Assembly (NCBI RefSeq): GCF_000425505.1
Contig: NZ_AUDO01000012.1
Coordinates: 62,001-126,000, forward strand
DNA length: 64,000 nt
Source: Flavobacterium frigidarium DSM 17623
GTDB taxonomy: Bacteria; Bacteroidota; Bacteroidia; Flavobacteriales; Flavobacteriaceae
Direction: 5' to 3'
The notes below the pieces were generated by a model. That model saw nothing but the letters and a program-made list of their open reading frames with translations. It made no database searches and had not been told where the DNA came from. The position numbers and the translations under genes are program-made. The first letter of the stretch is position 1; each line of letters starts with the position of its first letter. Of the stretch, positions 1 through 64,000 are shown piece by piece.

Positions 1-1
1 A

Positions 2-1267
2 AATGAAAAACCTGTGGATATCGTAGGGATGCGTCTTGATGATGTGGTGAAAAAAATTAAAGGACCTAAAGGTTCAGAAGTAAGGTTAACCGTTAAAAAA
101 GTTGATGGTACTATAAAAGTTATTTCGATCATTAGAGATATTGTTGAAATCGAAGAAACATACGCAAAGTCTAGTATCGTTATGAAAAACGGTATGAAAT
201 ATGGGATAATTTACTTGCCTAAATTCTATATTGATTTCGAAAATAGAGATGGTAGAGATGCAGGTAAAGATATCGCATTAGAAGTAGAGAGATTTAAGGC
301 TGCTAATGTAGACGGAATTGTCTTAGATGTAAGAGACGATGGTGGTGGTTCATTATCTACTGTAGTAGATATTGCAGGCTTGTTTATTGAGCAAGGACCT
401 ATAGTTCAAATTAAATCTGCTGGTAGAAAAAAAGAAGTTTTATATGATAAAGATGCAAAAATCGAATGGGATAAACCATTAGTGATTGTTGTAAATAGTT
501 TTTCGGCATCAGCCTCAGAAATTTTAGCAGCTGCGATCCAAGATTATAAAAGAGGAGTTATCATAGGGAGTAAACAAACGTATGGTAAAGGAACTGTTCA
601 AAATGTTATTGATTTAAATCAGTTTATGAGAAGTAGTAGTGTAGGTGATCTAGGTGCCTTGAAAACTACAACTCAAAAATTTTATAGAATCAATGGTGGG
701 TCAACGCAACTTGAAGGAGTAAGCAGTGATGTAGTGATGCCAGATAGATACGCTTATTTAAAAATGGGTGAACGTGATGTTGATAATGCTATGCCATGGG
801 ATAAAATCGATGCAGCGCCATATAAAGTTTGGGAAAAATCAGCTAATTTTAATACAGCAATTGCTAATAGTAAACAACGAGTAGCAAGTAATCCTCAATT
901 TCAGTTGATGGAAGAAAGTGCTAAATGGGTAGATAGTCGAAGTAAAGACAATACGTATAGCTTGAATATGGATAAATTTAAAGCTGCGCAAAATGACATC
1001 GAAGAAAAAGCTAAAAAATACCGTCCACTATCTGATTATAAAAACGATTTGATATTTACTTCACTTCCTTATGAAGTAACCGAAATGAAGAGCGATGCAA
1101 GTCTTAAAGAAAAACGTGAAAGATGGCATGAGAGTTTGTCCAAAGATATTTATATCGAAGAAGCTTTAAATGTGTTAGACGATCTTCAAGATGGTACTAA
1201 CCCTAAAAGAACAGTGACAAAAATAAAAAATGATAAACTAAAAAGTGATAAATTAGCAAAATCATAG
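2..1267 (+). CDS. prc: C-terminal processing (tail-specific) protease, S41 family, 5' end outside window
   Basis: A periplasmic serine protease of the Prc/Tsp/CtpA family that trims or degrades proteins from their C-termini. The frame is open to the left edge, so the N-terminus is missing. The visible part starts inside a PDZ domain, followed by the S41 catalytic core and a C-terminal tail of about 150 residues rich in Lys/Glu/Asp, as in Prc of Gram-negatives. By comparison with E. coli Prc the nucleophile is the second Ser of the SASAS stretch (codon 509-511) and the general base is the Lys of YGKG (587-589); the conserved Asp of QDY lies between them. The gene ends 13 bases before the next one, which suggests co-transcription. 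Family assignment is secure; the specific substrate is unknown. Confidence 0.93.
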   Translation, partial: NEKPVDIVGMRLDDVVKKIKGPKGSEVRLTVKKVDGTIKVISIIRDIVEIEETYAKSSIVMKNGMKYGIIYLPKFYIDFENRDGRDAGKDIALEVERFKAANVDGIVLDVRDDGGGSLSTVVDIAGLFIEQGPIVQIKSAGRKKEVLYDKDAKIEWDKPLVIVVNSFSASASEILAAAIQDYKRGVIIGSKQTYGKGTVQNVIDLNQFMRSSSVGDLGALKTTTQKFYRINGGSTQLEGVSSDVVMPDRYAYLKMGERDVDNAMPWDKIDAAPYKVWEKSANFNTAIANSKQRVASNPQFQLMEESAKWVDSRSKDNTYSLNMDKFKAAQNDIEEKAKKYRPLSDYKNDLIFTSLPYEVTEMKSDASLKEKRERWHESLSKDIYIEEALNVLDDLQDGTNPKRTVTKIKNDKLKSDKLAKS

Positions 1268-1280
1268 TAGTAAATCATAA

Positions 1281-2390
1281 ATGAACAATAATATAACTCA
1301 GTCTTTAACAGCTATTGCGCTCCAAAAATTCAAAAAGAATTTTTGGGGCGTTTTTAGTTTTGCCTTTATTTTAATATTAGTACTCACCTCGATATTTGCT
1401 TATGTATTAGCACCTGATAAATCAGAAAATGCGAACCAAATGCATTTATCGATTCATTCTAAATCTCCAGGGTTCAAAGTTCAAATATTAACGATTCCAT
1501 TAAGTCAAAAGCAAGACAATCATTTTAGTGATTATTTTTTTGGTGCAGCCAATACCGTAACTGAAGTTCCGATTACTTCTTATTCGATTACAAACAATAA
1601 ACTAACATACATTGAATATTCTGACGAGCCATCTTTAAAGATGGAGAAAGAAATAAGCCTAAGTGCATTTTATGACATTAGTACGATTAAAGAAGTTTCG
1701 GATAAATACATTAGTACAAGAACTTTTTATTTTGGTACAGATAAATATGGTAGAGATTTACTGAGCCGTATGTTAATAGGTTCACGTGTTTCTATTTCTA
1801 TAGGGGTGGTCGCTGTAGTAATCTCTCTAATTGTAGGTATATTTTTTGGTGCAATAGGAGGTTATTTTGGAGGAAAAACAGATGCTTTAATTATGTGGAT
1901 TGTAAATATCATATGGTCAATCCCTACCTTACTATTGGTTATTGCTATTACACTTGCTCTAGGAAAAGGATTTTGGCAGGTCTTTGTGGCTGTGGGGTTA
2001 ACTATGTGGGTCGAAGTAGCCCGTGTGGTTAGAGGTCAGGTAATAAGCGTTAAAGAAATGCAATACGTTACTGCGGCTCGAGCTTTAGGTTTCAATGATT
2101 TTCGCATCATTTTCAATCACATCTTACCTAACATTATAGCTCCTGTAATTGTAATATCTGCGGCTAACTTTGCTAGTGCTATATTAGTAGAAAGCGGACT
2201 TAGTTTTTTAGGGTTGGGAGCGCAACCACCTATTCCTAGTTGGGGAAGTATTATAAAAGATCACTATAGCTACATTATTTTAGGTAAGCCATATCTCGCA
2301 ATGGTACCGGGCCTAGCTATTATGTCGCTCACTCTTGCCTTTATGATGATGGGTAATGCCCTTCGAGATGCATTAGATGTTAAACAATAA
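1281..2390 (+). CDS. ABC transporter permease, oligopeptide/dipeptide type (OppC/DppC-like)
   Basis: An inner-membrane permease of the binding-protein-dependent transporter family. An N-terminal membrane segment (about residues 20-42) is followed by the FGTDKYGRDLLSRM stretch and five further membrane segments. The cytoplasmic EAA-like loop reads AARALGFNDFRIIF...LPN, the contact point for the ATPase. About 115 residues of polar sequence separate the first membrane segment from FGTDKYGRD, where most OppC proteins have a few tens. No ATPase or binding protein lies beside it, so the substrate cannot be read from context. It sits 13 bases after the protease gene and 17 before the nuclease gene. 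Confidence 0.88.
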   Translation: MNNNITQSLTAIALQKFKKNFWGVFSFAFILILVLTSIFAYVLAPDKSENANQMHLSIHSKSPGFKVQILTIPLSQKQDNHFSDYFFGAANTVTEVPITSYSITNNKLTYIEYSDEPSLKMEKEISLSAFYDISTIKEVSDKYISTRTFYFGTDKYGRDLLSRMLIGSRVSISIGVVAVVISLIVGIFFGAIGGYFGGKTDALIMWIVNIIWSIPTLLLVIAITLALGKGFWQVFVAVGLTMWVEVARVVRGQVISVKEMQYVTAARALGFNDFRIIFNHILPNIIAPVIVISAANFASAILVESGLSFLGLGAQPPIPSWGSIIKDHYSYIILGKPYLAMVPGLAIMSLTLAFMMMGNALRDALDVKQ

Positions 2391-2407
2391 TCTAAATTTA
2401 CAGTATT

Positions 2408-3238
2408 ATGAAAAGCAGTATGTTGAAAAGGCTATTATTAATTACAGTTTTAAGTACGATTGTTTTAGCGTCCTGCAAAGAGCAAGAAAAAAGTGTTGAT
2501 AACGTATCAGATAAGCAATTTAATTCAAAATCTAAGACTTCAAACTTTAATTCATTGACTTTTGATGACTACTTGCCTGCGCCTTCAAAGAATCAAATTG
2601 TGGTTCATAAGTATTACACCTTCTCTTATGATAATAATGCGGAACAAGCAGAGTGGTTGGCTTACGAATTAAAAGAAAACTACATTGTAAACAATGACTT
2701 TAAAAGGCCTTATTTTATTGAAGATAAATTAGTAAAAGCAAAGTCAGCTGATTGGAGAAATTATAAAAAATCAGGTTATGATCGTGGGCATTTGTGTCCC
2801 GCTGGAGACATGGAATTTGACAAAGATGCCTATAATGATACTTTTTACACGTCAAACATTTCGCCTCAAAATCATAACTTTAATGCTGGTGTTTGGAATC
2901 GATTAGAGCAAAAAGTGCGTTACTGGGCTGTAAAATATGACGGTGTGAATGTAATCACAGGAGGAGTGCTTAAAAACACTACAAAGACAATAGGAACTGA
3001 GAACGTCGTAGTGCCGGATTACTTCTATAAAATTGTTTTTGATGATGATCATAACAAACTTAAAGCGATTGCCTTTTTAATGCCCAATAAAAAGAGTGAT
3101 GCTCCTTTATATACGTTTGTTGTTTCTATAGATCAAATTGAAGAGATGACCGGAATAGATTTTTTTCCAAATGTTAATGATGATATGGAGAATGCTTTAG
3201 AAAAGAATTCAGGATATAAAGATTGGGCTTTAAACTAG
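2408..3238 (+). CDS. DNA/RNA non-specific endonuclease, predicted lipoprotein
   Basis: A secreted nuclease of the NUC1/EndA family that cuts DNA and RNA with a beta-beta-alpha metal site. The N-terminus is a lipoprotein signal (hydrophobic stretch ending in VLASC, Cys near residue 22), so the mature protein is probably anchored in a membrane outside the cytoplasm. The signature DRGHL is present, with the catalytic His, and is followed by the metal-binding Asn region SNISPQNHNFNAGVWN. Length (276 aa) is normal. It may serve nutrient scavenging or clearing of extracellular DNA; this is inference. It ends head-to-head with rodA, which runs the other way 9 bases later. Confidence 0.92.
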   Translation: MKSSMLKRLLLITVLSTIVLASCKEQEKSVDNVSDKQFNSKSKTSNFNSLTFDDYLPAPSKNQIVVHKYYTFSYDNNAEQAEWLAYELKENYIVNNDFKRPYFIEDKLVKAKSADWRNYKKSGYDRGHLCPAGDMEFDKDAYNDTFYTSNISPQNHNFNAGVWNRLEQKVRYWAVKYDGVNVITGGVLKNTTKTIGTENVVVPDYFYKIVFDDDHNKLKAIAFLMPNKKSDAPLYTFVVSIDQIEEMTGIDFFPNVNDDMENALEKNSGYKDWALN

Positions 3239-3247
3239 CTTATAATT

Positions 3248-4483
3248 TTACCATTCGTTTACTTTATTAGCATCCATTTTTAAGAAAATAAATAGCAAGA
3301 TTGTGAATCCCCATAATCCAGATCCACCATATGAAAAGAATGGAAGTGGGACACCAATAGTAGGGAATACACCAACAACCATCGCAATATTTACAAAAAA
3401 GTGGATAAAAAGAATTCCAGCAACGCAATATCCATAAACACGACTAAATTTTGTTTTTTGTCTTTCTGCAAGGTAGATTACTCTCAGTAGCAAACCCGTA
3501 AATAGTCCAATTACAAAAAGTGATCCTAGAAAACCCCATTCCTCACCCACAGTAGTGAAAATATAATCGGTATGTTGTTCTGGAACAAAACCACCTTTTG
3601 TTTGCGTTCCTTCTAGAAATCCTTTTCCAATCCATCCTCCAGAGCCTATGGCAATTTCTGACTGATTTGTGTTGTATCCAATTCCTTTTAAGTCGACAGT
3701 TTTCCCAAGTAATATATTAAAACGGTCTCTATGGTGTTGCTTGAACACATTGTCAAAAACATAGTCAACAGACAGTACAAAACCAGAAATAAGAGCAAAA
3801 ATGATTCCGCTTGCAAGAGGATTTCTGTCTCCTAACCTCGACTTAAAATACACTGCAAAAATGACTAATAGTGATGCTAAAATGATGTAAATAGGTTCGA
3901 ATATAAGTGTAAGAACAAATAATAGGATTGCAATAAAACCAGTCCATACATACCAAGAAGGTAGACCTTCGCGATAAAGCACTAAGATAAATGCACTATA
4001 TATTAATGCACTCCCAGGATCTGGCTGTGGTAATATTAAGAAAACGGGTAACAATACGATTGCTAATGCCTGTATTTGTCTATTGACATCTTTTAAATTA
4101 ATTTGTGAGTCACTTAAATATTTAGCTAGAGCTAATGCTGTAGCTGCTTTTGCAAATTCTGAGGGCTGCAGTGTGAATCCTCCTATGGCGTACCAACAAC
4201 GCTGACCGGCAATAGTCTTACCAAAAAGAAATAGGCCTGCGAGTAGTATAAGCGCTCCTATAAAAATGATGCTGGCGTATTTTTCATAAAACTTACTATC
4301 TACAGCAAGAAGAATAAAAATCAAAGGAATAGTTAGTATTATGAAAATAAGTTGCTTGTCTGAGGTGCCATCTGTAGAAGATAAAGAAGACGAATAAATA
4401 TTCAACCATCCCATCACTACAAGTGCGGTGTATATAATAATACAAGTCCAATCAAGATTTTTTTTAATACTTTGATTTTTCAT
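3248..4483 (-). CDS. rodA: Rod shape-determining protein RodA (SEDS glycosyltransferase)
   Basis: An integral membrane SEDS-family peptidoglycan polymerase that works with PBP2 in the elongasome. About ten hydrophobic segments are visible. Family motifs include the QPSEFAK stretch in the middle and the C-terminal GVFPTIGVPLPFFSYGGSG block. 411 residues is within the usual range. It is the last gene of a minus-strand cluster mreB-mreC-mreD-mrdA-rodA, 16 bases downstream of mrdA, the usual order in Bacteroidetes. Confidence 0.96.
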   Translation of the reverse strand: MKNQSIKKNLDWTCIIIYTALVVMGWLNIYSSSLSSTDGTSDKQLIFIILTIPLIFILLAVDSKFYEKYASIIFIGALILLAGLFLFGKTIAGQRCWYAIGGFTLQPSEFAKAATALALAKYLSDSQINLKDVNRQIQALAIVLLPVFLILPQPDPGSALIYSAFILVLYREGLPSWYVWTGFIAILLFVLTLIFEPIYIILASLLVIFAVYFKSRLGDRNPLASGIIFALISGFVLSVDYVFDNVFKQHHRDRFNILLGKTVDLKGIGYNTNQSEIAIGSGGWIGKGFLEGTQTKGGFVPEQHTDYIFTTVGEEWGFLGSLFVIGLFTGLLLRVIYLAERQKTKFSRVYGYCVAGILFIHFFVNIAMVVGVFPTIGVPLPFFSYGGSGLWGFTILLFIFLKMDANKVNEW

Positions 4484-4499
4484 TGGCAGTTATTCTCTT

Positions 4500-6491
4500 T
4501 TAGTTTTGTGAAGTAAGGTCTACTTTAGTTGTGTTTTCTGTATTTTTTACTGTTGCTGCAGTGGTAGTTTTAGTTGCCGCCTTAATAGCTGCATTGACAG
4601 CATTTTTAATTACTGCATTATCCATTTTAGGGGTTGTTTCGATTGCACTTGCTTCAGACATCCCTCCTAATTTAGCATAACGATCTCTCAAACTAATATT
4701 TAGCACTCTCGTTTCTAGATCTACTCTGGAAATCTTTTTTCTTAAATATTTTTCAATCATTAAACTTGCGATTGGTCCAGCGATTGTTGCTCCATATCCT
4801 CCATTTTCAACCATTACCGCAATGGCGATTTTTGGATTGTCTTTTGGTGCAAATGCAACAAATATAGAGTGGTCTTCTAGCTTAACTCTTTTTCCGTCGA
4901 TTTTAGCATAATTTTCTGCAGTACCTGTTTTACCGCAAATATCGATTCCTTCCACTCTCAAACTTCTCGCTGTACCCATGTTATACACGTCAAATAAACC
5001 TTGTATAACTGGTTTGTAAAAACGCCTATCGATAGTAGTTTCGTGCTTCTCAGTAAACTTTGGATCAATTGTTCCGCCTTTAATTTTTTTGATGATGTGA
5101 GGTGTATAGTAATATCCCTCATTAGCAACCGTTGCCATCATATTTGCTAGTTGTATTGGTGTCATCAAAACTTCTCCTTGTCCAATCGAATTCGAAACAA
5201 TAGTGGTACTTCTCCAGCCACCATTAGGATATATTTTTTTATACGTTTTTGAATCGGGTACATTTCCTCTTTTTCCGGTAGGTAAATCATAACCCATAAA
5301 CGATCCTAATCCAAAACTTCTAACATGTTTGCTCCAAATATCAACCGCATTTGCTGGTTTAGTATATTTGTTAATTGTACGCATGTAAACTTGAGCAAAA
5401 TAGGTGTTGCAAGAGTTATAGATTCCGTTGTTTAAGCTGTGAGGGCCAAAACCGTGACATTTCATGAACCGACCACGTGCATAACTAAAACCGTGATGAC
5501 ACATAAAAGAAGTTTGTTCATCGATAACACCTTCTTGTAAACCAATTAGACCGGTTAAAATCTTAAAAGGCGAGCCTGGAGGGTATTCAGCAAGAAGTCC
5601 TCTATCGTATAATGGCTTTGCTATAGAATCATGATATAATAAAGTGTAATTTTTTGATCTTTCGCGTCCTACTAAAATTGAAGGATCATAAGAAGGTGCG
5701 GTAACTAATGCGAGTATTTCCCCAGATTTTGGTTCGATTGCAACAATTCCACCTCTTTTATTGATCATTAATTGTTCGCCATACTTTTGTATTTCAGCGT
5801 CAAGCGAAAGAGTAATATCCTCACCTTGAACTGCAATAGTGTCAAATTTACCATTTTTATAAGAACCAATTTCGCGATTGTATTTGTCTTTTTGAAAATA
5901 TTTCACCCCTTTGATACCACGTAAAATCTCTTCATAGCTTTGCTCGACTCCTTGTTTACCAATTAAATCACCACTTTTATAGTATTTGTTTTTCTCGATT
6001 ATTTTCTCGTTTACTTCCGTAATACCTCCAAAAACATTGGCTCCAAAGTCAACTTCGTAATCTCTTAATGATCTTTTTTGGAAATAAAAACCTTCAAATT
6101 TTCTAATTTTTTCTTGGAAGGCTGCAAATTCGCTTTTGTTAAGTTGAGCTAGGAAAACAGATGGTAGGCGAGGGCTATATACTTTTGCTTTAGCAATTTT
6201 CTTAATGTAATCTTCTTTCGTGATTTTTAGTAGTCCACAAAATTCTAAAGTATCGATATTTTTTAATTCACGAGGAATTACCATGATATCATAAGATGCC
6301 TGATTTGCTACTAACAATTTTCCATTTCGATCATAAATATACCCTCTTTCAGGATAATCATATTTGATTTTTATGGCATTGTTCTCCGACTTTAATTTGA
6401 AAGTATCATTGATAACCTGCAAATAAAATATGCGGATTAGTAGCAAAGATGCTGCGATAATTATTAAAGAAGGCAGCAGAAATTTTCTCAT
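4500..6491 (-). CDS. mrdA: Penicillin-binding protein 2 (peptidoglycan transpeptidase)
   Basis: The elongasome transpeptidase that cross-links peptidoglycan in the periplasm. One N-terminal membrane anchor (about residues 5-25) is followed by the dimerisation domain and the transpeptidase domain. Active-site motifs are SPFK (Ser307, Lys310), SCN (360-362) and KTG (521-523). The last 50 or so residues form a low-complexity Ala/Thr/Asn/Lys tail not needed for the fold. The start overlaps the end of mreD by 4 bases (translational coupling), and rodA follows closely. It is the likely beta-lactam target for this pathway. Confidence 0.96.
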   Translation of the reverse strand: MRKFLLPSLIIIAASLLLIRIFYLQVINDTFKLKSENNAIKIKYDYPERGYIYDRNGKLLVANQASYDIMVIPRELKNIDTLEFCGLLKITKEDYIKKIAKAKVYSPRLPSVFLAQLNKSEFAAFQEKIRKFEGFYFQKRSLRDYEVDFGANVFGGITEVNEKIIEKNKYYKSGDLIGKQGVEQSYEEILRGIKGVKYFQKDKYNREIGSYKNGKFDTIAVQGEDITLSLDAEIQKYGEQLMINKRGGIVAIEPKSGEILALVTAPSYDPSILVGRERSKNYTLLYHDSIAKPLYDRGLLAEYPPGSPFKILTGLIGLQEGVIDEQTSFMCHHGFSYARGRFMKCHGFGPHSLNNGIYNSCNTYFAQVYMRTINKYTKPANAVDIWSKHVRSFGLGSFMGYDLPTGKRGNVPDSKTYKKIYPNGGWRSTTIVSNSIGQGEVLMTPIQLANMMATVANEGYYYTPHIIKKIKGGTIDPKFTEKHETTIDRRFYKPVIQGLFDVYNMGTARSLRVEGIDICGKTGTAENYAKIDGKRVKLEDHSIFVAFAPKDNPKIAIAVMVENGGYGATIAGPIASLMIEKYLRKKISRVDLETRVLNISLRDRYAKLGGMSEASAIETTPKMDNAVIKNAVNAAIKAATKTTTAATVKNTENTTKVDLTSQN

Positions 6492-6994
6492 CGTTTGTTT
6501 GGCTTAATAAGGTATATTATGATAATGCAACTGATAACTGTAAATATCGTACTTAAAAAAGCACGTAGTAAAATGTCTAAGAAGAAACTTATTTGAAAAG
6601 CCTCTAATATAAATAGAGTGAAATGATGAATAACAACCGAAATTAATATAAATGAAAATCGTTCAGGTGTCAAGACGTCGTTTAACTTGATTGTTTGGTA
6701 TTCATAACTCACACCAAAAGAGAACTTAAATATGGAAGGCCTAACAAATGCTAGTACTAAACAAGCAGTGGTATGAATTCCCCCTGAATTTGAAAATACA
6801 TCCATCATTAACCCTAGTAGAAAACTAGCAATTAATAAACCTGATTTATTACCATTTACTGGATATAAAATAATAAATAAGATGTAAGGTAAAGGCATTA
6901 TAAAACCTAAAAACCCCATGTTATTAAAAAAGATAATTTGAACGGCTAATAATAAAATGAACCGTGAAATATTGACTAACAAAGTGCTATTCAT
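6488..6994 (-). CDS. mreD: Rod shape-determining protein MreD
   Basis: A small integral membrane protein of the elongasome, linking MreC to the lipid II machinery. 168 residues with about five hydrophobic segments; sequence conservation in this family is low. Assignment rests on size, membrane topology and position between mreC and mrdA. It overlaps mreC by 8 bases and mrdA by 4, so the set is very likely translated together. Confidence 0.9.
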   Translation of the reverse strand: MNSTLLVNISRFILLLAVQIIFFNNMGFLGFIMPLPYILFIILYPVNGNKSGLLIASFLLGLMMDVFSNSGGIHTTACLVLAFVRPSIFKFSFGVSYEYQTIKLNDVLTPERFSFILISVVIHHFTLFILEAFQISFFLDILLRAFLSTIFTVISCIIIIYLIKPNKR

Positions 6995-7811
6995 GTTTCG
7001 TGGTTTTTTCTAAATTATTAAATTCTGTTCTGTTTTTACTCTTGATTACGTAGACATGTCCTAGATTAGTCATGTCGTTAAAGAGCTTAACATTGATAGT
7101 GTAATAATGTGTTTTATTATCGATCTCTACTTTATCTACAGTACCAATATTGATGTTTTCTGGAAAAATTACTGATTGTCCTCCAGTAACTATGGTGTCA
7201 CCTTTTCTAATCGCTGCCAGTCTAGGGACATCAATTAATTGAACAAATCCAGTGCTTCTACCATTCCAAATCAAAGAACCAAAGTGATTTGATTTTTTTA
7301 TTTTTGCGTTTATTTGTGACTTAACATTTAATATGCTGACTACTGTAGCAAAATTCTTAGATGTCTTGTCAATAATTCCAACTATTCCTAAGTTGTTAAT
7401 CACTCCCATATCAGGCTCAAGTCCTGCATCTGATCCAGAATTTAATGTCAAGAAATTTTCATGAACATTGAATGAATTGCGTATCACTTTAGATACTACG
7501 ACATCATCTGGTAAAGTCACTTTTAGATTTTGGAATCTTTTTATTGCAGAAGAATCCTTAGTTTTAAACAATAAGCTTTTCAATCTTGCATTTTCTATGG
7601 CAAGTGCTTCATTTTGTGTTTTTAAACTCAAGTACTCACTTACGTTATTGATTTTCTCATATACTCCACCACTTAAAAAGTTAGCTGAGCTAATCACCCT
7701 GCTTTTATGGTAAGAGTGCGATTGTACAGTAAGAAATAACGAAATGCCTAATAGCAGCAAAAACAGTATGCGATTACTGTTTTTAAATATAAAATTAAAT
7801 ATTTGCTGCAT
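6987..7811 (-). CDS. mreC: Rod shape-determining protein MreC
   Basis: A bitopic membrane protein whose periplasmic domain organises PBP2. One membrane segment lies near residues 13-30, followed by a coiled-coil stretch (about 50-85, with repeated Leu/Ile and charged residues) and a C-terminal beta domain containing the conserved NSGSDAGLEPDMGVIN region. 274 residues is the usual length. It lies 91 bases downstream of mreB and overlaps mreD. Confidence 0.94.
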   Translation of the reverse strand: MQQIFNFIFKNSNRILFLLLLGISLFLTVQSHSYHKSRVISSANFLSGGVYEKINNVSEYLSLKTQNEALAIENARLKSLLFKTKDSSAIKRFQNLKVTLPDDVVVSKVIRNSFNVHENFLTLNSGSDAGLEPDMGVINNLGIVGIIDKTSKNFATVVSILNVKSQINAKIKKSNHFGSLIWNGRSTGFVQLIDVPRLAAIRKGDTIVTGGQSVIFPENINIGTVDKVEIDNKTHYYTINVKLFNDMTNLGHVYVIKSKNRTEFNNLEKTTKHE

Positions 7812-7902
7812 TTGGTATTTGTATTATATTATTTGAAAAATTTCTAAAAGTAGTTATGCATTAAAATGTAACTTTCAATGCACAACTAACTGTTTAGAAT
7901 TC

Positions 7903-8931
7903 TTATTTTATCAAGATACTTTTGAATCTTCCTAAATTTTTCAAAGCCATCCCAGTTCCTCTAACAACTGCTCTTAACGGGTCTTCAGCGATGTAAACAG
8001 GTAAATCTGTTTTTTGAGAAATTCTTTTATCTAATCCTCTCAACATTGATCCACCACCAGCTAAGTAAATACCAGTGTTGTAAATATCAGCTGCTAATTC
8101 AGGAGGCGTTTGCGATAATGTTTCCATTACTGCATCTTCAATTCTTTGAATAGATTTGTCTAATGCTTTTGCTATTTCTCTGTAAGAAACATCTACTTGC
8201 TTAGGTTTACCCGTCAATAAATCTCTACCTTGAACTGACATATCTTCTGGTGCTGTTTCAAGATCTTCTATTGCAGCTCCAATTTGGATTTTAATTTTTT
8301 CGGCAGTGCTTTCACCCACAAATAAATTGTGTTGTGTACGCATGTAGTAAACGATATCATTTGTGAATACATCACCTGCAATTTTCACAGATTTGTCACA
8401 AACGATTCCGCCTAAGGCGATAACTGCTATTTCAGTAGTACCACCACCTATATCTACAATCATATTACCTTTTGGTTGCATGATATCAATTCCTATACCT
8501 ATAGCTGCTGCCATTGGTTCGTGAATTAAATATACCTCTTTACCATTTACTCTTTCACATGATTCTTTAACCGCTCTCATTTCTACTTCGGTAATTCCAG
8601 AAGGAATACAAACAACCATACGTAAAGCTGGAGTGAACATTCTTTTTTTCAATGCTGGTATGCTTTTTATAAACATACTGATCATTTTTTCTGAAGCATC
8701 AAAATCTGCAATTACACCGTCTTTCAAAGGTCTTATTGTTTTAATGTTTTCATGTGTCTTACCCTGCATCAAGTTAGCTTCTTTACCAACGGCGATGATT
8801 TTACCAGAAATCCTATCTCTGGCAACAATTGATGGGCTGTCAATTACAACTTTATCATTGTGAATGATTAAAGTGTTAGCTGTACCAAGGTCTATCGCGA
8901 TATCCTCAGTCATGAAATCAAAAAATCCCAT
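7903..8931 (-). CDS. mreB: Rod shape-determining actin homologue MreB
   Basis: A cytoplasmic actin-like ATPase forming membrane filaments that direct lateral wall growth. The phosphate-1 motif DLGTANTLI, the phosphate-2 motif DIGGGTTEIAV and the adenosine motif LAGGGSMLRGLD are all present. 342 residues is standard. It is the first gene of the shape cluster; a TAnnTTTG-type -7 element on the minus strand (TAACTTTG, 8972-8979) is a possible promoter between purH and mreB. Confidence 0.97.
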   Translation of the reverse strand: MGFFDFMTEDIAIDLGTANTLIIHNDKVVIDSPSIVARDRISGKIIAVGKEANLMQGKTHENIKTIRPLKDGVIADFDASEKMISMFIKSIPALKKRMFTPALRMVVCIPSGITEVEMRAVKESCERVNGKEVYLIHEPMAAAIGIGIDIMQPKGNMIVDIGGGTTEIAVIALGGIVCDKSVKIAGDVFTNDIVYYMRTQHNLFVGESTAEKIKIQIGAAIEDLETAPEDMSVQGRDLLTGKPKQVDVSYREIAKALDKSIQRIEDAVMETLSQTPPELAADIYNTGIYLAGGGSMLRGLDKRISQKTDLPVYIAEDPLRAVVRGTGMALKNLGRFKSILIK

Positions 8932-8985
8932 AAGTTTTTTAGGGGTTTAAAAGTTAAAAATTAAGAGCGCACAAAGTTAAACAAA

Positions 8986-10512
8986 TTAATGTTTAAAATG
9001 ACGCGTTCCTGTAAATACCATTGCAAGTTTATTTTCGTTGCAATAATTGATGCTTAATTCGTCTTTTATTGATCCTCCTGGTTGAATTACAGCTGTTATG
9101 CCAGCATTTTTTGCAATTTCTACGCAGTCAGGAAAAGGGAAGAAGGCGTCACTGGCCATCGATGCGCCATTTAAGTCAAACCCAAATACTCTTGCTTTTT
9201 CAATCGCTTGTAATAATGCGTCTACTCGAGAAGTTTGGCCTGTTCCAGATGAAATAAGAGTGCCATTCTTTGCAAATACAATTGTATTTGACTTGGTGTT
9301 TTTGCAAACTTTTGACGCAAAAATTAAGTCTTCTATTTCTTGTTCTGTTGGACTTGTTAGGGTAACGGTTCTTAGATCTTCTTTATTGTCTGTAATATTA
9401 TTCCTTTCTTGAATTAACAAACCATTTAGACAAGTTCTAACTTGCTTCGAAGGTAATGCAACTTCGTTTTGAATTAAGATAATACGGTTTTTCTTTTCTT
9501 GAAGAATTGCAGTAGCTGCTTCATCATATTCTGGAGCGATCACAACTTCACAAAATAATTTGTTTATTTCGTTTGCCGTAGCAACATCAATTTTTGTATT
9601 CGAAATCAAAACACCACCAAAAGCTGAAGTTGGATCACATGCTAAAGCCGCCACATAGGCTTCGCTAATATTTGCTCTAGAAGCTAGTCCGCATGCATTA
9701 TTGTGTTTTAATATTGCAAAAGTAGGTCCGTCATTTTTGAATTCGTTAATTAAATTAACTGCAGCATCAACATCTAATAAATTATTATATGACAATTCTT
9801 TTCCGTGTACTTTGTTAAACATTGCTTCAAAGTCTCCAAAGAAAAATCCTTTTTGGTGTGGGTTTTCACCATATCTTAATACTTGACCGTCAGCGATACT
9901 TTCTTTATATACTGTTTCATCTGTATTAAAGTAGTTAAAGATTGCTGTGTCGTAGTGAGAAGAAACGTGAAATGCTTTTGTTGCAAGAAGTTTTCTTTCA
10001 GGCAAAGTTGTTGCTCCAGTATTTTTAGTAATCATATCTAGTAGTAAACTGTACTCATCTACTGAAGCTACGATTGCTGTGTCTTTAAAGTTTTTAGCAG
10101 CTGCTCTAATTAAAGAAATACCACCAATATCTATTTTTTCAATTATATCTGATTCGCTTGCGCCAGATGCTACTGTTTTTTCAAATGGGTATAAGTCAAC
10201 AATTACTAAGTCAATTTGAGGAATATCAAACTCTTTCATTTGTTGCACGTCACTTTCATTATCTTGGCGGTTTAAAATTCCACCAAATACTTTAGGGTGT
10301 AATGTTTTTACTCTACCACCTAGTATTGAAGGGTATGAAGTAACATCTTCAACTGCTACAACTGGAATTCCTAGGCTTTTTATAAAATCCTCTGTACCTC
10401 CTGTTGAATAAAGTGTAACATTTTGATCGTTTAGTAGTCTTACAATAGGTTCAAGGCCTTCTTTCGAAAATACTGAAATTAATGCAGATTGAATTGTTTT
10501 TGTTGTGTCCAT
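8986..10512 (-). CDS. purH: Bifunctional AICAR formyltransferase/IMP cyclohydrolase PurH
   Basis: Catalyses the last two steps of de novo purine synthesis, AICAR to FAICAR to IMP, in the cytosol. The N-terminal IMP cyclohydrolase (MGS-like) domain begins ALISVFSKEGL and contains STGGT. The C-terminal AICAR transformylase domain includes the RYGENPHQKG motif and ends in the conserved VFTGTRHFKH. 508 residues is typical. It lies upstream of mreB on the same strand. A -7-like element TATTTTTG (minus strand, 10535-10542) lies just upstream of the start. Confidence 0.97.
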   Translation of the reverse strand: MDTTKTIQSALISVFSKEGLEPIVRLLNDQNVTLYSTGGTEDFIKSLGIPVVAVEDVTSYPSILGGRVKTLHPKVFGGILNRQDNESDVQQMKEFDIPQIDLVIVDLYPFEKTVASGASESDIIEKIDIGGISLIRAAAKNFKDTAIVASVDEYSLLLDMITKNTGATTLPERKLLATKAFHVSSHYDTAIFNYFNTDETVYKESIADGQVLRYGENPHQKGFFFGDFEAMFNKVHGKELSYNNLLDVDAAVNLINEFKNDGPTFAILKHNNACGLASRANISEAYVAALACDPTSAFGGVLISNTKIDVATANEINKLFCEVVIAPEYDEAATAILQEKKNRIILIQNEVALPSKQVRTCLNGLLIQERNNITDNKEDLRTVTLTSPTEQEIEDLIFASKVCKNTKSNTIVFAKNGTLISSGTGQTSRVDALLQAIEKARVFGFDLNGASMASDAFFPFPDCVEIAKNAGITAVIQPGGSIKDELSINYCNENKLAMVFTGTRHFKH

Positions 10513-10709
10513 GTGTAGTTATAGTTATAAAATGCAAAAATAGTTTTTTAAAGTTAAAATTAAACTATTTGAAAAAGAGATAATTTGTAAATACAGCGCT
10601 TATTTTATATTAATTTTAAAATAAAGGTGGAACGACAGAAGCAAGCGGTATTTTATTAGGTTTACGAAGAATATTTATGGAATTTTACTTTAACAGAAAT
10701 TAATATATT

Positions 10710-11960
10710 ATGATAGTCTATTTTCGATTATTAAAAGAGAGTTTTGCGTTTGCAATCAATGCGTTAACTAATAATAAGTTGCGTACGCTGCTTTCATTAT
10801 TAGGGGTCACCATTGGTATTTTGTCTATTATTGCGGTGCTTGCTGCAGTAGATTCTTTAGATCGAAAAATCACTAAAGATTTGAGTAGTTTAGATAAAAA
10901 TACCATTTATTTAATGCGTTTTTCTTTTGGCCCTTCAGATATTCCGCAATGGAAACGAGAGCAATTTCCTGATGTGACTTATGACGAGTATACTACTTTG
11001 AAAAATTCTATTAATAATACAGACCAAGTAGGATATCAATTGTTTGTAAAAAGAGAGAGTTTAAAATATGAATCGAAAACGGTTAGTGATGTAAATGTTG
11101 TACCTGTTTCGAATGAATTTATTGATATAGGAGGATTGGAGTTTGATACGGGACGTTTTTATAATGAATCGGAATCTAATTCAGGTACTGCAGTTATTGT
11201 TTTAGGAAGTGAGATAGCAGAAGGCCTTTTTGGCCAAATGGATCCTATAGGTAAAAATCTTAGATTATATGGGCAGCGTTTTACCGTTATAGGGGTGCTA
11301 AAAAAACAAGGAGAAGGGCTGTTTGGAGATAGTAATGATACTTCTGTATATCTGCCAGTTAACTTCTTGCGAAGATTGTACGGAGATAATAATGATTCAA
11401 TGACGCCTGTTATATTATTGAAACCCAAAAAAGGAATCGATATGGCAGCGTATAAGGCCGATGTGATTCAAAAATTAAGAGCTGCTCGCGGACTTAGAGC
11501 AGGGGAGATTGATAACTTTTTCATCAATGTATTATCAGGTTTTACGGATTTTATTGACGGAATCATTGGTCAAATGAATTTTGTAGGTTGGATAATTAGT
11601 GGTTTTTCATTGTTAGTTGGAGGTTTCGGAATCGCAAATATCATGTTTGTTTCAGTAAAAGAACGAACTAATTTAATAGGTATTCAAAAATCACTTGGGG
11701 CTAAAAATCACTTCATATTATTTCAATTTTTATTTGAAGCTATAATTTTATCTGTCATTGGAGGGATTATTGGGTTGATCATGGTATGGATTATTTCGAT
11801 TATTATTACTAATGTTCTTGACTTTGAATTTGTGCTAAGTACGGGGAACATAATACTAGGAACAGTGTTAGCTGCGATTATAGGATTGATATCTGGAATA
11901 TTACCTGCAATTAGCGCGTCTCGACTGGATCCGGTAGAAGCAATTCGTACAGGAATGTAG
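10710..11960 (+). CDS. MacB-type ABC transporter permease
   Basis: An inner-membrane permease of the MacB/FtsX superfamily. One N-terminal membrane segment (about 25-48) is followed by a large periplasmic MacB_PCD domain (about 50-270) and a C-terminal FtsX domain with three membrane segments, ending in the ASRLDPVEAIRTGM box common to the family. No ATPase or membrane-fusion partner is adjacent. These permeases usually drive mechanotransmission for export across the envelope (lipoproteins, toxins, antibiotics); the substrate here cannot be inferred. Confidence 0.9.
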   Translation: MIVYFRLLKESFAFAINALTNNKLRTLLSLLGVTIGILSIIAVLAAVDSLDRKITKDLSSLDKNTIYLMRFSFGPSDIPQWKREQFPDVTYDEYTTLKNSINNTDQVGYQLFVKRESLKYESKTVSDVNVVPVSNEFIDIGGLEFDTGRFYNESESNSGTAVIVLGSEIAEGLFGQMDPIGKNLRLYGQRFTVIGVLKKQGEGLFGDSNDTSVYLPVNFLRRLYGDNNDSMTPVILLKPKKGIDMAAYKADVIQKLRAARGLRAGEIDNFFINVLSGFTDFIDGIIGQMNFVGWIISGFSLLVGGFGIANIMFVSVKERTNLIGIQKSLGAKNHFILFQFLFEAIILSVIGGIIGLIMVWIISIIITNVLDFEFVLSTGNIILGTVLAAIIGLISGILPAISASRLDPVEAIRTGM

Positions 11961-12030
11961 GATGTAATAGAGTCTTATGGACCAAAATTTAACCTTTGTT
12001 CATCCTATTCATTTATATAATTCTTAACAG

Positions 12031-12057
12031 TTGCAGACTGCTGTTTTCGTAATTTTG
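12031..12057 (+). promoter_or_regulatory. Predicted Bacteroidetes-type promoter for the alcohol dehydrogenase gene
   Basis: TTG at 12031-12033 and TAATTTTG at 12050-12057 are separated by 16 bases, close to the flavobacterial consensus TTG-N17-23-TAnnTTTG. The start codon follows 25 bases later, consistent with a short leader. Confidence 0.6.
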
Positions 12058-12081
12058 CCACCGAATTAAAATATAATATAT

Positions 12082-13128
12082 ATGTCAGAAATTAAAGCTT
12101 ATGCAGCATATGATGCGGAGACTCCATTGAAACCGTACACTTTTGAAAGAGATGAAATAAAAGAAAAAGAAGTTCAAATCGAGATTCTTTACAGTGGTGT
12201 TTGTCACTCAGATATTCACACTGCAAAGGGTGATTGGGGACCAGCTATATATCCATTAGTTCCTGGACACGAAATTGTAGGTCGTATTACTGCAGTAGGT
12301 AGTGCGGTAACAAAATTTAAAGTAGGTGAATTAGCAGGTGTTGGTTGTTTTGTAGATTCATGTAGAACATGTCCAAGCTGTCAAGCTGGTGATGAGCAAC
12401 TATGTGATGAAGGAATGACAGGTACGTACAATAGCTATGAAAGAGGAACAAATATTCCTACTTACGGTGGTTATTCTACAAGTATCACTGTAGACGAGGA
12501 ATACACTTTACACGTTTCTGATAAATTAGAGCTTTCAGGTGTTGCACCGTTACTATGTGCTGGTATTACTACATATTCTCCATTACGTTACTTAAATGTA
12601 GGTAAAGGTCATAAAGTAGGTGTATTAGGATTAGGTGGTTTAGGTCACATGGCAGTTAAGTTTGCAGCTTCATTTGGTGCAGAAGTAACAATGTTAAGTC
12701 ACTCACCTTCAAAAGAAGCAGATGCTAAAAAATTAGGAGCACATCATTTTGCATTAACTTCGGATCCAGAAGTAATGGCGTCATTGACAAGTAAATTTGA
12801 TGTTATCTTAAACACAGTGTCAGCTGAGCATGATTACAATGCTTATTTGAACTTATTGAATACTAATGGTACAATGATTATTGTAGGTATTCCTAATTCT
12901 CCAGCTATTATTCCAGCAGCAACTTTAGTAATGAAACGTAGAAGTATCATGGGAAGTTTAATTGGTGGAATTGCTGAGACTCAAGAAATGTTAGATTATT
13001 GTGCTGAGCACAACATCACATCTGATGTTGAAGTAATCAATATGGATTATATTAACGAAGCTTATGACAGAATGAACAAAAGCGACGTAAAATACCGTTT
13101 TGTCATTGATATGGCTTCATTGAAGTAA
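12082..13128 (+). CDS. Zinc-dependent alcohol dehydrogenase, cinnamyl-alcohol/YahK-like
   Basis: A medium-chain dehydrogenase/reductase that interconverts alcohols and aldehydes with NAD(P)H. Catalytic zinc ligands are the Cys of GVCHSD and the His of PGHE. The structural zinc site is the four-Cys run CRTCPSCQAGDEQLC. The nucleotide-binding motif is GLGGLGHMAVKFA (about residues 178-190). 348 residues is typical of the CAD/YahK subgroup, which usually prefers NADPH and reduces aldehydes; that preference is inference. The gene is monocistronic, with its own promoter and a strong terminator. Confidence 0.93.
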   Translation: MSEIKAYAAYDAETPLKPYTFERDEIKEKEVQIEILYSGVCHSDIHTAKGDWGPAIYPLVPGHEIVGRITAVGSAVTKFKVGELAGVGCFVDSCRTCPSCQAGDEQLCDEGMTGTYNSYERGTNIPTYGGYSTSITVDEEYTLHVSDKLELSGVAPLLCAGITTYSPLRYLNVGKGHKVGVLGLGGLGHMAVKFAASFGAEVTMLSHSPSKEADAKKLGAHHFALTSDPEVMASLTSKFDVILNTVSAEHDYNAYLNLLNTNGTMIIVGIPNSPAIIPAATLVMKRRSIMGSLIGGIAETQEMLDYCAEHNITSDVEVINMDYINEAYDRMNKSDVKYRFVIDMASLK

Positions 13129-13161
13129 TAATTACAACAACATAGCTTTTACTTAGAGCAA

Positions 13162-13197
13162 AAAAAATCCCAAGATGTTGAATCTTGGGATTTTTTA
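13162..13197. terminator. Bidirectional intrinsic terminator between adh and accD
   Basis: An 11-bp perfect stem AATCCCAAGAT/ATCTTGGGATT with a 5-base loop, flanked by an A-run on the left and a T-run on the right. It can end transcription from both the dehydrogenase gene and accD. Confidence 0.88.
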
Positions 13198-13215
13198 TTT
13201 ATTAGAATAACTGAA

Positions 13216-14070
13216 TTATCTAATCGTATTGTTTTGGATTAAATCAATGTATAAATTGACTTTGTCTTTCAATTCTTTTCTTGGAGTAATAAAATCTAAG
13301 AAACCGTGCTCAAGTAAAAATTCAGCTGTTTGAAAACCTTCTGGTAAATCTTTTCCTGTAGTATCTCTTACAACTCTAGGTCCAGCAAATCCTATTAAAG
13401 CACCAGGCTCAGAGATGTTAATGTCTCCTAACATGGCATAAGATGCAGTCGTTCCTCCTGTTGTAGGATCTGTACAAAGCGAGATGTACGGTAATTTTGC
13501 TTCAGCAAGTTGCGCTAATTTTACAGATGTTTTTGCTAACTGCATTAAAGAATAAGCAGCTTCCATCATACGTGCCCCACCAGATTTTGAAATCATGATA
13601 AAAGGAAGTTTGTTTTTAATGGCGTGGTTGATTCCTCTTGAAATTTTCTCACCTACAACAGCTCCCATAGATCCACCAATAAAAGCGAAGTCCATACAGC
13701 AGATAACAACCTCTTTACCTTTTGATTTACCCACTCCAGTACGCACTGCGTCTTTAAGTTTGGTTTTTTCCATGACGTCTTTTAATCGGTCTGCATATTT
13801 TTTTGTATCCACAAAATGCAAAGGATCTTTAGATGTAAGGTTTTTATCTAATTCAACAAACTCGTTGTTGTCGAACAAAATTTCAAAATAGGTTGCGCTA
13901 CCAATTCTAACGTGAAATCCATCTTCTGGACTTACAAATAAATTGCGTTCTAATTCATCAGCATCAATTACTTTACCGGTTGGTGATTTGTACCAAAGTC
14001 CTTTTGGGACATCCATTTTGTCCTCAGTAGCAGTCGTAATTCCTTTTTCTTTTCTTTTAAACCAAGCCAT
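13216..14070 (-). CDS. accD: Acetyl-CoA carboxylase carboxyltransferase subunit beta, zinc-finger cysteines absent
   Basis: Half of the carboxyltransferase that moves the carboxyl group from biotin to acetyl-CoA, the first step of fatty-acid synthesis. The crotonase-like core is intact, including the SGGARMMEA and [12 protein letters not shown] regions. In E. coli AccD the N-terminus binds zinc through four Cys (27, 30, 46, 49). Here the aligned positions are Ser29, Gly32, Ser47 and Asp50 (KSPTGK and VSPED), so the finger cannot bind zinc in the usual way. From memory, other Flavobacteria share this. 284 residues is normal. accA is not in the window. Confidence 0.95.
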
Positions 14071-14083
14071 AAATTTAAAGTAT

Positions 14084-14122
14084 AATTGACAGTTGACACT
14101 TAGTATTAGTCAACTGTCAATT
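14084..14122. repeat. Perfect 14-bp inverted repeat between fbaA and accD
   Basis: Arms AATTGACAGTTGAC (14084-14097) and GTCAACTGTCAATT (14109-14122) with an 11-base loop. There is no T-run on either side, so it is a poor intrinsic terminator. It could be an mRNA-stabilising hairpin between two minus-strand genes, or a decayed interspersed repeat. Confidence 0.7.
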
Positions 14123-14127
14123 GTTAA

Positions 14128-15195
14128 TTATAGTGTATTCACATTATTCAAGTCAGCAAAAGCTTGTTCCAATCTTGTGTTGAAAGTTACTTCGCTCTCA
14201 CGTACCCATTTTCTAGGATCGTAATATTTTTTATTAGGAACATCAGCTCCTTCAGGATTACCAATTTGAGTTTTTAAATAGTCAATATTTTTAACCATGT
14301 AATCACGTATTCCTTCAGTGTAAGCAAACTGTAAGTCAGTATCAATGTTCATTTTGATAACTCCGTAGCTAATTCCTTCTCTAATTTCTTCAAGTGTAGA
14401 ACCTGATCCACCGTGGAAAACAAAATCAACTGGATTGTTTCCTGTGTTGAATTTCTTTTGAACGAAATCTTGAGAGTTTTTTAAAATTTTCGGAGTCAAT
14501 TTCACATTACCTGGTTTGTAAACACCATGTACATTTCCAAAAGCCGCAGCGATTGTAAATTTAGGGCTTACTTTCATTAGCTCTTCATAAGCAAATGCAA
14601 CTTCTTCAGGTTGTGTATATAATTTAGAACTATCAACATCAGAGTTGTCAACACCGTCTTCCTCACCACCTGTGATTCCAAGTTCGATTTCTAATGTCAT
14701 TCCCATTTTGCTCATTCTCGCTAAGTAACCTTTGCAAATTTCGATGTTTTCTTCAATAGGCTCTTCTGATAAATCAATCATGTGAGAGCTATATAAAGGT
14801 TTTCCAGTTGCTGCAAAATGCTCTTCTGAAGCATCTAGTAAACCGTCAATCCAAGGTAATAATTTTTTTGCGCAGTGGTCAGTATGCAAGATTACAGTTG
14901 CTCCGTAAGCTTCTGCTAATGCATGAATGTGTTTTGCTCCTGCAATTCCTCCAGCGATAGCCGCTTTCTCGTTTGCATTAGACAAACCTTTTCCCGCATT
15001 AAATTGTGCTCCTCCGTTAGAGAATTGAATGATTACAGGTGCATTTAATTTAGCAGCTGTTTCTAAAACTCCATTTATTGTACTAGATCCAGTTACGTTA
15101 ACAGCAGGTAAAGCAAATCCTTTCTCTTTTGCATAATTGAAAATTTCCTGTACTTGATCACCTGTAGCTACGCCTGATTTGATGTTGTGTGCCAT
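14128..15195 (-). CDS. fbaA: Fructose-bisphosphate aldolase, class II
   Basis: Zinc-dependent aldolase of glycolysis/gluconeogenesis (fructose 1,6-bisphosphate to DHAP plus glyceraldehyde 3-phosphate). The zinc/substrate stretch ILHTDHCAKK and the later FHGGSGS phosphate-binding loop are present, with the acidic metal region ELGITGGEEDGVDN. 355 residues matches the long FbaA type of E. coli. It lies 57 bases upstream of accD on the same strand, separated by an inverted repeat. A TATTTTTG -7-like element (minus, 15240-15247) lies upstream. Confidence 0.96.
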   Translation of the reverse strand: MAHNIKSGVATGDQVQEIFNYAKEKGFALPAVNVTGSSTINGVLETAAKLNAPVIIQFSNGGAQFNAGKGLSNANEKAAIAGGIAGAKHIHALAEAYGATVILHTDHCAKKLLPWIDGLLDASEEHFAATGKPLYSSHMIDLSEEPIEENIEICKGYLARMSKMGMTLEIELGITGGEEDGVDNSDVDSSKLYTQPEEVAFAYEELMKVSPKFTIAAAFGNVHGVYKPGNVKLTPKILKNSQDFVQKKFNTGNNPVDFVFHGGSGSTLEEIREGISYGVIKMNIDTDLQFAYTEGIRDYMVKNIDYLKTQIGNPEGADVPNKKYYDPRKWVRESEVTFNTRLEQAFADLNNVNTL

Positions 15196-15261
15196 TGTAA
15201 ATTTTTTTTAGTGGTTTTTTATTTTTTAGTTCAAGACTACAAAAATAAGAATTAATTAGCA

Positions 15262-17820
15262 TTAGAACGGGTAATTTATACCAAAATTTAAAACACTGTT
15301 TGCAAAGTTATAATCTCTAAACCATTTCTTGTCGGTTTCGTTTGCTGGATCATACGTTTTAAAACCTAAGTCAAATCGCACGACTAGGAAAGTCAAATCG
15401 TAACGCAATCCAAATCCAGAGCCTACTGCTAAATCTTTGAAACTTTTAAAACCGTTAAATGTTGATTTTTCATCGGTTACATTATCAAGTACGTTCCATA
15501 TATTTCCTACGTCACTAAATAAGGCTCCTTTAATATTTCCAGCAATTTTAAATCGGTATTCTGCGCTCAAAGCAATCTTCATGTTGGCTTCGTTAAAATC
15601 GTTCACGGCACCACTTCGCCCAGGTCCTAAGCTATAGGGTTGCCATGCTCTGTTGTCATTTGAACCACCAGAGAAGTAACTTCGAGAAAAAGGGATATTA
15701 TCTGAGTTTCCAAAAGGTATTGCAATCCCAAAAAAGCTTCTTACGGCTAGAATATTCTCATTTGATAAGTCCCAATGCTTAATGTAATCAAACTCTGTTT
15801 TAATATACTCTGAATATTCAAGGTTAAAAATCTCGCTATTTCCATCAGCGTTAACTGCTCTATTTGTAGTGCTTGAAAGTAGAGAAAGTAACGATCCAGC
15901 AGATTCAATTTTAGTTTTAAATAAATAGAAAGTTTTGTCTTGCAGGTCTTTTTTAGTTGTCTTAGTGAAGGTAAAGCTTGTTGCTAGTATAAAGTCATTT
16001 TCGGTTAATCGCACTCTTCTTTCTTCAATACTTTTTACTGATTGATAATCATCATCTGTAGACACTAGAGCAGTTCCATTGTTGATTACTGAATTTGTAA
16101 AAGCAGCTGTACCATTATTGATTAGTAAATCGCCATTGGTATCTAAGTTAGCAGCGTCGTTATTATAAGTTTGAGCAATTTCATTCAACGCGTCATAAGA
16201 CGATCCGTAAACATTAAAGTAATTATCGGGGTTTAAATTTCTAACAAATTGTACGTTAAACAGGTCGAAGCGCGCAGTATTATTTCTCTTTGGATTCCAA
16301 TTGTAAGTTACAGATCCTGTAAAATTTTCTTTGTCAAGACCAATGTTTGTTTGACGTGCAAAACCTACAGCCATCAAAGTTGACGGAATCATACTTTTTG
16401 GAATAATGCGCTCTGTAGAAAAAGGTAAAAATATTCTGGGAATGGTCAGCTTTAAGTCGGCACCATACTCAGACACATTAAAAAATTGATTATTAGGATT
16501 GGCTAAATCTTTTGAAGATCCAATATTTGCTCTTCCTGATAAAGACAAAGTTTCTGCTCCATTAAAGACGTTTCGTATCGTTAATGAAGGGCTAAATGAG
16601 ATTCCAATATCTTGAATATTAGAGTGTGTGACGTCAAAAAAGGCTCCAAAACTGTATTTTTTTCGTGGAGTCAAATATACTTTCGCGATAAGCGAGCTAG
16701 CAGTACTATCTCTTTTATCTACTTCATATTGTATACTCGGATAATTAAAAATCTTTAAATTGTTTAAATAACGCGTGGTAAGTACAGTTCTAAAATCAGC
16801 AAAAGGCATTCCTTTGTTGATGAAAATAGCATCTGTAATAGCATGGGGCTTGTACTTTAATTTATCATGACTGTATAAATTAAAGTTTTTAAATGTTATA
16901 CTGTCGTTTATCGTGTTGTCTGTGCGGGTAGAAGAATAGTCGGTGTAAATGTTTACATCGCTAATCTTGTACAACTTAAATTGCTCTGTTCGTGTTGAAT
17001 CCCTATCTTGGTAAGTATAGTCACCAATGATCATATTCACATCGGCCTTATTCACTTTGTTTATGGTATCTATATTAAAATTCACATAAGTGGGTTGGAA
17101 ATAATAGGCACCGTTATTTCTAAATTGTACTGCAACTCTGTTTTTTTCTTCATCAAAATTAACAGTTTGATATTGCTCGCCACTTTTTAATAGAGAATTT
17201 GCCTTCTGGACTTTATATAATGAGTCTAAAGCAGGAGTACTGATTGACGATGTTATCGAATCTAAAAAGTAAGGTTTTTTAGTAGCTATGATATAATCTA
17301 TCTTCGCCTTTTTGCCATTAATTGTATCTGTTTTAAAACTTGTTTCAACGTCAAAAAAGCCTTTGTTGAAGTAGTAATACTTCAATCGAGTCACTGATTT
17401 AGCCGTTTTGGTGCTATCTATGATCGCTGGGGGTTCTCCTACTTTTTTTAAGAAATCATGAATGCCGTGGTATAAAAAAGATTTACCTAATCGATCAACT
17501 TGTTTAGCCGATAAAAATTTTGATTGCCTTTCGTACAAGCCTGGATTATTCTTGAATTTAGCTGCGTAGGTGGAATCTGGATTTAAATTTGCTAAATTGT
17601 ATAGATGCAAACGCAAAGGATAGCCTAGAATAAAAGTACTGTTAGGTTTTTGATAAAGCTGATTATAAGCGTTTTCCTCGCTAGTGCGTTTGTCATTAAC
17701 GATAATTCTGTTTTTTGTTAAACGCATTTTTCCATCTGGAACTCTTTTTTCAGTGTTACAAGCAGATATTATTATCCCTATTAGAATAATTAATGATATT
17801 TTTGTTGAAATTTTCTTCAA
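15262..17820 (-). CDS. tamL: TamL-type Omp85 outer-membrane lipoprotein (BamA/TamA family)
   Basis: A large outer-membrane beta-barrel of the Omp85 superfamily, predicted to help insert or export outer-membrane proteins. An N-terminal lipoprotein signal ends in IIISAC (Cys21), a feature of the Bacteroidetes TamL variant of TamA. The first half contains POTRA-like repeats and the second half alternating strands of a 16-strand barrel, ending in the expected aromatic residue (NYPF). 852 residues is normal. It is divergent from the methyltransferase gene with only 37 bases between starts. A TamB partner is not in the window. The TamL versus BamA call rests mainly on the lipobox. Confidence 0.85.
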   Translation of the reverse strand: MKKISTKISLIILIGIIISACNTEKRVPDGKMRLTKNRIIVNDKRTSEENAYNQLYQKPNSTFILGYPLRLHLYNLANLNPDSTYAAKFKNNPGLYERQSKFLSAKQVDRLGKSFLYHGIHDFLKKVGEPPAIIDSTKTAKSVTRLKYYYFNKGFFDVETSFKTDTINGKKAKIDYIIATKKPYFLDSITSSISTPALDSLYKVQKANSLLKSGEQYQTVNFDEEKNRVAVQFRNNGAYYFQPTYVNFNIDTINKVNKADVNMIIGDYTYQDRDSTRTEQFKLYKISDVNIYTDYSSTRTDNTINDSITFKNFNLYSHDKLKYKPHAITDAIFINKGMPFADFRTVLTTRYLNNLKIFNYPSIQYEVDKRDSTASSLIAKVYLTPRKKYSFGAFFDVTHSNIQDIGISFSPSLTIRNVFNGAETLSLSGRANIGSSKDLANPNNQFFNVSEYGADLKLTIPRIFLPFSTERIIPKSMIPSTLMAVGFARQTNIGLDKENFTGSVTYNWNPKRNNTARFDLFNVQFVRNLNPDNYFNVYGSSYDALNEIAQTYNNDAANLDTNGDLLINNGTAAFTNSVINNGTALVSTDDDYQSVKSIEERRVRLTENDFILATSFTFTKTTKKDLQDKTFYLFKTKIESAGSLLSLLSSTTNRAVNADGNSEIFNLEYSEYIKTEFDYIKHWDLSNENILAVRSFFGIAIPFGNSDNIPFSRSYFSGGSNDNRAWQPYSLGPGRSGAVNDFNEANMKIALSAEYRFKIAGNIKGALFSDVGNIWNVLDNVTDEKSTFNGFKSFKDLAVGSGFGLRYDLTFLVVRFDLGFKTYDPANETDKKWFRDYNFANSVLNFGINYPF

Positions 17821-17857
17821 GTGTTTTAAAATATTTAATTCAAAAGTACATATTTTT

Positions 17858-18586
17858 ATGGTTAGTAAAAACCAAATAAAACTTATAACTAGTTTACAGC
17901 AAAAAAAGTATCGTTTAGCACATAAATTATTTTTTGCCGAAGGGGTAAAGGTAATTCAAGAGCTGTTAGATTCTAATATTGAGTTGGAACATTTGTACAC
18001 TACTCAAAATAACTTTGATCATGTTCCTGCAGACAAACTTAGTCTGATTCATGACAATGATTTAAAAAAAATAAGCGCGCTAGCAACTCCTAATACATGT
18101 TTGGCACTTTTTAAAATTCCTGTAGAGCGTGAGCTATTAACTTCGGGTCTTATTGTGGCACTTGATGGTGTAAGAGATCCGGGTAATCTAGGTACGATAC
18201 TAAGGTTGTGCGATTGGTATGGAGTTACACAATTAGTATGTTCAAATGATTCTGTAGATCTATATAATTCAAAGGTGGTACAAGCTACCATGGGTTCTAT
18301 AAGTCGTGTAAACGTAAAGTATCTTGATTTAGAAGAGTTTTTGGCTACAGCCAAAGTGCCTTTGTTCGGAACCTTTATGGACGGCGACAATATCTATAAG
18401 GCCTCATTGCCTGAGGAGGGAATCATTGTCATGGGAAATGAAGCCAATGGGATCTCAGAGGAAATTGAAAGTATCATTAAAAACAGAATTTCGATTCCGC
18501 GCTTTGGAGATTTAAAACTAACAGAAAGTTTAAATGTTGCCACAGCTACAGCAATCGTTTTAAGTGAATTTAAACGTAATTATTAA
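17858..18586 (+). CDS. RNA 2'-O-ribose methyltransferase, SpoU/TrmH family
   Basis: A SPOUT-class methyltransferase that methylates a ribose in rRNA or tRNA using SAM. Family motifs are DGVRDPGNLGTILR (motif 1), GNEANGISEEI (motif 2) and LTESLNVATATAIVLSE (motif 3). An N-terminal substrate-binding domain precedes them. The frame is open further upstream, but the ATG at 17858 begins the conserved sequence (VSKNQIKLI); earlier starts would lie inside the divergent tamL gene. The product is 242 aa. Whether the target is 23S rRNA or tRNA cannot be told. Confidence 0.92.
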   Translation: MVSKNQIKLITSLQQKKYRLAHKLFFAEGVKVIQELLDSNIELEHLYTTQNNFDHVPADKLSLIHDNDLKKISALATPNTCLALFKIPVERELLTSGLIVALDGVRDPGNLGTILRLCDWYGVTQLVCSNDSVDLYNSKVVQATMGSISRVNVKYLDLEEFLATAKVPLFGTFMDGDNIYKASLPEEGIIVMGNEANGISEEIESIIKNRISIPRFGDLKLTESLNVATATAIVLSEFKRNY

Positions 18587-18589
18587 TGA

Positions 18590-19306
18590 TTAATGGAAGG
18601 TGAAATTAAGTAGTATTGCTCTATTTTTAATCGAATCTATATTGTCAGTAAATTGACCAGGTCCGCCTAGTCCGTCATAATGAATCAATTCATCGCCAAT
18701 TCCAAAAACACCTCTTACAGAAGGAGAGAAGATGAAGTACTCTGTAAAAATATCGATACCTACACCTAGTTCGTAATTAAATGTCCATTGTTTTAATCGA
18801 AGTCTTTCTTCACTTGCATCTAAATCGCTAGCGTTTTGATTGCTCGATAAATTCAGCATTCCCGAAAAACCACCTTCTAAATAAGGGCGAACGTTTCCTG
18901 CTCGTAAAGCTGAAAATTTTACTAAAAGAGGTAAATGGATATATGTTCCTATTAACTCTCTTGAATTACCAAATGATGTTGTTGCATCAGGATTAACAAA
19001 CTCTCTTTTTGAGTAGTATAATCCAGGTTCAAAACGCAGGTGTAAGTATTCTTGTAATCTCAAGTCTCCAATAATTCCCACATTAAAACCTGTCGACTTT
19101 AAAGTTTGAATCTCTTGTACCGGTGGCTCTTTATAATCTATTTTGTAATCGAATAAATTAGTTCCTAGGTAAAATCCAAAATGGATAGGCTGACTTTGGA
19201 AATTTTCCAAATTAATAATTGGGTTTTTACCAAAAATACTTTTGTTGTATTGTGCATTCCCTTTTAAAAAGAAGGATAAAAGTATAAGTAAGAATATCTT
19301 TTTCAT
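18590..19306 (-). CDS. porT: Outer-membrane beta-barrel protein, PorT (type IX secretion)
   Basis: A 238-residue protein with a cleavable signal peptide (ending about GNAQ) followed by amphipathic beta-strands and a C-terminal Phe-His end, suggesting an eight-strand barrel. Size and its place directly downstream of the menaquinone methyltransferase gene match PorT/SprT, which is required for type IX secretion and gliding in Bacteroidetes; that neighbourhood is recalled, not checked. An unrelated OMP_b-brl protein is the main alternative. It lies 23 bases after the ubiE-like gene and converges tail-to-tail with the methyltransferase gene. Confidence 0.75.
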   Translation of the reverse strand: MKKIFLLILLSFFLKGNAQYNKSIFGKNPIINLENFQSQPIHFGFYLGTNLFDYKIDYKEPPVQEIQTLKSTGFNVGIIGDLRLQEYLHLRFEPGLYYSKREFVNPDATTSFGNSRELIGTYIHLPLLVKFSALRAGNVRPYLEGGFSGMLNLSSNQNASDLDASEERLRLKQWTFNYELGVGIDIFTEYFIFSPSVRGVFGIGDELIHYDGLGGPGQFTDNIDSIKNRAILLNFTFH

Positions 19307-19329
19307 AAATATCGAAATGAAATGGGCAA

Positions 19330-20061
19330 TTATTTTTTTGACGCTGTATAGATTGTTGCTACTCCAAAGGTTTGTGGTAGAGCTGCTACATCTATAAACC
19401 CAACTTTTCTTAAAATATTGTTCAAGGCTTCGCCGTAAGGGAAGGCTGCAGCTGACTCTGACAAGTAACCATAAGCAACATTGTCTTTAGAAAATAATTT
19501 ACCAATAAGCGGCAGGATGTTTCTGCTGTAAAAATTATATCCTTGTTTGTACGGAGTTTTGTCTGGTACAGAAGTTTCTAAAATAACGAAAACGCCATTT
19601 GGTTTTAAAACTCGCAAGATCTCCGCTAAACCTTTTTCTAATGTTTCGAAATTTCGAACACCAAATGCAACGGTTATTGCATCAAAATAGTTGTCTTCAA
19701 AAGGCATTTTTTCTGAATCGCCTAATACCATCTCTATAGTTTTAGAAAGATTTTTTGCAGCAATTTTCTTTTCTCCCACTTCTAACATCCCGGCAGAAAT
19801 ATCCAAACCTATAATTTGAGAAGCTTTTGTTTGAGCCATCAATATAGCAAGGTCTCCGGTACCAGTTGCAATATCTAATATAGTATTCGGATTAGTTTTT
19901 GATACAATTTCTAAGACTTTTTTACGCCATTTAATGTCAATTCCAAAAGAAATAACACGGTTTAAGTTATCGTAATTGCCAGAAATAGTATCAAACATTT
20001 GTGCTACTTGTTCTTTTTTACCTAGTGTAGAGTCTTTATATGGAGTGATGTTTTTTGACAT
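19330..20061 (-). CDS. ubiE: Demethylmenaquinone methyltransferase (UbiE/MenG)
   Basis: Adds the final methyl group in menaquinone synthesis, using SAM. Class I methyltransferase motifs are visible: the motif I region [22 protein letters not shown] and VAFGVRNFE, the last being a strong UbiE signature. 243 residues is standard. Flavobacteria respire with menaquinone, so the menaquinone-specific activity is more likely than the ubiquinone one. It heads a minus-strand pair with porT. Confidence 0.95.
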
Positions 20062-20275
20062 TTTTTTTAATTTTTACAAATATACTATAATCTGTTTTTA
20101 TTGGAGTCTAGTTTTTTAAATTCTATAGGGCGAGGAATGCGAAATCAGCTTAAATGACAGAATTTATGATAAATGTTAAATTTTCAAAAAGAGCCAAATA
20201 TCACTAAAAGTGGGTATTGTGGACTAATGATTTAATAACGAGTTTTACACCATAAAAATATAAGGTATTTTTTCA

Positions 20276-20593
20276 ATGATTAAAAAGGGATTAATGGCTC
20301 AAATCAAGTGGTTGTTACTTGCGTTAACTTTATCACTTGTTCTTGTGTGCTGTTTTGACAGAGCTGTGCTAGATCGCAGCAGCATGACTACAACGCAAAA
20401 TACGTTCTTAGGATTAAATTTGTTTTTGGAAATTTTAATTTTCTTTGTCTTTAGTACCTTCGTGGTATTTGGTATTAAGGGCTTTTTTGAGATGTACTCT
20501 CAGAAAACATCTAATGCTATACTCTTCGTTAGCGGAGTGTTTTTAGCATTTGTAATAATTTTGTTATGCTATCAAATATTGTTTCAAGACTAA
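20276..20593 (+). CDS. Small membrane protein of unknown function
   Basis: Not recognised. 105 residues with three hydrophobic segments (about 12-28, 42-66 and 80-101) and a polar N-terminus. A second possible start is the ATG six codons in. It stands alone between ubiE (opposite strand) and folA, with 214 bases of non-coding DNA before it and a strong terminator after it, which favours a real transcribed gene. No motif points to a function. Confidence 0.6.
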   Translation: MIKKGLMAQIKWLLLALTLSLVLVCCFDRAVLDRSSMTTTQNTFLGLNLFLEILIFFVFSTFVVFGIKGFFEMYSQKTSNAILFVSGVFLAFVIILLCYQILFQD

Positions 20594-20724
20594 GTCATTC
20601 TTCCCTTCATTGTTTAATTTTTTCTAACAGTTCACCTATAAGTGTGAAATTACTGTTGTTTTAAGCGGCAAAACTTGTAGGATTGTTATCGCCTGCTTAT
20701 AAAAAGCATTGAAATACCTATAAA

Positions 20725-20764
20725 AAGACCCTCAGTAAGCAAGTGCTTCTTGAGGGTCTTTTTT
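20725..20764. terminator. Intrinsic terminator between the small membrane protein gene and folA
   Basis: Stem AAGACCCTCA/TGAGGGTCTT (20725-20734 and 20751-20760) with an inner AAGCA/TGCTT stem and a following T-run. A-rich left flank means it could also stop folA transcription arriving from the right. Confidence 0.88.
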
Positions 20765-20771
20765 ATTTATT

Positions 20772-21254
20772 CTATTTCCTAATGTAGGTTTCGTAAGTGA
20801 ATTCATATTTGTGGCGTTCATCTGTAGGATGTAATTTTGATTGAATTAATTCCCATTCGTTCAAGTCGATTTCGGGAAAAAATGCATCTGCATCAAAACT
20901 GTGATGTACTCTGGTGAGTTCTATTTTGTTAGCCTCAGGTAGTGCTAAGTTATATATTTCTCCACCACCAATAATAAACCGATCTTCGTTCTCGGGGCAG
21001 GCAGCAAGTGCTTCTTTTATGTTTCGCACCACTGTGCAACCTTCGGGATTGTAGTTTTCTTGTCGGCTAATTACAATGTGGGTTCTATTGGGTAAAGGTT
21101 TTTGTAAACTTTCAAAAGTTTTTCGTCCCATTATTATATGGTGGCCAGATGTGATTTCTTTAAATCTCTTGTAGTCATCCGGTAGGTGCCAAATTATTTT
21201 ATTGTCTTTTCCTAGCGCATTATTTTCAGCTGCAGCCGCAATCATTGTCGTCAT
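20772..21254 (-). CDS. folA: Dihydrofolate reductase
   Basis: Reduces dihydrofolate to tetrahydrofolate with NADPH. The N-terminal NALGKDNKIIWHLPDD (active-site Asp region), the GRKTFES motif and the FIIGGGEIY NADPH motif are all present. 160 residues is typical. It lies 9 bases downstream of the 2TM protein gene and about 0.9 kb from thyA, its metabolic partner that produces dihydrofolate. Confidence 0.96.
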   Translation of the reverse strand: MTTMIAAAAENNALGKDNKIIWHLPDDYKRFKEITSGHHIIMGRKTFESLQKPLPNRTHIVISRQENYNPEGCTVVRNIKEALAACPENEDRFIIGGGEIYNLALPEANKIELTRVHHSFDADAFFPEIDLNEWELIQSKLHPTDERHKYEFTYETYIRK

Positions 21255-21263
21255 GTTATGGAA

Positions 21264-21596
21264 TTATTTAGTGCTATTACTTTCAATGTGATTTTTTAGT
21301 TCACTAATTTTATTTTGTTGCAACAAAACCAAACGGTCTATTTGGTCTCGTTCCCAGTTTTTATTCATGAAGCGATCCGTTATAAAAACCTTTACAAAGT
21401 GTAATAAAAATATAAAAATCCAGCCAGTTAATATCCATATAAACAGCGCAGGTTTTTCTACGAACGTGAATAATTTAATGGCAACAAATAGAAATAAACT
21501 AACTAGAAATAAAACTACAAAGTGATAATATAGTCCTTTTTTTTGTTTGATCCTTCTGCGAGCATACTCGTAGAGCTCATGTTGTTCTTTTTCCAT
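21264..21596 (-). CDS. 2TM domain protein
   Basis: A 110-residue protein with two central membrane segments (about residues 24-43 and 50-71), a basic N-terminus (RRRIKQKKG) and a charged C-terminal stretch. This pattern matches the 2TM domain common in Flavobacteria, where it also occurs attached to histidine-kinase regulators. Function is unknown. Only 9 bases separate it from folA, so they are probably co-transcribed. Confidence 0.75.
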   Translation of the reverse strand: MEKEQHELYEYARRRIKQKKGLYYHFVVLFLVSLFLFVAIKLFTFVEKPALFIWILTGWIFIFLLHFVKVFITDRFMNKNWERDQIDRLVLLQQNKISELKNHIESNSTK

Positions 21597-21774
21597 GTGT
21601 TCTTTTTTTTTAAGTTAAAGGTAAAATATAATTTGGAAATTTTATAGTCTTGTAGCGTATTATTCGATTTAGTTTTAGGCTAATTTAATAGTTTGAAATT
21701 TATACCGCTATTAAATTATTAATTGTCTTTTATTTTAACATCTAATAGTAATAAAAGGTAAATTTTACAGCTAT

Positions 21775-21807
21775 TTGTCACAGCTGTCAATTTTGTATTT
21801 ACTTTAG
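21775..21807 (+). promoter_or_regulatory. Possible promoter for the CBM48-like gene
   Basis: TTG (21775-21777), 22 bases, then TACTTTAG (21800-21807), one mismatch from TAnnTTTG, 27 bases before the start codon. Confidence 0.45.
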
Positions 21808-21833
21808 CTTAAGATATTTAAAATGATATAATT

Positions 21834-22130
21834 ATGTCGATTAAGAAACAGTTTGTAAAAACAAAACCAGTATGTAAAGTTACTTTTGTTTTAGCTGGTG
21901 GAGATGCTTTAAAAGCCTCTGTTGTGGGAGATTTTAATAGCTGGGATGCTAGTGCGGGAGCACTTACGAAATTAAAAAACGGAAATTTCAAAGGTGTTTT
22001 TGATTTAAGTAAAGATGCTACTTATGAGTTCAAGTACTTAGTAGATGACGCTTATGTTAATGAAGAGGAAGCTGATGATTACGTTTGGAATGAGTTTGCA
22101 GGATCAGAAAATAGTGTGTTAGTTGTTTAA
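21834..22130 (+). CDS. Stand-alone CBM48/AMPK-type glycogen-binding-like module
   Basis: A 98-residue single-domain protein. The [10 protein letters not shown] stretch followed by [11 protein letters not shown] and YEFKYLVDD is characteristic of the isoamylase N-terminal/AMPK glycogen-binding fold (early-set, CBM48). No enzyme domain is attached. It may bind glycogen or another alpha-glucan, but no carbohydrate genes lie nearby. Its last 4 bases overlap the end of thyA on the opposite strand, and there is no terminator between them. Confidence 0.8.
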
Positions 22131-22951
22131 ACTGACACACTTCCTTTTATAGCGTCATGTGGGTTGTATCCCTCTAGCGTAAAATCATCGTAGGTAAAAT
22201 CAAAGATATTTTTAACATCAGGATTTAAAATCATTTTTGGTAGCGCTCTAGGACTTCTTGATAACTGCAGTTCTAGTTGTTCAAAATGATTATTGTATAT
22301 GTGTGCGTCTCCAAAAGTGTGAATGAATTCACCATATTGCAAATCACAAACTTGTGCAATCATCATTGTTAAGAGTGCATAAGAAGCAATGTTAAAAGGA
22401 ACGCCTAAAAAGATGTCGGCACTTCTTTGATATAATTGGCAAGACAGTTTTCCGTCTGCCACATAAAACTGAAAGAATGCATGGCAAGGTGGGAGTGCAG
22501 CTTTATTGTTAGCTACGTTTTCTTCGAATGAAATTTTAGTGTTAGGTAGCACAGATGGATTCCATGCTGAGACTAACATTCTTCGGCTATTGGGATTTGT
22601 CTTTAATTCAGAAATTAAATCAGTGATTTGGTCGATTTCTTCGCTATTCCAGTTGCGCCATTGGTGACCATATACAGGTCCTAATTCACCATTTTTATCT
22701 GCCCAGGCATCCCAAATTTTAACTCCGTTATCTTGTAGGTATTTAATATTAGTATCACCTTTTAAAAACCACAACAATTCGTGAACAATAGACTTTAAAT
22801 GCAATTTTTTAGTTGTCACCATAGGAAAGCCTTCAGCGAGATCAAATCGCATTTGGTAACCAAAAACACTTTTTGTTCCCGTTCCTGTGCGGTCTCCTTT
22901 TTGGCAGCCAGTATCCATGACGTGTTGTACTAAATCTAAATATTGTTTCAT
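22127..22951 (-). CDS. thyA: Thymidylate synthase
   Basis: Methylates dUMP to dTMP using methylene-tetrahydrofolate, producing dihydrofolate for FolA. The catalytic cysteine lies in [13 protein letters not shown], and the [10 protein letters not shown] and [18 protein letters not shown] stretches are conserved. 274 residues is slightly longer than the 264 of E. coli. The 3' end overlaps the CBM48-like gene by 4 bases tail-to-tail. Confidence 0.96.
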
Positions 22952-23027
22952 TGTAATTGTTGTATTGAAATACTCAAACTATAAATAGCTCTTTGAAGAA
23001 CTATAAATTATGATTTTAAGCTTGTTG

Positions 23028-23657
23028 CTATGATTCTCTTTTTGAGATCTCATCTCTAACCTTTGCAGCTTTTTCATAATCTTCGTTTTCGACTGCCTGA
23101 GTTAGTAATTCGTTCAGTTCATCAAGACTATTTTTCATGTAAGGTCTGCCTGGTTGATCATCGCTATTCTCTAGTCCAAAAGTTTCAGGATTAGATAAAA
23201 TATCATCAATTTCTTGATTATCATTATCGCTATCAATTGGATTTGCTTTTAAGAAAATTCCAGCTTTATCAAGGATGTTTTTATATGTAAATATAGGAGC
23301 GTTAAATCGCAAAGCTAATGCAATAGCATCTGAAGTGCGCGCATCTATAATTTCTTCAATTTTGTCTCTTTCACAAATAATACTGGAGTAAAAAACGCCG
23401 TCTACAAGTTTATGAATAATAACTTGCTTTACTACGATATCAAAACGTTCAGCAAAGTTTTTAAACAAGTCATGTGTTAAGGGACGTGGCGGTTTAATTT
23501 CTTTCTCTAATGCTATAGCAATAGATTGTGCTTCAAATGCACCAATAACTATGGGAAGTTTGCGTTCACCATCAACCTCATTTAAGATTAAAGCGTAGGC
23601 TCCGTTCTGAGTTTGACTATATGAAATTCCTTTAATTGACAATTTAACTAAGCTCAT
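23028..23657 (-). CDS. Bifunctional nuclease family protein (DUF151) with C-terminal UVR motif
   Basis: A 209-residue protein whose first 140 residues form a DUF151/BFN domain (LPIVIGAFEAQSIAIALE and ARTSDAIALALRFNAPIF are diagnostic). The last 35 residues form a UvrB/UvrC-type helix pair (LLTQAVENEDYEKAAKVRDEI). Plant and Thermotoga members have been linked to nuclease activity, but the bacterial role is not settled. It lies 76 bases upstream of thyA on the same strand, downstream of the etf terminator. Confidence 0.88.
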   Translation of the reverse strand: MSLVKLSIKGISYSQTQNGAYALILNEVDGERKLPIVIGAFEAQSIAIALEKEIKPPRPLTHDLFKNFAERFDIVVKQVIIHKLVDGVFYSSIICERDKIEEIIDARTSDAIALALRFNAPIFTYKNILDKAGIFLKANPIDSDNDNQEIDDILSNPETFGLENSDDQPGRPYMKNSLDELNELLTQAVENEDYEKAAKVRDEISKRES

Positions 23658-23751
23658 AATTGCTGTAATGAAAAGTACTAAGTACTTAATTTAAAGTTTT
23701 AATGTAGTATTAGATTTGGTGCTTTTTTTACAAAAAAATGAGCATAAAAAA

Positions 23752-23792
23752 AGCTGCCAAAAACAAAGATACAATTATCTTTTTTGGCAGCT
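23752..23792 (-). terminator. Intrinsic terminator of the etfB-etfA operon
   Basis: Stem AGCTGCCAAAAA/TTTTTTGGCAGCT (23752-23763 and 23780-23792) lying between etfA and the DUF151 gene. The A-rich left flank gives a U-run for minus-strand transcripts. Confidence 0.83.
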
Positions 23793-23814
23793 AAATTTTA
23801 ATAAATAATTATTA

Positions 23815-24783
23815 TTATGCGTTCTGTGCTTTGAAAGCTTTTAACTTCTCAATTAGTTGAGGCACAATCTCAAAGGCGTCTCCTACGATTCCGTAATCAG
23901 CAACCTTAAAGAAAGGAGCTTCTGGGTCAGTATTGATTACAAGCTTCACTTTTGATGAGTTAATACCGGCGATGTGCTGGATTGCTCCCGAAATACCAAT
24001 GGCGATATATAAGTTTGTTGCTACTGGTTTTCCTGTTTGTCCTACGTGTTCTCCATGAGGTCTCCATCCTAAGTCAGAAACTGGCTTAGAACAAGCTGTT
24101 GCAGCACCAAGTACTGAAGCTAATTCTTCTACCATTCCCCAATTTTCAGGACCTTTTAATCCACGGCCTGCAGATACTACGATATCAGCATCAGCGATTG
24201 AAACTTTACCAGTTACTTTTTCTACAGACGCTACCTTTACTCCAAAGTCATTTTCACCAATAGTTGGGTTGAATTCTTCTTCAGTAGGAGTACTAGCGTT
24301 TTCAAAGATTCCGTATGAGTTTTTGGCTAATCCAAGTATTTTTACATCTGTAGTGATTTCAGTTATGTTGAACGCTTTATTTGAAAAAGCATTTCTTTTT
24401 ACTTGAAAAGGAGTAGTGCTTACTGGAAGTCCAACAACATTTGATGCATATCCTGCATTCAAAGCCACTGCTACTAATGATGATAAGTAGATACTATCTG
24501 TTGTAGAAGAAAGTAAAACTACTTTTGTTCCTTCTTTTTCTGCTGCTTGCTTGATAACATCAGCATACGCTTTTGCTGTAAAGCCATTTAGCTTATCGTT
24601 AGAAACTTTTAATACTTTATCTACTCCGTATTTTGCTAATTCAGAAACATCTGCTGTGTTCACTGTCAAAGCAGTAACAGTTGTTCCTAAAGTTTCAGCT
24701 ATTTTTTTTGCATAAGAAGCCAATTCAAAAGCTACCTTCTTGAATTTTCCTTCTGCTGATTCTGCATATATTAATATTGACAT
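23815..24783 (-). CDS. etfA: Electron transfer flavoprotein subunit alpha
   Basis: FAD-binding subunit of the soluble electron carrier that takes electrons from acyl-CoA dehydrogenases. The C-terminal FAD domain shows VVSAGRGLKGPENW, GWRPHGEHVGQTGKPVAT and the ISGAIQHIAG and NTDPEAPFF motifs. 322 residues is typical. It follows etfB by 73 bases. Confidence 0.96.
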   Translation of the reverse strand: MSILIYAESAEGKFKKVAFELASYAKKIAETLGTTVTALTVNTADVSELAKYGVDKVLKVSNDKLNGFTAKAYADVIKQAAEKEGTKVVLLSSTTDSIYLSSLVAVALNAGYASNVVGLPVSTTPFQVKRNAFSNKAFNITEITTDVKILGLAKNSYGIFENASTPTEEEFNPTIGENDFGVKVASVEKVTGKVSIADADIVVSAGRGLKGPENWGMVEELASVLGAATACSKPVSDLGWRPHGEHVGQTGKPVATNLYIAIGISGAIQHIAGINSSKVKLVINTDPEAPFFKVADYGIVGDAFEIVPQLIEKLKAFKAQNA

Positions 24784-24856
24784 AATTTTAATTTTAAAGA
24801 TTGAAAAATGTAATTATTTAAGACTTCAATTTCGATTTGAAAGAGAAAAACTTTAA

Positions 24857-25603
24857 TTATATTACTTTAGCTTCGTTGTGTAATAAGTTAATCAACTCAT
24901 CTAAATTATCTGCAGAAACTAGTTTCACCGCTGATTTTGGTGCAGGCTTTTCAAATTTTACCGCTTTAGTTGTAACCGTTGCATCAACTGGTTCAACAAC
25001 TGCTAATACTTTTGACCTTGCTGTCATAATTCCTCTCATGTTAGGAATACGCAAATCTTTTTCTTCAACAAGTCCTTTTTGACCACCGATGATTAAAGGC
25101 AGTGTAGTTGCAACAGTTTCTTTACCACCGTCAATTTCACGTACTGCTTTTACATCGGTACCTTCAACAGTAATATCTGTACAAGAGTTCAAAAAGTTAT
25201 AACCTAAAATTCCTGCAATCATACCCGGAACCATTCCTCCATTATAATCTAATGATTCTTTACCTGCAATTACTAAATCATAAGCACCATTTTTGATAAC
25301 TTCTGCTAATTGTTTTGCAACAAAAAATCCATCAGTAGGATTAGCGTTAACACGAATTGCTTCGTTAGCGCCTATTGCTAATGCCTTTCTTAAAGTTGGT
25401 TCTGTTTCAGGTCCTCCTACGTTAACAACTGTAACTGTAGCGCCTTGTTTTTCTTGAAACCATATTGCTCTTGTTAAACCAAATTCATCATTTGGGTTAA
25501 TAACATATTGTACTCCATTGGTATCAAATTCTGAATCGCCGTTGACGAAATTAATTTTCGAAGTTGTATCAGGAACGTGACTAATGCAAACTAATATTTT
25601 CAT
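24857..25603 (-). CDS. etfB: Electron transfer flavoprotein subunit beta
   Basis: AMP-binding subunit of ETF. It shows the conserved start KILVCISHVPDT, the INPNDEFGLTRAI stretch and the GKESLDYNGGMVPGMIAG signature. 248 residues is normal. It is the first gene of the etfBA operon, and transcription diverges from pdhB across 775 bases of gene-free DNA. A TAAATTTG -7-like element (minus strand, 25637-25644) lies just upstream. Confidence 0.96.
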   Translation of the reverse strand: MKILVCISHVPDTTSKINFVNGDSEFDTNGVQYVINPNDEFGLTRAIWFQEKQGATVTVVNVGGPETEPTLRKALAIGANEAIRVNANPTDGFFVAKQLAEVIKNGAYDLVIAGKESLDYNGGMVPGMIAGILGYNFLNSCTDITVEGTDVKAVREIDGGKETVATTLPLIIGGQKGLVEEKDLRIPNMRGIMTARSKVLAVVEPVDATVTTKAVKFEKPAPKSAVKLVSADNLDELINLLHNEAKVI

Positions 25604-26378
25604 GATTATATTTTTTTATTTTCGTAATTTCTTTTACAAATTTAAAATAATAAATTGAATAAAATACTATGCGTGCATAATATTTTTTCAAAACTATTAC
25701 GATTTCGCAAGAATTCTAATGGCTTGCTGATTTGTTTCGCGGTTTAGAGTTACACTAAGTCTTTGCTTTTTACTTACCGAAATTCTACTCGCGATGTATT
25801 TATTCGAAAGATAAAATTTTTATTCGATAACCTACTCATACTACTAAGGCGTTTTTAATCGAAAAAGTAGGTTATAGTCTATTATCTTTCTCAATAAATG
25901 AAAGGAAGTTTCTATAGTATTTTGATATCTTATAATATTTAGCCTTGAACTATCTGTTGGTAGTTATTGAGTTGTAGTTAATTTTCTTTACAATTAGGAG
26001 GTTTTGCCTTGTAAAAGGAAGTATTGGTTTTTATAATTAACCTCTAAGGAATTATAGCGAATGAGTCGACAAGCAAATGTAAATGTGCCAATCTATAATT
26101 AAAATAAATGGTTTGATCTTAGTACGATATTCTCTCAGAACTATCCGTAGCTTCGGTGTTAATCGCTTTTGAATACAGCGAGTCTTGAGAATCTTTTAAT
26201 TTGGCAAACTGTGTATTGCGCTTAAAACTGATGTGTTATAAAATGTGCAATCCTATTTTAAAAAGTTAAATGCATCAAATTGATAGTAAATCCTGATATT
26301 TTAAATTTAATTTATGCTAAAAAGTGATTTAAAATATTTATTTTTGCTTTTCGAAAAATACACATATATAATATAAAT
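25604..26378. other. 775-base gene-free region with several potential RNA hairpins
   Basis: No credible open frame was found. Visible structure includes a long imperfect hairpin (25806-25890): GAAAGATAA pairs with TTATCTTTC and ATAACCTACT with AGTAGGTTAT. A second element (about 26126-26193) has an outer imperfect stem and two inner hairpins, CCG/CGG at 26145-26156 and CGCT/AGCG at 26164-26180. A weaker inverted repeat surrounds 25985-26060. A TATTTTTG -7-like element at 26339-26346 probably serves pdhB. The rest holds nothing I recognise. Confidence 0.6.
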
Positions 26379-27356
26379 ATGAGAACGATACAATTTAGAG
26401 AGGCCATTTGCGAAGCGATGAGTGAAGAAATGCGTCATGATGAATCCATTTACTTAATGGGTGAAGAAGTTGCTGAATATAATGGTGCTTATAAAGCATC
26501 TAAAGGTATGCTTGATGAATTTGGTGCAAAAAGAGTTATCGATACTCCTATCGCCGAATTAGGTTTTACTGGTATTGCTGTAGGTTCAGCAATGAACGGT
26601 TGTCGTCCTATTGTTGAGTATATGACATTCAACTTTTGTTTAGTAGGTATTGATCAAATTATAAATAACGCTGCTAAAATGCGTCAAATGACTGGTGGAC
26701 AATTTAATGTTCCTATCGTTTTTCGTGGACCAACTGCATCTGCAGGTCAGTTAGGAGCAACACACTCTCAAGCATTAGAAAACTGGTTTGCAAATACTCC
26801 TGGTCTTAAAGTTGTAGTTCCATCTACTGTTTATGATGCAAAAGGATTATTAAAAGCAGCTATTCGTGATAATGACCCAGTTATTTTCATGGAATCTGAA
26901 CAAATGTATGGTGATAAAGGTGAAGTTCCTGATGGAGAATACACAATTCCTCTAGGTGTTGCTGATATCAAACGTGAAGGTACTGATGTAACTATTGTTT
27001 CTTTTGGTAAAATTATCAAAGAGGCTCATATCGCTGCAGAAGAATTGGCTAAAGAGGGGATCTCTTGTGAGATTATTGATTTAAGAACAGTTCGTCCTAT
27101 GGATTATGATACTATCTTAACTTCTGTTAAAAAAACAAACCGTTTAGTAGTACTTGAAGAGGCTTGGCCTTTTGCAAGTGTTGCTTCTGAGATTACTTAT
27201 ATCGTTCAAGAACGTGCTTTTGACTTTCTTGACGCACCTATTCAAAGAATTACAACTGCCGACACTCCAGCGCCATACTCTCCAGTATTGCTAAAAGAAT
27301 GGTTGCCTAACGCTGATGATGTCGTTAAAGCAGTTAAAAAAGTGATGTATAAATAA
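26379..27356 (+). CDS. pdhB: Pyruvate dehydrogenase E1 component subunit beta
   Basis: The beta chain of the alpha2-beta2 type E1 enzyme that decarboxylates pyruvate with thiamine diphosphate. Characteristic regions are MGEEVAEYNGAYKASKG (ThDP-side Glu), RGPTASAGQLGATHSQ and the C-terminal transketolase domain LRTVRPMDYDTI. 325 residues is standard. The alpha subunit and E2 are not adjacent, so it is transcribed alone, with its own terminator. Confidence 0.95.
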   Translation: MRTIQFREAICEAMSEEMRHDESIYLMGEEVAEYNGAYKASKGMLDEFGAKRVIDTPIAELGFTGIAVGSAMNGCRPIVEYMTFNFCLVGIDQIINNAAKMRQMTGGQFNVPIVFRGPTASAGQLGATHSQALENWFANTPGLKVVVPSTVYDAKGLLKAAIRDNDPVIFMESEQMYGDKGEVPDGEYTIPLGVADIKREGTDVTIVSFGKIIKEAHIAAEELAKEGISCEIIDLRTVRPMDYDTILTSVKKTNRLVVLEEAWPFASVASEITYIVQERAFDFLDAPIQRITTADTPAPYSPVLLKEWLPNADDVVKAVKKVMYK

Positions 27357-27377
27357 TACAACACATAATAGTATAAA

Positions 27378-27415
27378 AGCTTCATCATGCATTAGTGTGG
27401 TGAAGTTTTTTTTTT
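27378..27415 (+). terminator. Intrinsic terminator after pdhB
   Basis: An 8-bp stem CTTCATCA/TGGTGAAG (one G-U pair; 27380-27387 and 27398-27405) followed by ten T residues. It separates pdhB from the DUF5686 gene 12 bases further on. Confidence 0.85.
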
Positions 27416-27426
27416 AAAGATTAAAT

Positions 27427-29913
27427 ATGAAAAAACACATTTATTTATTTCTGCTGTTTGTATTGTCAGCTACTACAACCTTGTTTGCTCAAACAAAGGT
27501 TAGTGGGATTATTGTTGATAAAGACAACCTGCCAATTCCCTACGCAAATGTTGCTTTCAAGGGGTCAAGCGAAGGAATTGTATCTAATGAAGATGGAAAG
27601 TTTTACCTAGAGTCGCCTAAAACATACACGGTTTTGATGGCTTCATCTGTAGGTTTCAATGATCGTGAAATTGATTTGCTACAAGCTGTAAATTACAATT
27701 TGAGAGTACAATTAGGCGAGGTGCAAACCTTAAATGAGGTGGTAGTATTCACTGGAAAGACTTCCAAAAAAAATAATCCAGCGTTAGATATTCTTCGAAA
27801 AATTTGGGAGCGAAAGCGTAAAAATGGGCTGTATCAATTTGATCAGTACCAAATGGAGAAGTATGAAAAAGTCGAATTTGACATGAATACGATTGATAGC
27901 GCCTTTAAAAAGAGCAAAATTTTTAGAGGAATGGAATTCATTTTCGATCATGTAGATACTTCTAATGTAACCGGAAAAACATACTTGCCAATATTTATAA
28001 ATGAAACGCTATCTGAGGTTTATGGTAGTAACAAATTGAATAAGGTCAAAGAAAAAATCAAAGCAAATAAAAATTCTGGATTTAGCGATAACCAGCAAAT
28101 TTTATCCTTTGTAAAAGATTTATATTCAGATTATGATATCTATAATAATCACCTAACTTTCTTTGATAAGAGTTTTACAAGTCCGCTTTCAAAAACAGGA
28201 ATTGATGTATACAACTATGTATTGAGAGACAGTGCATATATAGGTAACAAATGGTGTTATAATATTTTGTTTTATCCAAGAAGGAAAAACGAACTAACAT
28301 TCAAAGGGGATTTTTGGGTGAACGATACGACGTTTGCAATCAAGAAAATTAATATGGCGGTTACTAAAAGTGCTAATATTAACTGGGTAAAAGATATCTA
28401 TATCGAACAAGAATTTGACGTCCAAAATGATTCTGTTTTCTTGCTGACTCGCGATTACATGATGTCTGACTTTGCTCTTAATAAAAAGGATGAGTCAAAA
28501 GGTGTGTATGGAAAACGTACTACATTATATGACAGTCATAAATTTAATATCGAAAAGCCAAACGCCTTTTATAAAGACGAGGTTAATTATATCGATAACG
28601 AAGTGTACAATCGCTCCGATGAATATTGGGAAGAAAACCGATTTGAAAACTTGAATAAAGATGAAAAAGGGGTGTATAAAATGTTGGATACATTGCAAAC
28701 CGTCAAGAAGTTTAAAAACTTGTATAATCTAGTTTCGATATTAGGTAGTGGTTATATTCAAAAAGGGAACTTTGATTACGGACCTATATTCTCCACTTTT
28801 GGTTACAACGAAGTGGAAGGTATTCGTCTTAGAGTAGGAGGTAGAACGTATTTTGGTCCTAACGATGCTTGGCGATTACAAGGATACACTGCCTATGGCT
28901 TTGATGATGATAAGTTTAAATACGGGATCTCAGGTAAGTGGATGGTTGATAAAAGAAAACGTGTAATTATATCTGCGGGGAACCGTCGCGATATTGAGCA
29001 AATTGGCGCTAGTCTAACGACTACAAATGATGTTTTGGGTCGTAGTTTTGCTTCTTCTTCACTGTTTTCTACAGGAAGTAATGGAAAGTTAACCAATATC
29101 AATCTAACGAATGTAGGTATCGAAATCGAACCGGTAAAGAACTTGACTTTTCAAACAGGTTTCTCTTACCGTACCTTAGAAGCCGCTTCTGATAGTTTTA
29201 GTTTGGATTATTTTACTGATGCCGCTAGAACTGTTGTTGAAAGTAGAGTCAAACAATCTGAGGTGAATTTACAAATAGAGTTTACGCCTAATCGCAAAAC
29301 AATCGGGTACGGTGTAGAACGTTCAAACGTCGACAGTCCATTTAGTCGTTTCTATGTCAATTATAGCCACGGTTTTAAAGGCTTGCTAGATAGCGATTTT
29401 CAGTATGATAAAGTACAGTTGTATTATAAGCAACCTATAATTATAGGTCCATTGGGTCGTTCAAACGTTATTGTAGAAGTGGGTAAAACTTTTGGAACTA
29501 TTCCGTTAGGTTTAATGAGTGTGATTCCTGGGAACCAGACTTATTTCACAATTGAAAACACGTTTAGTAACTTGAATTTCTACGAATTTGTTAGTGATCA
29601 ATATGCTACAGTACAGTGGGAACACAACTTTGGTGGAAGGTTATTTTCTAGAATTCCATTCATGCGTAAGTTAAACTGGAGAGAGATAATTGGAGCTAAG
29701 GCGGTTTACGGATCGGTTAGTGATGCAAATCGCGCCATCAATGCTTCAGGATTGACGTACACGGCTCCTGAAAATGGATATTGGGAGTATTCTGCTGGTA
29801 TTGGAAATATCTTTAAAGTATTTCGTTTGGACTTTGGATGGAGAGGGAATTATTTAGATGCTTCAGATGCTCAAAAGTTTACTGTAAAAGGGTCATTCGG
29901 ATTTTATTTCTAG
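27427..29913 (+). CDS. DUF5686 outer-membrane protein with carboxypeptidase-regulatory-like domain
   Basis: An 828-residue secreted protein. A signal peptide (about 1-21, ending LFAQ) is followed by a carboxypeptidase-D regulatory-like Ig domain (about 22-110, VSGIIVDKDNLPIPYANV), then the DUF5686 region, whose second half alternates polar and hydrophobic residues like a beta-barrel and ends FGFYF. The fold resembles SusC/TonB-receptor N-termini, but there is no plug domain and no SusD partner. Function is unknown. A start codon follows the pdhB terminator by 12 bases, so the promoter is probably within or just before the terminator region. Confidence 0.85.
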   Translation: MKKHIYLFLLFVLSATTTLFAQTKVSGIIVDKDNLPIPYANVAFKGSSEGIVSNEDGKFYLESPKTYTVLMASSVGFNDREIDLLQAVNYNLRVQLGEVQTLNEVVVFTGKTSKKNNPALDILRKIWERKRKNGLYQFDQYQMEKYEKVEFDMNTIDSAFKKSKIFRGMEFIFDHVDTSNVTGKTYLPIFINETLSEVYGSNKLNKVKEKIKANKNSGFSDNQQILSFVKDLYSDYDIYNNHLTFFDKSFTSPLSKTGIDVYNYVLRDSAYIGNKWCYNILFYPRRKNELTFKGDFWVNDTTFAIKKINMAVTKSANINWVKDIYIEQEFDVQNDSVFLLTRDYMMSDFALNKKDESKGVYGKRTTLYDSHKFNIEKPNAFYKDEVNYIDNEVYNRSDEYWEENRFENLNKDEKGVYKMLDTLQTVKKFKNLYNLVSILGSGYIQKGNFDYGPIFSTFGYNEVEGIRLRVGGRTYFGPNDAWRLQGYTAYGFDDDKFKYGISGKWMVDKRKRVIISAGNRRDIEQIGASLTTTNDVLGRSFASSSLFSTGSNGKLTNINLTNVGIEIEPVKNLTFQTGFSYRTLEAASDSFSLDYFTDAARTVVESRVKQSEVNLQIEFTPNRKTIGYGVERSNVDSPFSRFYVNYSHGFKGLLDSDFQYDKVQLYYKQPIIIGPLGRSNVIVEVGKTFGTIPLGLMSVIPGNQTYFTIENTFSNLNFYEFVSDQYATVQWEHNFGGRLFSRIPFMRKLNWREIIGAKAVYGSVSDANRAINASGLTYTAPENGYWEYSAGIGNIFKVFRLDFGWRGNYLDASDAQKFTVKGSFGFYF

Positions 29914-30145
29914 GAGCTATTTCCAGCTATCCACTGTATCTTTTTAAAAGGATAATTAACCTCTTAAAAAGGATGCCGTTACTATCTGGGCTACTACATT
30001 TAGTCTTTACAAAAGATCTCGGTGTTTTAAAGGTACAATAGAAGACATAACCAAAAGTAAAAATGCTTGCTGCATTAACAAATTAGTCCTGAATTAAGGT
30101 TTATATGAAGGTATTCAAGTCAGTAGTAAGTAATAGCAGTAATAA
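29914..30145. other. Gene-free stretch before the ppa promoter
   Basis: I see no credible gene, terminator or repeat here. An open frame running out of the end of the DUF5686 gene in another frame looks accidental. Confidence 0.5.
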
Positions 30146-30148
30146 TTG

Positions 30149-30179
30149 TTGTAAGAAATAGGATTTTAAACTACTTTTG
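30149..30179 (+). promoter_or_regulatory. Predicted promoter of ppa
   Basis: TTG (30149-30151) and TACTTTTG (30172-30179) are separated by 20 bases, an exact match to the flavobacterial TTG-N17-23-TAnnTTTG pattern. The start codon is 41 bases downstream. Confidence 0.7.
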
Positions 30180-30220
30180 CAACCGCTATAAAATGAAAAA
30201 TTAGATAATAACATAATATA

Positions 30221-30751
30221 ATGAGTACAGACAAGATAACCACTTTCGATGTTTTAATCGAAATTCCAAGAGGAAGTAGAAATAAATACGAGTACGATTT
30301 TGAAATCAAGAGAATGCGTTTTGATAGAATGCTTTATTCTTCAATGATGTACCCTGCTGATTACGGATTTATTCCTGAAACATTAGCTTTAGACGGAGAT
30401 CCATTAGATGTATTAGTATTGCTTACTGAGCCTACTTTTCCTGGATGCGTTATGGAAGTGAAACCTATTGGAGTTTTCCATATGGCTGACGATAAAGGAC
30501 CAGATGAAAAAGTTATTTGTGTACCAGTTTCAGATCCTATCTGGAATTCATTAAATGATTTGTCTGATGTTAATCCTCATTTAGTTAAAGAAATCGAACA
30601 CTTCTTTCAAGTGTACAAAGATTTAGAAAACAAAACTGTTGAAGTAGGTGGATGGGGCGACGTTAATGAAGCTCATGACATCATTAAAAAATGTACAGAC
30701 CGTTTCAATGAAATTGAAAACAAACCAGCTGGATTATTTAGTATTAAATAA
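30221..30751 (+). CDS. ppa: Inorganic pyrophosphatase, family I
   Basis: Soluble magnesium-dependent enzyme that hydrolyses pyrophosphate and pulls biosynthetic reactions forward. The signature DGDPLDVLVL carries the metal-binding Asp residues, and YPADYGFIPETLALDGD is typical of family I. 176 residues is normal. The gene has its own promoter and terminator. Confidence 0.96.
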   Translation: MSTDKITTFDVLIEIPRGSRNKYEYDFEIKRMRFDRMLYSSMMYPADYGFIPETLALDGDPLDVLVLLTEPTFPGCVMEVKPIGVFHMADDKGPDEKVICVPVSDPIWNSLNDLSDVNPHLVKEIEHFFQVYKDLENKTVEVGGWGDVNEAHDIIKKCTDRFNEIENKPAGLFSIK

Positions 30752-30774
30752 TTGACTGCATACTATATTTAGAA

Positions 30775-30808
30775 AAGCAATACTCTTTTGAGTGTTGCTT
30801 TTTTTTTA
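30775..30808 (+). terminator. Intrinsic terminator of ppa
   Basis: An 11-bp stem AAGCAATACTC/GAGTGTTGCTT (one wobble pair) with a TTTT loop and a run of eight or more T residues. Confidence 0.92.
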
Positions 30809-30916
30809 TGCTAATAGGAAGTTGAATAAGTTTTAGTTTTACGATAATTATAAGTATGTCAAAGATTTTTTAATATACTTTTTGACATTCTTAAGTTTGT
30901 AATATTTATTATAAAA

Positions 30917-30954
30917 AAAGAGGGGTTGCAAATATCTATTTGCAACCCCTCTTT
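30917..30954 (-). terminator. Intrinsic terminator of the deoxynucleoside kinase gene
   Basis: A near-perfect inverted repeat with long arms (30917-30934 and 30937-30954, core GAGGGGTTGCAAAT). The A-run on its left becomes a U-run for the minus-strand transcript. Confidence 0.85.
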
Positions 30955-30974
30955 ATATTGTGTAGTATAATTTA

Positions 30975-31589
30975 CTAAAATAATCCGTTGATTTCAGCGT
31001 CGATTCTATTAAAAATGGTTCCCAAGTCTTCAGGATTATCCACAAAATTGATATTGTCAACATCAATAATCAATAGCTTACCACGATCGTAAGTGTGTAT
31101 CCAAGCTTCATAGCGCTCGTTTAAACGGCTTAAATATTCGATAGAGATAGAATTCTCATACTCTCGCCCTCTTTTGTGTATTTGTCCCACTAGGTTGGGT
31201 ATCGAACTCCTTAAATATATCAATAAGTCAGGTGCTTTAACCGTTGATTCCATTAATTCAAATAAAGAAGAATAGTTTTGATAATCACGATTTGTCATCA
31301 AACCCATCGCATGTAGGTTAGGAGCAAAAATGTGAGCATCTTCATAGATTGTTCTATCTTGAATAATCTTTTTACCACTCTCGCGTATTTGCATCACTTG
31401 ACGAAAACGACTGTTTAAAAAGTAGATTTGTAAGTTGAAAGACCAACGCTCCATTTGGTGGTAAAAATCATCCAAATAAGGGTTGTCAACGACATCTTCA
31501 TAATGTGGTTCCCATTTAAATTGTTTGGCAAGTAAACGCGTTAATGTTGTTTTTCCAGATCCTATATTTCCTGCTACTGCTATGTGCAT
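30975..31589 (-). CDS. Deoxynucleoside kinase
   Basis: Phosphorylates deoxynucleosides in the salvage pathway. The P-loop GNIGSGKTTL is at residues 7-16, the DRTIYEDAHIF (DRS-like) motif near residue 80, and a RGREYE lid region near residue 140. 204 residues fits the deoxyguanosine/deoxyadenosine kinase family. Substrate preference cannot be read from the sequence. Confidence 0.92.
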   Translation of the reverse strand: MHIAVAGNIGSGKTTLTRLLAKQFKWEPHYEDVVDNPYLDDFYHQMERWSFNLQIYFLNSRFRQVMQIRESGKKIIQDRTIYEDAHIFAPNLHAMGLMTNRDYQNYSSLFELMESTVKAPDLLIYLRSSIPNLVGQIHKRGREYENSISIEYLSRLNERYEAWIHTYDRGKLLIIDVDNINFVDNPEDLGTIFNRIDAEINGLF

Positions 31590-31830
31590 TACGGTATTGC
31601 GATTTTATAATTGATATTTCCTTCTGATGTAAAAATAGCTAAAAATTAGTAGTCATTATAGAAAATTTTCAACGTTTTTTAGAATCAAAATTAGGAATTA
31701 ATCTGAATTGATTGCTAGCATAATAGCTTGCATCGAATAAAATGAAGGATAATTGAGCAAGATATAAAGCAATCTGGCAGCAGTTTAATTTGTTGCTATG
31801 TCTGTGCAAAATTGAGAATAGTAATGAATA
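31590..31830. other. Intergenic stretch between the kinase gene and the metK terminator
   Basis: No gene or clear regulatory structure seen. It lies upstream of the kinase start on the minus strand and must hold its promoter, but I found no convincing match. Confidence 0.4.
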
Positions 31831-31861
31831 AAAAAAAACGGCTACCTTGATGATAGCCGAT
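31831..31861 (-). terminator. Intrinsic terminator of metK
   Basis: Stem CGGCTA/TAGCCG (31839-31844 and 31854-31859) with a run of A residues to its left, giving a U-tract on the minus-strand transcript. Confidence 0.8.
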
Positions 31862-31887
31862 TAGTATAATTTATTTTAGATCTAATA

Positions 31888-33138
31888 TTATAATCCAAAA
31901 GCAGTTTTAACTTGATCAACGAAGTCTAATTTTTCCCATGTGAATAATTCTACTTCAACAGTTTTAGTCAATCCACCTGGAGCAGAGAAAGTTTTAGATA
32001 CTGTTTCATTTTTACGTCCCATGTGTCCGTAAGCAGCAGTTTCACTATAGATAGGATTTCTTAATTTTAAACGTTGCTCGATAAAGTAAGGGCGCATATC
32101 AAAAATAGATTCTACTTTTTTAGCAATTTCTCCATCAGTTAAATTCACCTTTGAAGTACCGTAAGTTTCGATAAAAATACCCATTGGTTTTGCAACACCA
32201 ATAGCATAAGAAACTTGAACTAAGATTTCGTCAGCTACACCTGCAGCAACTAAGTTTTTAGCGATATGACGCGTAGCATAAGCGGCACTTCTGTCTACTT
32301 TACTTGGATCTTTACCAGAGAAAGCACCACCACCATGAGCACCTTTACCACCGTAAGTGTCTACGATAATTTTTCTTCCTGTTAAACCAGTATCTCCGTG
32401 TGGTCCTCCAATAACAAATTTCCCTGTTGGGTTAATATGATATTGAATTTTATCATTAAATAAATGTGCGCTCGCTGGATTTTTAGCAATAATTCTCGGA
32501 ATCAAGATTTCGATAATATCCTTTTTAATTTTTGCAAGCATCGTTTGCTCTTCGTCAAAATCATCATGCTGAGTAGAGATAACAATAGCATCAATCCTTG
32601 TAGGTTTGTTGTCGTCGCTGTATTCTAAAGTAACTTGAGATTTTGCATCAGGACGTAAATAAGTGATTTCGCTATTTTCACGTCTTAGCAAAGCTAATTC
32701 CTGTAATAATTTATGAGATAGGTCTAATGCTAAAGGCATGTAGTTTTCAGTCTCATTTGTAGCATAACCAAACATCATTCCTTGGTCACCTGCTCCTTGC
32801 TCTTCTGGGCTAGAACGGTCTACACCTTGATTAATATCTGCTGATTGCTCGTGAATTGCCGAAAGGATGCCACAAGAATCTGCTTCAAACATATAAGCAC
32901 TTTTAGTATAACCAATTTTCTTGATTACATCACGTGCAATTTGTTGAACGTCTAAGTATGTATTTGATTTAACTTCTCCAGCCAATATTACTTGACCTGT
33001 AGTTACTAAAGTTTCACATGCTACTTTTGAATTAGCGTCAAACGCTAAAAAGTTATCAATTAATGCGTCTGATATTTGATCTGCAATTTTGTCTGGATGT
33101 CCCTCACTCACAGATTCTGACGTAAATAAATAAGCCAT
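31888..33138 (-). CDS. metK: S-adenosylmethionine synthetase
   Basis: Makes SAM from methionine and ATP. Motifs are [31 protein letters not shown] and [20 protein letters not shown]. The frame extends 26 codons upstream, but those residues are atypical and the ATG at 33136-33138 gives the family start [17 protein letters not shown], so I place the start there (416 aa). The gene is divergent from metY and has a leader of about 165 bases with a predicted promoter and a possible SAM-II-like structure. It fits the methionine genes that follow. Confidence 0.97.
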
Positions 33139-33244
33139 AATAAATAGTATTTTTAAATTAAGCGAGAAAAAGGAATTGCAACAATAAAAGCTAAAGAAGA
33201 GTTTCTGCTTTAGCATTTTTTTTCTACTGAAAAATTTTCAGTAT

Positions 33245-33301
33245 CCATAACGAATTAGTTTCATTATGAAGAGGTTGCAATCAGTTCAAATTTTTCCTCT
33301 T
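33245..33301 (-). promoter_or_regulatory. Possible SAM-II-like riboswitch in the metK leader
   Basis: On the minus strand the stem AAGAGG/CCUCUU (33296-33301 with 33269-33274) encloses a 21-base loop ending in AUUGCAA, followed by AUAAUGAAACUAA. This resembles the SAM-II layout, in which a short stem encloses a loop ending in AUUGCAA and is followed by AUAAAUGUAGCUAA. The loop segment AACUGAUUG can pair with the downstream UAAUUCGUU apart from one mismatch, forming a pseudoknot. It begins only a few bases after the predicted transcription start. The comparison is from memory and needs a covariance search. Confidence 0.38.
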
Positions 33302-33311
33302 TATTAGTGCG

Positions 33312-33340
33312 CAAAGGTATGAAACGATTTTGAATTGCAA
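33312..33340 (-). promoter_or_regulatory. Predicted promoter of metK
   Basis: On the minus strand TTG (33338-33340), 18 bases, then TACCTTTG (33312-33319): an exact flavobacterial promoter match. The predicted transcript has a leader of about 165 bases. Confidence 0.72.
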
Positions 33341-33513
33341 ATTAAACTTAACTATTTTTTAGATTAAAATAAGTGATGTCAAAATGTGACTTACGACTTA
33401 AAATACTAACACATTTATTATGTTTTGTTAATTCTTCAAATATTATTTGGTGGTTTGGGATTTTGTTTGCAAATTTGGATTATAAATAAGAGATAATGTT
33501 AGCTATTAAACAA

Positions 33514-33564
33514 ATGATGTGTATGACGATTAAGGAGAGATCCTGGGAATGCGCTATTGTTTAA
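33514..33564 (+). CDS. Candidate Met/Cys leader peptide upstream of metY
   Basis: A 16-codon frame starting Met-Met-Cys-Met and containing a second Cys at residue 13, ending 26 bases before a strong terminator that itself ends about 30 bases before metY. Met and Cys are precisely the amino acids relevant to the downstream enzyme. The segment CTGGGA (33543-33548) inside the frame can pair with TCCCAG (33597-33602) of the terminator's 5' arm, a possible but short antiterminator. There is no ribosome-binding site, as usual in this phylum; the upstream bases are A-rich. It could be chance, since short frames are common. Confidence 0.45.
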   Translation: MMCMTIKERSWECAIV

Positions 33565-33590
33565 AATCTAATTTCACATACGATTTTTAA

Positions 33591-33621
33591 AAAGCCTCCC
33601 AGACATTGGGAGGCTTTTTTT
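33591..33621 (+). terminator. Terminator hairpin immediately upstream of metY (possible attenuator)
   Basis: An 11-bp perfect stem AAAGCCTCCCA/TGGGAGGCTTT with a 5-base loop and a T-run, ending 29 bases before the metY start codon. No gene precedes it on this strand except the candidate leader peptide, so its role is most simply attenuation of metY. Confidence 0.85.
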
Positions 33622-33650
33622 ATACCTAATAACCAACTAAAAAAAATATT

Positions 33651-34925
33651 ATGAGCACAAACAAATTTGAAACAAATGCATTGCACGCCGGACATGACGT
33701 TACAAAACACGCCGGAACAAGAGCGGTGCCTATTTACCAAACATCATCGTATGTCTTTAATAACTCTGAACATGCAGCAAATTTATTTGCACTGTCAGAG
33801 GCGGGATATATTTACACACGTTTAAATAATCCTACAAATGATATTTTAGAACAACGTCTAGCTGCACTTGAGGGAGGAATTGCGGCTGTGGTAACTGCAT
33901 CTGGAACTGCTGCAATAACGACTGCACTACTAACGATATTAAAAACCGGTGACCACATCGTCGCTTCAAGTAGTTTGTATGGAGGAACTTTCAATTTACT
34001 GCAATCTACATTGCCTAGACTAGGAATCACAACCACATTTGTGGATCCTTCAAATCCTGATAATTTTGCCGATGCAGTGACTGATAATACAAAAGTCATT
34101 TTTATAGAAAGCTTAGGCAACCCTAAATTAGACGTTCTAGATATTGCAGCTATCGCAGTGCACTCAAAAGCAGCTAGGATTCCGCTAATGGTAGATAATA
34201 CAGTTGCTTCTCCTTATTTATTAAATCCTATTGTGCACGGAGCAAATATTGTTATTCACTCGCTTACCAAATACATTTCAGGAAACGGGACTTCACTAGG
34301 AGGCGCGATTATCGATGCGGGGACTTTTGACTGGAGTAGTGGTTGTTTTCCAGAATTTACTACTCCTAATGCGGGTTATCATGGACTCGTTTACCATGAA
34401 GCTTTAGGAGCGGCCGCATTTATAGCAAGAGTACGTATTGAGGGATTGCGAGATTACGGAGCAGCTTTGAGTCCGTTTAATGCTTTCCAAATCATTCAAG
34501 GTTTAGAAACATTGGCCGTTCGCGTTCAAAAGCATAGTGAAAATGGTTTGGCTTTAGCCAAGTGGTTAGAATCTCAAGATCAAGTGGCATGGGTTAATTA
34601 TCCAGGATTAAAATCAAGTAAATATTATGAATTGGCGCAACAGTACTTACCAAAAGGTCAAAACGGATTAGTAACCTTTGGTTTAAAAGGAGGATTTGAA
34701 GCAGCAAAAAAAGTTGCAGACAATACAGTGCTATTTTCACTTTTAGCAAATATAGGAGATACTAAATCTTTAATTATTCATCCTGCAAGTACAACGCATC
34801 AACAATTGTCAGATGAGCAGCAACTAAGTTCAGGAGTTTCAAAAGACTTAATTAGATTATCTGTAGGCTTAGAAAATATTGAGGATTTAAAAGAGGATTT
34901 ATTGCAAGTCTTCAACCAACTGTAG
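33651..34925 (+). CDS. metY: O-acetylhomoserine sulfhydrylase (aminocarboxypropyltransferase)
   Basis: A PLP enzyme that makes homocysteine from O-acetylhomoserine and sulfide. Start region FETNALHAGHD, the YTRLNNPTND substrate loop and the PLP-lysine stretch HSLTKYISGNG are typical of MetY, and 424 residues separates it from the shorter cystathionine gamma-synthase type. Its substrates come from the MetX domain at 35.9 kb and the sulfate-reduction genes at 43-51 kb. It lies directly behind a hairpin that may act as an attenuator. Confidence 0.95.
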   Translation: MSTNKFETNALHAGHDVTKHAGTRAVPIYQTSSYVFNNSEHAANLFALSEAGYIYTRLNNPTNDILEQRLAALEGGIAAVVTASGTAAITTALLTILKTGDHIVASSSLYGGTFNLLQSTLPRLGITTTFVDPSNPDNFADAVTDNTKVIFIESLGNPKLDVLDIAAIAVHSKAARIPLMVDNTVASPYLLNPIVHGANIVIHSLTKYISGNGTSLGGAIIDAGTFDWSSGCFPEFTTPNAGYHGLVYHEALGAAAFIARVRIEGLRDYGAALSPFNAFQIIQGLETLAVRVQKHSENGLALAKWLESQDQVAWVNYPGLKSSKYYELAQQYLPKGQNGLVTFGLKGGFEAAKKVADNTVLFSLLANIGDTKSLIIHPASTTHQQLSDEQQLSSGVSKDLIRLSVGLENIEDLKEDLLQVFNQL

Positions 34926-35145
34926 TCTTATCATGAGTTGATTATGCTTGGTTTTTAAAGAACTGGTATTCATAGGTTAAGTAAATGTTATAGAATTTTA
35001 ATCTCAAGTTATAAAATTATTATATGTAGCTTAAAATCGAGTTAAAATATTGATTATCATTAGGAATACAGGATAAAAATCATCAAATTTGCTTCAAGAT
35101 AATAAAACGATAAATATTAAAGATTTCTAACCGAATATATATAAT
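34926..35145. other. Gene-free stretch between metY and the next leader
   Basis: AT-rich, no gene. No terminator for metY is evident; the first strong hairpin downstream is the one at 35245-35279. A promoter for the leader frame at 35146 should lie here, but I find only weak matches (CAAATTTG at 35084-35091). Confidence 0.4.
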
Positions 35146-35211
35146 ATGAACAGACATTTTTTTAAAAATAATTATTCTTCGATGAACATTTTATTTATAA
35201 AAGTGGGCTGA
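35146..35211 (+). CDS. Candidate 21-residue leader peptide of a transcription attenuator
   Basis: A 21-codon frame beginning Met-Asn-Arg-His-Phe-Phe and ending Asn-Ile-Leu-Phe-Ile-Lys-Val-Gly. Its stop codon lies 2 bases before a 12-base segment (35214-35225) that is repeated exactly as part of the terminator (35257-35268) and can pair with the terminator's 5' arm (35249-35260, 11 of 12 positions). A ribosome finishing the peptide would cover that segment and let the terminator form; a stalled one would leave it free to form the antiterminator. Which amino acid or condition is sensed is unclear: Phe, Asn and Ile are enriched, Thr and Cys are absent. Confidence 0.6.
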   Translation: MNRHFFKNNYSSMNILFIKVG

Positions 35212-35244
35212 TCATATTCCAAAAGTAAGAGTTACTACAACTTG

Positions 35245-35279
35245 AACCCTTTTGGTATATTCCAAAAGGGTTTTTTTTT
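35245..35279 (+). terminator. Terminator hairpin of the 35.1-kb attenuator
   Basis: An 11-bp perfect stem AACCCTTTTGG/CCAAAAGGGTT with a 6-base loop and nine T residues. The same sequence ATATTCCAAAAG occurs just upstream, making a mutually exclusive antiterminator possible. It could also simply end metY transcription. Confidence 0.88.
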
Positions 35280-35340
35280 ATACAAACAAGCAAGAACATT
35301 AATAGCAAAGCAAATACATAACAAATAAAAAAGAAACATT

Positions 35341-35535
35341 ATGAAAGCATTAAACACAGTTACCAAGGCAGTAAATTTTTTGAAAAAATTAAAAACAAGA
35401 AAAAACATAATCAACATTTCAGTCGATGATTTAGTTCACCCAAGATTTGGCTTCAATGATAAAGAAATAGGAAAAGCAGCAAATTCATTGCAGTTTTTGA
35501 TGTATTCTAAGGAAAACGATACTCTTTTTATCTAA
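35341..35535 (+). CDS. Small protein of unknown function
   Basis: Not recognised. 64 residues: a basic, Lys-rich amphipathic N-terminal half (about 1-25) and a mixed C-terminal half. The ATG is preceded by an A-rich stretch typical of flavobacterial starts. It follows the attenuator hairpin by about 60 bases and lies about 180 bases before a SAM-I riboswitch. It could be the real target of the attenuator, a degraded gene fragment, or a chance frame. Confidence 0.45.
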   Translation: MKALNTVTKAVNFLKKLKTRKNIINISVDDLVHPRFGFNDKEIGKAANSLQFLMYSKENDTLFI

Positions 35536-35657
35536 TTGGTAGTGTCGGCTTTTTATAGTGTTTTACACGCAGGTAATTTCTGAATTGTTAGGTTCAGCGA
35601 TGTCTTGCGTTTTTTTGTTACAGATTGTTTCTAGCGTGAAAACTAGGCTAATAATAT

Positions 35658-35688
35658 TTGCTTGTTACATAAATTAATAGTTTATTTG
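35658..35688 (+). promoter_or_regulatory. Possible promoter of the SAM-I/metX-thrA transcript
   Basis: TTG (35658-35660), 20 bases, TTTATTTG (35681-35688), one mismatch from TAnnTTTG, about 30 bases before the riboswitch. Apart from this, 35536-35716 holds nothing I recognise. Confidence 0.45.
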
Positions 35689-35716
35689 CATCATTAAGTT
35701 CACATACGTATTGAAA

Positions 35717-35823
35717 TGTTATAAAGAAAGGACGAGGGATTAGACCCGATGAAGCCTTAGCAACCCTTTGAGAAATCGAAGAAGGTGCTGCATTCTACCA
35801 CTCCCAAAAGTGGAAAGATAACA
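35717..35823 (+). promoter_or_regulatory. SAM-I (S-box) riboswitch upstream of the metX-thrA fusion gene
   Basis: The S-box core is clear: GAGGGAUUAGACCCGAUGAA, then GCCUUAGCAACC, then AAGGUGCUGCAUUCUACC. A P1 stem forms between TGTTAT (35717-35722) and ATAACA (35818-35823). SAM binding should lower expression of the downstream homoserine/methionine gene. A weak CTAG/CTAG hairpin followed by a T-rich run (35836-35861) may be the expression platform; I am not sure whether control is at transcription or translation. Confidence 0.92.
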
Positions 35824-35898
35824 ACGAGAATTTTTCTAGTATTTACCTAGTTTTTTCTTTTTAATATTTCCAAACACAAATCAAAATCAATTAAAGAT

Positions 35899-38800
35899 TT
35901 GACATTGGAAAATAAACCAACACACATAACCATACATAATTTCACCACGCACAATGGTGCTATTTATGCAAGCCTTAATTTGAGTTATCAAGTTTTTGGA
36001 GCTCCGCTGCATACCGCTCCCATTATTGTGATCAATCATGCCTTAACGGGAAACTCTCAAGTTATTGGAGAATCCGGTTGGTGGAATGATATCGTAGGAA
36101 TTGACAAGACAATCGACACTAGAAAATATACCATCGTCTCGTTTGATGTGCCAGGAAATGGCTTCAACTCAGTAACTATTGAGAATTATAGAGATTTTAT
36201 TGCCAGAGATATTGCTCGAATTTTTATCGAAGGACTAAAGTTCTTAAAGATCGATAATCTATTTGCGCTCATTGGCGGCTCTGTAGGTGGAGGCATTGCT
36301 TGGGAAATTTTGGCCTTAGAGCCTAAACTAGCACAAAATTTTATTCCCATTGCTACAGATTGGAAAGCAACAGACTGGTTAATTGCGAATTGTTATTTAC
36401 AAGAGCAAATACTGAACAATTCTAAAAAACCAATTGAGGACGCACGCATACACGCCATGCTGTGTTATCGAACTCCCGAGTCATTCAAAGAGAAATTCAA
36501 TAGAGACATCAATGTACAACTCGAAACTTTTCAAGTGGAAAGTTGGTTGAACTACCACGGTGAGAAACTAGAAAAAAGATTTCAGCTAGCGGCTTACAAA
36601 ATGATGAATCAATTATTGAAAACAATTGATATTACTAGAAATCAGGAGTCATTAGAATCAATCATTTCAAAAGTTGATGCTAATATTTACATCGTAGGAA
36701 TCAACTCTGATTTGTTTTTTACCGCAAAAGAGAATCGAGAGACCTATAACGAAATCAAAAAATTTAAAAATAATGTGTTCTATAGCGAAATTGACTCTGC
36801 GCATGGTCATGATGCTTTTTTAATGGAATACGAACAATTAGACAATTTATTAGAAGTTGTTTTCAAAAATAAAAAGCAGATGAAAATAGTAAAATTTGGT
36901 GGAAAATCTTTGGCAAACGGCGAAGGAATCGAAACAGTCTTAAATATTTTAGAAGAGAAGGTAAAGCAAGACGAGAAATTTGCAGTAGTAGTTTCTGCTC
37001 GTGCAAAAGCGACAGATGAACTGGGTGATATTTTGACAATTGCGGCTAAAAATGGAAATTATAAGCCCTTACTTGAAAGTTTTAAAAACTACCAAAAAGA
37101 CGGTTTTGATGCAGTTGATTTCTCCGTTGAATTTGATAAACTAGATAAATTGTTTGAAGGCGTAAGCCTAATAGGTGACTACAGTGAAAAAATTAAAGAC
37201 CAAGTTTTGGCTCAAGGTGAGGTGCTTTCGGCAAAATTACTAGTATTTTTATTGAATCAAAAAAACATTGCTGCAAAATTAGCTGATACCAGAGAGCTGA
37301 TTATAACAGACTCTAATTTTGGTGATGCACAACCTCTAGAGGCTACTTCGAAAAAGAATATTATCCAAGTTTTCAAAGAAAATAAAGACGCTATTCTAGT
37401 GCTTACCGGTTTTATTGGGTCGAATGCGAAACAAGAAACGACTACGCTAGGTAGAAATGGAAGCAATTATACAGCATCATTGATTGCAAATTATATTAAC
37501 GCAGAAGAACTGCAGAATTTTACACATGTAGACGGAATCTATACTGCTAATCCTGAGCTGGTACTCGATGCTAAAAAGATTGAATCGCTTTCTTATAACG
37601 AGGCAAATGAGATGGCTAATTTTGGAGCGAATATTCTGCATGCAAAAACAATTATTCCGTTGTTAGAGAAAAATATTCCACTTCGAATATTAAATACCTT
37701 CAACCATGAAAACAAAGGGACTTTAATTACATCTAACTCTAATGCGTCGGGAATTAAAACGCTTTCTGTTTTAGAAAATGTTTCATTAGTAAATTTAGAA
37801 GGTAGAGGTTTACTTGGAAAAACGGGAGTTGATGCTCGAATTTTTAGAGTAATGGGTGATAATGATATCAGTGTCAGTATCATTTCGCAAGGTTCATCTG
37901 AACGAGGAATTGGCCTCGTTGTCGCCGCTGATAAAGCTTCAAAAGCAATGATTGAACTGGAAAAAGAATTCGAAAATGATTTTTATTCCAAGGATGTCAA
38001 CAAAATTACGGTGGTTGATAACGTATCAGTTATTTCGATAATTGGGCAAGATTTAAGTACATTTCATAAGCCTTACACAGCGTTGATAAAAAATAAAATT
38101 GTTCCTATTTTATTCAACAATACGGTTACAGGTAAAAATGTAAGTTTGGTGGTTAAAAAATCTGAACTTAACAAAGCATTGAACGTAATTCATGGAGAGA
38201 TTTTTGGCGTAGCAAAAAAAATCAATATTGCTATTTTTGGACATGGTTTAGTGGGTGGAACGCTAATTAATCAAATCTTGGAATCGGCGGAAGCAATTGA
38301 AAAAAGAAAAGATGTTAAGTTAAATGTGTTTGCAATTGCAAACTCTAAAAGTATACTCTTAAATAAAAACGGTGTTTCAACAGATTGGAAAAACGAAATC
38401 CAAACCAATGGAGTTTCGTATACAATTGATGATGTGATCGCTTATGCAAATGAACATCATCTTGAAAATTTAATTGCTGTTGATAATACGGCGAGCGCTA
38501 CTTTTGTAGAAAACTATATTTCGCTTGCTGAGAATAGTTTTGATTTAATTTCGTCTAATAAAGTTGCCAATACTTTGAGTTATGGTTTTTATAAAGACTT
38601 AAGAACGGTACTTGCTGAAAACCAAAAGAACTATTTGTACGAAACAAACGTAGGAGCAGGGTTGCCATTAATTGATACGATAAAATTATTGCATCTTTCG
38701 GGTGAAAACATCACTAAAATTAAAGGCGTTTTCTCTGGAACGTTAAGTTATTTGTTCAATCATTTTTCTGCCAAGGATGTTCCTTTTAGCGAAATATTAA

Positions 38801-39291
38801 AAGAGGCGATTGATAGCGGATTTACAGAGCCAGATCCAAGAGAAGATTTATGCGGTAATGATGTAGGGAGAAAATTATTAATCCTTGCTAGAGAATTAGA
38901 TTTACAAAATGAATTTGAAGAAGTGGCTATTCAAAATCTGATTCCGGAACATTTACGTGAAGGAAGTGCTGCTGATTTCTTAACGAAGCTTAAAGAATTT
39001 GATTCTATTTATGATAAAATAAAATCAGATCAAAAACCAAACCACGTGCTGAGATACATCGGTGAATTATCGGGAGATTTACAACACGACAAAGGAATTT
39101 TGGAAGTAAAATTAGTTTCCGTACCTTCGGATACCGCTTTGGGAGGCTTAAAAGGTTCTGATTCATTTTTCGAAATTTACACAGAATCTTACGGAGACCG
39201 ACCAATTGTCATTCAAGGAGCCGGAGCCGGATCTGCAGTAACAGCGAGAGGGGTTTTTGGGGATATCTTGAGACTGTCTGATAAAGGGTAA
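35899..39291 (+). CDS. thrA: Trifunctional fusion: homoserine O-acetyltransferase, aspartokinase and homoserine dehydrogenase
   Basis: One 1130-codon frame holds three enzymes. Residues 1-325 are a MetX-type alpha/beta-hydrolase with nucleophile elbow GGSVGG (Ser128) and the GHDAF catalytic His304. Residues 328-770 are an aspartokinase with VKFGGKS (the usual KFGGTS with Lys for Thr) and ACT domains. Residues 775-1130 are homoserine dehydrogenase with the NAD motif FGHGLVGG. It therefore phosphorylates aspartate, makes homoserine and acetylates it for methionine synthesis. The frame starts with TTG (or a TTG two codons later); no in-frame ATG precedes the conserved sequence. An ATG at 36880 lies exactly at the kinase start, so a separate aspartokinase-dehydrogenase product is possible. 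A SAM-I riboswitch precedes it. Confidence 0.94.
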   Translation: MTLENKPTHITIHNFTTHNGAIYASLNLSYQVFGAPLHTAPIIVINHALTGNSQVIGESGWWNDIVGIDKTIDTRKYTIVSFDVPGNGFNSVTIENYRDFIARDIARIFIEGLKFLKIDNLFALIGGSVGGGIAWEILALEPKLAQNFIPIATDWKATDWLIANCYLQEQILNNSKKPIEDARIHAMLCYRTPESFKEKFNRDINVQLETFQVESWLNYHGEKLEKRFQLAAYKMMNQLLKTIDITRNQESLESIISKVDANIYIVGINSDLFFTAKENRETYNEIKKFKNNVFYSEIDSAHGHDAFLMEYEQLDNLLEVVFKNKKQMKIVKFGGKSLANGEGIETVLNILEEKVKQDEKFAVVVSARAKATDELGDILTIAAKNGNYKPLLESFKNYQKDGFDAVDFSVEFDKLDKLFEGVSLIGDYSEKIKDQVLAQGEVLSAKLLVFLLNQKNIAAKLADTRELIITDSNFGDAQPLEATSKKNIIQVFKENKDAILVLTGFIGSNAKQETTTLGRNGSNYTASLIANYINAEELQNFTHVDGIYTANPELVLDAKKIESLSYNEANEMANFGANILHAKTIIPLLEKNIPLRILNTFNHENKGTLITSNSNASGIKTLSVLENVSLVNLEGRGLLGKTGVDARIFRVMGDNDISVSIISQGSSERGIGLVVAADKASKAMIELEKEFENDFYSKDVNKITVVDNVSVISIIGQDLSTFHKPYTALIKNKIVPILFNNTVTGKNVSLVVKKSELNKALNVIHGEIFGVAKKINIAIFGHGLVGGTLINQILESAEAIEKRKDVKLNVFAIANSKSILLNKNGVSTDWKNEIQTNGVSYTIDDVIAYANEHHLENLIAVDNTASATFVENYISLAENSFDLISSNKVANTLSYGFYKDLRTVLAENQKNYLYETNVGAGLPLIDTIKLLHLSGENITKIKGVFSGTLSYLFNHFSAKDVPFSEILKEAIDSGFTEPDPREDLCGNDVGRKLLILARELDLQNEFEEVAIQNLIPEHLREGSAADFLTKLKEFDSIYDKIKSDQKPNHVLRYIGELSGDLQHDKGILEVKLVSVPSDTALGGLKGSDSFFEIYTESYGDRPIVIQGAGAGSAVTARGVFGDILRLSDKG

Positions 39292-39358
39292 TTACAGAGA
39301 ATAGTTTTTAGTGAATAGTAACCAGTTTTCAGTGATCGGTAAGCAAAAAGAATTTTAT

Positions 39359-39715
39359 ATGGATATTATTTTTATTTTAGTAGGAATGAATGTTTCATTG
39401 ATATTCTTGTTTGATAAAAGTATATTAGATAGCAAAGAATGGTTTCTTAAACTAATAATTTTAAATATCATGTTATTTTTAATTGCTTCGATAAGTCTGT
39501 TGATTGGTTTAGGACAGAATACTGTTATTAATGCATTGTTTGTACCACTGCTTGCCCAGATTGTCTATTATGTTTTAAGTAAATTATTCTATTTAAAATA
39601 TGAAAGAAAAAGTGTTGACACCTATTGGACAATAGAACGATCTTTATTCATTGATGGTTGGTTCAATTGTATATTTTGGATAGTTTCAATTTTGCTATTC
39701 TTACTAATATTATAA
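39359..39715 (+). CDS. Hypothetical integral membrane protein
   Basis: Not recognised. 118 residues with four hydrophobic segments and a short charged stretch (YERKSVDTYW) before the last. The frame extends upstream to a GTG at 39311, but that part is the kind of AGTGAATAGTAACCAG-like filler often seen between flavobacterial genes, so I prefer the ATG at 39359. It sits between the fusion gene and the OsmC gene; its role in sulfur metabolism, if any, is unknown. Confidence 0.5.
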   Translation: MDIIFILVGMNVSLIFLFDKSILDSKEWFLKLIILNIMLFLIASISLLIGLGQNTVINALFVPLLAQIVYYVLSKLFYLKYERKSVDTYWTIERSLFIDGWFNCIFWIVSILLFLLIL

Positions 39716-39806
39716 AGAGTTAACAAATTAAAAATTAGCGTTTAAATCCGTGTTTTGCAAAAGCAAATCCGTTTTATCCGCGCTCAAATAAAATAATAAT
39801 AATTAA

Positions 39807-39866
39807 AAGGGACCAACCTTCGGTCTTTGCTTCCTCATCGCCGCGGCGATAGGGTTGGGAAGGGAT
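39807..39866. repeat. GC-rich palindromic intergenic element
   Basis: An unusually GC-rich stretch in AT-rich DNA. Its centre is a perfect 14-base palindrome ATCGCCGCGGCGAT (39838-39851), with outer CCAACC and GGTTGG arms. It ends just before the OsmC gene. It resembles the C/G-rich palindromic repeats found elsewhere in this region but differs in sequence. Confidence 0.55.
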
Positions 39867-39870
39867 AACT

Positions 39871-40305
39871 ATGAGAATTACATTAAATAGAATAAACGAC
39901 AATTTCCATTTCGAATTAAAAAACGAACGTGGGCATATTGTAAACGTAGATAGCCGTCCAGAATTTGGTGGCGATGATCAAGGACCAAGTCCGATGGAGT
40001 TAGTATTAATGGGAGTGGCGGGTTGCAGCGCTATTGATATGATTTCGATCTTAAAAAAACAACGTCAAGAAATCACTTCGTTTAAAGCTGAGGTAGAAGG
40101 TGAAAGAGTTCAAGTAGACGAAGCAAAACCGTTTAAAGATATCCATTTGGTTTTTTACCTAGAAGGAAACATCAAAGAAGACAAAGCAGCCAAAGCGGCT
40201 CAACTTTCTTTCGAAAAATACTGCTCGGTTTCTAAAACCTTAGAACCAACGGCCACCATACATTATAAAGTAGTTTTGAATGGTGTGGAATTAGGTAAAA
40301 TCTAA
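39871..40305 (+). CDS. OsmC family protein (peroxide/disulfide-related)
   Basis: An OsmC/Ohr-fold protein of 144 residues. The two conserved reactive cysteines are present: Cys52 in GVAGCSAID and Cys118 in EKYCSVSKTL. Many members reduce organic peroxides with thiols, while the YhfA-like subgroup has no known substrate. Its place between homoserine and homocysteine genes suggests a role linked to thiols or sulfur, which is inference. Confidence 0.9.
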   Translation: MRITLNRINDNFHFELKNERGHIVNVDSRPEFGGDDQGPSPMELVLMGVAGCSAIDMISILKKQRQEITSFKAEVEGERVQVDEAKPFKDIHLVFYLEGNIKEDKAAKAAQLSFEKYCSVSKTLEPTATIHYKVVLNGVELGKI

Positions 40306-40391
40306 AAATAAAATTAATCGTTTGAAGAGGGAGAGAGTGTTGGGATATTAATTTCGAACAACTTTAAACTTTAAACTTTAAACAAAAGAGA

Positions 40392-41564
40392 ATGAACGAA
40401 GAACAATTTGGTTTTGAAACAGAAGCTATTCGTACTCAATTAGAACGTACGCAATATTTAGAACACTCGGTTCCATTATACTTAACGTCAAGTTTTGTAT
40501 TTGAAGATGCTGAAGATATGCGTGCCTCATTTGCCGAAGAAAAAGATCGTAATATCTATAGCCGTTATAGCAACCCGAACACAAACGAGTTTGTAGAAAA
40601 AGTGTGTAAGATGGAAGGTGCCAAAGCTGGTTTTGCTTTTGCTTCAGGAATGGCTGCGGTGTATTCAACCATGGCTGCTTTGTTGAAATCTGGCGATCAT
40701 ATTGTTTCTTCGAGTAGTGTTTTTGGGGCGACTCATTCGTTGTTTATGAATTATTTCCCAAAGTGGAATATCGAAACTTCCTATTTCGACATTAACAAAC
40801 CAGAAACGATTGAAAGTTTAATTACGCTCGAAACAAAGATCCTCTTTGCAGAATCACCAACCAATCCAGCGGTAGATATTATCGATTTGGAATTGTTAGG
40901 GAATATTGCCAAAAAGCACAATTTAATTCTAATAATTGACAATTGTTTTGCAACGCCTTATTTGCAGCAACCAATCAAATGGGGAGCGCATTTAGTGGTA
41001 CATTCAGCTACGAAATTAATGGATGGACAAGGACGCGTGTTGGGTGGAGTTACAGTGGGAGATCCTGAATTGATTCAGAAAATATATTTATTTTCTAGAT
41101 TAACAGGGCCTTCTTTATCACCGTTTAATGCTTGGGTATTGTCTAAAAGTTTAGAGACTTTAGCCATTCGTTTGGATAGACATTGCGAAAATGCATTGAA
41201 AGTAGCGGAGTTCCTAGAACAACATCCGAATGTAAATAAGGTGAAATATCCGTTCTTGAAATCACATCCACAACATGAAATTGCAAAAAAGCAGATGAAA
41301 GCAGGTGGTAATATTGTTGCTTTCGAAATAAAAGGTGGTTTAGAAGCAGGGCGAGCTTTTTTGGATAAAATAAAATTGTGTTCGCTTTCACCAAATTTAG
41401 GAGATACAAGAACAATCGTGACACATCCAGCATCAACAACGCATACCAAATTATCTGTTGAGGAAAGATTAGCTGTAAGCATTACTGATGGTTTAGTACG
41501 TGTTTCAGTAGGTTTAGAAACCGTAGGCGATGTTATTGCAGATTTAAACCAGGCATTGACTTAA
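40392..41564 (+). CDS. metZ: O-succinyl/O-acetylhomoserine sulfhydrylase, MetZ type
   Basis: A PLP-dependent Cys/Met metabolism enzyme of 390 residues, distinct from the longer MetY at 33.7 kb. The YSRYSNPNTNEF loop and the PLP-lysine stretch HSATKLMDGQG are typical of MetZ. It probably makes homocysteine from an activated homoserine and sulfide; cystathionine gamma-synthase activity is the alternative. As the upstream fusion makes O-acetylhomoserine, that is the likely substrate here. It is followed by the Rrf2 regulator gene 75 bases later. Confidence 0.92.
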   Translation: MNEEQFGFETEAIRTQLERTQYLEHSVPLYLTSSFVFEDAEDMRASFAEEKDRNIYSRYSNPNTNEFVEKVCKMEGAKAGFAFASGMAAVYSTMAALLKSGDHIVSSSSVFGATHSLFMNYFPKWNIETSYFDINKPETIESLITLETKILFAESPTNPAVDIIDLELLGNIAKKHNLILIIDNCFATPYLQQPIKWGAHLVVHSATKLMDGQGRVLGGVTVGDPELIQKIYLFSRLTGPSLSPFNAWVLSKSLETLAIRLDRHCENALKVAEFLEQHPNVNKVKYPFLKSHPQHEIAKKQMKAGGNIVAFEIKGGLEAGRAFLDKIKLCSLSPNLGDTRTIVTHPASTTHTKLSVEERLAVSITDGLVRVSVGLETVGDVIADLNQALT

Positions 41565-41639
41565 AATTGGTATTTGTGATTGACAAATTTAGATTGTAGA
41601 TTTGGTATCGTTAATGAAATTAATATCAGTCACTAAATT

Positions 41640-42050
41640 ATGCTCTCAAAGAAAACAAAATACGGAATTAAAGCTTTGACTTTTTTGGCTCGCCAAGAAG
41701 ATCAGAGTCCGGTCGCTATTGCTGATATTGCAAAGAGTGAAAATATTTCGGTAAAATTTCTGGAAAGCATCTTGTTGCTTCTGCGTCATTCAGGATTTCT
41801 TGGAGCTAAAAAAGGAAAAGGTGGTGGTTACTATTTGATAAAGGAACCAAAGGATATTAATATGGCTAAGGTGTATCGTATTCTCGAAGGACCAATTGCT
41901 TTATTACCATGTGCGAGTCATAATTTTTATGAAAAATGTGAAGATTGTAAAGATGAAGTGGCTTGTGCAGTACGTAAATTAATGACAGAAGTTAGAGATA
42001 ATACACTTCAAATTTTAGAAAATAATACATTAGCAGATATAGCCTTTTAA
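41640..42050 (+). CDS. Rrf2 family transcriptional regulator
   Basis: A 136-residue winged-helix regulator. The N-terminal MLSKKTKYGIKALTFLA and GAKKGKGGGYYL wing are diagnostic. Four cysteines near the C-terminus (91, 100, 103, 109) could hold an iron-sulfur cluster, though the spacing differs from the three-Cys pattern of IscR and NsrR. Position beside sulfite exporter and sulfate-reduction genes suggests a CymR-like role in sulfur control. The shared operator upstream of tauE and cysH is a reasonable binding site. The regulator-operator link is inference. Confidence 0.92.
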   Translation: MLSKKTKYGIKALTFLARQEDQSPVAIADIAKSENISVKFLESILLLLRHSGFLGAKKGKGGGYYLIKEPKDINMAKVYRILEGPIALLPCASHNFYEKCEDCKDEVACAVRKLMTEVRDNTLQILENNTLADIAF

Positions 42051-42080
42051 ATATGAGAGTCTACTTTTTGTTAGAATTTA

Positions 42081-42116
42081 AAAAGCCCCTTATTACTAAA
42101 TAATAAGGGGCTTTTT
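42081..42116. terminator. Bidirectional terminator between the Rrf2 gene and tauE
   Basis: A 15-bp perfect stem AAAAGCCCCTTATTA/TAATAAGGGGCTTTT with a 5-base loop and a T-run. It serves both converging genes. Confidence 0.92.
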
Positions 42117-42132
42117 GATATATGATTTTTAT

Positions 42133-42921
42133 TTATGCCATGAATACCAATTTATAACCCACAAAGAACAACATTCCTGCAATCGCATTTCTTAAAAATA
42201 AGTCGGGAACTTTACCGCTTAACATGCTTCCTACAAAAATTCCTGGCAGTGATCCCATTAATAATTGTGCCAGTAATCCCAGATCTAAATTTCCCATACT
42301 TGCATGACCTAATCCGGCAACTAAAGTCAAAGGAACTGCATGAGCTATTTCGGTACCTACTAATTTAGGTGTTGCTAATAATGGATATAAAAAGAACAAT
42401 GTTACTGTTCCTAAAGCGCCTGCGCCTATAGAGGTTAATGTTACGGTCGCACCCAATAAAACACCTATCGCTACAGTAAGCCAATTTTGTGTTCGGCTTT
42501 CTGTGTGAAATTTGTTTCCAGAATGTTTTTGTGAAATGGCTAATAGTTTCTTTTTGAATAGTACTGCTATCGAAGTTAATAACAGTGCCCAGCCTAAGCT
42601 ATATTTGATCACTGAGTTCAATGCAGTGATATCTGTTTTAATGCTGTGTAAAATCCATAAAGTAAGTAAAGCTGCAGGCACACTTCCTAATGAAAGCCAT
42701 CCTGTAATTTTCCAATTAATGTTGTTCTTTTTATGATGAACATAAATACCACCCATTTTTGTAAAAGCAGCATAAAGTAAATCAGTACCAACCGCCGTTG
42801 TAGGAGGAATACCAAACCATAATAAAATAGGCGTCATTAAAGAACCTCCACCTACACCTGTGAGTCCTACGATGAACCCCACGGTTAAACCTGCAACTAT
42901 CAAACCTAATTGAAAATCCAT
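42133..42921 (-). CDS. Sulfite exporter TauE/SafE family membrane protein
   Basis: A 262-residue inner-membrane protein with about eight hydrophobic segments. The N-terminal VGLTGVGGGSLMTPIL repeat and the second-half SIGAGALGTV repeat match the family. Members move sulfite, sulfate or organosulfur anions. Divergent from cysH and sharing an operator-like sequence with it, it probably helps either sulfate import or removal of excess sulfite; direction of transport cannot be told. A TATTTTTG -7-like element (minus strand, 42938-42945) lies close to the start codon. Confidence 0.9.
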   Translation of the reverse strand: MDFQLGLIVAGLTVGFIVGLTGVGGGSLMTPILLWFGIPPTTAVGTDLLYAAFTKMGGIYVHHKKNNINWKITGWLSLGSVPAALLTLWILHSIKTDITALNSVIKYSLGWALLLTSIAVLFKKKLLAISQKHSGNKFHTESRTQNWLTVAIGVLLGATVTLTSIGAGALGTVTLFFLYPLLATPKLVGTEIAHAVPLTLVAGLGHASMGNLDLGLLAQLLMGSLPGIFVGSMLSGKVPDLFLRNAIAGMLFFVGYKLVFMA

Positions 42922-42957
42922 AATTAATTATTTTGGACAAAAATAACTACTATTTTA

Positions 42958-42982
42958 GTATTATCCTATAGGGGAAGTAGAC
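42958..42982 (-). promoter_or_regulatory. Operator-like site upstream of tauE
   Basis: Read on the minus strand it is TCTACT, 3 bases, CC, 1 base, ATAGG, 1 base, TAATA. It shares 18 of 25 positions with the site upstream of cysH. It lies 37 to 61 bases before the tauE start codon, next to its promoter. Confidence 0.6.
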
Positions 42983-43174
42983 TAATAGAAATTTTTCTTG
43001 AATTTTGCGAAAAGTAGCCTGATTATACATTCTAATTCAGAATTATAAATTTGAACAACTATAATTTTTAGAATAATGTAAGAAATCATCTAAAGAGCTT
43101 CATATTAAGGCTTCAGCATAAAAAGCAGCTTAAATAAAATAGTTCTTTTTATTTTTTAGTTGAGATATAAATGT

Positions 43175-43182
43175 TACTTTTG
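43175..43182 (+). promoter_or_regulatory. Predicted -7 element of the cysH operon promoter
   Basis: TACTTTTG is an exact TAnnTTTG match, 53 bases before the cysH start codon. No well-spaced TTG is present (the nearest leaves 12 bases), which may mean the promoter needs help or is weak. Confidence 0.5.
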
Positions 43183-43190
43183 CGATGTAA

Positions 43191-43215
43191 TCTACTAAAC
43201 CGATAGGGTAATAGA
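43191..43215 (+). promoter_or_regulatory. Operator-like site upstream of cysH
   Basis: Same 25-base pattern as at 42958-42982 (TCTACT..CC..ATAGG..TAATA). The inner 23 bases also form an imperfect palindrome with CTA and TAG ends. It starts 9 bases after the -7 element, over the expected transcription start, a position suited to a repressor. The Rrf2 regulator encoded at 41640 is the obvious candidate. Confidence 0.6.
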
Positions 43216-43235
43216 TTTTATAATTAGAAAGAAAA

Positions 43236-43937
43236 ATGAGCACAATAATAGTACAAGCACTAATAGAGAAAACAAAAGACTTTTCGATTGAAGAGACTTT
43301 TGCTTTTTTAGCAGATGTATATAAGGATAAAGTAGTTTTTTCTACTTCATTTGGGCAAGAAGATCAAGTGATTACAGCTTTAATTGCAAATAGTAATACT
43401 GCGATCAATATTTTCACCTTAGATACGGGGCGTTTATTCCAAGAAACTTATGATGTTTTTCATAGGACACTTAAGAAGTATAAAAAACACATCGAAGTTT
43501 ATTTTCCTGAAGCCACTGCCGTACAGAATTTATTGAATGCAAAAGGTCCAAATAGCTTTTACGAGTCGGTTGAAAATAGAAAAGAGTGTTGCTTTATTCG
43601 AAAAGTAGCGCCTTTGACTAAAGCATTAAAAGGAAATTCAGTTTGGATTACAGGATTAAGGGCCGAGCAATCAGAAAACAGAAATGATTTACATCTTTTT
43701 GAATATGACTCAAAATTTGAAATCATCAAGTTCAATCCGCTTTTAAAATGGACTTTGAAAGAAGTGGAAGATTATATAGAGCTTAACAATGTTCCTCAAA
43801 ATGCTTTGCAAAAAAAAGGATTCGTGAGCATAGGTTGTGCTCCCTGTACTAGAGCAATCGCCGAAGGAGAAGACATCAGGGCTGGAAGATGGTGGTGGGA
43901 ATCAAGCCATAAAGAATGTGGTTTGCACCAAGGGTAG
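43236..43937 (+). CDS. cysH: Adenylyl-sulfate (APS) reductase
   Basis: Reduces activated sulfate to sulfite. It has the paired cysteines Cys118-Cys119 and Cys201/Cys204, the four-Cys iron-sulfur site that marks the APS-using type, and the catalytic Cys228 in KECGLH. The N-terminal FSTSFGQEDQ is the PP-loop region. No APS kinase (cysC) is seen in the cluster, which agrees with direct use of APS. It is first in the sulfate-assimilation gene set. Confidence 0.95.
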   Translation: MSTIIVQALIEKTKDFSIEETFAFLADVYKDKVVFSTSFGQEDQVITALIANSNTAINIFTLDTGRLFQETYDVFHRTLKKYKKHIEVYFPEATAVQNLLNAKGPNSFYESVENRKECCFIRKVAPLTKALKGNSVWITGLRAEQSENRNDLHLFEYDSKFEIIKFNPLLKWTLKEVEDYIELNNVPQNALQKKGFVSIGCAPCTRAIAEGEDIRAGRWWWESSHKECGLHQG

Positions 43938-44045
43938 TAATTAGTGAATAGTAAAGAGTAATTAGAAAAAAATATAAATAGTTAAGGGATTAATTTGGTT
44001 TGCAATAACTTGAAACTTTAAACCTGAAACTTTTAAACAAAAAAC

Positions 44046-44945
44046 ATGAGTTCAATATTAAAAACAAACGCATTAGAAAGCGAAGCGATATACATCTTTA
44101 GAGAAGTAATTTCTCAATTTGATAAGCCAGTTTTGCTTTTTTCTGGAGGAAAAGATTCCATTACATTGGTGAGGTTAGCCCAAAAAGCATTCTTTCCAGC
44201 TAAAATTCCTTTTCCGTTATTACATGTGGATACAGGACATAATTTTCCTGAAACAATAGAATTTAGAGACCGATTGGTAAAAGAATTAGGTTTAGAATTA
44301 ATTGTTCGTAATGTACAAGATGCAATTGACGAAGGAAAGGTTGTTGAGGAAACTGGTAAATACTCTAGTAGAAACAGTTTGCAAACAACCACTTTATTAG
44401 ATGCAATTGACGAATTCAAGTTTGATGCTTGTATTGGTGGAGCACGTAGAGATGAAGAAAAAGCGAGAGCAAAAGAACGTATTTTTTCTGTTCGTGATGA
44501 CTTTGGTCAATGGGACGAAAAAAACCAACGTCCTGAATTATTTGATTTATTGAACGGTAAAATTGAAAACGGACAAAACGTACGTGTTTTTCCAATTTCG
44601 AACTGGACAGAATTAGATGTTTGGAGTTATATCGAACAAGAACAAATCGAGATTCCATCAATTTACTTTTCACACAAACGTAAAGTATTCTTGAGAGACG
44701 GAATGATCTGGTCACACTCTCCTTATGTATACCAGGAAGAAAACGAAGAGATTGAAGAACGCATTGTTCGTTTTAGAACAGTAGGGGATATGAGTTGTAC
44801 AGCAGCAGTTGATTCTTATGCGGCAACAATCTCAGAAGTAGTAGGCGAAATTAGAGCTTCTACAATATCTGAAAGAGGTGCTCGAATTGACGACAAACGT
44901 TCAGAGGCAGCCATGGAGAAAAGAAAACAACAAGGGTACTTTTAG
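44046..44945 (+). CDS. cysD: Sulfate adenylyltransferase subunit 2
   Basis: The catalytic subunit that forms APS from sulfate and ATP. The PP-loop LLFSGGKDSITL (about residues 31-42) and the CIGGARRDEEKARAKERIFS stretch are diagnostic. 299 residues is typical. CysN, its GTPase partner, is two genes downstream, with an outer-membrane-type gene between them. The stop codon lies one base before the next start codon. Confidence 0.96.
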   Translation: MSSILKTNALESEAIYIFREVISQFDKPVLLFSGGKDSITLVRLAQKAFFPAKIPFPLLHVDTGHNFPETIEFRDRLVKELGLELIVRNVQDAIDEGKVVEETGKYSSRNSLQTTTLLDAIDEFKFDACIGGARRDEEKARAKERIFSVRDDFGQWDEKNQRPELFDLLNGKIENGQNVRVFPISNWTELDVWSYIEQEQIEIPSIYFSHKRKVFLRDGMIWSHSPYVYQEENEEIEERIVRFRTVGDMSCTAAVDSYAATISEVVGEIRASTISERGARIDDKRSEAAMEKRKQQGYF

Positions 44946-44946
44946 A

Positions 44947-45678
44947 ATGAAGTCCGTGAAATTTCTTTTAGGTGTATTGCTGTTTAGTATTGGAATACAA
45001 GCCCAAACTGAAAAAAATGCCGATAAGCAGAGTTTACTTTGGTTTAGATATTACAATCAGCTGGAATTAAATAATAAATGGTCTGTTCATACTGAGATTG
45101 ATAATCGAATTTTTATAAACCCAGTAACCCAAAACACTTTTGTGAGTCGGCTTCAACTGAGAGATAAGATAACTGATAAGGTGGAGTTAGGTGCAGGTTT
45201 TGCTTACTTTTCAGTGGCGACACAAGATCCTGAAGTTAAAACGGGTTTTCATATTCCCGAATATCGTTTGCAACAAGATGCAACGGTAAAGCAGACTTTA
45301 GGAAAAGTATATTTGACACATCGGTATATGATAGAGGAACGGTTTGTTCATAATGCAAGTAAAATAATGCTTGAAGATGGGACTACGTTTTACTTGAGAT
45401 TTAGATACCGAATCCAAGGAGATTACACATTTTGGAAGAAAGAAAAGCACTATCTAAAAGGAATTCTATCGGATGAAATAATGATTAATGGCGGAAACAA
45501 GATTATCAAAAACACATTCGATCAAAACAGAATTTACGCAGCAGTTCAAGTGGGAGTTAGTCCGGCCATTGCGTTAGAATTAGGTTACTTAAATAGTTTC
45601 CAAGAAAGATCAAATGGGGTAGACTATTTTAATAGAGATATTATACGATTTAGTTTAATCCATAAGGTTAAGATATAA
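44947..45678 (+). CDS. DUF2490 predicted outer-membrane protein
   Basis: A 243-residue protein with a signal peptide (about 1-19, ending IQAQ) and amphipathic beta-strands throughout, suggesting an outer-membrane barrel. The WFRYYNQLELNNKWSVHTEID start matches DUF2490. The ATG at 44947 is chosen because earlier codons lie inside cysD. It is wedged between cysD and cysN and so is probably co-expressed with sulfate activation; it could be a channel for a sulfur anion, which is inference only. Confidence 0.82.
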   Translation: MKSVKFLLGVLLFSIGIQAQTEKNADKQSLLWFRYYNQLELNNKWSVHTEIDNRIFINPVTQNTFVSRLQLRDKITDKVELGAGFAYFSVATQDPEVKTGFHIPEYRLQQDATVKQTLGKVYLTHRYMIEERFVHNASKIMLEDGTTFYLRFRYRIQGDYTFWKKEKHYLKGILSDEIMINGGNKIIKNTFDQNRIYAAVQVGVSPAIALELGYLNSFQERSNGVDYFNRDIIRFSLIHKVKI

Positions 45679-45730
45679 AAGATATTCTCTGATGGGAATT
45701 AAATAATAAGACAATAAATTAACATCTCGA

Positions 45731-45762
45731 CTCCCCCTCTTTCGGAGGGGGTTGGGGGGAGG
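45731..45762. repeat. C/G-rich palindromic repeat, copy 1
   Basis: Pattern CTCCCCCTCTTTCGGAGGGG then GTTGGGGGGAGG, between the DUF2490 gene and cysN. It has a TTTCGG-centred hairpin followed by a G-rich tail that can also pair with the C-rich start. It is shared with copies at 52293, 56335, 56978 and 57046. Confidence 0.8.
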
Positions 45763-45782
45763 ATTTAAACAAAAAATACATA

Positions 45783-47027
45783 ATGGAAGTTTTAAAAATA
45801 GCAACAGCAGGAAGTGTAGATGACGGAAAAAGTACATTAATCGGGAGATTATTATACGATACACAATCTTTGACTACAGATAAACTGGAAGCAATAGAAA
45901 AAAGCAGCAAGCAAAAAGGATATGATTATTTAGATTTTTCTTTGGCTACTGACGGATTAGTTGCCGAGAGAGAGCAAGGAATTACGATTGATGTGGCTCA
46001 TATTTATTTTTCTACTGCTAAGAAAAGTTACATTATTGCTGATACTCCAGGTCACGTAGAGTACACGCGTAACATGGTTACAGGTGCTTCAACTTCGCAA
46101 GTATCGATTATTTTAATTGATGCGCGTAAAGGAGTTATTGAGCAAACGTACCGTCACTTTTTTATCAATAATTTATTGAGAGTAAAAGAAGTAATTGTTG
46201 CTGTTAACAAAATGGACTTGGTTGATTATTCTGAAGAAGTTTACAATAAAATTAAAGCAGACTTTGAAGCGCTAAATGCAAAAAGTACTTTTAAAGAACA
46301 AAACGTAAGTTACATTCCATTGAGTGCTTTGACTGGTGACAATGTAGTAGAATCTTTAGGCGGAATGCCATGGTACGAAGGACATACAATCCTAGAACAC
46401 CTAGAAGCTTTAGAGCCTGCAGATGTGTACGAAAAAGGAAAAGCACGTTTCCCAGTGCAAACCGTTATTCGTCCAAAGACAGAAGAGTACCACGATTTCA
46501 GAGGCTATGCTGGTAAATTATACGGGAACAATATTAAAGTTGGAGATGCTGTAACAGTTTTACCTTCTTTAACAGAATCGAAAGTGACCAACATTCACTT
46601 TTTCGATAAACAATTTGATGAAGCTTCAGTAGGGTCTTCAATTACAATCGAATTAGAAAATGATATCAATGTAACTAGAGGAGACATGATTGTAAAATCA
46701 GTTGAACTACCTAAAGTGGAGAAAGATATCAATACAACAGTTTGTTGGATGGACAGTAAAAAACTAGTTCCAGGGGCAAAATATTTTGTACAACACAACA
46801 CGAACCGTGTTTTAGCTAAAATCGACAGCGTGAAAAACGTCATTGCAACTGATTTTTCTGGAAGTACAGAAGCATCTCAATTAGCAATAAACGAAATAGG
46901 AGAAGTAAATATCAAGTTAAGCAAAGCAATTTATTTTGATGCTTACAACGACAATAAATCAAATGGTGCTTTTATCTTAATCGATGCAGCAACTAATACA
47001 ACAGCAGGAGTAGGGTTTATAAGATAG
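45783..47027 (+). CDS. cysN: Sulfate adenylyltransferase subunit 1 (GTPase)
   Basis: The EF-Tu-like GTPase that drives APS formation by CysD. GTP-binding motifs are AGSVDDGKST (G1), DTPGH (G3) and NKMD (G4). 414 residues indicates the CysN form without a fused APS kinase domain. It lies downstream of the DUF2490 gene and upstream of cysI. Confidence 0.95.
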   Translation: MEVLKIATAGSVDDGKSTLIGRLLYDTQSLTTDKLEAIEKSSKQKGYDYLDFSLATDGLVAEREQGITIDVAHIYFSTAKKSYIIADTPGHVEYTRNMVTGASTSQVSIILIDARKGVIEQTYRHFFINNLLRVKEVIVAVNKMDLVDYSEEVYNKIKADFEALNAKSTFKEQNVSYIPLSALTGDNVVESLGGMPWYEGHTILEHLEALEPADVYEKGKARFPVQTVIRPKTEEYHDFRGYAGKLYGNNIKVGDAVTVLPSLTESKVTNIHFFDKQFDEASVGSSITIELENDINVTRGDMIVKSVELPKVEKDINTTVCWMDSKKLVPGAKYFVQHNTNRVLAKIDSVKNVIATDFSGSTEASQLAINEIGEVNIKLSKAIYFDAYNDNKSNGAFILIDAATNTTAGVGFIR

Positions 47028-47166
47028 TTTAGGCTATCGGCTTTGGGCTGTGTGCCTAGAGCTAATAAATTTGAAGAGATTAACATTGCGTTTTTATCAA
47101 TAGTTAATAATAAAAAATCACCTAGTAGTCTAAAGCCCAAAGCTCATGGCTCAAAGCTCAAAAAAT

Positions 47167-49257
47167 ATGGAAAGTTTTAGAACCGAAATAGAAAATCCGA
47201 TTGTTCAAAAAGAGATAATCGATTTAGAAAGAAAAATTGCGTTATTCAAAGATGGTAAAATTGATGACGAGCGTTTTCGTAGTCTGCGTTTAGCGCGTGG
47301 AGTGTACGGTCAACGTCAAGAAGGCGTGCAAATGATTCGTATCAAATTGCCTTTTGGTAAAGTGACTAGCGAGCAATTAGTGCGTATTACTAAAGTTTCA
47401 GATGAGTATTCAACAGGGCGTTTGCACATTACAACGCGTCAGGATATCCAAATTCACTATGTGAGCTTAGATAGAACTCCGGAGCTTTGGGCAAACCTTG
47501 CTAAAGACGATATTACACTTCGTGAAGCTTGCGGGAATACCGTACGTAATATTACAGCAAGTGAATTAGCTGGTGTAGATGTTGACGAACCTTTTGACGT
47601 GTCGCCATATGCGCATGCGATGTTTCAGTTTTTCCTGAGAAATCCTATTTGTCAAGAAATGGGACGTAAATTCAAAATGTCGTTTTCATCTTCTGATAAA
47701 GATACGGCCTTGAGTTATTTACACGATTTAGGATTTATTCCAAAGATTGTAAACGGAGAACGCGGTTTCAAAGTAATGTTAGGTGGAGGATTAGGTTCTC
47801 AACCACATCACGCTGAATTGTTATCAGAATTTATTCCGGTAAACCAAATCATCCCAACTACCGAAGGTGTTTTAAGAGTTTTTGACCGTCATGGTGAAAG
47901 AGCCAAGCGTTTAAAAGCACGTATGAAATTCCTAATCAAAGACATTGGTCGCGATGAATTTTTGCGTTTAGTTGACGAAGAGAAAAAAGCATTGTCATAC
48001 CAATCGTACGAAATTGATACGACTGCTTTTGATGCTGCGATTCCAGCAACTTTATTAGAAGTACCTGCAGTTACTATTGATGATACTGCTGCTTATGAAG
48101 CTTGGAAACAATCCAATGTGATTGCTCAAAAACAAGCGGGTTATTTTGCGATAGGGATTAAAGTACTTTTAGGAGATTTCTATACTGATAAAGCAAGAGC
48201 TTTAGCCGAATTAATTAAAAATTACGGTGCTAATGAGTTGCGTTTTTCATTAAAACAAAACATTGTCTTAAGAAATATAAAAGAAGAAAATTTACCTTTC
48301 TTCTATCAAGAATTAGCCAAATTAGATTTTGTAACTCTAGGGTACGATACCATTGGTGATATTACTGCTTGCCCAGGAACAGATACGTGTAATCTTGGAA
48401 TTGCTAGCAGTACTGGAATTGCCGAAGAGTTAGAAAGAGTTTTGAAATTAGAGTTTCCGCAGTATAAAGAGAATCGCGAAATCACCATCAAAATTAGTGG
48501 TTGTATGAATGCTTGTGGACAACACAACATGTCATCAATTGGTTTTCAAGGAATGTCTATCAACTCAGGTAAATTAGTAGCTCCGGCTTTGCAAGTATTG
48601 CTTGGTGGTGGAATTTTAGGAGATGGAAAAGGACGTTTCTCTGATAAAGTAATCAAGATTCCAAGTCGTAGAGGGCCAGATGCTTTACGTTTTATTTTAA
48701 ATGATTTTGAAGCGAATGCTAACGGAAAATCTTTCTTAGATTACTACGATGCTCAAGGAGAGAAGTATTTTTACGAATTCTTAAAACCGTTGGCTGATGT
48801 AACTAATCTTACAGAGGAAGATTTCATCGATTGGGGAAATGCTGATAATTATGTAAAAGCGGTTGGAGTAGGAGAATGTGCCGGAGTTGTAATTGACTTG
48901 GTTGCTACTTTACTTCTTGAAGCCAAAGATAAGTTGACGTTTGCTCAAGAAGCATTCGAAGATAAAAATTGGGCTGATGCGATTTACCTAGCGTATGCAG
49001 GATTTGTAAATGGTGCAAAAGCATTATTATTGGCTGAAAACCAAAAAACGAACCACCACGCTGGAATCATCAATTTGTTTGATACGGTTTTTATCGAAAG
49101 TAACAAAATCACTTTAGATTCAACTTTTAAAGACTTGGTATACCAAATCAATCAAAACGAACCTACGGAGGCTTTCGCCAAAAAGTACATACAAGAAGCG
49201 ATTACTTTCTTTACAGATTTAGAAACGTATAGAGCAAAAGATATAGCAAATGCATAA
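47167..49257 (+). CDS. cysI: Siroheme sulfite (nitrite) reductase with C-terminal HEPN domain
   Basis: Reduces sulfite to sulfide by six electrons. The coupled 4Fe-4S/siroheme site uses Cys402, Cys408, Cys446 and Cys450 (CPGTDTC and GCMNAC). Two ferredoxin-like half domains precede it. The last 125 or so residues are an extra HEPN-like helical domain (ECAGVVIDLVATLLLEAKDK), a known Bacteroidetes variant. I start at the ATG at 47167; an in-frame ATG 7 codons earlier lies in repetitive intergenic filler. There is no CysJ flavoprotein, so ferredoxin is the likely donor. It overlaps cobA by 8 bases. Confidence 0.94.
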   Translation: MESFRTEIENPIVQKEIIDLERKIALFKDGKIDDERFRSLRLARGVYGQRQEGVQMIRIKLPFGKVTSEQLVRITKVSDEYSTGRLHITTRQDIQIHYVSLDRTPELWANLAKDDITLREACGNTVRNITASELAGVDVDEPFDVSPYAHAMFQFFLRNPICQEMGRKFKMSFSSSDKDTALSYLHDLGFIPKIVNGERGFKVMLGGGLGSQPHHAELLSEFIPVNQIIPTTEGVLRVFDRHGERAKRLKARMKFLIKDIGRDEFLRLVDEEKKALSYQSYEIDTTAFDAAIPATLLEVPAVTIDDTAAYEAWKQSNVIAQKQAGYFAIGIKVLLGDFYTDKARALAELIKNYGANELRFSLKQNIVLRNIKEENLPFFYQELAKLDFVTLGYDTIGDITACPGTDTCNLGIASSTGIAEELERVLKLEFPQYKENREITIKISGCMNACGQHNMSSIGFQGMSINSGKLVAPALQVLLGGGILGDGKGRFSDKVIKIPSRRGPDALRFILNDFEANANGKSFLDYYDAQGEKYFYEFLKPLADVTNLTEEDFIDWGNADNYVKAVGVGECAGVVIDLVATLLLEAKDKLTFAQEAFEDKNWADAIYLAYAGFVNGAKALLLAENQKTNHHAGIINLFDTVFIESNKITLDSTFKDLVYQINQNEPTEAFAKKYIQEAITFFTDLETYRAKDIANA

Positions 49258-50044
49258 CATTATAAAACCCACAGTAACTTTAGTAGGAGCAGGTCCGGGA
49301 GATCCCGATTTGTTAACCGTAAAAGGGGCGAAAGCTTTGGCGCAAGCCGATGTGGTTTTATATGATGCTTTGGCAAATGAAGAATTATTAAGCTATGCTC
49401 CTAAAAAAGCATTAAAAATATTTGTTGGAAAAAGAAAAGGATGTCACGCGTACACACAAGACCAAATCAACCAACTAATTGTAGATAATGCCTTGACTTA
49501 TGGTCATGTCGTTCGTCTTAAAGGTGGTGACCCTTTTATTTTTGGTAGAGGAAGTGAAGAAATAGACTATGTAGAAAGCTTTGGAATTCCTACATTTGTT
49601 ATTCCTGGAATTTCATCAGCTATTGCCGTTCCAGCTTATCAAGGTATTCCGTTGACAAAAAGAGGAGTTTCAGAGAGTTTTTGGGTAATAACAGGAACGA
49701 CTTCAAGCCGTCAGTTATCATCAGATATTCATCTTGCAGCACAATCATCAGCTACCGTAGTTGTATTGATGGGAATGAGTAAATTAGAAGAAATTGTTGC
49801 TATTTTTCAATCGGAATCCAAAGGAGAAACCGCCATTGCGATCATACAAAATGGAACGACCCCCGAAGAAAAAATCGGAATTGGGACCATTGATACTATT
49901 CAAAAAATAGTGGCTGAGCAGCAATTAAGTTCGCCAGCAATTATTGTAATTGGAGCAGTTGTAGGTGATAGTCAAACTAGGAAAGGGTTTTGCAAAGAGT
50001 TAAAATCCAATCACAACAAACTATTGGTTTATGGAAAGGAATGA
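49250..50044 (+). CDS. cobA: Uroporphyrinogen-III C-methyltransferase
   Basis: Methylates uroporphyrinogen III twice to precorrin-2, the first step to siroheme. The start VTLVGAGPGDPDLLTVKG, RLKGGDPFIFGRG and GISSAIAVPAYQGIPLTKRG blocks are the family signatures. 264 residues is normal for a stand-alone enzyme. It overlaps cysI by 8 bases and the next gene by 14, so siroheme supply is tightly coupled to sulfite reductase. Confidence 0.96.
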   Translation: MHNIIKPTVTLVGAGPGDPDLLTVKGAKALAQADVVLYDALANEELLSYAPKKALKIFVGKRKGCHAYTQDQINQLIVDNALTYGHVVRLKGGDPFIFGRGSEEIDYVESFGIPTFVIPGISSAIAVPAYQGIPLTKRGVSESFWVITGTTSSRQLSSDIHLAAQSSATVVVLMGMSKLEEIVAIFQSESKGETAIAIIQNGTTPEEKIGIGTIDTIQKIVAEQQLSSPAIIVIGAVVGDSQTRKGFCKELKSNHNKLLVYGKE

Positions 50045-50612
50045 ATTATATCCTGTATTTTTAAAACTACACAATATGCAAGTATTGATTGTAGGTGGAG
50101 GAAATGTAGGGTTAGAAAAATTAAGCTTTTTATTAAAATCAAGTCCGAATGCAAATGTTGAGGTGGTGGCACCGCGATTTTTACCAGAATTGGTAACTTT
50201 GGCAAACAAACACAGCTCTGTGATTTTAACAGAGAAGAAATTTAATCGCTGGATGCTTCGCAAACGCCACATGGTTATTGCATGTACTGATGATTTAAAA
50301 GTAAATAAAAGAGTGTACGACTTATCTAGAAAGCGATTTCTAATTTGTAATATTGCTGATACACCGCCATTATGTGATTATTATTTGGGCGGAATTGTGA
50401 CCAAAGGGAATGTGAAAATTGCCATTTCGACCAATGGGAAATCACCCACAACAGCAAAAAGGTTACGAGAGTTCTTCGAAGAAATTATTCCCGAAGATAT
50501 TAATAAAATGGTCGAAAATTTGAACGAGTATCGCAAAACCTTAAAAGGAGATTTTGAAGAGAAAGTACAGAAAATGAATGAAATTACAGCTACTTTAAAA
50601 AACAAAGAGTAG
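50031..50612 (+). CDS. Precorrin-2 dehydrogenase/sirohydrochlorin ferrochelatase
   Basis: Oxidises precorrin-2 and inserts iron to finish siroheme (Met8p/CysG N-terminal type). The NAD motif VLIVGGGNVGLEKLSFLL lies near residues 17-35, and the ISTNGKSPTTAKRLREF stretch is conserved. 193 residues is somewhat short compared with 210 in other SirC proteins. It overlaps cobA by 14 bases. Confidence 0.93.
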   Translation: MERNELYPVFLKLHNMQVLIVGGGNVGLEKLSFLLKSSPNANVEVVAPRFLPELVTLANKHSSVILTEKKFNRWMLRKRHMVIACTDDLKVNKRVYDLSRKRFLICNIADTPPLCDYYLGGIVTKGNVKIAISTNGKSPTTAKRLREFFEEIIPEDINKMVENLNEYRKTLKGDFEEKVQKMNEITATLKNKE

Positions 50613-50759
50613 ATAATGGAATAAAGAAAATACAGCAAAGTGTTTGAATGATATTTATCATTTATTTGAGAGATATTCAATCGTTCCTTTGTGAATTAAA
50701 TATAAATACAACTTTTCCTTGATTTCCGTATAGGATTTAAGGGGCTAATTAATAAGAAC

Positions 50760-51812
50760 ATGATTGAAACAGATATCCTTATAATAGGAGCCGGACCAAC
50801 TGGTTTATTTGCCGTTTTTGAAGCAGGATTATTGAAATTAAAATGCCATATATTAGATGCTTTGCCACAGGCAGGTGGGCAGTTATCAGAGTTATATCCT
50901 AAAAAACCTATCTATGATATTCCAGGTTTTCCTGAAGTATTAGCAGGAGATTTAGTAGATAATTTAATGGAACAAATAAAGCAATTCGAGCCAGGATTTA
51001 CACTTGGAGAACGTGCTGAAACTATTGAAAAACAAGAAGACGGAAGTTTTATTGTAACTTCAAATGAAGGAACAAAGTTCCACGCAAAGGTAATTGCTAT
51101 TGCTGGAGGGTTAGGAAGTTTTGAACCTAGAAAACCTTTAATCGACGGAATCAATTTCTACGAGAACAAAGGAATTAAATACTTTATTAAAGATCCAGAA
51201 GAGTTTAGAGATAAGAGAGTAGTGATTGCCGGTGGAGGAGATTCAGCCCTTGACTGGAGTATTTTCTTGACAGATGTAGCTTCAGAGGTGACTTTGATTC
51301 ACCGTCGCAACGAATTCCGTGGTGCTTTAGATTCTGTAGAAAAAGTACAGGAACTAAAAGATGCTGGAAAAATTCGCATGATTACACCAGCTGAGGTAGT
51401 GGGATTAAACGGAGCCGAGCACATTGAATCGATTGTAATCGAGGAAAACGGAGCTAATCGCACAATTGACACTGATTATTTTATTCCGCTTTTTGGTCTT
51501 ACACCAAAATTAGGTCCTATAGGAAACTGGGGATTAGAAATAGAAAAAAATGCTATCAAAGTAAACAACGCTTTAGATTACCAAACGAATATTCCAGGAA
51601 TTTTCGCCATTGGAGATGTGAATACCTATCCAGGTAAATTGAAATTGATTTTGTGTGGTTTCCACGAAGCGACGTTAATGTGTCAAGCGGCCTACCAAAT
51701 CATCAATCCAGGGAAACGTTATGTATTGAAATACACTACAGTTTCAGGAGTTGACGGATTTGATGGAACTCGTAAAGAAGCACCAAAAGCTGTTGTTAAA
51801 GCAATAGTTTAA
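50760..51812 (+). CDS. Ferredoxin-NADP reductase, thioredoxin-reductase-like (YumC type)
   Basis: A FAD/NAD(P) two-domain oxidoreductase of 350 residues. FAD motif IIGAGPTGLFAVFEAG is at the N-terminus and the NADP motif IAGGGDSALDW in the middle. The CxxC redox pair of true thioredoxin reductase is missing, as in ferredoxin-NADP reductases of this type. Position after sulfite reductase suggests it supplies electrons through ferredoxin; this is inference. An inexact ATAGGAT sequence upstream (about 50731) recalls part of the tauE/cysH operator but is not convincing. Confidence 0.9.
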   Translation: MIETDILIIGAGPTGLFAVFEAGLLKLKCHILDALPQAGGQLSELYPKKPIYDIPGFPEVLAGDLVDNLMEQIKQFEPGFTLGERAETIEKQEDGSFIVTSNEGTKFHAKVIAIAGGLGSFEPRKPLIDGINFYENKGIKYFIKDPEEFRDKRVVIAGGGDSALDWSIFLTDVASEVTLIHRRNEFRGALDSVEKVQELKDAGKIRMITPAEVVGLNGAEHIESIVIEENGANRTIDTDYFIPLFGLTPKLGPIGNWGLEIEKNAIKVNNALDYQTNIPGIFAIGDVNTYPGKLKLILCGFHEATLMCQAAYQIINPGKRYVLKYTTVSGVDGFDGTRKEAPKAVVKAIV

Positions 51813-51840
51813 CAAATTCACCTATAGTAGTTAAAAAATT

Positions 51841-51878
51841 AAGCGCTAATACTTGCGAGTATTAGCGCTTTGTCTTTT
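51841..51878 (+). terminator. Intrinsic terminator of the cys cluster
   Basis: A 13-bp perfect stem AAGCGCTAATACT/AGTATTAGCGCTT with a TGCG loop and a T-rich tail. It ends the sulfate-assimilation genes about 30 bases before the next riboswitch. Confidence 0.9.
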
Positions 51879-51906
51879 CTTTGCAGTGTTCCTATATTTA
51901 TTGAAA

Positions 51907-52017
51907 GTTATCACGAAAGGCGGAGGGAAAGACCCAATGAAACCTTAGCAACCCTTTATCTTTAAAGAAGGTGCTACATTCTACTTTATACTGAATTCAG
52001 TATCTAAGATAGATAAC
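51907..52017 (+). promoter_or_regulatory. SAM-I (S-box) riboswitch upstream of split metH
   Basis: The core GGAGGGAAAGACCCAAUGAA, CCUUAGCAACC and AAGGUGCUACAUUCUAC is an S-box aptamer. P1 pairs GTTATC (51907-51912) with GATAAC (52012-52017). A palindromic ATACTGAATTCAGTAT forms an additional arm. Downstream, an ATACT/AGTAT hairpin (near 52024-52043) and a T-rich run before 52080 may act as the platform. It should repress methionine synthase when SAM is plentiful. Confidence 0.92.
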
Positions 52018-52100
52018 ACAAGAATACTTCTACAGTATTTCTCAACAATTTTCTTGACAACATATCGATATTTTTTTAGAGCAGATCAACGGTGCATTTT

Positions 52101-52185
52101 AACCACGATCCTTCCTGCTGTACGCTATATCTATTGCGCCGAACACCGGCACAATAGGATGTCGCTTCCATCAGGGCTAAAGAGA
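52101..52185 (-). repeat. Interspersed hairpin repeat, copy A
   Basis: An 85-base element with an inner stem (TATTGCGCCG against CGGCACAATA) and, on the minus strand, an AGCCCTGATGGAAGCG start and a TATAGCGTACAGCAGGA end. It shares these end motifs with copy B at 54117-54215 (opposite orientation). From memory, closely related elements are common between genes in Flavobacterium genomes. It lies between a riboswitch and its gene, within the expected mRNA leader. Confidence 0.65.
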
Positions 52186-52262
52186 AATAATAGTGAACTT
52201 TTAGAACTATTAATCAAAAGAATAGATTTAGAATATTTTCTAGATTTAAATTATCATACGTT

Positions 52263-53312
52263 ATGTCAAAAGAGATTAAAGACAGTTTAGGAATTCCCCC
52301 TTCGGGGGTTAGGGGGAACATTCACGAAGCCATTAAAAAAAACATACTCATCCTCGATGGAGCCATGGGAACCATGTTGCAGCGTTACAATTTCTCTGAA
52401 GAAGATTTTAGAGGCGAACGTTTCAAAGATTTTCCACATTCTTTAAAGGGGAACAACGATTTGCTATCACTCACACAACCTCAAGCGATTAAAGCGGTGC
52501 ATGCTGCGTATTTTGAGGCTGGAGCTGATATCGTAGAAACCAATACGTTCTCAGGAACCACCATCGGAATGGCCGATTATTTCCTAGAGGAATACGTATA
52601 CGAATTAAATTATGAGTCGGCTAAACTAGCCCGCGAAGTAGCCGATGAATGGACAGCTAAAAATCCAGACAAACCCAGGTTTGTCGCCGGTTCAATAGGA
52701 CCAACAAACAGAACGGCAAGTATGTCACCAGATGTAAATGATCCGGGATATAGAGCCGTGACTTTTGATGATTTGCGTATCGCCTACAAGCAACAAGTAG
52801 AAGCCTTAATTGACGGCGGAAGTGATTTGTTATTAGTAGAAACTATTTTTGACACATTAAATGCCAAAGCAGCACTTTTTGCTATCGAAGAAGTAAAGGA
52901 CGAACGCAATATCGATATTCCCATCATGGTATCAGGAACAATTACAGATGCTTCTGGAAGAACACTTTCTGGGCAAACGGTAGAAGCGTTCTTAGTTTCA
53001 ATTTCGCATATTCCATTATTAAGTGTAGGATTCAATTGTGCTCTTGGAGCCGATTTATTGAAACCGTACTTACAAACATTGTCACAAAATACAGCTTTCA
53101 ATGTATCGGCGCATCCCAATGCAGGATTGCCCAATGCCTTTGGGGAATACGACGAAACTCCTGAAGAAATGCAATCACAAATAAAAACATATCTCGACGA
53201 TAATTTGGTCAACATCATAGGTGGATGTTGTGGTACAACCCCAGAGCACATCAGGTTAATTGCAGATATCGCCAAAGATTATAAACCAAGAATTTCTACG
53301 GCAGTGATGTAA
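52263..53312 (+). CDS. Methionine synthase, homocysteine-binding part (split MetH N-terminal half)
   Basis: The zinc-dependent homocysteine S-methyltransferase module of cobalamin-dependent methionine synthase, 349 residues. Zinc ligands are the Cys of GFNCALG and the Cys-Cys of [10 protein letters not shown]. The start [11 protein letters not shown] region is conserved. The first 25 residues are not: residues 11-19 (IPPSGVRGN) are encoded by a C/G-rich repeat that runs through the frame. The pterin-, B12- and activation-domains lie in a separate gene about 1 kb downstream, so the two proteins must assemble to work. This split is, as far as I recall, widespread in Flavobacteria. Confidence 0.93.
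52293..52318. repeat. C/G-rich palindromic repeat, copy 2, inside a coding region
   Basis: TTCCCCCTTCGGGGGTTAGG followed by GGGAA, lying in frame within codons 11-19 of the homocysteine methyltransferase gene and translated as Ile-Pro-Pro-Ser-Gly-Val-Arg-Gly-Asn. Confidence 0.8.
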
Positions 53313-53470
53313 CGTAGAGATGTGATGTATCGCGTATGACATAAGATTTGAGCGAACAGGTTTGAGGTCTCAATAGTTCCCAATAATTGAAAAGGTAAAA
53401 AATATTTTCAAAGAGTTAGAATAGGCACGCGCAGGAGAGTATATAATTGAGTAATGTTTGATAATAAAGA

Positions 53471-53995
53471 ATGAATATGTCAGCACATGAATTGGGTCAG
53501 ATGACCAGTGGCGCTATATTGGTATTGTTTCCTTTATTTATTATTGTTAAGTTAAATGGCGCACTTAAGAAAAGTGAGACTTTGATATTTTTGTTTGTTA
53601 TAGGTTGGATTTTATATGTTGTTCCAATGGAATTAAGGGGGCATTATAAAAACAATGATATGGTATTGTTTTGGTTGGGAATCATTCCAAATTTTGGATG
53701 TGCTTTTGCATTACCGGTCGTAGGTTTTATAAAAAAAGGAATTACAAGTAATAAATCGAAAAAGAGGTTGTTTATTTCGAGTTTTGTAACTTTTATATTG
53801 CTTATGATTTATGAGTTAATGGCATTAAATAATAATTTAGAAACATTCGATTGGCTTGATATATTGATGTCAATTCTAGGTTTAATATCGATAAATTTTG
53901 TTTTTAATTTATTGAAATTAGAGTGGTTATTTCCTGCTAACGCAAGCGTCTCACTTGTGCCCGTAAAGAGAGTAAAAAGTTCTTTAAAAAAATAA
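53471..53995 (+). CDS. Hypothetical integral membrane protein between the two metH genes
   Basis: Not recognised. 174 residues with five or so hydrophobic segments and basic loops (KKGITSNKSKKR); a second possible start is two codons in. It separates the two halves of methionine synthase. About 160 bases of DNA before it and 290 after it contain repeats, so it may be a later arrival. Its codon use is as AT-rich as its surroundings. Confidence 0.6.
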   Translation: MNMSAHELGQMTSGAILVLFPLFIIVKLNGALKKSETLIFLFVIGWILYVVPMELRGHYKNNDMVLFWLGIIPNFGCAFALPVVGFIKKGITSNKSKKRLFISSFVTFILLMIYELMALNNNLETFDWLDILMSILGLISINFVFNLLKLEWLFPANASVSLVPVKRVKSSLKK

Positions 53996-54005
53996 AATGA
54001 GTTGA

Positions 54006-54082
54006 TTTTGTCATTTCGACGAAGGAGAAATCACATCAAGTGATTCAGATAATGAGATTCCTCCTTCGTCGGAAAGACAAAA
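54006..54082. repeat. Imperfect 27-base inverted repeat (hairpin element)
   Basis: Arms at 54006-54032 and 54056-54082 match at 24 of 27 positions, with core CGACGAAGGAG. The left arm begins TTTTGTCATTTCGACGAAGG, a sequence I recall as a common interspersed element in Flavobacterium genomes. It could be a terminator for the membrane-protein gene, but no T-run follows. Confidence 0.7.
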
Positions 54083-54116
54083 ATGAGAAAAAGAGTATTG
54101 TTATTAGAACAAAATT

Positions 54117-54215
54117 GCGTGAGGGATAGCAGCGGAAAGCCCACAGCCTGACGAAGGAAGAGCGAGGACTTATAGCATATAGCCCGACCCGTAGTTTTTA
54201 CGGAGGGGCACGCCC
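54117..54215 (+). repeat. Interspersed hairpin repeat, copy B
   Basis: About 99 bases beginning GCGTGAGGGATAGCAGCG and containing TATAGCATATAGCCCGACCC, ending GGGGCACGCCC. The ends (GCGTG and CACGC) are complementary. It resembles copy A in its GATAGCAGCG and TATAGC..AGC motifs, in the opposite orientation. It fills much of the gap before the second metH gene. Confidence 0.65.
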
Positions 54216-54285
54216 AAATAAAGAAGAGTTAGAAAGTTACACCTACATGATTTTTAAGATCGTGGAGGATAAATAAAAAATAAAA

Positions 54286-56979
54286 ATGGCAGTAGTAGAA
54301 ACTAGAAGAAACTTGGTATTAGCGGGATTAGAGCCTTTAATAATTACGCCAGATAGCGTATTTGTGAATATTGGGGAACGTACCAATGTTACGGGTTCTA
54401 GAAAATTCTTGAGATTAATCAAGGAAGAAAAATACGAAGAGGCACTAAGTATTGCTAAGGAGCAAGTGGAAGGTGGCGCACAAATCATCGATATTAATAT
54501 GGATGAAGGAATGCTGGATGGTGAATATGCCATGACAAAATTCCTAAATTTAATTGCTGCCGAACCAGATATTTCGCGTGTACCTATCATGATTGACAGT
54601 TCGAAATGGGATATTATAGAGGCGGGACTTAAGGTTGTGCAAGGAAAAAGTGTCGTAAACTCAATTTCGTTAAAAGAAGGGGAAGAACAATTTATCCACC
54701 ATGCTAAATTGATTAAGCGCTACGGTGCCGCTGCCATTATCATGGCTTTTGATGAGGTTGGACAAGCAGATAATTACGAGCGAAGAGTGGAAATTTGCCA
54801 ACGCTCGTATGATATATTAGTAAACAAAGTGGATTTTCCTCCACAGGATATCATTTTTGATTTGAATATATTTCCAGTTGCAACTGGAATGGAAGAACAT
54901 CGATTGAACGCTTTGGATTTCTTTAGAGGGACTAAGTGGGTTCGTGAAAATTTACCACATGCGCATATTAGTGGTGGGGTGAGTAATGTGTCCTTTTCGT
55001 TTAGAGGAAATGATACGGTAAGGGAAGCGATGCATTCTGTTTTCTTGTATCATGCCATTCAAAACGGAATGACGATGGGGATTGTAAACCCAGAGATGTT
55101 GACCATTTATGATGACATCCCGAAGGATTTATTAGAGCATGTTGAAGATGTAATTTTAAACAGACGCGATGATGCTACAGAACGCTTACTAGACTTTGCC
55201 GAAAATGTAAAAGGAGATGTAAAGAGCAATGAAAAAGCGGTTCAAGAATGGCGATCTGGTACCGTTCAAGAAAGAATCACGCACTCGCTTGTAAAAGGAA
55301 TAGATGCTTTTATAGAACTAGATGTTGAAGAAGCAAGGCAAGCCGCAACCAAACCAATAGAAGTAATCGAAATCAATTTGATGACGGGAATGAATGTGGT
55401 GGGTGATTTGTTTGGTTCAGGGAAAATGTTTTTGCCGCAAGTGGTAAAATCAGCACGTGTTATGAAAAAAGCGGTGGCGTATTTATTACCTTATATTGAA
55501 GCAAGTAAACAAGCGGGTGATAAGCAAGGGAATGGTAAAATACTTATGGCAACCGTAAAAGGAGATGTCCATGATATTGGTAAAAATATTGTTTCGGTGG
55601 TGTTAGCCTGTAATAATTATGAGATTGTAGATCTTGGCGTTATGGTGCCTCCAGAGAAAATTATTGCTGCAGCGATTGAGCATGAGGTTGATATTATAGG
55701 GTTGAGTGGTTTGATAACACCTTCGCTGGACGAAATGGTGTATCTCGCCAAAGAACTAGACAAACGCGGAATGAAAATTCCGGTGATGATAGGTGGAGCA
55801 ACGACTTCGCGTGCGCATACTGCTGTGAAAATTGCACCTCAATATAGAGAAACTGTGATTCATGTTAATGATGCTTCGAGAGCGGTAACCGTAGCTGGAA
55901 GTTTGTTGAACAAGGATAGAAAAATTTATGCAAGTGATATTAGAGCAGAATATGACGCATTTAGAGAAACGTTTTTAAACCGCTCTCGAGATAAAAATTT
56001 CTTAACTATTGAGCAAGCTCGTAAAAATAAATTGCAGCTAGATTGGGAGAGTTTTACTCCTGTGAAACCAAATGTGATTGGGGAGCAAGTTGTTGAAGTA
56101 GAGTTGGATGTTTTGGTTCCTTACATAGACTGGACACCTTTTTTTCGAACATGGGAGTTGTTCGGGAAATATCCAGCAATTTTAACGGATGAAGTAGTTG
56201 GGGAGCAAGCGACTTCGGTTTTTGCGGATGCACAAGAAATGTTAGCCGTAATTTTGAAAGAAAAGAAATTGACTGCCAAAGGAATCTACGGAATTTTCCC
56301 TGCGAATCAAATCAACGATGATGATATTGAATTAATCCCCCCAGCCCCCGAAGGGGGAGCTGCTACTAAACAGGTGTTTTTGACGCTGCGTCAACAATCC
56401 CAAAAAACAAAAGGAGCACCAAATATTGCTTTAGCTGATTTTATTGCTCCAAAAGACAATGGAATTACAGATTATATGGGTGCTTTTTGTGTGACTACTG
56501 GTTTTGGTGTTGATGAATGGGCGGCTGAATTCGAAAAAGATTTAGACGATTATAATTCGATTATGGTAAAAGCATTAGCCGACCGTTTTGCAGAAGCTTT
56601 TGCTGAATATTTACATGAGAAAGTTCGTAAAGAAATTTGGGGATATGCTTCAGATGAGAACATGAGTACCGAGGCTATGATTGCAGAGGAGTATAAAGGA
56701 ATTCGTCCTGCGCCAGGATATCCTGCTTGTCCAGACCATTTAGAAAAACCAACAATTTGGAAATTACTAAATGTCGAAAAAGAAATAGGAGTCACCTTGA
56801 CAGAGAGCATGGCGATGTGGCCAGCATCATCAGTTTCGGGATATTATTTTGGGAATCCGCAAAGTAAATATTTTGGACTTGGAAAAATAAAAGAAGACCA
56901 AGTAATAGATTATGCTAAGCGTAGAAGTATTTCGACCGATATGGCAATGAAATGGCTGAACCCGAATATAGCAGATTAA
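54286..56979 (+). CDS. metH: Methionine synthase, pterin/B12/activation part (split MetH C-terminal half)
   Basis: The remaining modules of cobalamin-dependent methionine synthase, 897 residues. Order: methyltetrahydrofolate-binding barrel (about 20-290, [16 protein letters not shown]), helical cap, B12 domain with the DVHDIG cobalt-ligand motif (about 427), and the SAM-dependent reactivation domain with [13 protein letters not shown] repeat-encoded insert ([12 protein letters not shown]) sits in the activation domain where other MetH proteins have a short loop. Together with the gene at 52263 it methylates homocysteine. metF, supplier of methyltetrahydrofolate, follows. Confidence 0.95.
56335..56360. 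repeat. C/G-rich palindromic repeat, copy 3, inside metH
   Basis: ATCCCCCCAGCCCCCGAAGG followed by GGGAGC, translated in frame as Ile-Pro-Pro-Ala-Pro-Glu-Gly-Gly-Ala. It keeps the open frame of a conserved enzyme intact. Confidence 0.82.
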
Positions 56980-57010
56980 TCCCCACCCAGCCTCCCCGAA
57001 GGGGAGGAGC
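56978..57010. repeat. C/G-rich palindromic repeat, copy 4, at the metH stop codon
   Basis: AATCCCCACCCAGCCTCCCC then GAAGGGGAGGAGC. The repeat begins within the metH stop codon itself. Confidence 0.8.
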
Positions 57011-57045
57011 CGATGTGGAAAAATAAAAATGTCTAATTAAAAAAC

Positions 57046-57081
57046 ACCCAGTCTCCCCTCCTTCGGAGGGGTTGGGGGAGG
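57046..57081. repeat. C/G-rich palindromic repeat, copy 5, before metF
   Basis: ACCCAGTCTCCCCTCCTTCG then GAGGGGTTGGGGGAGG. It ends 4 bases before the metF start codon, so its hairpin could affect translation initiation. Copies 4 and 5 stand in opposite orientation. Confidence 0.8.
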
Positions 57082-57085
57082 AAAA

Positions 57086-58042
57086 ATGAAAGTAACACAA
57101 CATATAGAAGAATCAAATGGGAAAACATTATTCTCATTTGAAATTATACCGCCTCAAAAAGGAAAAGGAATTCAGGAATTGTATGATAATATTGATCCGT
57201 TAATGGAATTCAAACCGCCTTTTATTGATGTGACTACTTCGCGCGAGGAGTTTATTTATGTGGACAAAGGAAATGGATTATTAGATAAAAAACTAACAAG
57301 AATGCGTCCTGGAACATTGGGGATCTGTGCTTCGATTAAACATAAATACAATGTAGATACCGTTCCGCATGTATTGTGTGGTGGTTTTACAAAGGAGGAA
57401 ACAGAGTATTTATTAGTAGATTGTCATTATTTAGGAATTAATAATGTGATGGCTTTGCGTGGTGATGCTATGAAAGACGAACAATCATTTGTCCCAAAAC
57501 CTGGTGGAAATAATTATGCAGTGGATTTAGTGCAACAAATAAAGCTACTTAATGAAGGGAAGTACTTGCATGATGTAATGCATGTAGATAACAAAGCTGA
57601 TTTTTGTGTAGGTGTAGCAGGTTATCCTGAAAAGCATTTAGAGTCCCCTTCTTTGATTTCAGATTTGAAAAGATTGAAAGAAAAAGTAGATGGTGGAGCA
57701 GATTATGTCGTTACTCAAATGTTTTTTGACAATGCTAAGTATTTCGAATTTGTAACCAAAGCGAGAGAAATGGGAATTATGGTGCCTATTATTCCAGGAA
57801 TCAAACCACTAGCAGTGCAAAGACATTTACATGTTTTGCCACAAATTTTTAGGATTGATTTACCAGAAGATTTAATTGATGCTGTAGATAAATGTAAGAC
57901 TAACGCCGATGTGAAACAAGTAGGGATAGAATGGGCAATTCAGCAATCTCAAGAATTAAAAGCGGCTGGTGTTCCTGTGTTGCATTATTATTCTATGGGA
58001 AAATCAGAGAATATCAGACAAATTGCAAGTGCGCTATTCTAG
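57086..58042 (+). CDS. metF: Methylenetetrahydrofolate reductase
   Basis: Flavoenzyme that makes methyltetrahydrofolate for methionine synthase. The FSFEIIPPQKGKG start (catalytic Glu), ALRGD and VTQMFFDNAKYFEF stretches are conserved. 318 residues is slightly longer than E. coli MetF. It follows metH with only repeats in between, consistent with one transcript under the SAM-I switch at 51.9 kb. Confidence 0.95.
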   Translation: MKVTQHIEESNGKTLFSFEIIPPQKGKGIQELYDNIDPLMEFKPPFIDVTTSREEFIYVDKGNGLLDKKLTRMRPGTLGICASIKHKYNVDTVPHVLCGGFTKEETEYLLVDCHYLGINNVMALRGDAMKDEQSFVPKPGGNNYAVDLVQQIKLLNEGKYLHDVMHVDNKADFCVGVAGYPEKHLESPSLISDLKRLKEKVDGGADYVVTQMFFDNAKYFEFVTKAREMGIMVPIIPGIKPLAVQRHLHVLPQIFRIDLPEDLIDAVDKCKTNADVKQVGIEWAIQQSQELKAAGVPVLHYYSMGKSENIRQIASALF

Positions 58043-58131
58043 AACCCTATGTTAGATGGTAGAAGTAGTGGATTTGGCTTAGTGTTGTAATAAAGTCTTA
58101 TATTGCAAATTATTTACAAATCAATTTGAAT

Positions 58132-58734
58132 ATGAAATATTTTTATGGTGCTTTTTTACTAATTGCTTTTACTGCAACTTCTTGTAAAAATGACGAAATT
58201 GCAAAAAATCAAGCTGACCCAAGACTATTGGTTCCTTTTACACAGCAAACGGCAGTACAAAATAATAATGGAGCAGTTCCTAGTTCAGTGGCTGGGAATC
58301 ATAATTTATTTCATGATAGCAATTCGGCTACGACGGCCACTGTTTTAGCGGGAGTGAACCCTGCGCATGGGCAACCCAATCACCGTTGTGATATTGCTGT
58401 TGGTGCGCCTTTGAACGCAACGACCACTGCAGCTGCTACAAATAATGTAAGCGTGCAAACTCCCCCGGTAGTTAGCACTACAGCAAGTAATAATGCAACT
58501 GCAAAAGGGATCAATCCACCACATGGAGAAAAAAATCACCGCTGCGATATAGCAGTTGGAGCACCATTAAACGCAACTCCTAGTACAACAACGAGTGTTT
58601 CTGTGCCACAAGAAAGCACACCGCCAAGTACGCCAATTGTAAAATCAAATGTGATTGCAGGTATTAATCCTGCGCACGGTCTTGAAGGACACCGCTGTGA
58701 TATTGCGGTGGGTGCGGCGCTTCCTCAGAGTTAG
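58132..58734 (+). CDS. Lipoprotein with three NPxHG...HRCDIxVG repeats
   Basis: A 200-residue predicted lipoprotein (signal ending TATSC, Cys18). I start at the ATG at 58132; a TTG two codons earlier is less likely. Three copies of a 21-22 residue motif (about 74-95, 126-147 and 177-197) with fixed residues GxNPxHG, HRCDIAVGA are separated by Thr/Ala/Ser/Asn-rich linkers. The His and Cys could bind metal or form disulfides, but no function is known to me. I recall the same motif in other Bacteroidetes envelope proteins. The gene is converging on gldA. Confidence 0.75.
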   Translation: MKYFYGAFLLIAFTATSCKNDEIAKNQADPRLLVPFTQQTAVQNNNGAVPSSVAGNHNLFHDSNSATTATVLAGVNPAHGQPNHRCDIAVGAPLNATTTAAATNNVSVQTPPVVSTTASNNATAKGINPPHGEKNHRCDIAVGAPLNATPSTTTSVSVPQESTPPSTPIVKSNVIAGINPAHGLEGHRCDIAVGAALPQS

Positions 58735-58751
58735 AAAATAGAATTTATAAA

Positions 58752-58784
58752 AAAAGGCTCTTACAATTTTGTAAGAGCCTTTTT
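58752..58784. terminator. Bidirectional terminator between the repeat lipoprotein gene and gldA
   Basis: Stem AAAAGGCTCTTAC/GTAAGAGCCTTTT with a 6-base loop, flanked by an A-run and a T-run. Confidence 0.9.
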
Positions 58785-58815
58785 GCTACTGTATGCCTAG
58801 GAGTTAACTACAAAC

Positions 58816-59712
58816 TTATTTAGTGATCTCTCTAAATATCGCTTCTAAGTTTTTATTTTTTTGGTTGAGTTGCAATGTTTTCAAACCATTTGCAGTGGCA
58901 AAATCAAAAACAACTGAACGCATGTCTTTTTCCGTTTTGAAAGTCAGTTCCCAAATCATGTCGTGGGTGTTTTTAAAACTAACAAGATTTTCCATTTTTG
59001 CTATCGCTTGCTCTTCGATTTGATAATCAAATTCTACTTCGATTACTTGTTGTGCTTCTTCAGAAATCAGATTGTCTAACTTTTTGTCAGCGACAATTTT
59101 GCCTTTATTGATGATAATCACACGATCACATATTGCCTCTACCTCCTGCATAATGTGGGTTGAGAGGAAAACAGTTTTATCTTTTCCAACATTCTTTATC
59201 ACACTACGAATTTCATTCAATTGGTTAGGATCTAATCCTGTAGTGGGTTCATCTAAAATTAATACATCAGGATTATGCAGCAGCGCATTTGCCAAGCCTA
59301 CTCGTTGACGGTATCCTTTTGATAATTGACCAATTTTTTTATGGCTTTCCGTACTTAATCCAGTTAAATTAATAACCTCATCAACTCTGTTTTTCGACAC
59401 TTTATAAACTTCAGCATTGAAAGACAAATATTCTCTAACGTATAAGTCTAAGTACAAAGGATTGTGCTCTGGTAAATAACCTATAGATTTTTGCACCGCT
59501 TTTTGTTGTGTACTAATATCATGGTTATTTACTGATGCCACTCCAGCATCTGCGCTCAAATAGGTAGTTAATATTTTCATTAACGTGGATTTTCCAGCGC
59601 CATTTGGACCTAGAAAACCAACAATTTCACCTTTAGCAATAGAGAATGAGACATTGTCTAACGCTTTTTGGCTACCGTAACTTTTAGAAATGTTAGTAAC
59701 AATTATTGACAT
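58816..59712 (-). CDS. gldA: Gliding-motility ABC transporter ATP-binding protein GldA
   Basis: An ABC ATPase of 298 residues. Walker A is GPNGAGKST (about 34-42), the signature is LSKGYRQRVGLA and Walker B is VLILDEPTTGLD. The C-terminal part after the ATPase core and overall length match GldA, which works with the membrane proteins GldF and GldG; these are not in the window, as in other flavobacteria where gldA stands alone. A generic ABC-2 ATPase is the alternative. Confidence 0.85.
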   Translation of the reverse strand: MSIIVTNISKSYGSQKALDNVSFSIAKGEIVGFLGPNGAGKSTLMKILTTYLSADAGVASVNNHDISTQQKAVQKSIGYLPEHNPLYLDLYVREYLSFNAEVYKVSKNRVDEVINLTGLSTESHKKIGQLSKGYRQRVGLANALLHNPDVLILDEPTTGLDPNQLNEIRSVIKNVGKDKTVFLSTHIMQEVEAICDRVIIINKGKIVADKKLDNLISEEAQQVIEVEFDYQIEEQAIAKMENLVSFKNTHDMIWELTFKTEKDMRSVVFDFATANGLKTLQLNQKNKNLEAIFREITK

Positions 59713-59862
59713 GATAAATTATTTGAAACAAAAGTATGAAGAAAATGATTGAGTTGGTATTTTGATTAAGTATTATGTAAAACTCTTTTGTGAGTTCTGT
59801 TATTGTAAGTATAAAAGCATTTTTATAAAATTAGATTTTTATATTTATAAAAAATAGAAAGT

Positions 59863-61116
59863 ATGTCAGAGGAAATTTCAAAATCGAAGAGTTTATTTAA
59901 AACTTACAGTAGCATCATCTGGTTATTATGCGGAATTATTGCAGGAAGTATTTTAGGTCTTGTCTTTGGTGAAGGTGTATCGGTCATTAAACCGCTAGGC
60001 GATATTTTCTTGAATTTACTGTTCACCGCTATTATACCTCTCATCTTTTTTACTATTGCTTCTTCGATAGGAAGCTTAGAAAAATCTGAAAAATTAGGAA
60101 GACTGTTTTTTATAATCGTAACAGTATTTCTTGGAACTGTTTTAGTCTCGGCGATCGTGATGATTGCAGGAGTCTTTCTTTTTCCTATTCACCAAGATAT
60201 TATTGTTTCTAAAATTCCTTTGGAAGAAATGCAAACCATGAGTGGTGGTTCACAAATCACACAGTTGTTAACCGCTAGTGATTTTTATGAATTGTTGTCT
60301 CGTAAAAGCATGTTAGCTTTAATCATATTCTCATTCATGATTGGGTTTGCAAGTCTGCGTTCTGGAGAAAAAGGAGAAAGCTTTAGAAGTTTTTTAAATT
60401 CAGGTAACGAGGTTATGAAGGAGTTGCTTAATATTATAATGAAAACTGCTCCAGTAGGGTTGGGAGCATATTTTGCCTATCAAGTAGGAATCTTTGGTCC
60501 ACAATTATTTGGTGCTTATGCAAAACCATTAGGATTGTATTATGCTTTTTGCACTTTTTATTTTATTGTGTTTTTTAGTTTGTATGCATTCATGGCGGGA
60601 GGAAGATTGGGATTTACAACTTTCTGGAAAAATAATATTACACCAGCTTTGACAGCATTAGGAACGTGCAGTAGTATTGCCACGATTCCGGCAAATCTTG
60701 CAGCTAGTGAAAAAATGGGTGTTCCTAAATATGTTAGAAATGTTGCAATTCCTCTAGGAGCGCCATTGCATAAAGATGGTTCAAGCATGTCGTCAATTAT
60801 TAAGATTGCCGTGATATTTGCGATGTTTGGTAAAGATTTTACAGATCCCATGACGCTAGTAACTGCATTAGGAATTACTGTAATTGTTTCTGTAGTTGAA
60901 GGAGGAATTCCAAATGGAGGTTATATAGGCGAAATTCTAGCAATTACAATTTATGGTTTTCCTATGGAACAGGCGTTACCAGCTGCAATGATCATAGGGA
61001 CTTTAGTAGATCCTATTGCTACCTTGCTAAATGCTAACGGTGATGTTATATCTTCGATGCTAATTGCAAGAATTTCAGAGGGTAAAAATTGGCTGTCCAA
61101 CACTGTAAGCACTTAA
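59863..61116 (+). CDS. Dicarboxylate/amino acid:cation symporter (DAACS family)
   Basis: A secondary transporter of the GltP/DctA family, 417 residues with about eight membrane segments and two re-entrant loops. The serine-rich loop TCSSIATIPAN and the later PLGAPLHKDGSS and GGIPNGGYIGE stretches are family motifs for substrate and sodium/proton binding. The exact substrate (glutamate, aspartate or C4-dicarboxylate) cannot be told. It appears monocistronic. Confidence 0.9.
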   Translation: MSEEISKSKSLFKTYSSIIWLLCGIIAGSILGLVFGEGVSVIKPLGDIFLNLLFTAIIPLIFFTIASSIGSLEKSEKLGRLFFIIVTVFLGTVLVSAIVMIAGVFLFPIHQDIIVSKIPLEEMQTMSGGSQITQLLTASDFYELLSRKSMLALIIFSFMIGFASLRSGEKGESFRSFLNSGNEVMKELLNIIMKTAPVGLGAYFAYQVGIFGPQLFGAYAKPLGLYYAFCTFYFIVFFSLYAFMAGGRLGFTTFWKNNITPALTALGTCSSIATIPANLAASEKMGVPKYVRNVAIPLGAPLHKDGSSMSSIIKIAVIFAMFGKDFTDPMTLVTALGITVIVSVVEGGIPNGGYIGEILAITIYGFPMEQALPAAMIIGTLVDPIATLLNANGDVISSMLIARISEGKNWLSNTVST

Positions 61117-61305
61117 TTTACTTACGTCAGGGCTATTTGTTGTTTTCGATAGTATGGAATTAGGCTATTTTTTTAATTTAAATGTAATTTAAGACTCGTT
61201 TTTCCGAGAATTCTTTTTTAGTTTGCCAAAAAGCATATTTTTTTTTGGTGCAGTTAAAATAATGTATACATTCGCAATGTAATCAATACACAAAAAACAA
61301 AAATC

Positions 61306-61386
61306 ATGTTGACTAACCGATTTTATTTTAGCAATACTTATTATTTCTTCTGGAAAGAGGATAGGGATTGTCGTATGGTTATTTAA
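61306..61386 (+). CDS. Phe/Tyr-rich leader peptide of the pheA operon attenuator
   Basis: A 26-residue frame. Residues 6-16 contain four Phe, three Tyr and one Trp (Phe-Tyr-Phe, then Tyr-Tyr-Phe-Phe-Trp). It precedes genes for phenylalanine and tyrosine synthesis. The segment GGGATTGT (61364-61371) within it can pair perfectly with ACAATCCC (61416-61423), the 5' side of the terminator. A ribosome stalled at the aromatic codons would leave that segment free and allow read-through. This is the classic layout of pheL-like control. Confidence 0.88.
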   Translation: MLTNRFYFSNTYYFFWKEDRDCRMVI

Positions 61387-61415
61387 TTAGAAAATTAAAT
61401 TATAATTATAAATAT

Positions 61416-61446
61416 ACAATCCCGATGAAAATCGGGATTTTTTTTT
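61416..61446 (+). terminator. Attenuator terminator of the pheA operon
   Basis: Stem AATCCCGAT/ATCGGGATT (61418-61426 and 61431-61439) with a GAAA tetraloop and eight or nine T residues, ending 7 bases before the pheA start codon. Confidence 0.93.
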
Positions 61447-61453
61447 GGAAAAA

Positions 61454-62290
61454 ATGGAGATAAAAGTCGCAATACAAGGAATAAAAGGTTCGTTTCATCA
61501 TCAAGTTGCTCAAGAATATTTTGGGGAGGGCGTAGAAATTGATCCTTGTTTGTCCTTTGAAGAATTGGTAGACAGTCTTTTATCAGGTAAGACAGAACAG
61601 GCTGTGATGGCTATAGAAAATTCAATTGCGGGTCCTATTATTCCCAATTATGCTTTAATTGATAAAAATAATTTACATATTATAGGAGAGCATTACCTTC
61701 GAATTCATCAAAATTTAATGGTGCTTCCGGGGCAAAAAATAGAAGATATTAGTGAGGTTCATTCACATCCAATGGCGCTTTTACAATGTATGGATTTTTT
61801 AAAAAAGCATCCAAATATAAAGTTGGTAGAAGATAAGGATACTGCAGAGACTGCCAGTCGAATTAAGGAGAATTCGATAAAAGGAATCGCGGCAATTGCA
61901 AGTAAAACGGCAGCTAAAATGTATGAATTAGATATCATCGCGCCAGAAATTCAAACGATAAATGATAACATGACTCGTTTTGTTATTTTGAAAAAAGAAA
62001 ATTCATTTGTGCCGCAACATGATATAAACCGTGCTTCAATGAAGTTTGAATTAGATCATAAAAGAGGAAGTCTTGCGGCTGTTTTAAATGTAATGAGCGA
62101 TTGCAAAATGAATTTAACAAAAATACAGTCATTGCCAAAAATTGAAACGCCATGGAAATACTCCTTTTTTGTTGACGTGACATTCGATAATTATAGCGAT
62201 TATGCCAAAACAAAATCACTGTTAGAAATCATGGCAGAATATTTTAAAGTTCTGGGAGAATATAAAAATACCAAACCACTAGCAGAGTAA
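61454..62290 (+). CDS. pheA: Prephenate dehydratase
   Basis: Converts prephenate to phenylpyruvate for phenylalanine synthesis. Catalytic domain from residue 1 (VAIQGIKGSFHHQVAQEYF) to about 180, including the NDNMTRFVIL motif with the catalytic Thr, followed by a C-terminal ACT domain for feedback control (KIQSLPKIETPWKYSFFVD). No chorismate mutase domain. I start at the ATG at 61454; a TTG three codons earlier lies within the terminator's T-run. First structural gene of the operon. Confidence 0.95.
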   Translation: MEIKVAIQGIKGSFHHQVAQEYFGEGVEIDPCLSFEELVDSLLSGKTEQAVMAIENSIAGPIIPNYALIDKNNLHIIGEHYLRIHQNLMVLPGQKIEDISEVHSHPMALLQCMDFLKKHPNIKLVEDKDTAETASRIKENSIKGIAAIASKTAAKMYELDIIAPEIQTINDNMTRFVILKKENSFVPQHDINRASMKFELDHKRGSLAAVLNVMSDCKMNLTKIQSLPKIETPWKYSFFVDVTFDNYSDYAKTKSLLEIMAEYFKVLGEYKNTKPLAE

Positions 62291-62323
62291 AATAAGAACT
62301 AGAAGTAAAGTAATATAGAGATC

Positions 62324-63472
62324 ATGATTAAATTAGCAAAGCGTTTAGATGTTGTAGAAGAGTATTATTTCTCTAGTAAATTGAGAGAAGTAAGACAGCT
62401 TGCCGCTGAGGGTAAATCGATTATTAATATGGGGATAGGTAGCCCTGATATGAATCCATCAAAAGCTGTTATTGAAGCAATTCAAACTGCAGTTACAGAT
62501 GAAAATGCACATCAATATCAAAGTTATCAAGGTTTACCAGAGTTACGCCAGGCAATGTCAGATTTTTATAAAAGTAATTACGATACCGCTATAAATCCGA
62601 TTAACGAAATTTTACCTTTGATGGGTTCGAAGGAAGGAATTATGCATATTTCATTAGCTTTTTTAAATGAAGGCGATCACGTATTAATTCCTAATCCTGG
62701 ATATCCTACCTATACATCAGTGACTAACTTGGTGGGAGCAGTGCCAGTTTATTATGATTTAAAACAGAGTAGTAATTGGGAGCCAGACTTCGAAGCATTA
62801 GAAAAATTAGATTTAACTAAAGTAAAAATAATGTGGATTGGGTATCCGCACATGCCAACGGGAGCTAGAGGAAGTCTTGCTTTATTTGAGAGGTTAGTGG
62901 CTTTTGCTAGAAAGCATGAAATCTTATTAATCAATGACAATCCGTATAGTTTTGTTTTAAATGATAAACCAATGAGTTTGTTGCAAGTTGAAGGAGCAAA
63001 AGAGGTAGCATTGGAGCTTAATTCATTAAGTAAAACCTTTAACATGGCAGGTTGGAGAGTTGGAATGGTTTTAGGAAATGCAACAGCTATAGACGCAGTT
63101 TTAAAAGTAAAAAGCAACATGGATAGCGGCATGTTTTATGGTGTTCAAAAAGGAGCAATAGCAGCTTTGAATTGCGGGAAGTCATGGTTTGAAGAACAAA
63201 ATGCTGTATATAAAAAACGAAGAGTACTTACAGAAAAGTTAGCAGAAAAATTAAACTGCGAAGTATATAAAGAAGGTGTTGGTCTATTTGTTTGGGCAAA
63301 GTTGCCTGCTGGAGTAGCATCTGCAGAAGCGTTTATAGATGCTATTTTATATGACAAGCATATTTTTATCACACCAGGAACAATTTTTGGAAGTAATGGA
63401 GAAGGATATATTCGGTTTTCACTATGTGTAACTGAGGAAAAAGTACAAGAAGCAATAGATAGATTTAATTAG
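62324..63472 (+). CDS. PLP-dependent aminotransferase of the aromatic operon
   Basis: A class I/II aminotransferase of 382 residues. The PLP lysine is in NSLSKTFNMAGWRVG, with NPGYPTYTS and the conserved NDNPYSF stretches. Located between prephenate dehydratase and dehydrogenase, it probably transaminates phenylpyruvate and hydroxyphenylpyruvate, though the sequence type also covers LL-diaminopimelate and aspartate aminotransferases. Its stop codon abuts the tyrA start. Confidence 0.9.
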   Translation: MIKLAKRLDVVEEYYFSSKLREVRQLAAEGKSIINMGIGSPDMNPSKAVIEAIQTAVTDENAHQYQSYQGLPELRQAMSDFYKSNYDTAINPINEILPLMGSKEGIMHISLAFLNEGDHVLIPNPGYPTYTSVTNLVGAVPVYYDLKQSSNWEPDFEALEKLDLTKVKIMWIGYPHMPTGARGSLALFERLVAFARKHEILLINDNPYSFVLNDKPMSLLQVEGAKEVALELNSLSKTFNMAGWRVGMVLGNATAIDAVLKVKSNMDSGMFYGVQKGAIAALNCGKSWFEEQNAVYKKRRVLTEKLAEKLNCEVYKEGVGLFVWAKLPAGVASAEAFIDAILYDKHIFITPGTIFGSNGEGYIRFSLCVTEEKVQEAIDRFN

Positions 63473-64000
63473 ATGAAAATTTACATCATAGGAATAGGTT
63501 TAATAGGTGGTTCAATGGGTTTAGATATTAAAGCCTTATACCCAGAGGCGACAATCTACGGAATCGATACTAATAAAAAACATGTTGAAGAAGCAATTGC
63601 TTTAAACGTGATAAATTTTGAAGGTGCTATTACAGATTTGGCGAATGCTGATTTTGTCATTGTTTCTGTACCGGTAGATACAGCGTTAAGAGTGTTGCCT
63701 GAAGTATTGGATAATATAGGAGAACATACCATTGTTTTTGAAGTAGGTTCTACTAAGAATCCTATTTGCGAGGCGGTTGCGAATCATTCGAAAAGAAGAA
63801 ATTTTATTGCAACGCATCCTATTGCAGGAACAGAGTTTTCGGGACCTTCAGCAGCGATTACTAATTTGTTTGAAGGCAAAACGAATATCATTTGTGAGGT
63901 GGAGCGTACTGCTTTTAAATTGCAGGAGAAAGCTTTGGACTTATTTAAAAGTATGGGAATGCGTATTAGATATATGGATCCAAAATCTCACGATAAACAC
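63473..64000 (+). CDS. tyrA: Prephenate dehydrogenase, 3' end outside window
   Basis: Oxidises and decarboxylates prephenate to hydroxyphenylpyruvate for tyrosine. The ATG directly follows the aminotransferase stop codon. The first 176 codons show the NAD motif GIGLIGGSMG, the SVPVDT stretch and THPIAGTEFSGP, which carries a conserved catalytic-region His. It has no chorismate mutase domain at the N-terminus. The frame is open to the right edge. Confidence 0.94.
   Translation, partial: MKIYIIGIGLIGGSMGLDIKALYPEATIYGIDTNKKHVEEAIALNVINFEGAITDLANADFVIVSVPVDTALRVLPEVLDNIGEHTIVFEVGSTKNPICEAVANHSKRRNFIATHPIAGTEFSGPSAAITNLFEGKTNIICEVERTAFKLQEKALDLFKSMGMRIRYMDPKSHDKH

Follow-up and report, generated by a model that had tools for sequence, protein, structure and literature searches.

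The segment 35146-35279 of the window (the whole stretch of DNA analysed, 64,000 nucleotides of Flavobacterium frigidarium DSM 17623) has the layout of a transcription attenuator and lies between metY and a gene for an orphan small protein. Which signal, if any, may such a leader read? Its 21 codons include no Cys, one internal Met and four Phe, Cys and Met codons are not enriched in it, and the window leader itself lacks the hallmark of an amino acid-specific attenuator. An initial annotation had proposed ribosome-controlled termination with an unassigned signal, and considered the locus a candidate for an undescribed system. Judging from its relatives, we think it likely that the feature belongs, as unit B, to a Flavobacterium family of transcription attenuators that act on sulfur amino acid genes under ribosome control, and in which a stalled ribosome would switch the downstream gene on, and that the window copy most likely represents a recoded or generalised translation sensor. 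The features are listed in Table 1.

Table 1. Features of the locus; positions refer to the window, except in the last row, where they refer to two loci of relatives.
Feature	Position	Strand	Details
Unit A leader peptide before metY	33496..33564	+	MLAIKQMMCMTIKERSWECAIV, stop; Met-Met-Cys-Met
Unit A antiterminator arm CTGGGA, inside leader frame	33543..33548	+	pairs with 33597-33602 (TCCCAG)
Unit A terminator	33592..33619	+	AAGCCTCCC/GGGAGGCTT, T run; not on the list of the simple terminator scan
metY, O-acetylhomoserine sulfhydrylase-like PLP enzyme	33651..34925	+	Cys_Met_Meta_PP domain (Pfam); name presumed from family and context
Probable promoter region	35041..35100	+	CAAATTTG (35084-35091) near flavobacterial TAnnTTTG -7 box; CATTAGGAA (35058-35066) upstream
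Unit B leader peptide frame	35146..35211	+	21 codons, MNRHFFKNNYSSMNILFIKVG, stop; codon -5 TTT (Phe), -1 GGC (Gly)
Unit B antiterminator arm, ATATTCCAAAAG	35214..35225	+	11/12 pairing with 35249-35260
Intrinsic terminator of unit B	35244..35279	+	stem 35244-35255/35262-35273, then T run
Small target gene, 64 aa	35341..35535	+	predicted N-terminal helix; near-invariant C-terminal tail (here MYSKENDTLFI); no Cys
Probable small-gene terminator	35567..35617	+	hairpin, then T run; 35536-35625: -21 kcal/mol, z -2.33; 4/200 shuffles equally stable
SAM-I riboswitch	35716..35824	+	Rfam; before metX-type/aspartokinase/homoserine dehydrogenase fusion gene
Fusion gene	35899-39291	+	alpha/beta-hydrolase (metX-type), amino-acid kinase/ACT and homoserine dehydrogenase domains (Pfam)
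Divergent 58-aa small proteins	L284 1849-2025, L285 1859-2035	reverse-complement coordinates	below profile threshold

Re-reading of the sequence found the leader frame, the exact 12-base copy and the terminator where the initial annotation had placed them, and bore out the pairing of the copy with the 5′ arm; the small gene, the SAM-I switch and the homoserine fusion gene that it named next were confirmed as well (Rfam, Pfam). The segments 35214-35225 and 35257-35268 are identical, and a chance origin of this copy was rejected, since 0/2,000 first-order Markov simulations of 35146-35245 matched the 3′ arm at 12/12 (at least 11/12 in 5/2,000, at least 10/12 in 38/2,000). The duplex of antiterminator and 5′ arm has -9.2 kcal/mol, and a fraction of 0.015 of 200 shuffles was equally stable; the contiguous-pair test, which is cruder than the duplex energy, was not significant for it (7 bp, 0.235). 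The fold of the 134 bases is stable (z -3.82), and that of 35205-35262, which excludes the 3′ arm, is nothing unusual (z -0.82). Antiterminator and terminator compete for one shared arm. Because the antiterminator (-8.8 kcal/mol) is much weaker than the terminator (-17.0 kcal/mol), switching would have to be kinetic. The putative -7 box upstream departs in its first base from the consensus TAnnTTTG given in passages of a study on Flavobacterium (PMC9723704).

A second unit of related build, unit A (33496-33619), precedes metY in the window; units of this kind, with the antiterminator inside the leader frame, stand before metY or before unit B in many loci. In an Rfam scan of the window, neither unit A nor unit B reached the gathering score of any family, and their identity with riboswitches, SAM-I and SAM-II included, was rejected on this ground; both also contain leader frames.

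We compared 101 loci, namely the window and 100 relatives chosen for diversity (99 from among the matches listed, and one from genome G019). In 97/101 loci, unit B precedes either the small gene or a metY-small gene pair. With one pattern (CCTTTTGG…CCAAAAGG), 84 of the 101 show terminator B ahead of the small gene, and 83 of these have a readable leader; in the sole terminator-positive locus without a leader (L091), the sequence in front of the small gene is only about 166 bases long. Among the 17 pattern-negative loci, 11 have metY as the immediate upstream neighbour of the small gene and unit B before metY (leaders displayed for G010 and G135), L086 and L120 were missed by the pattern and are visible by eye, L100, L108 and L110 have unit A only, and L144 is anchored on a paralogue.

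A typical unit B leader reads MQEFFKIASKSQMNKSLQMNKMFNVARICVRVC, with a stop codon that merges into the antiterminator (TGATACTAAAAG), and most leaders of the relatives end in Cys codons, e.g. …ICVRVC before the stop. Cys is present in 72/76 distinct unit B leader peptides (162/2,262 residues), occupies the last position in 62/76 and position -5 in 54/76, and is missing from four (L065, L122, L141 and the window); these counts include the leader of L106, which is probably read in the wrong frame. After redundancy reduction, 23/27 leaders contain Cys, which makes up 50/701 residues versus 0.62% in 34 long frames of the window. Positions other than Cys are conserved too (Ala at -8 in 59/76, Val at -2 in 63/76, Val at -9 in 50/76), the endings differ among clades (LVC, RVH, VIY, TSF, KVG), and the relatives repeatedly show a leader hairpin that spans the Cys codons (mean z of -0.92 for 66 segments, with mononucleotide shuffles as reference), although none is present over this segment in the window (z +0.33). 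Coding constraint on this short ORF upstream of the terminator, the general mark of an attenuator, is suggested by an omega of about 0.23, for which 226 close but mutually dependent pairs were used. The attenuator layout proposed for the window thus fits both in its anatomy and in the constraint on its leader.

Six Flavobacterium genomes without a profile-detected small protein (G012, G013, G014, G020, G021, G023) were read over 480 bases before metY. All six have a Met/Cys-rich unit A leader there, e.g. MNFTMCNMCMMMWNNPQRKPIA and MKFTMCHMCCMMTENSAELTIA, each followed by a stop codon, and in 4/6 a unit B with terminator and Met/Cys-rich leader follows, e.g. MKNSISNKMMMCCMMCFCAPPKYCQK and MIFNTNTMMMAMMMMNMMMFTTPYCLKSTS, likewise ending at a stop codon; in one of the four (L283) the pattern overlooked the terminator, which was recognised by eye. 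In the remaining two (L288, L290), a short second frame contains Cys but no unit B-type terminator follows. These leaders before metY give the clearest sign that Met/Cys supply is the signal of the family. At the family level, leaders are enriched in Cys and Met codons, and most relatives have Cys or Met/Cys leaders, so that the signal, unassigned in the initial annotation, can be named for the family: most likely, it acts by ribosome-mediated attenuation that senses sulfur amino acids.

The pairing was compared between loci by duplex energies, as a test of contiguous pairing is uninformative in DNA this rich in A and T (12/83 below 0.05). Antiterminator and arm of the same unit B pair better than swapped ones (62 distinct cases, mean -8.31 versus -7.83; 2/5,000 permutations as low), and 51/62 duplexes are better than 95% of shuffles; for unit A the corresponding means are -9.87 and -8.85 (53 cases, 0/5,000 permutations as low). 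Compensatory variation of the terminator was read by eye in L126 (AATCC/GGATT) and L284 (AAGTCC/GGACTT).

A sequence-structure model of unit B (R1), with only 6 base pairs and 30 training rows, matches the window at E 4.9e-9, which is so by construction, the window being one of these rows. Among 121 genomes (taken as G000-G036 and G060-G143, consistent with their handle numbers), R1 matched at E<1e-6 in 54/56 genomes positive for the small protein, the exceptions being G007 and G136, and in 0/65 negative ones; this zero is partly a matter of sensitivity, given the divergent units in G009 and G011 and the four unit B copies before metY in G013, G014, G020 and G021, for which R1 lists nothing at E<=0.01. 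Among 199 genomes of the family, strong matches were confined to the two Flavobacterium genomes, and weak ones in two other genera (L270, L271) were rejected as ordinary terminators without leader. Model and synteny agree on the homology of unit B, which keeps the same neighbourhood in the relatives. The corresponding model of unit A (R2) finds the copy at 33592..33619 at E 1e-13, this copy being among its 21 training sequences. In the genome of the window, unit B is matched once, and of six unit A matches counted one is strong.

Closest among the relatives found is Flavobacterium sp. 14A, whose leader MKRHFFKNIYSSMNILFIKVG likewise lacks Cys, so the loss of Cys from unit B is common to two species, with TTT at codon -5 and GGC at -1; sp. 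28A has both unit A and unit B, with the B leader MGKHFFRNNKSLLITLFVKIC (…LLITLFVKIC before the stop). Between the window and sp. 14A, 3/66 columns differ in the leader, 0/45 in its second half together with the antiterminator, and 3/60 in the promoter region, against 10/45 in the 5′ UTR and 48/120 in the spacer preceding the promoter region; the loop differs at 5/18, the terminator at 5/34 and the small gene at 20/195. The small gene is intact, with 15 synonymous versus 3 non-synonymous codon changes. As the leader is conserved while its flanks diverge, the window copy appears to be constrained in spite of its lost sensing codons. Freely changing leader codons, which the initial annotation took for the mark of a mere metY terminator, were seen neither here nor in the family, and a plain metY terminator was rejected. 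Before the small gene, the window and sp. 14A have unit B only. L100, L108 and L110, which are near the window by small-protein identity, have unit A only, which suggests that unit B is dispensable; their unit A leaders before the small gene and that of sp. 28A, read by eye, contain no Cys, and in the former three this fits a relaxed regulation in the clade of the window. The unit A of metY keeps Met-Cys in the window and in L108.

In the mechanism we propose from these comparisons, a ribosome would translate the leader as RNA polymerase is transcribing it. If charged tRNA is short and the ribosome stalls inside the leader, 35214-35225 would be free to pair with 35249-35260, the terminator would be blocked and the small gene transcribed; a ribosome that reaches the stop codon would cover 35214-35225, the terminator would form and the small gene would be off. 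By the usual ribosome footprint, most of 35214-35225 would be hidden when the ribosome is at the stop codon, but not when it stalls at least five codons earlier, from which we infer that a stall means on and a completed leader off. This polarity would suit a starvation-induced gene. In the common form the sensing codons would be those for Cys, mainly at position -5, and for Met. A stall at the terminal Cys, the commonest Cys position, should still mask the antiterminator, which counts against this explanation. Being without Cys and with one internal Met, the window leader is classed as a derived variant and not as a Cys sensor. As frame, antiterminator and terminator are kept in the window and sp. 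14A although the Cys codons are gone, a recoded or generalised sensor appears most likely.

One may object that the sulfur sensor in the clade of the window has simply decayed, leaving a hairpin that serves mainly as unregulated terminator of the metY mRNA, with leaky read-through into the small gene. The Phe and Gly codons which the window has at -5 and -1, where most relatives have Cys, and the absence of unit B from three near relatives (L100, L108, L110) would fit such a remnant, and in the simple scan the plus strand from metY to 35244 contains no other terminator-like site. A decayed unit in the related genome G019 (L144, 477-671 and about 2900-3260; L009) would fit as well: its leader B has TGA at a Cys position and the small gene behind it an internal TGA, and a paralogue lies upstream of metY. 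However, a relaxed leader would hardly be expected to remain nearly identical to that of sp. 14A, and without change in its second half and antiterminator, between a 5′ UTR and a spacer that diverge, and the intact small gene and the conserved promoter region also argue against it. We therefore regard this reading as possible but unlikely.

Two further readings concern the signal. Nascent-peptide arrest is known from TnaC, where it occurs with tryptophan, and by analogy the end of the leader might stall the ribosome at the stop codon on a metabolite and mask the antiterminator. The conserved non-Cys residues at -8, -2 and -9 would agree with this, as would the predominance of the terminal Cys, where a stall would cover the antiterminator according to the ribosome footprint known in general. 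The leader end varies between clades, however, and unit B leaders before metY contain runs of Met and Cys, which together indicate codon supply, and the recurrent leader hairpin of the relatives could explain the residue pattern. The NILFIKV stretch that the initial annotation suggested as arrest sequence is not supported as such, being shared with sp. 14A and absent from sp. 28A and the other 82 pattern-read leaders. An arrest mechanism seems improbable to us. It is more doubtful still, and in our opinion very improbable, that the change of codon -5 from Cys (TGT) to Phe (TTT) has turned the copy into a sensor of Phe supply. Phe is found at -5 in 5/76 peptides (window, L065, L070, L111, L114) as well as in sp. 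28A and 14A, and the window leader has further Phe codons; but TGT to TTT is a single-base change and an easy route of loss, L070, L111 and L114 still end in Cys, and Phe has no link to the neighbouring sulfur genes. The recoded or generalised translation sensor remains the reading we prefer for the window copy.

The small target gene, described before as an orphan, proved to be conserved in much of the genus, and the window protein has no match in Pfam. A profile of 8 members finds the small protein in 176/398 Flavobacterium genomes; with a profile of 59 members, 3/397 genomes of the family were positive, all of them Flavobacterium (1/237 genera), and among the genomes searched it is seen only in this genus. 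NCBIfam gave nothing credible (only six single-member matches, best E 0.011), tblastn found no plasmid match at E 1e-5, and a PDB match to Crov588 (E 3e-16) was discarded as a pile of weak repeat matches, none of which passes singly. The AlphaFold2 model shows an N-terminal helix and is otherwise of low confidence (mean pLDDT 64), not good enough for fold comparison. The 101 loci yield 100 distinct small proteins, one of which (L144) is the paralogue; Phe -2, Asn -6, Glu -7, Tyr -10, Met -11 and Leu -15 are invariant in them, the last residue is Ile in 98/100, and the tail has the consensus MYSxENxxLFI. They contain 1 Cys in 6,743 residues, compared with the 0.62% of the 34 long window frames, which fits synthesis during Cys shortage. 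The hairpin behind the gene, its probable terminator, was not picked up by the simple terminator scan.

Divergent small proteins of 58 amino acids, which end in EENEFLFI and NENEFLFI, lie behind tandem A and B units in the profile-negative genomes G009 and G011, so that the profile does not capture the whole family. Some genomes have a paralogue with the same C-terminal tail upstream of metY (e.g. L077, L130, L144). In L077 (about 700-925), where it follows a unit B-type terminator, and also in L084, L130, L183 and L219, the main small gene comes about 2 kb downstream of the paralogue.

The C-terminal Ile has a role in the interaction of the CysE tail with CysK. The free and near-invariant Ile of the small protein recalls this tail, which may be a lead and is no result. 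The CysE of this genome ends in KIKEIR, without a free C-terminal Ile tail of the small-protein type. Binding of the CysE tail in CysK, and of CdiA-CT to CysK, is treated in two papers (PMC5562914; PMC4961446). By this analogy one might speculate that, when sulfur amino acids are short, the near-Cys-free small protein is made and its free tail (MYSxENxxLFI-COOH) docks into and redirects an enzyme of sulfur assimilation, with Met and Cys leader attenuators in tandem as the gate of its synthesis, and with this gate recoded to another translation signal in the window clade. We consider this chain as a whole improbable.

The window holds further RNA elements. A SAM-II aptamer lies upstream of metK (33200-33305, minus strand), another SAM-I aptamer is found at 51905-52019 (plus strand), and together with the SAM-I switch of Table 1 they indicate that SAM genes are under several RNA controls. 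Two Flavo-1 RNA motifs were seen at 29916-29996 and 52107-52182, both on the minus strand.

Taken together, these data suggest that Flavobacterium has a family of Met/Cys attenuators with two units, for which no description was found in the literature searched, and may link an orphan small protein of much of the genus to sulfur amino acid supply. They also provide a natural series in which the sensing codons of a leader vanish while the switch is kept, so that a change of signal of an attenuator may be studied between close species. The claim of an undescribed system may hold for the family of units A and B and its small target, whereas the kind of mechanism is known; the open PMC titles searched include no description of the units or of the target. 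Passages on F. psychrophilum give clues to leader-peptide attenuation before amino acid operons (PMC9723704), in the same genus and by the same proposed kind of mechanism; these passages mention no methionine/cysteine leader and no small target gene. In the main text of another paper (PMC2965389), no word starts with Bacteroid or Flavobacter. The nearest functional parallel, likened by title alone, may be the leaderless polycysteine short ORFs of mycobacteria, which according to that title attenuate operons in response to cysteine (Canestrari 2020, cited in PMC13236596). SAM-I and SAM-II riboswitches (RF00162, RF01726) adjoin methionine/SAM genes in the window, as units A and B do; unlike them, units A and B carry leader frames and match no Rfam family at gathering score. 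The trp, his and leu operons have ribosome-mediated transcription attenuators with amino acid leader peptides. Unit B would resemble these in its short leader frame, in an antiterminator that competes with an intrinsic terminator and in the proposed stall-dependent read-through; it differs in that the antiterminator arm directly follows the stop codon, the target is an orphan small protein, and the window copy has lost the regulatory codons.
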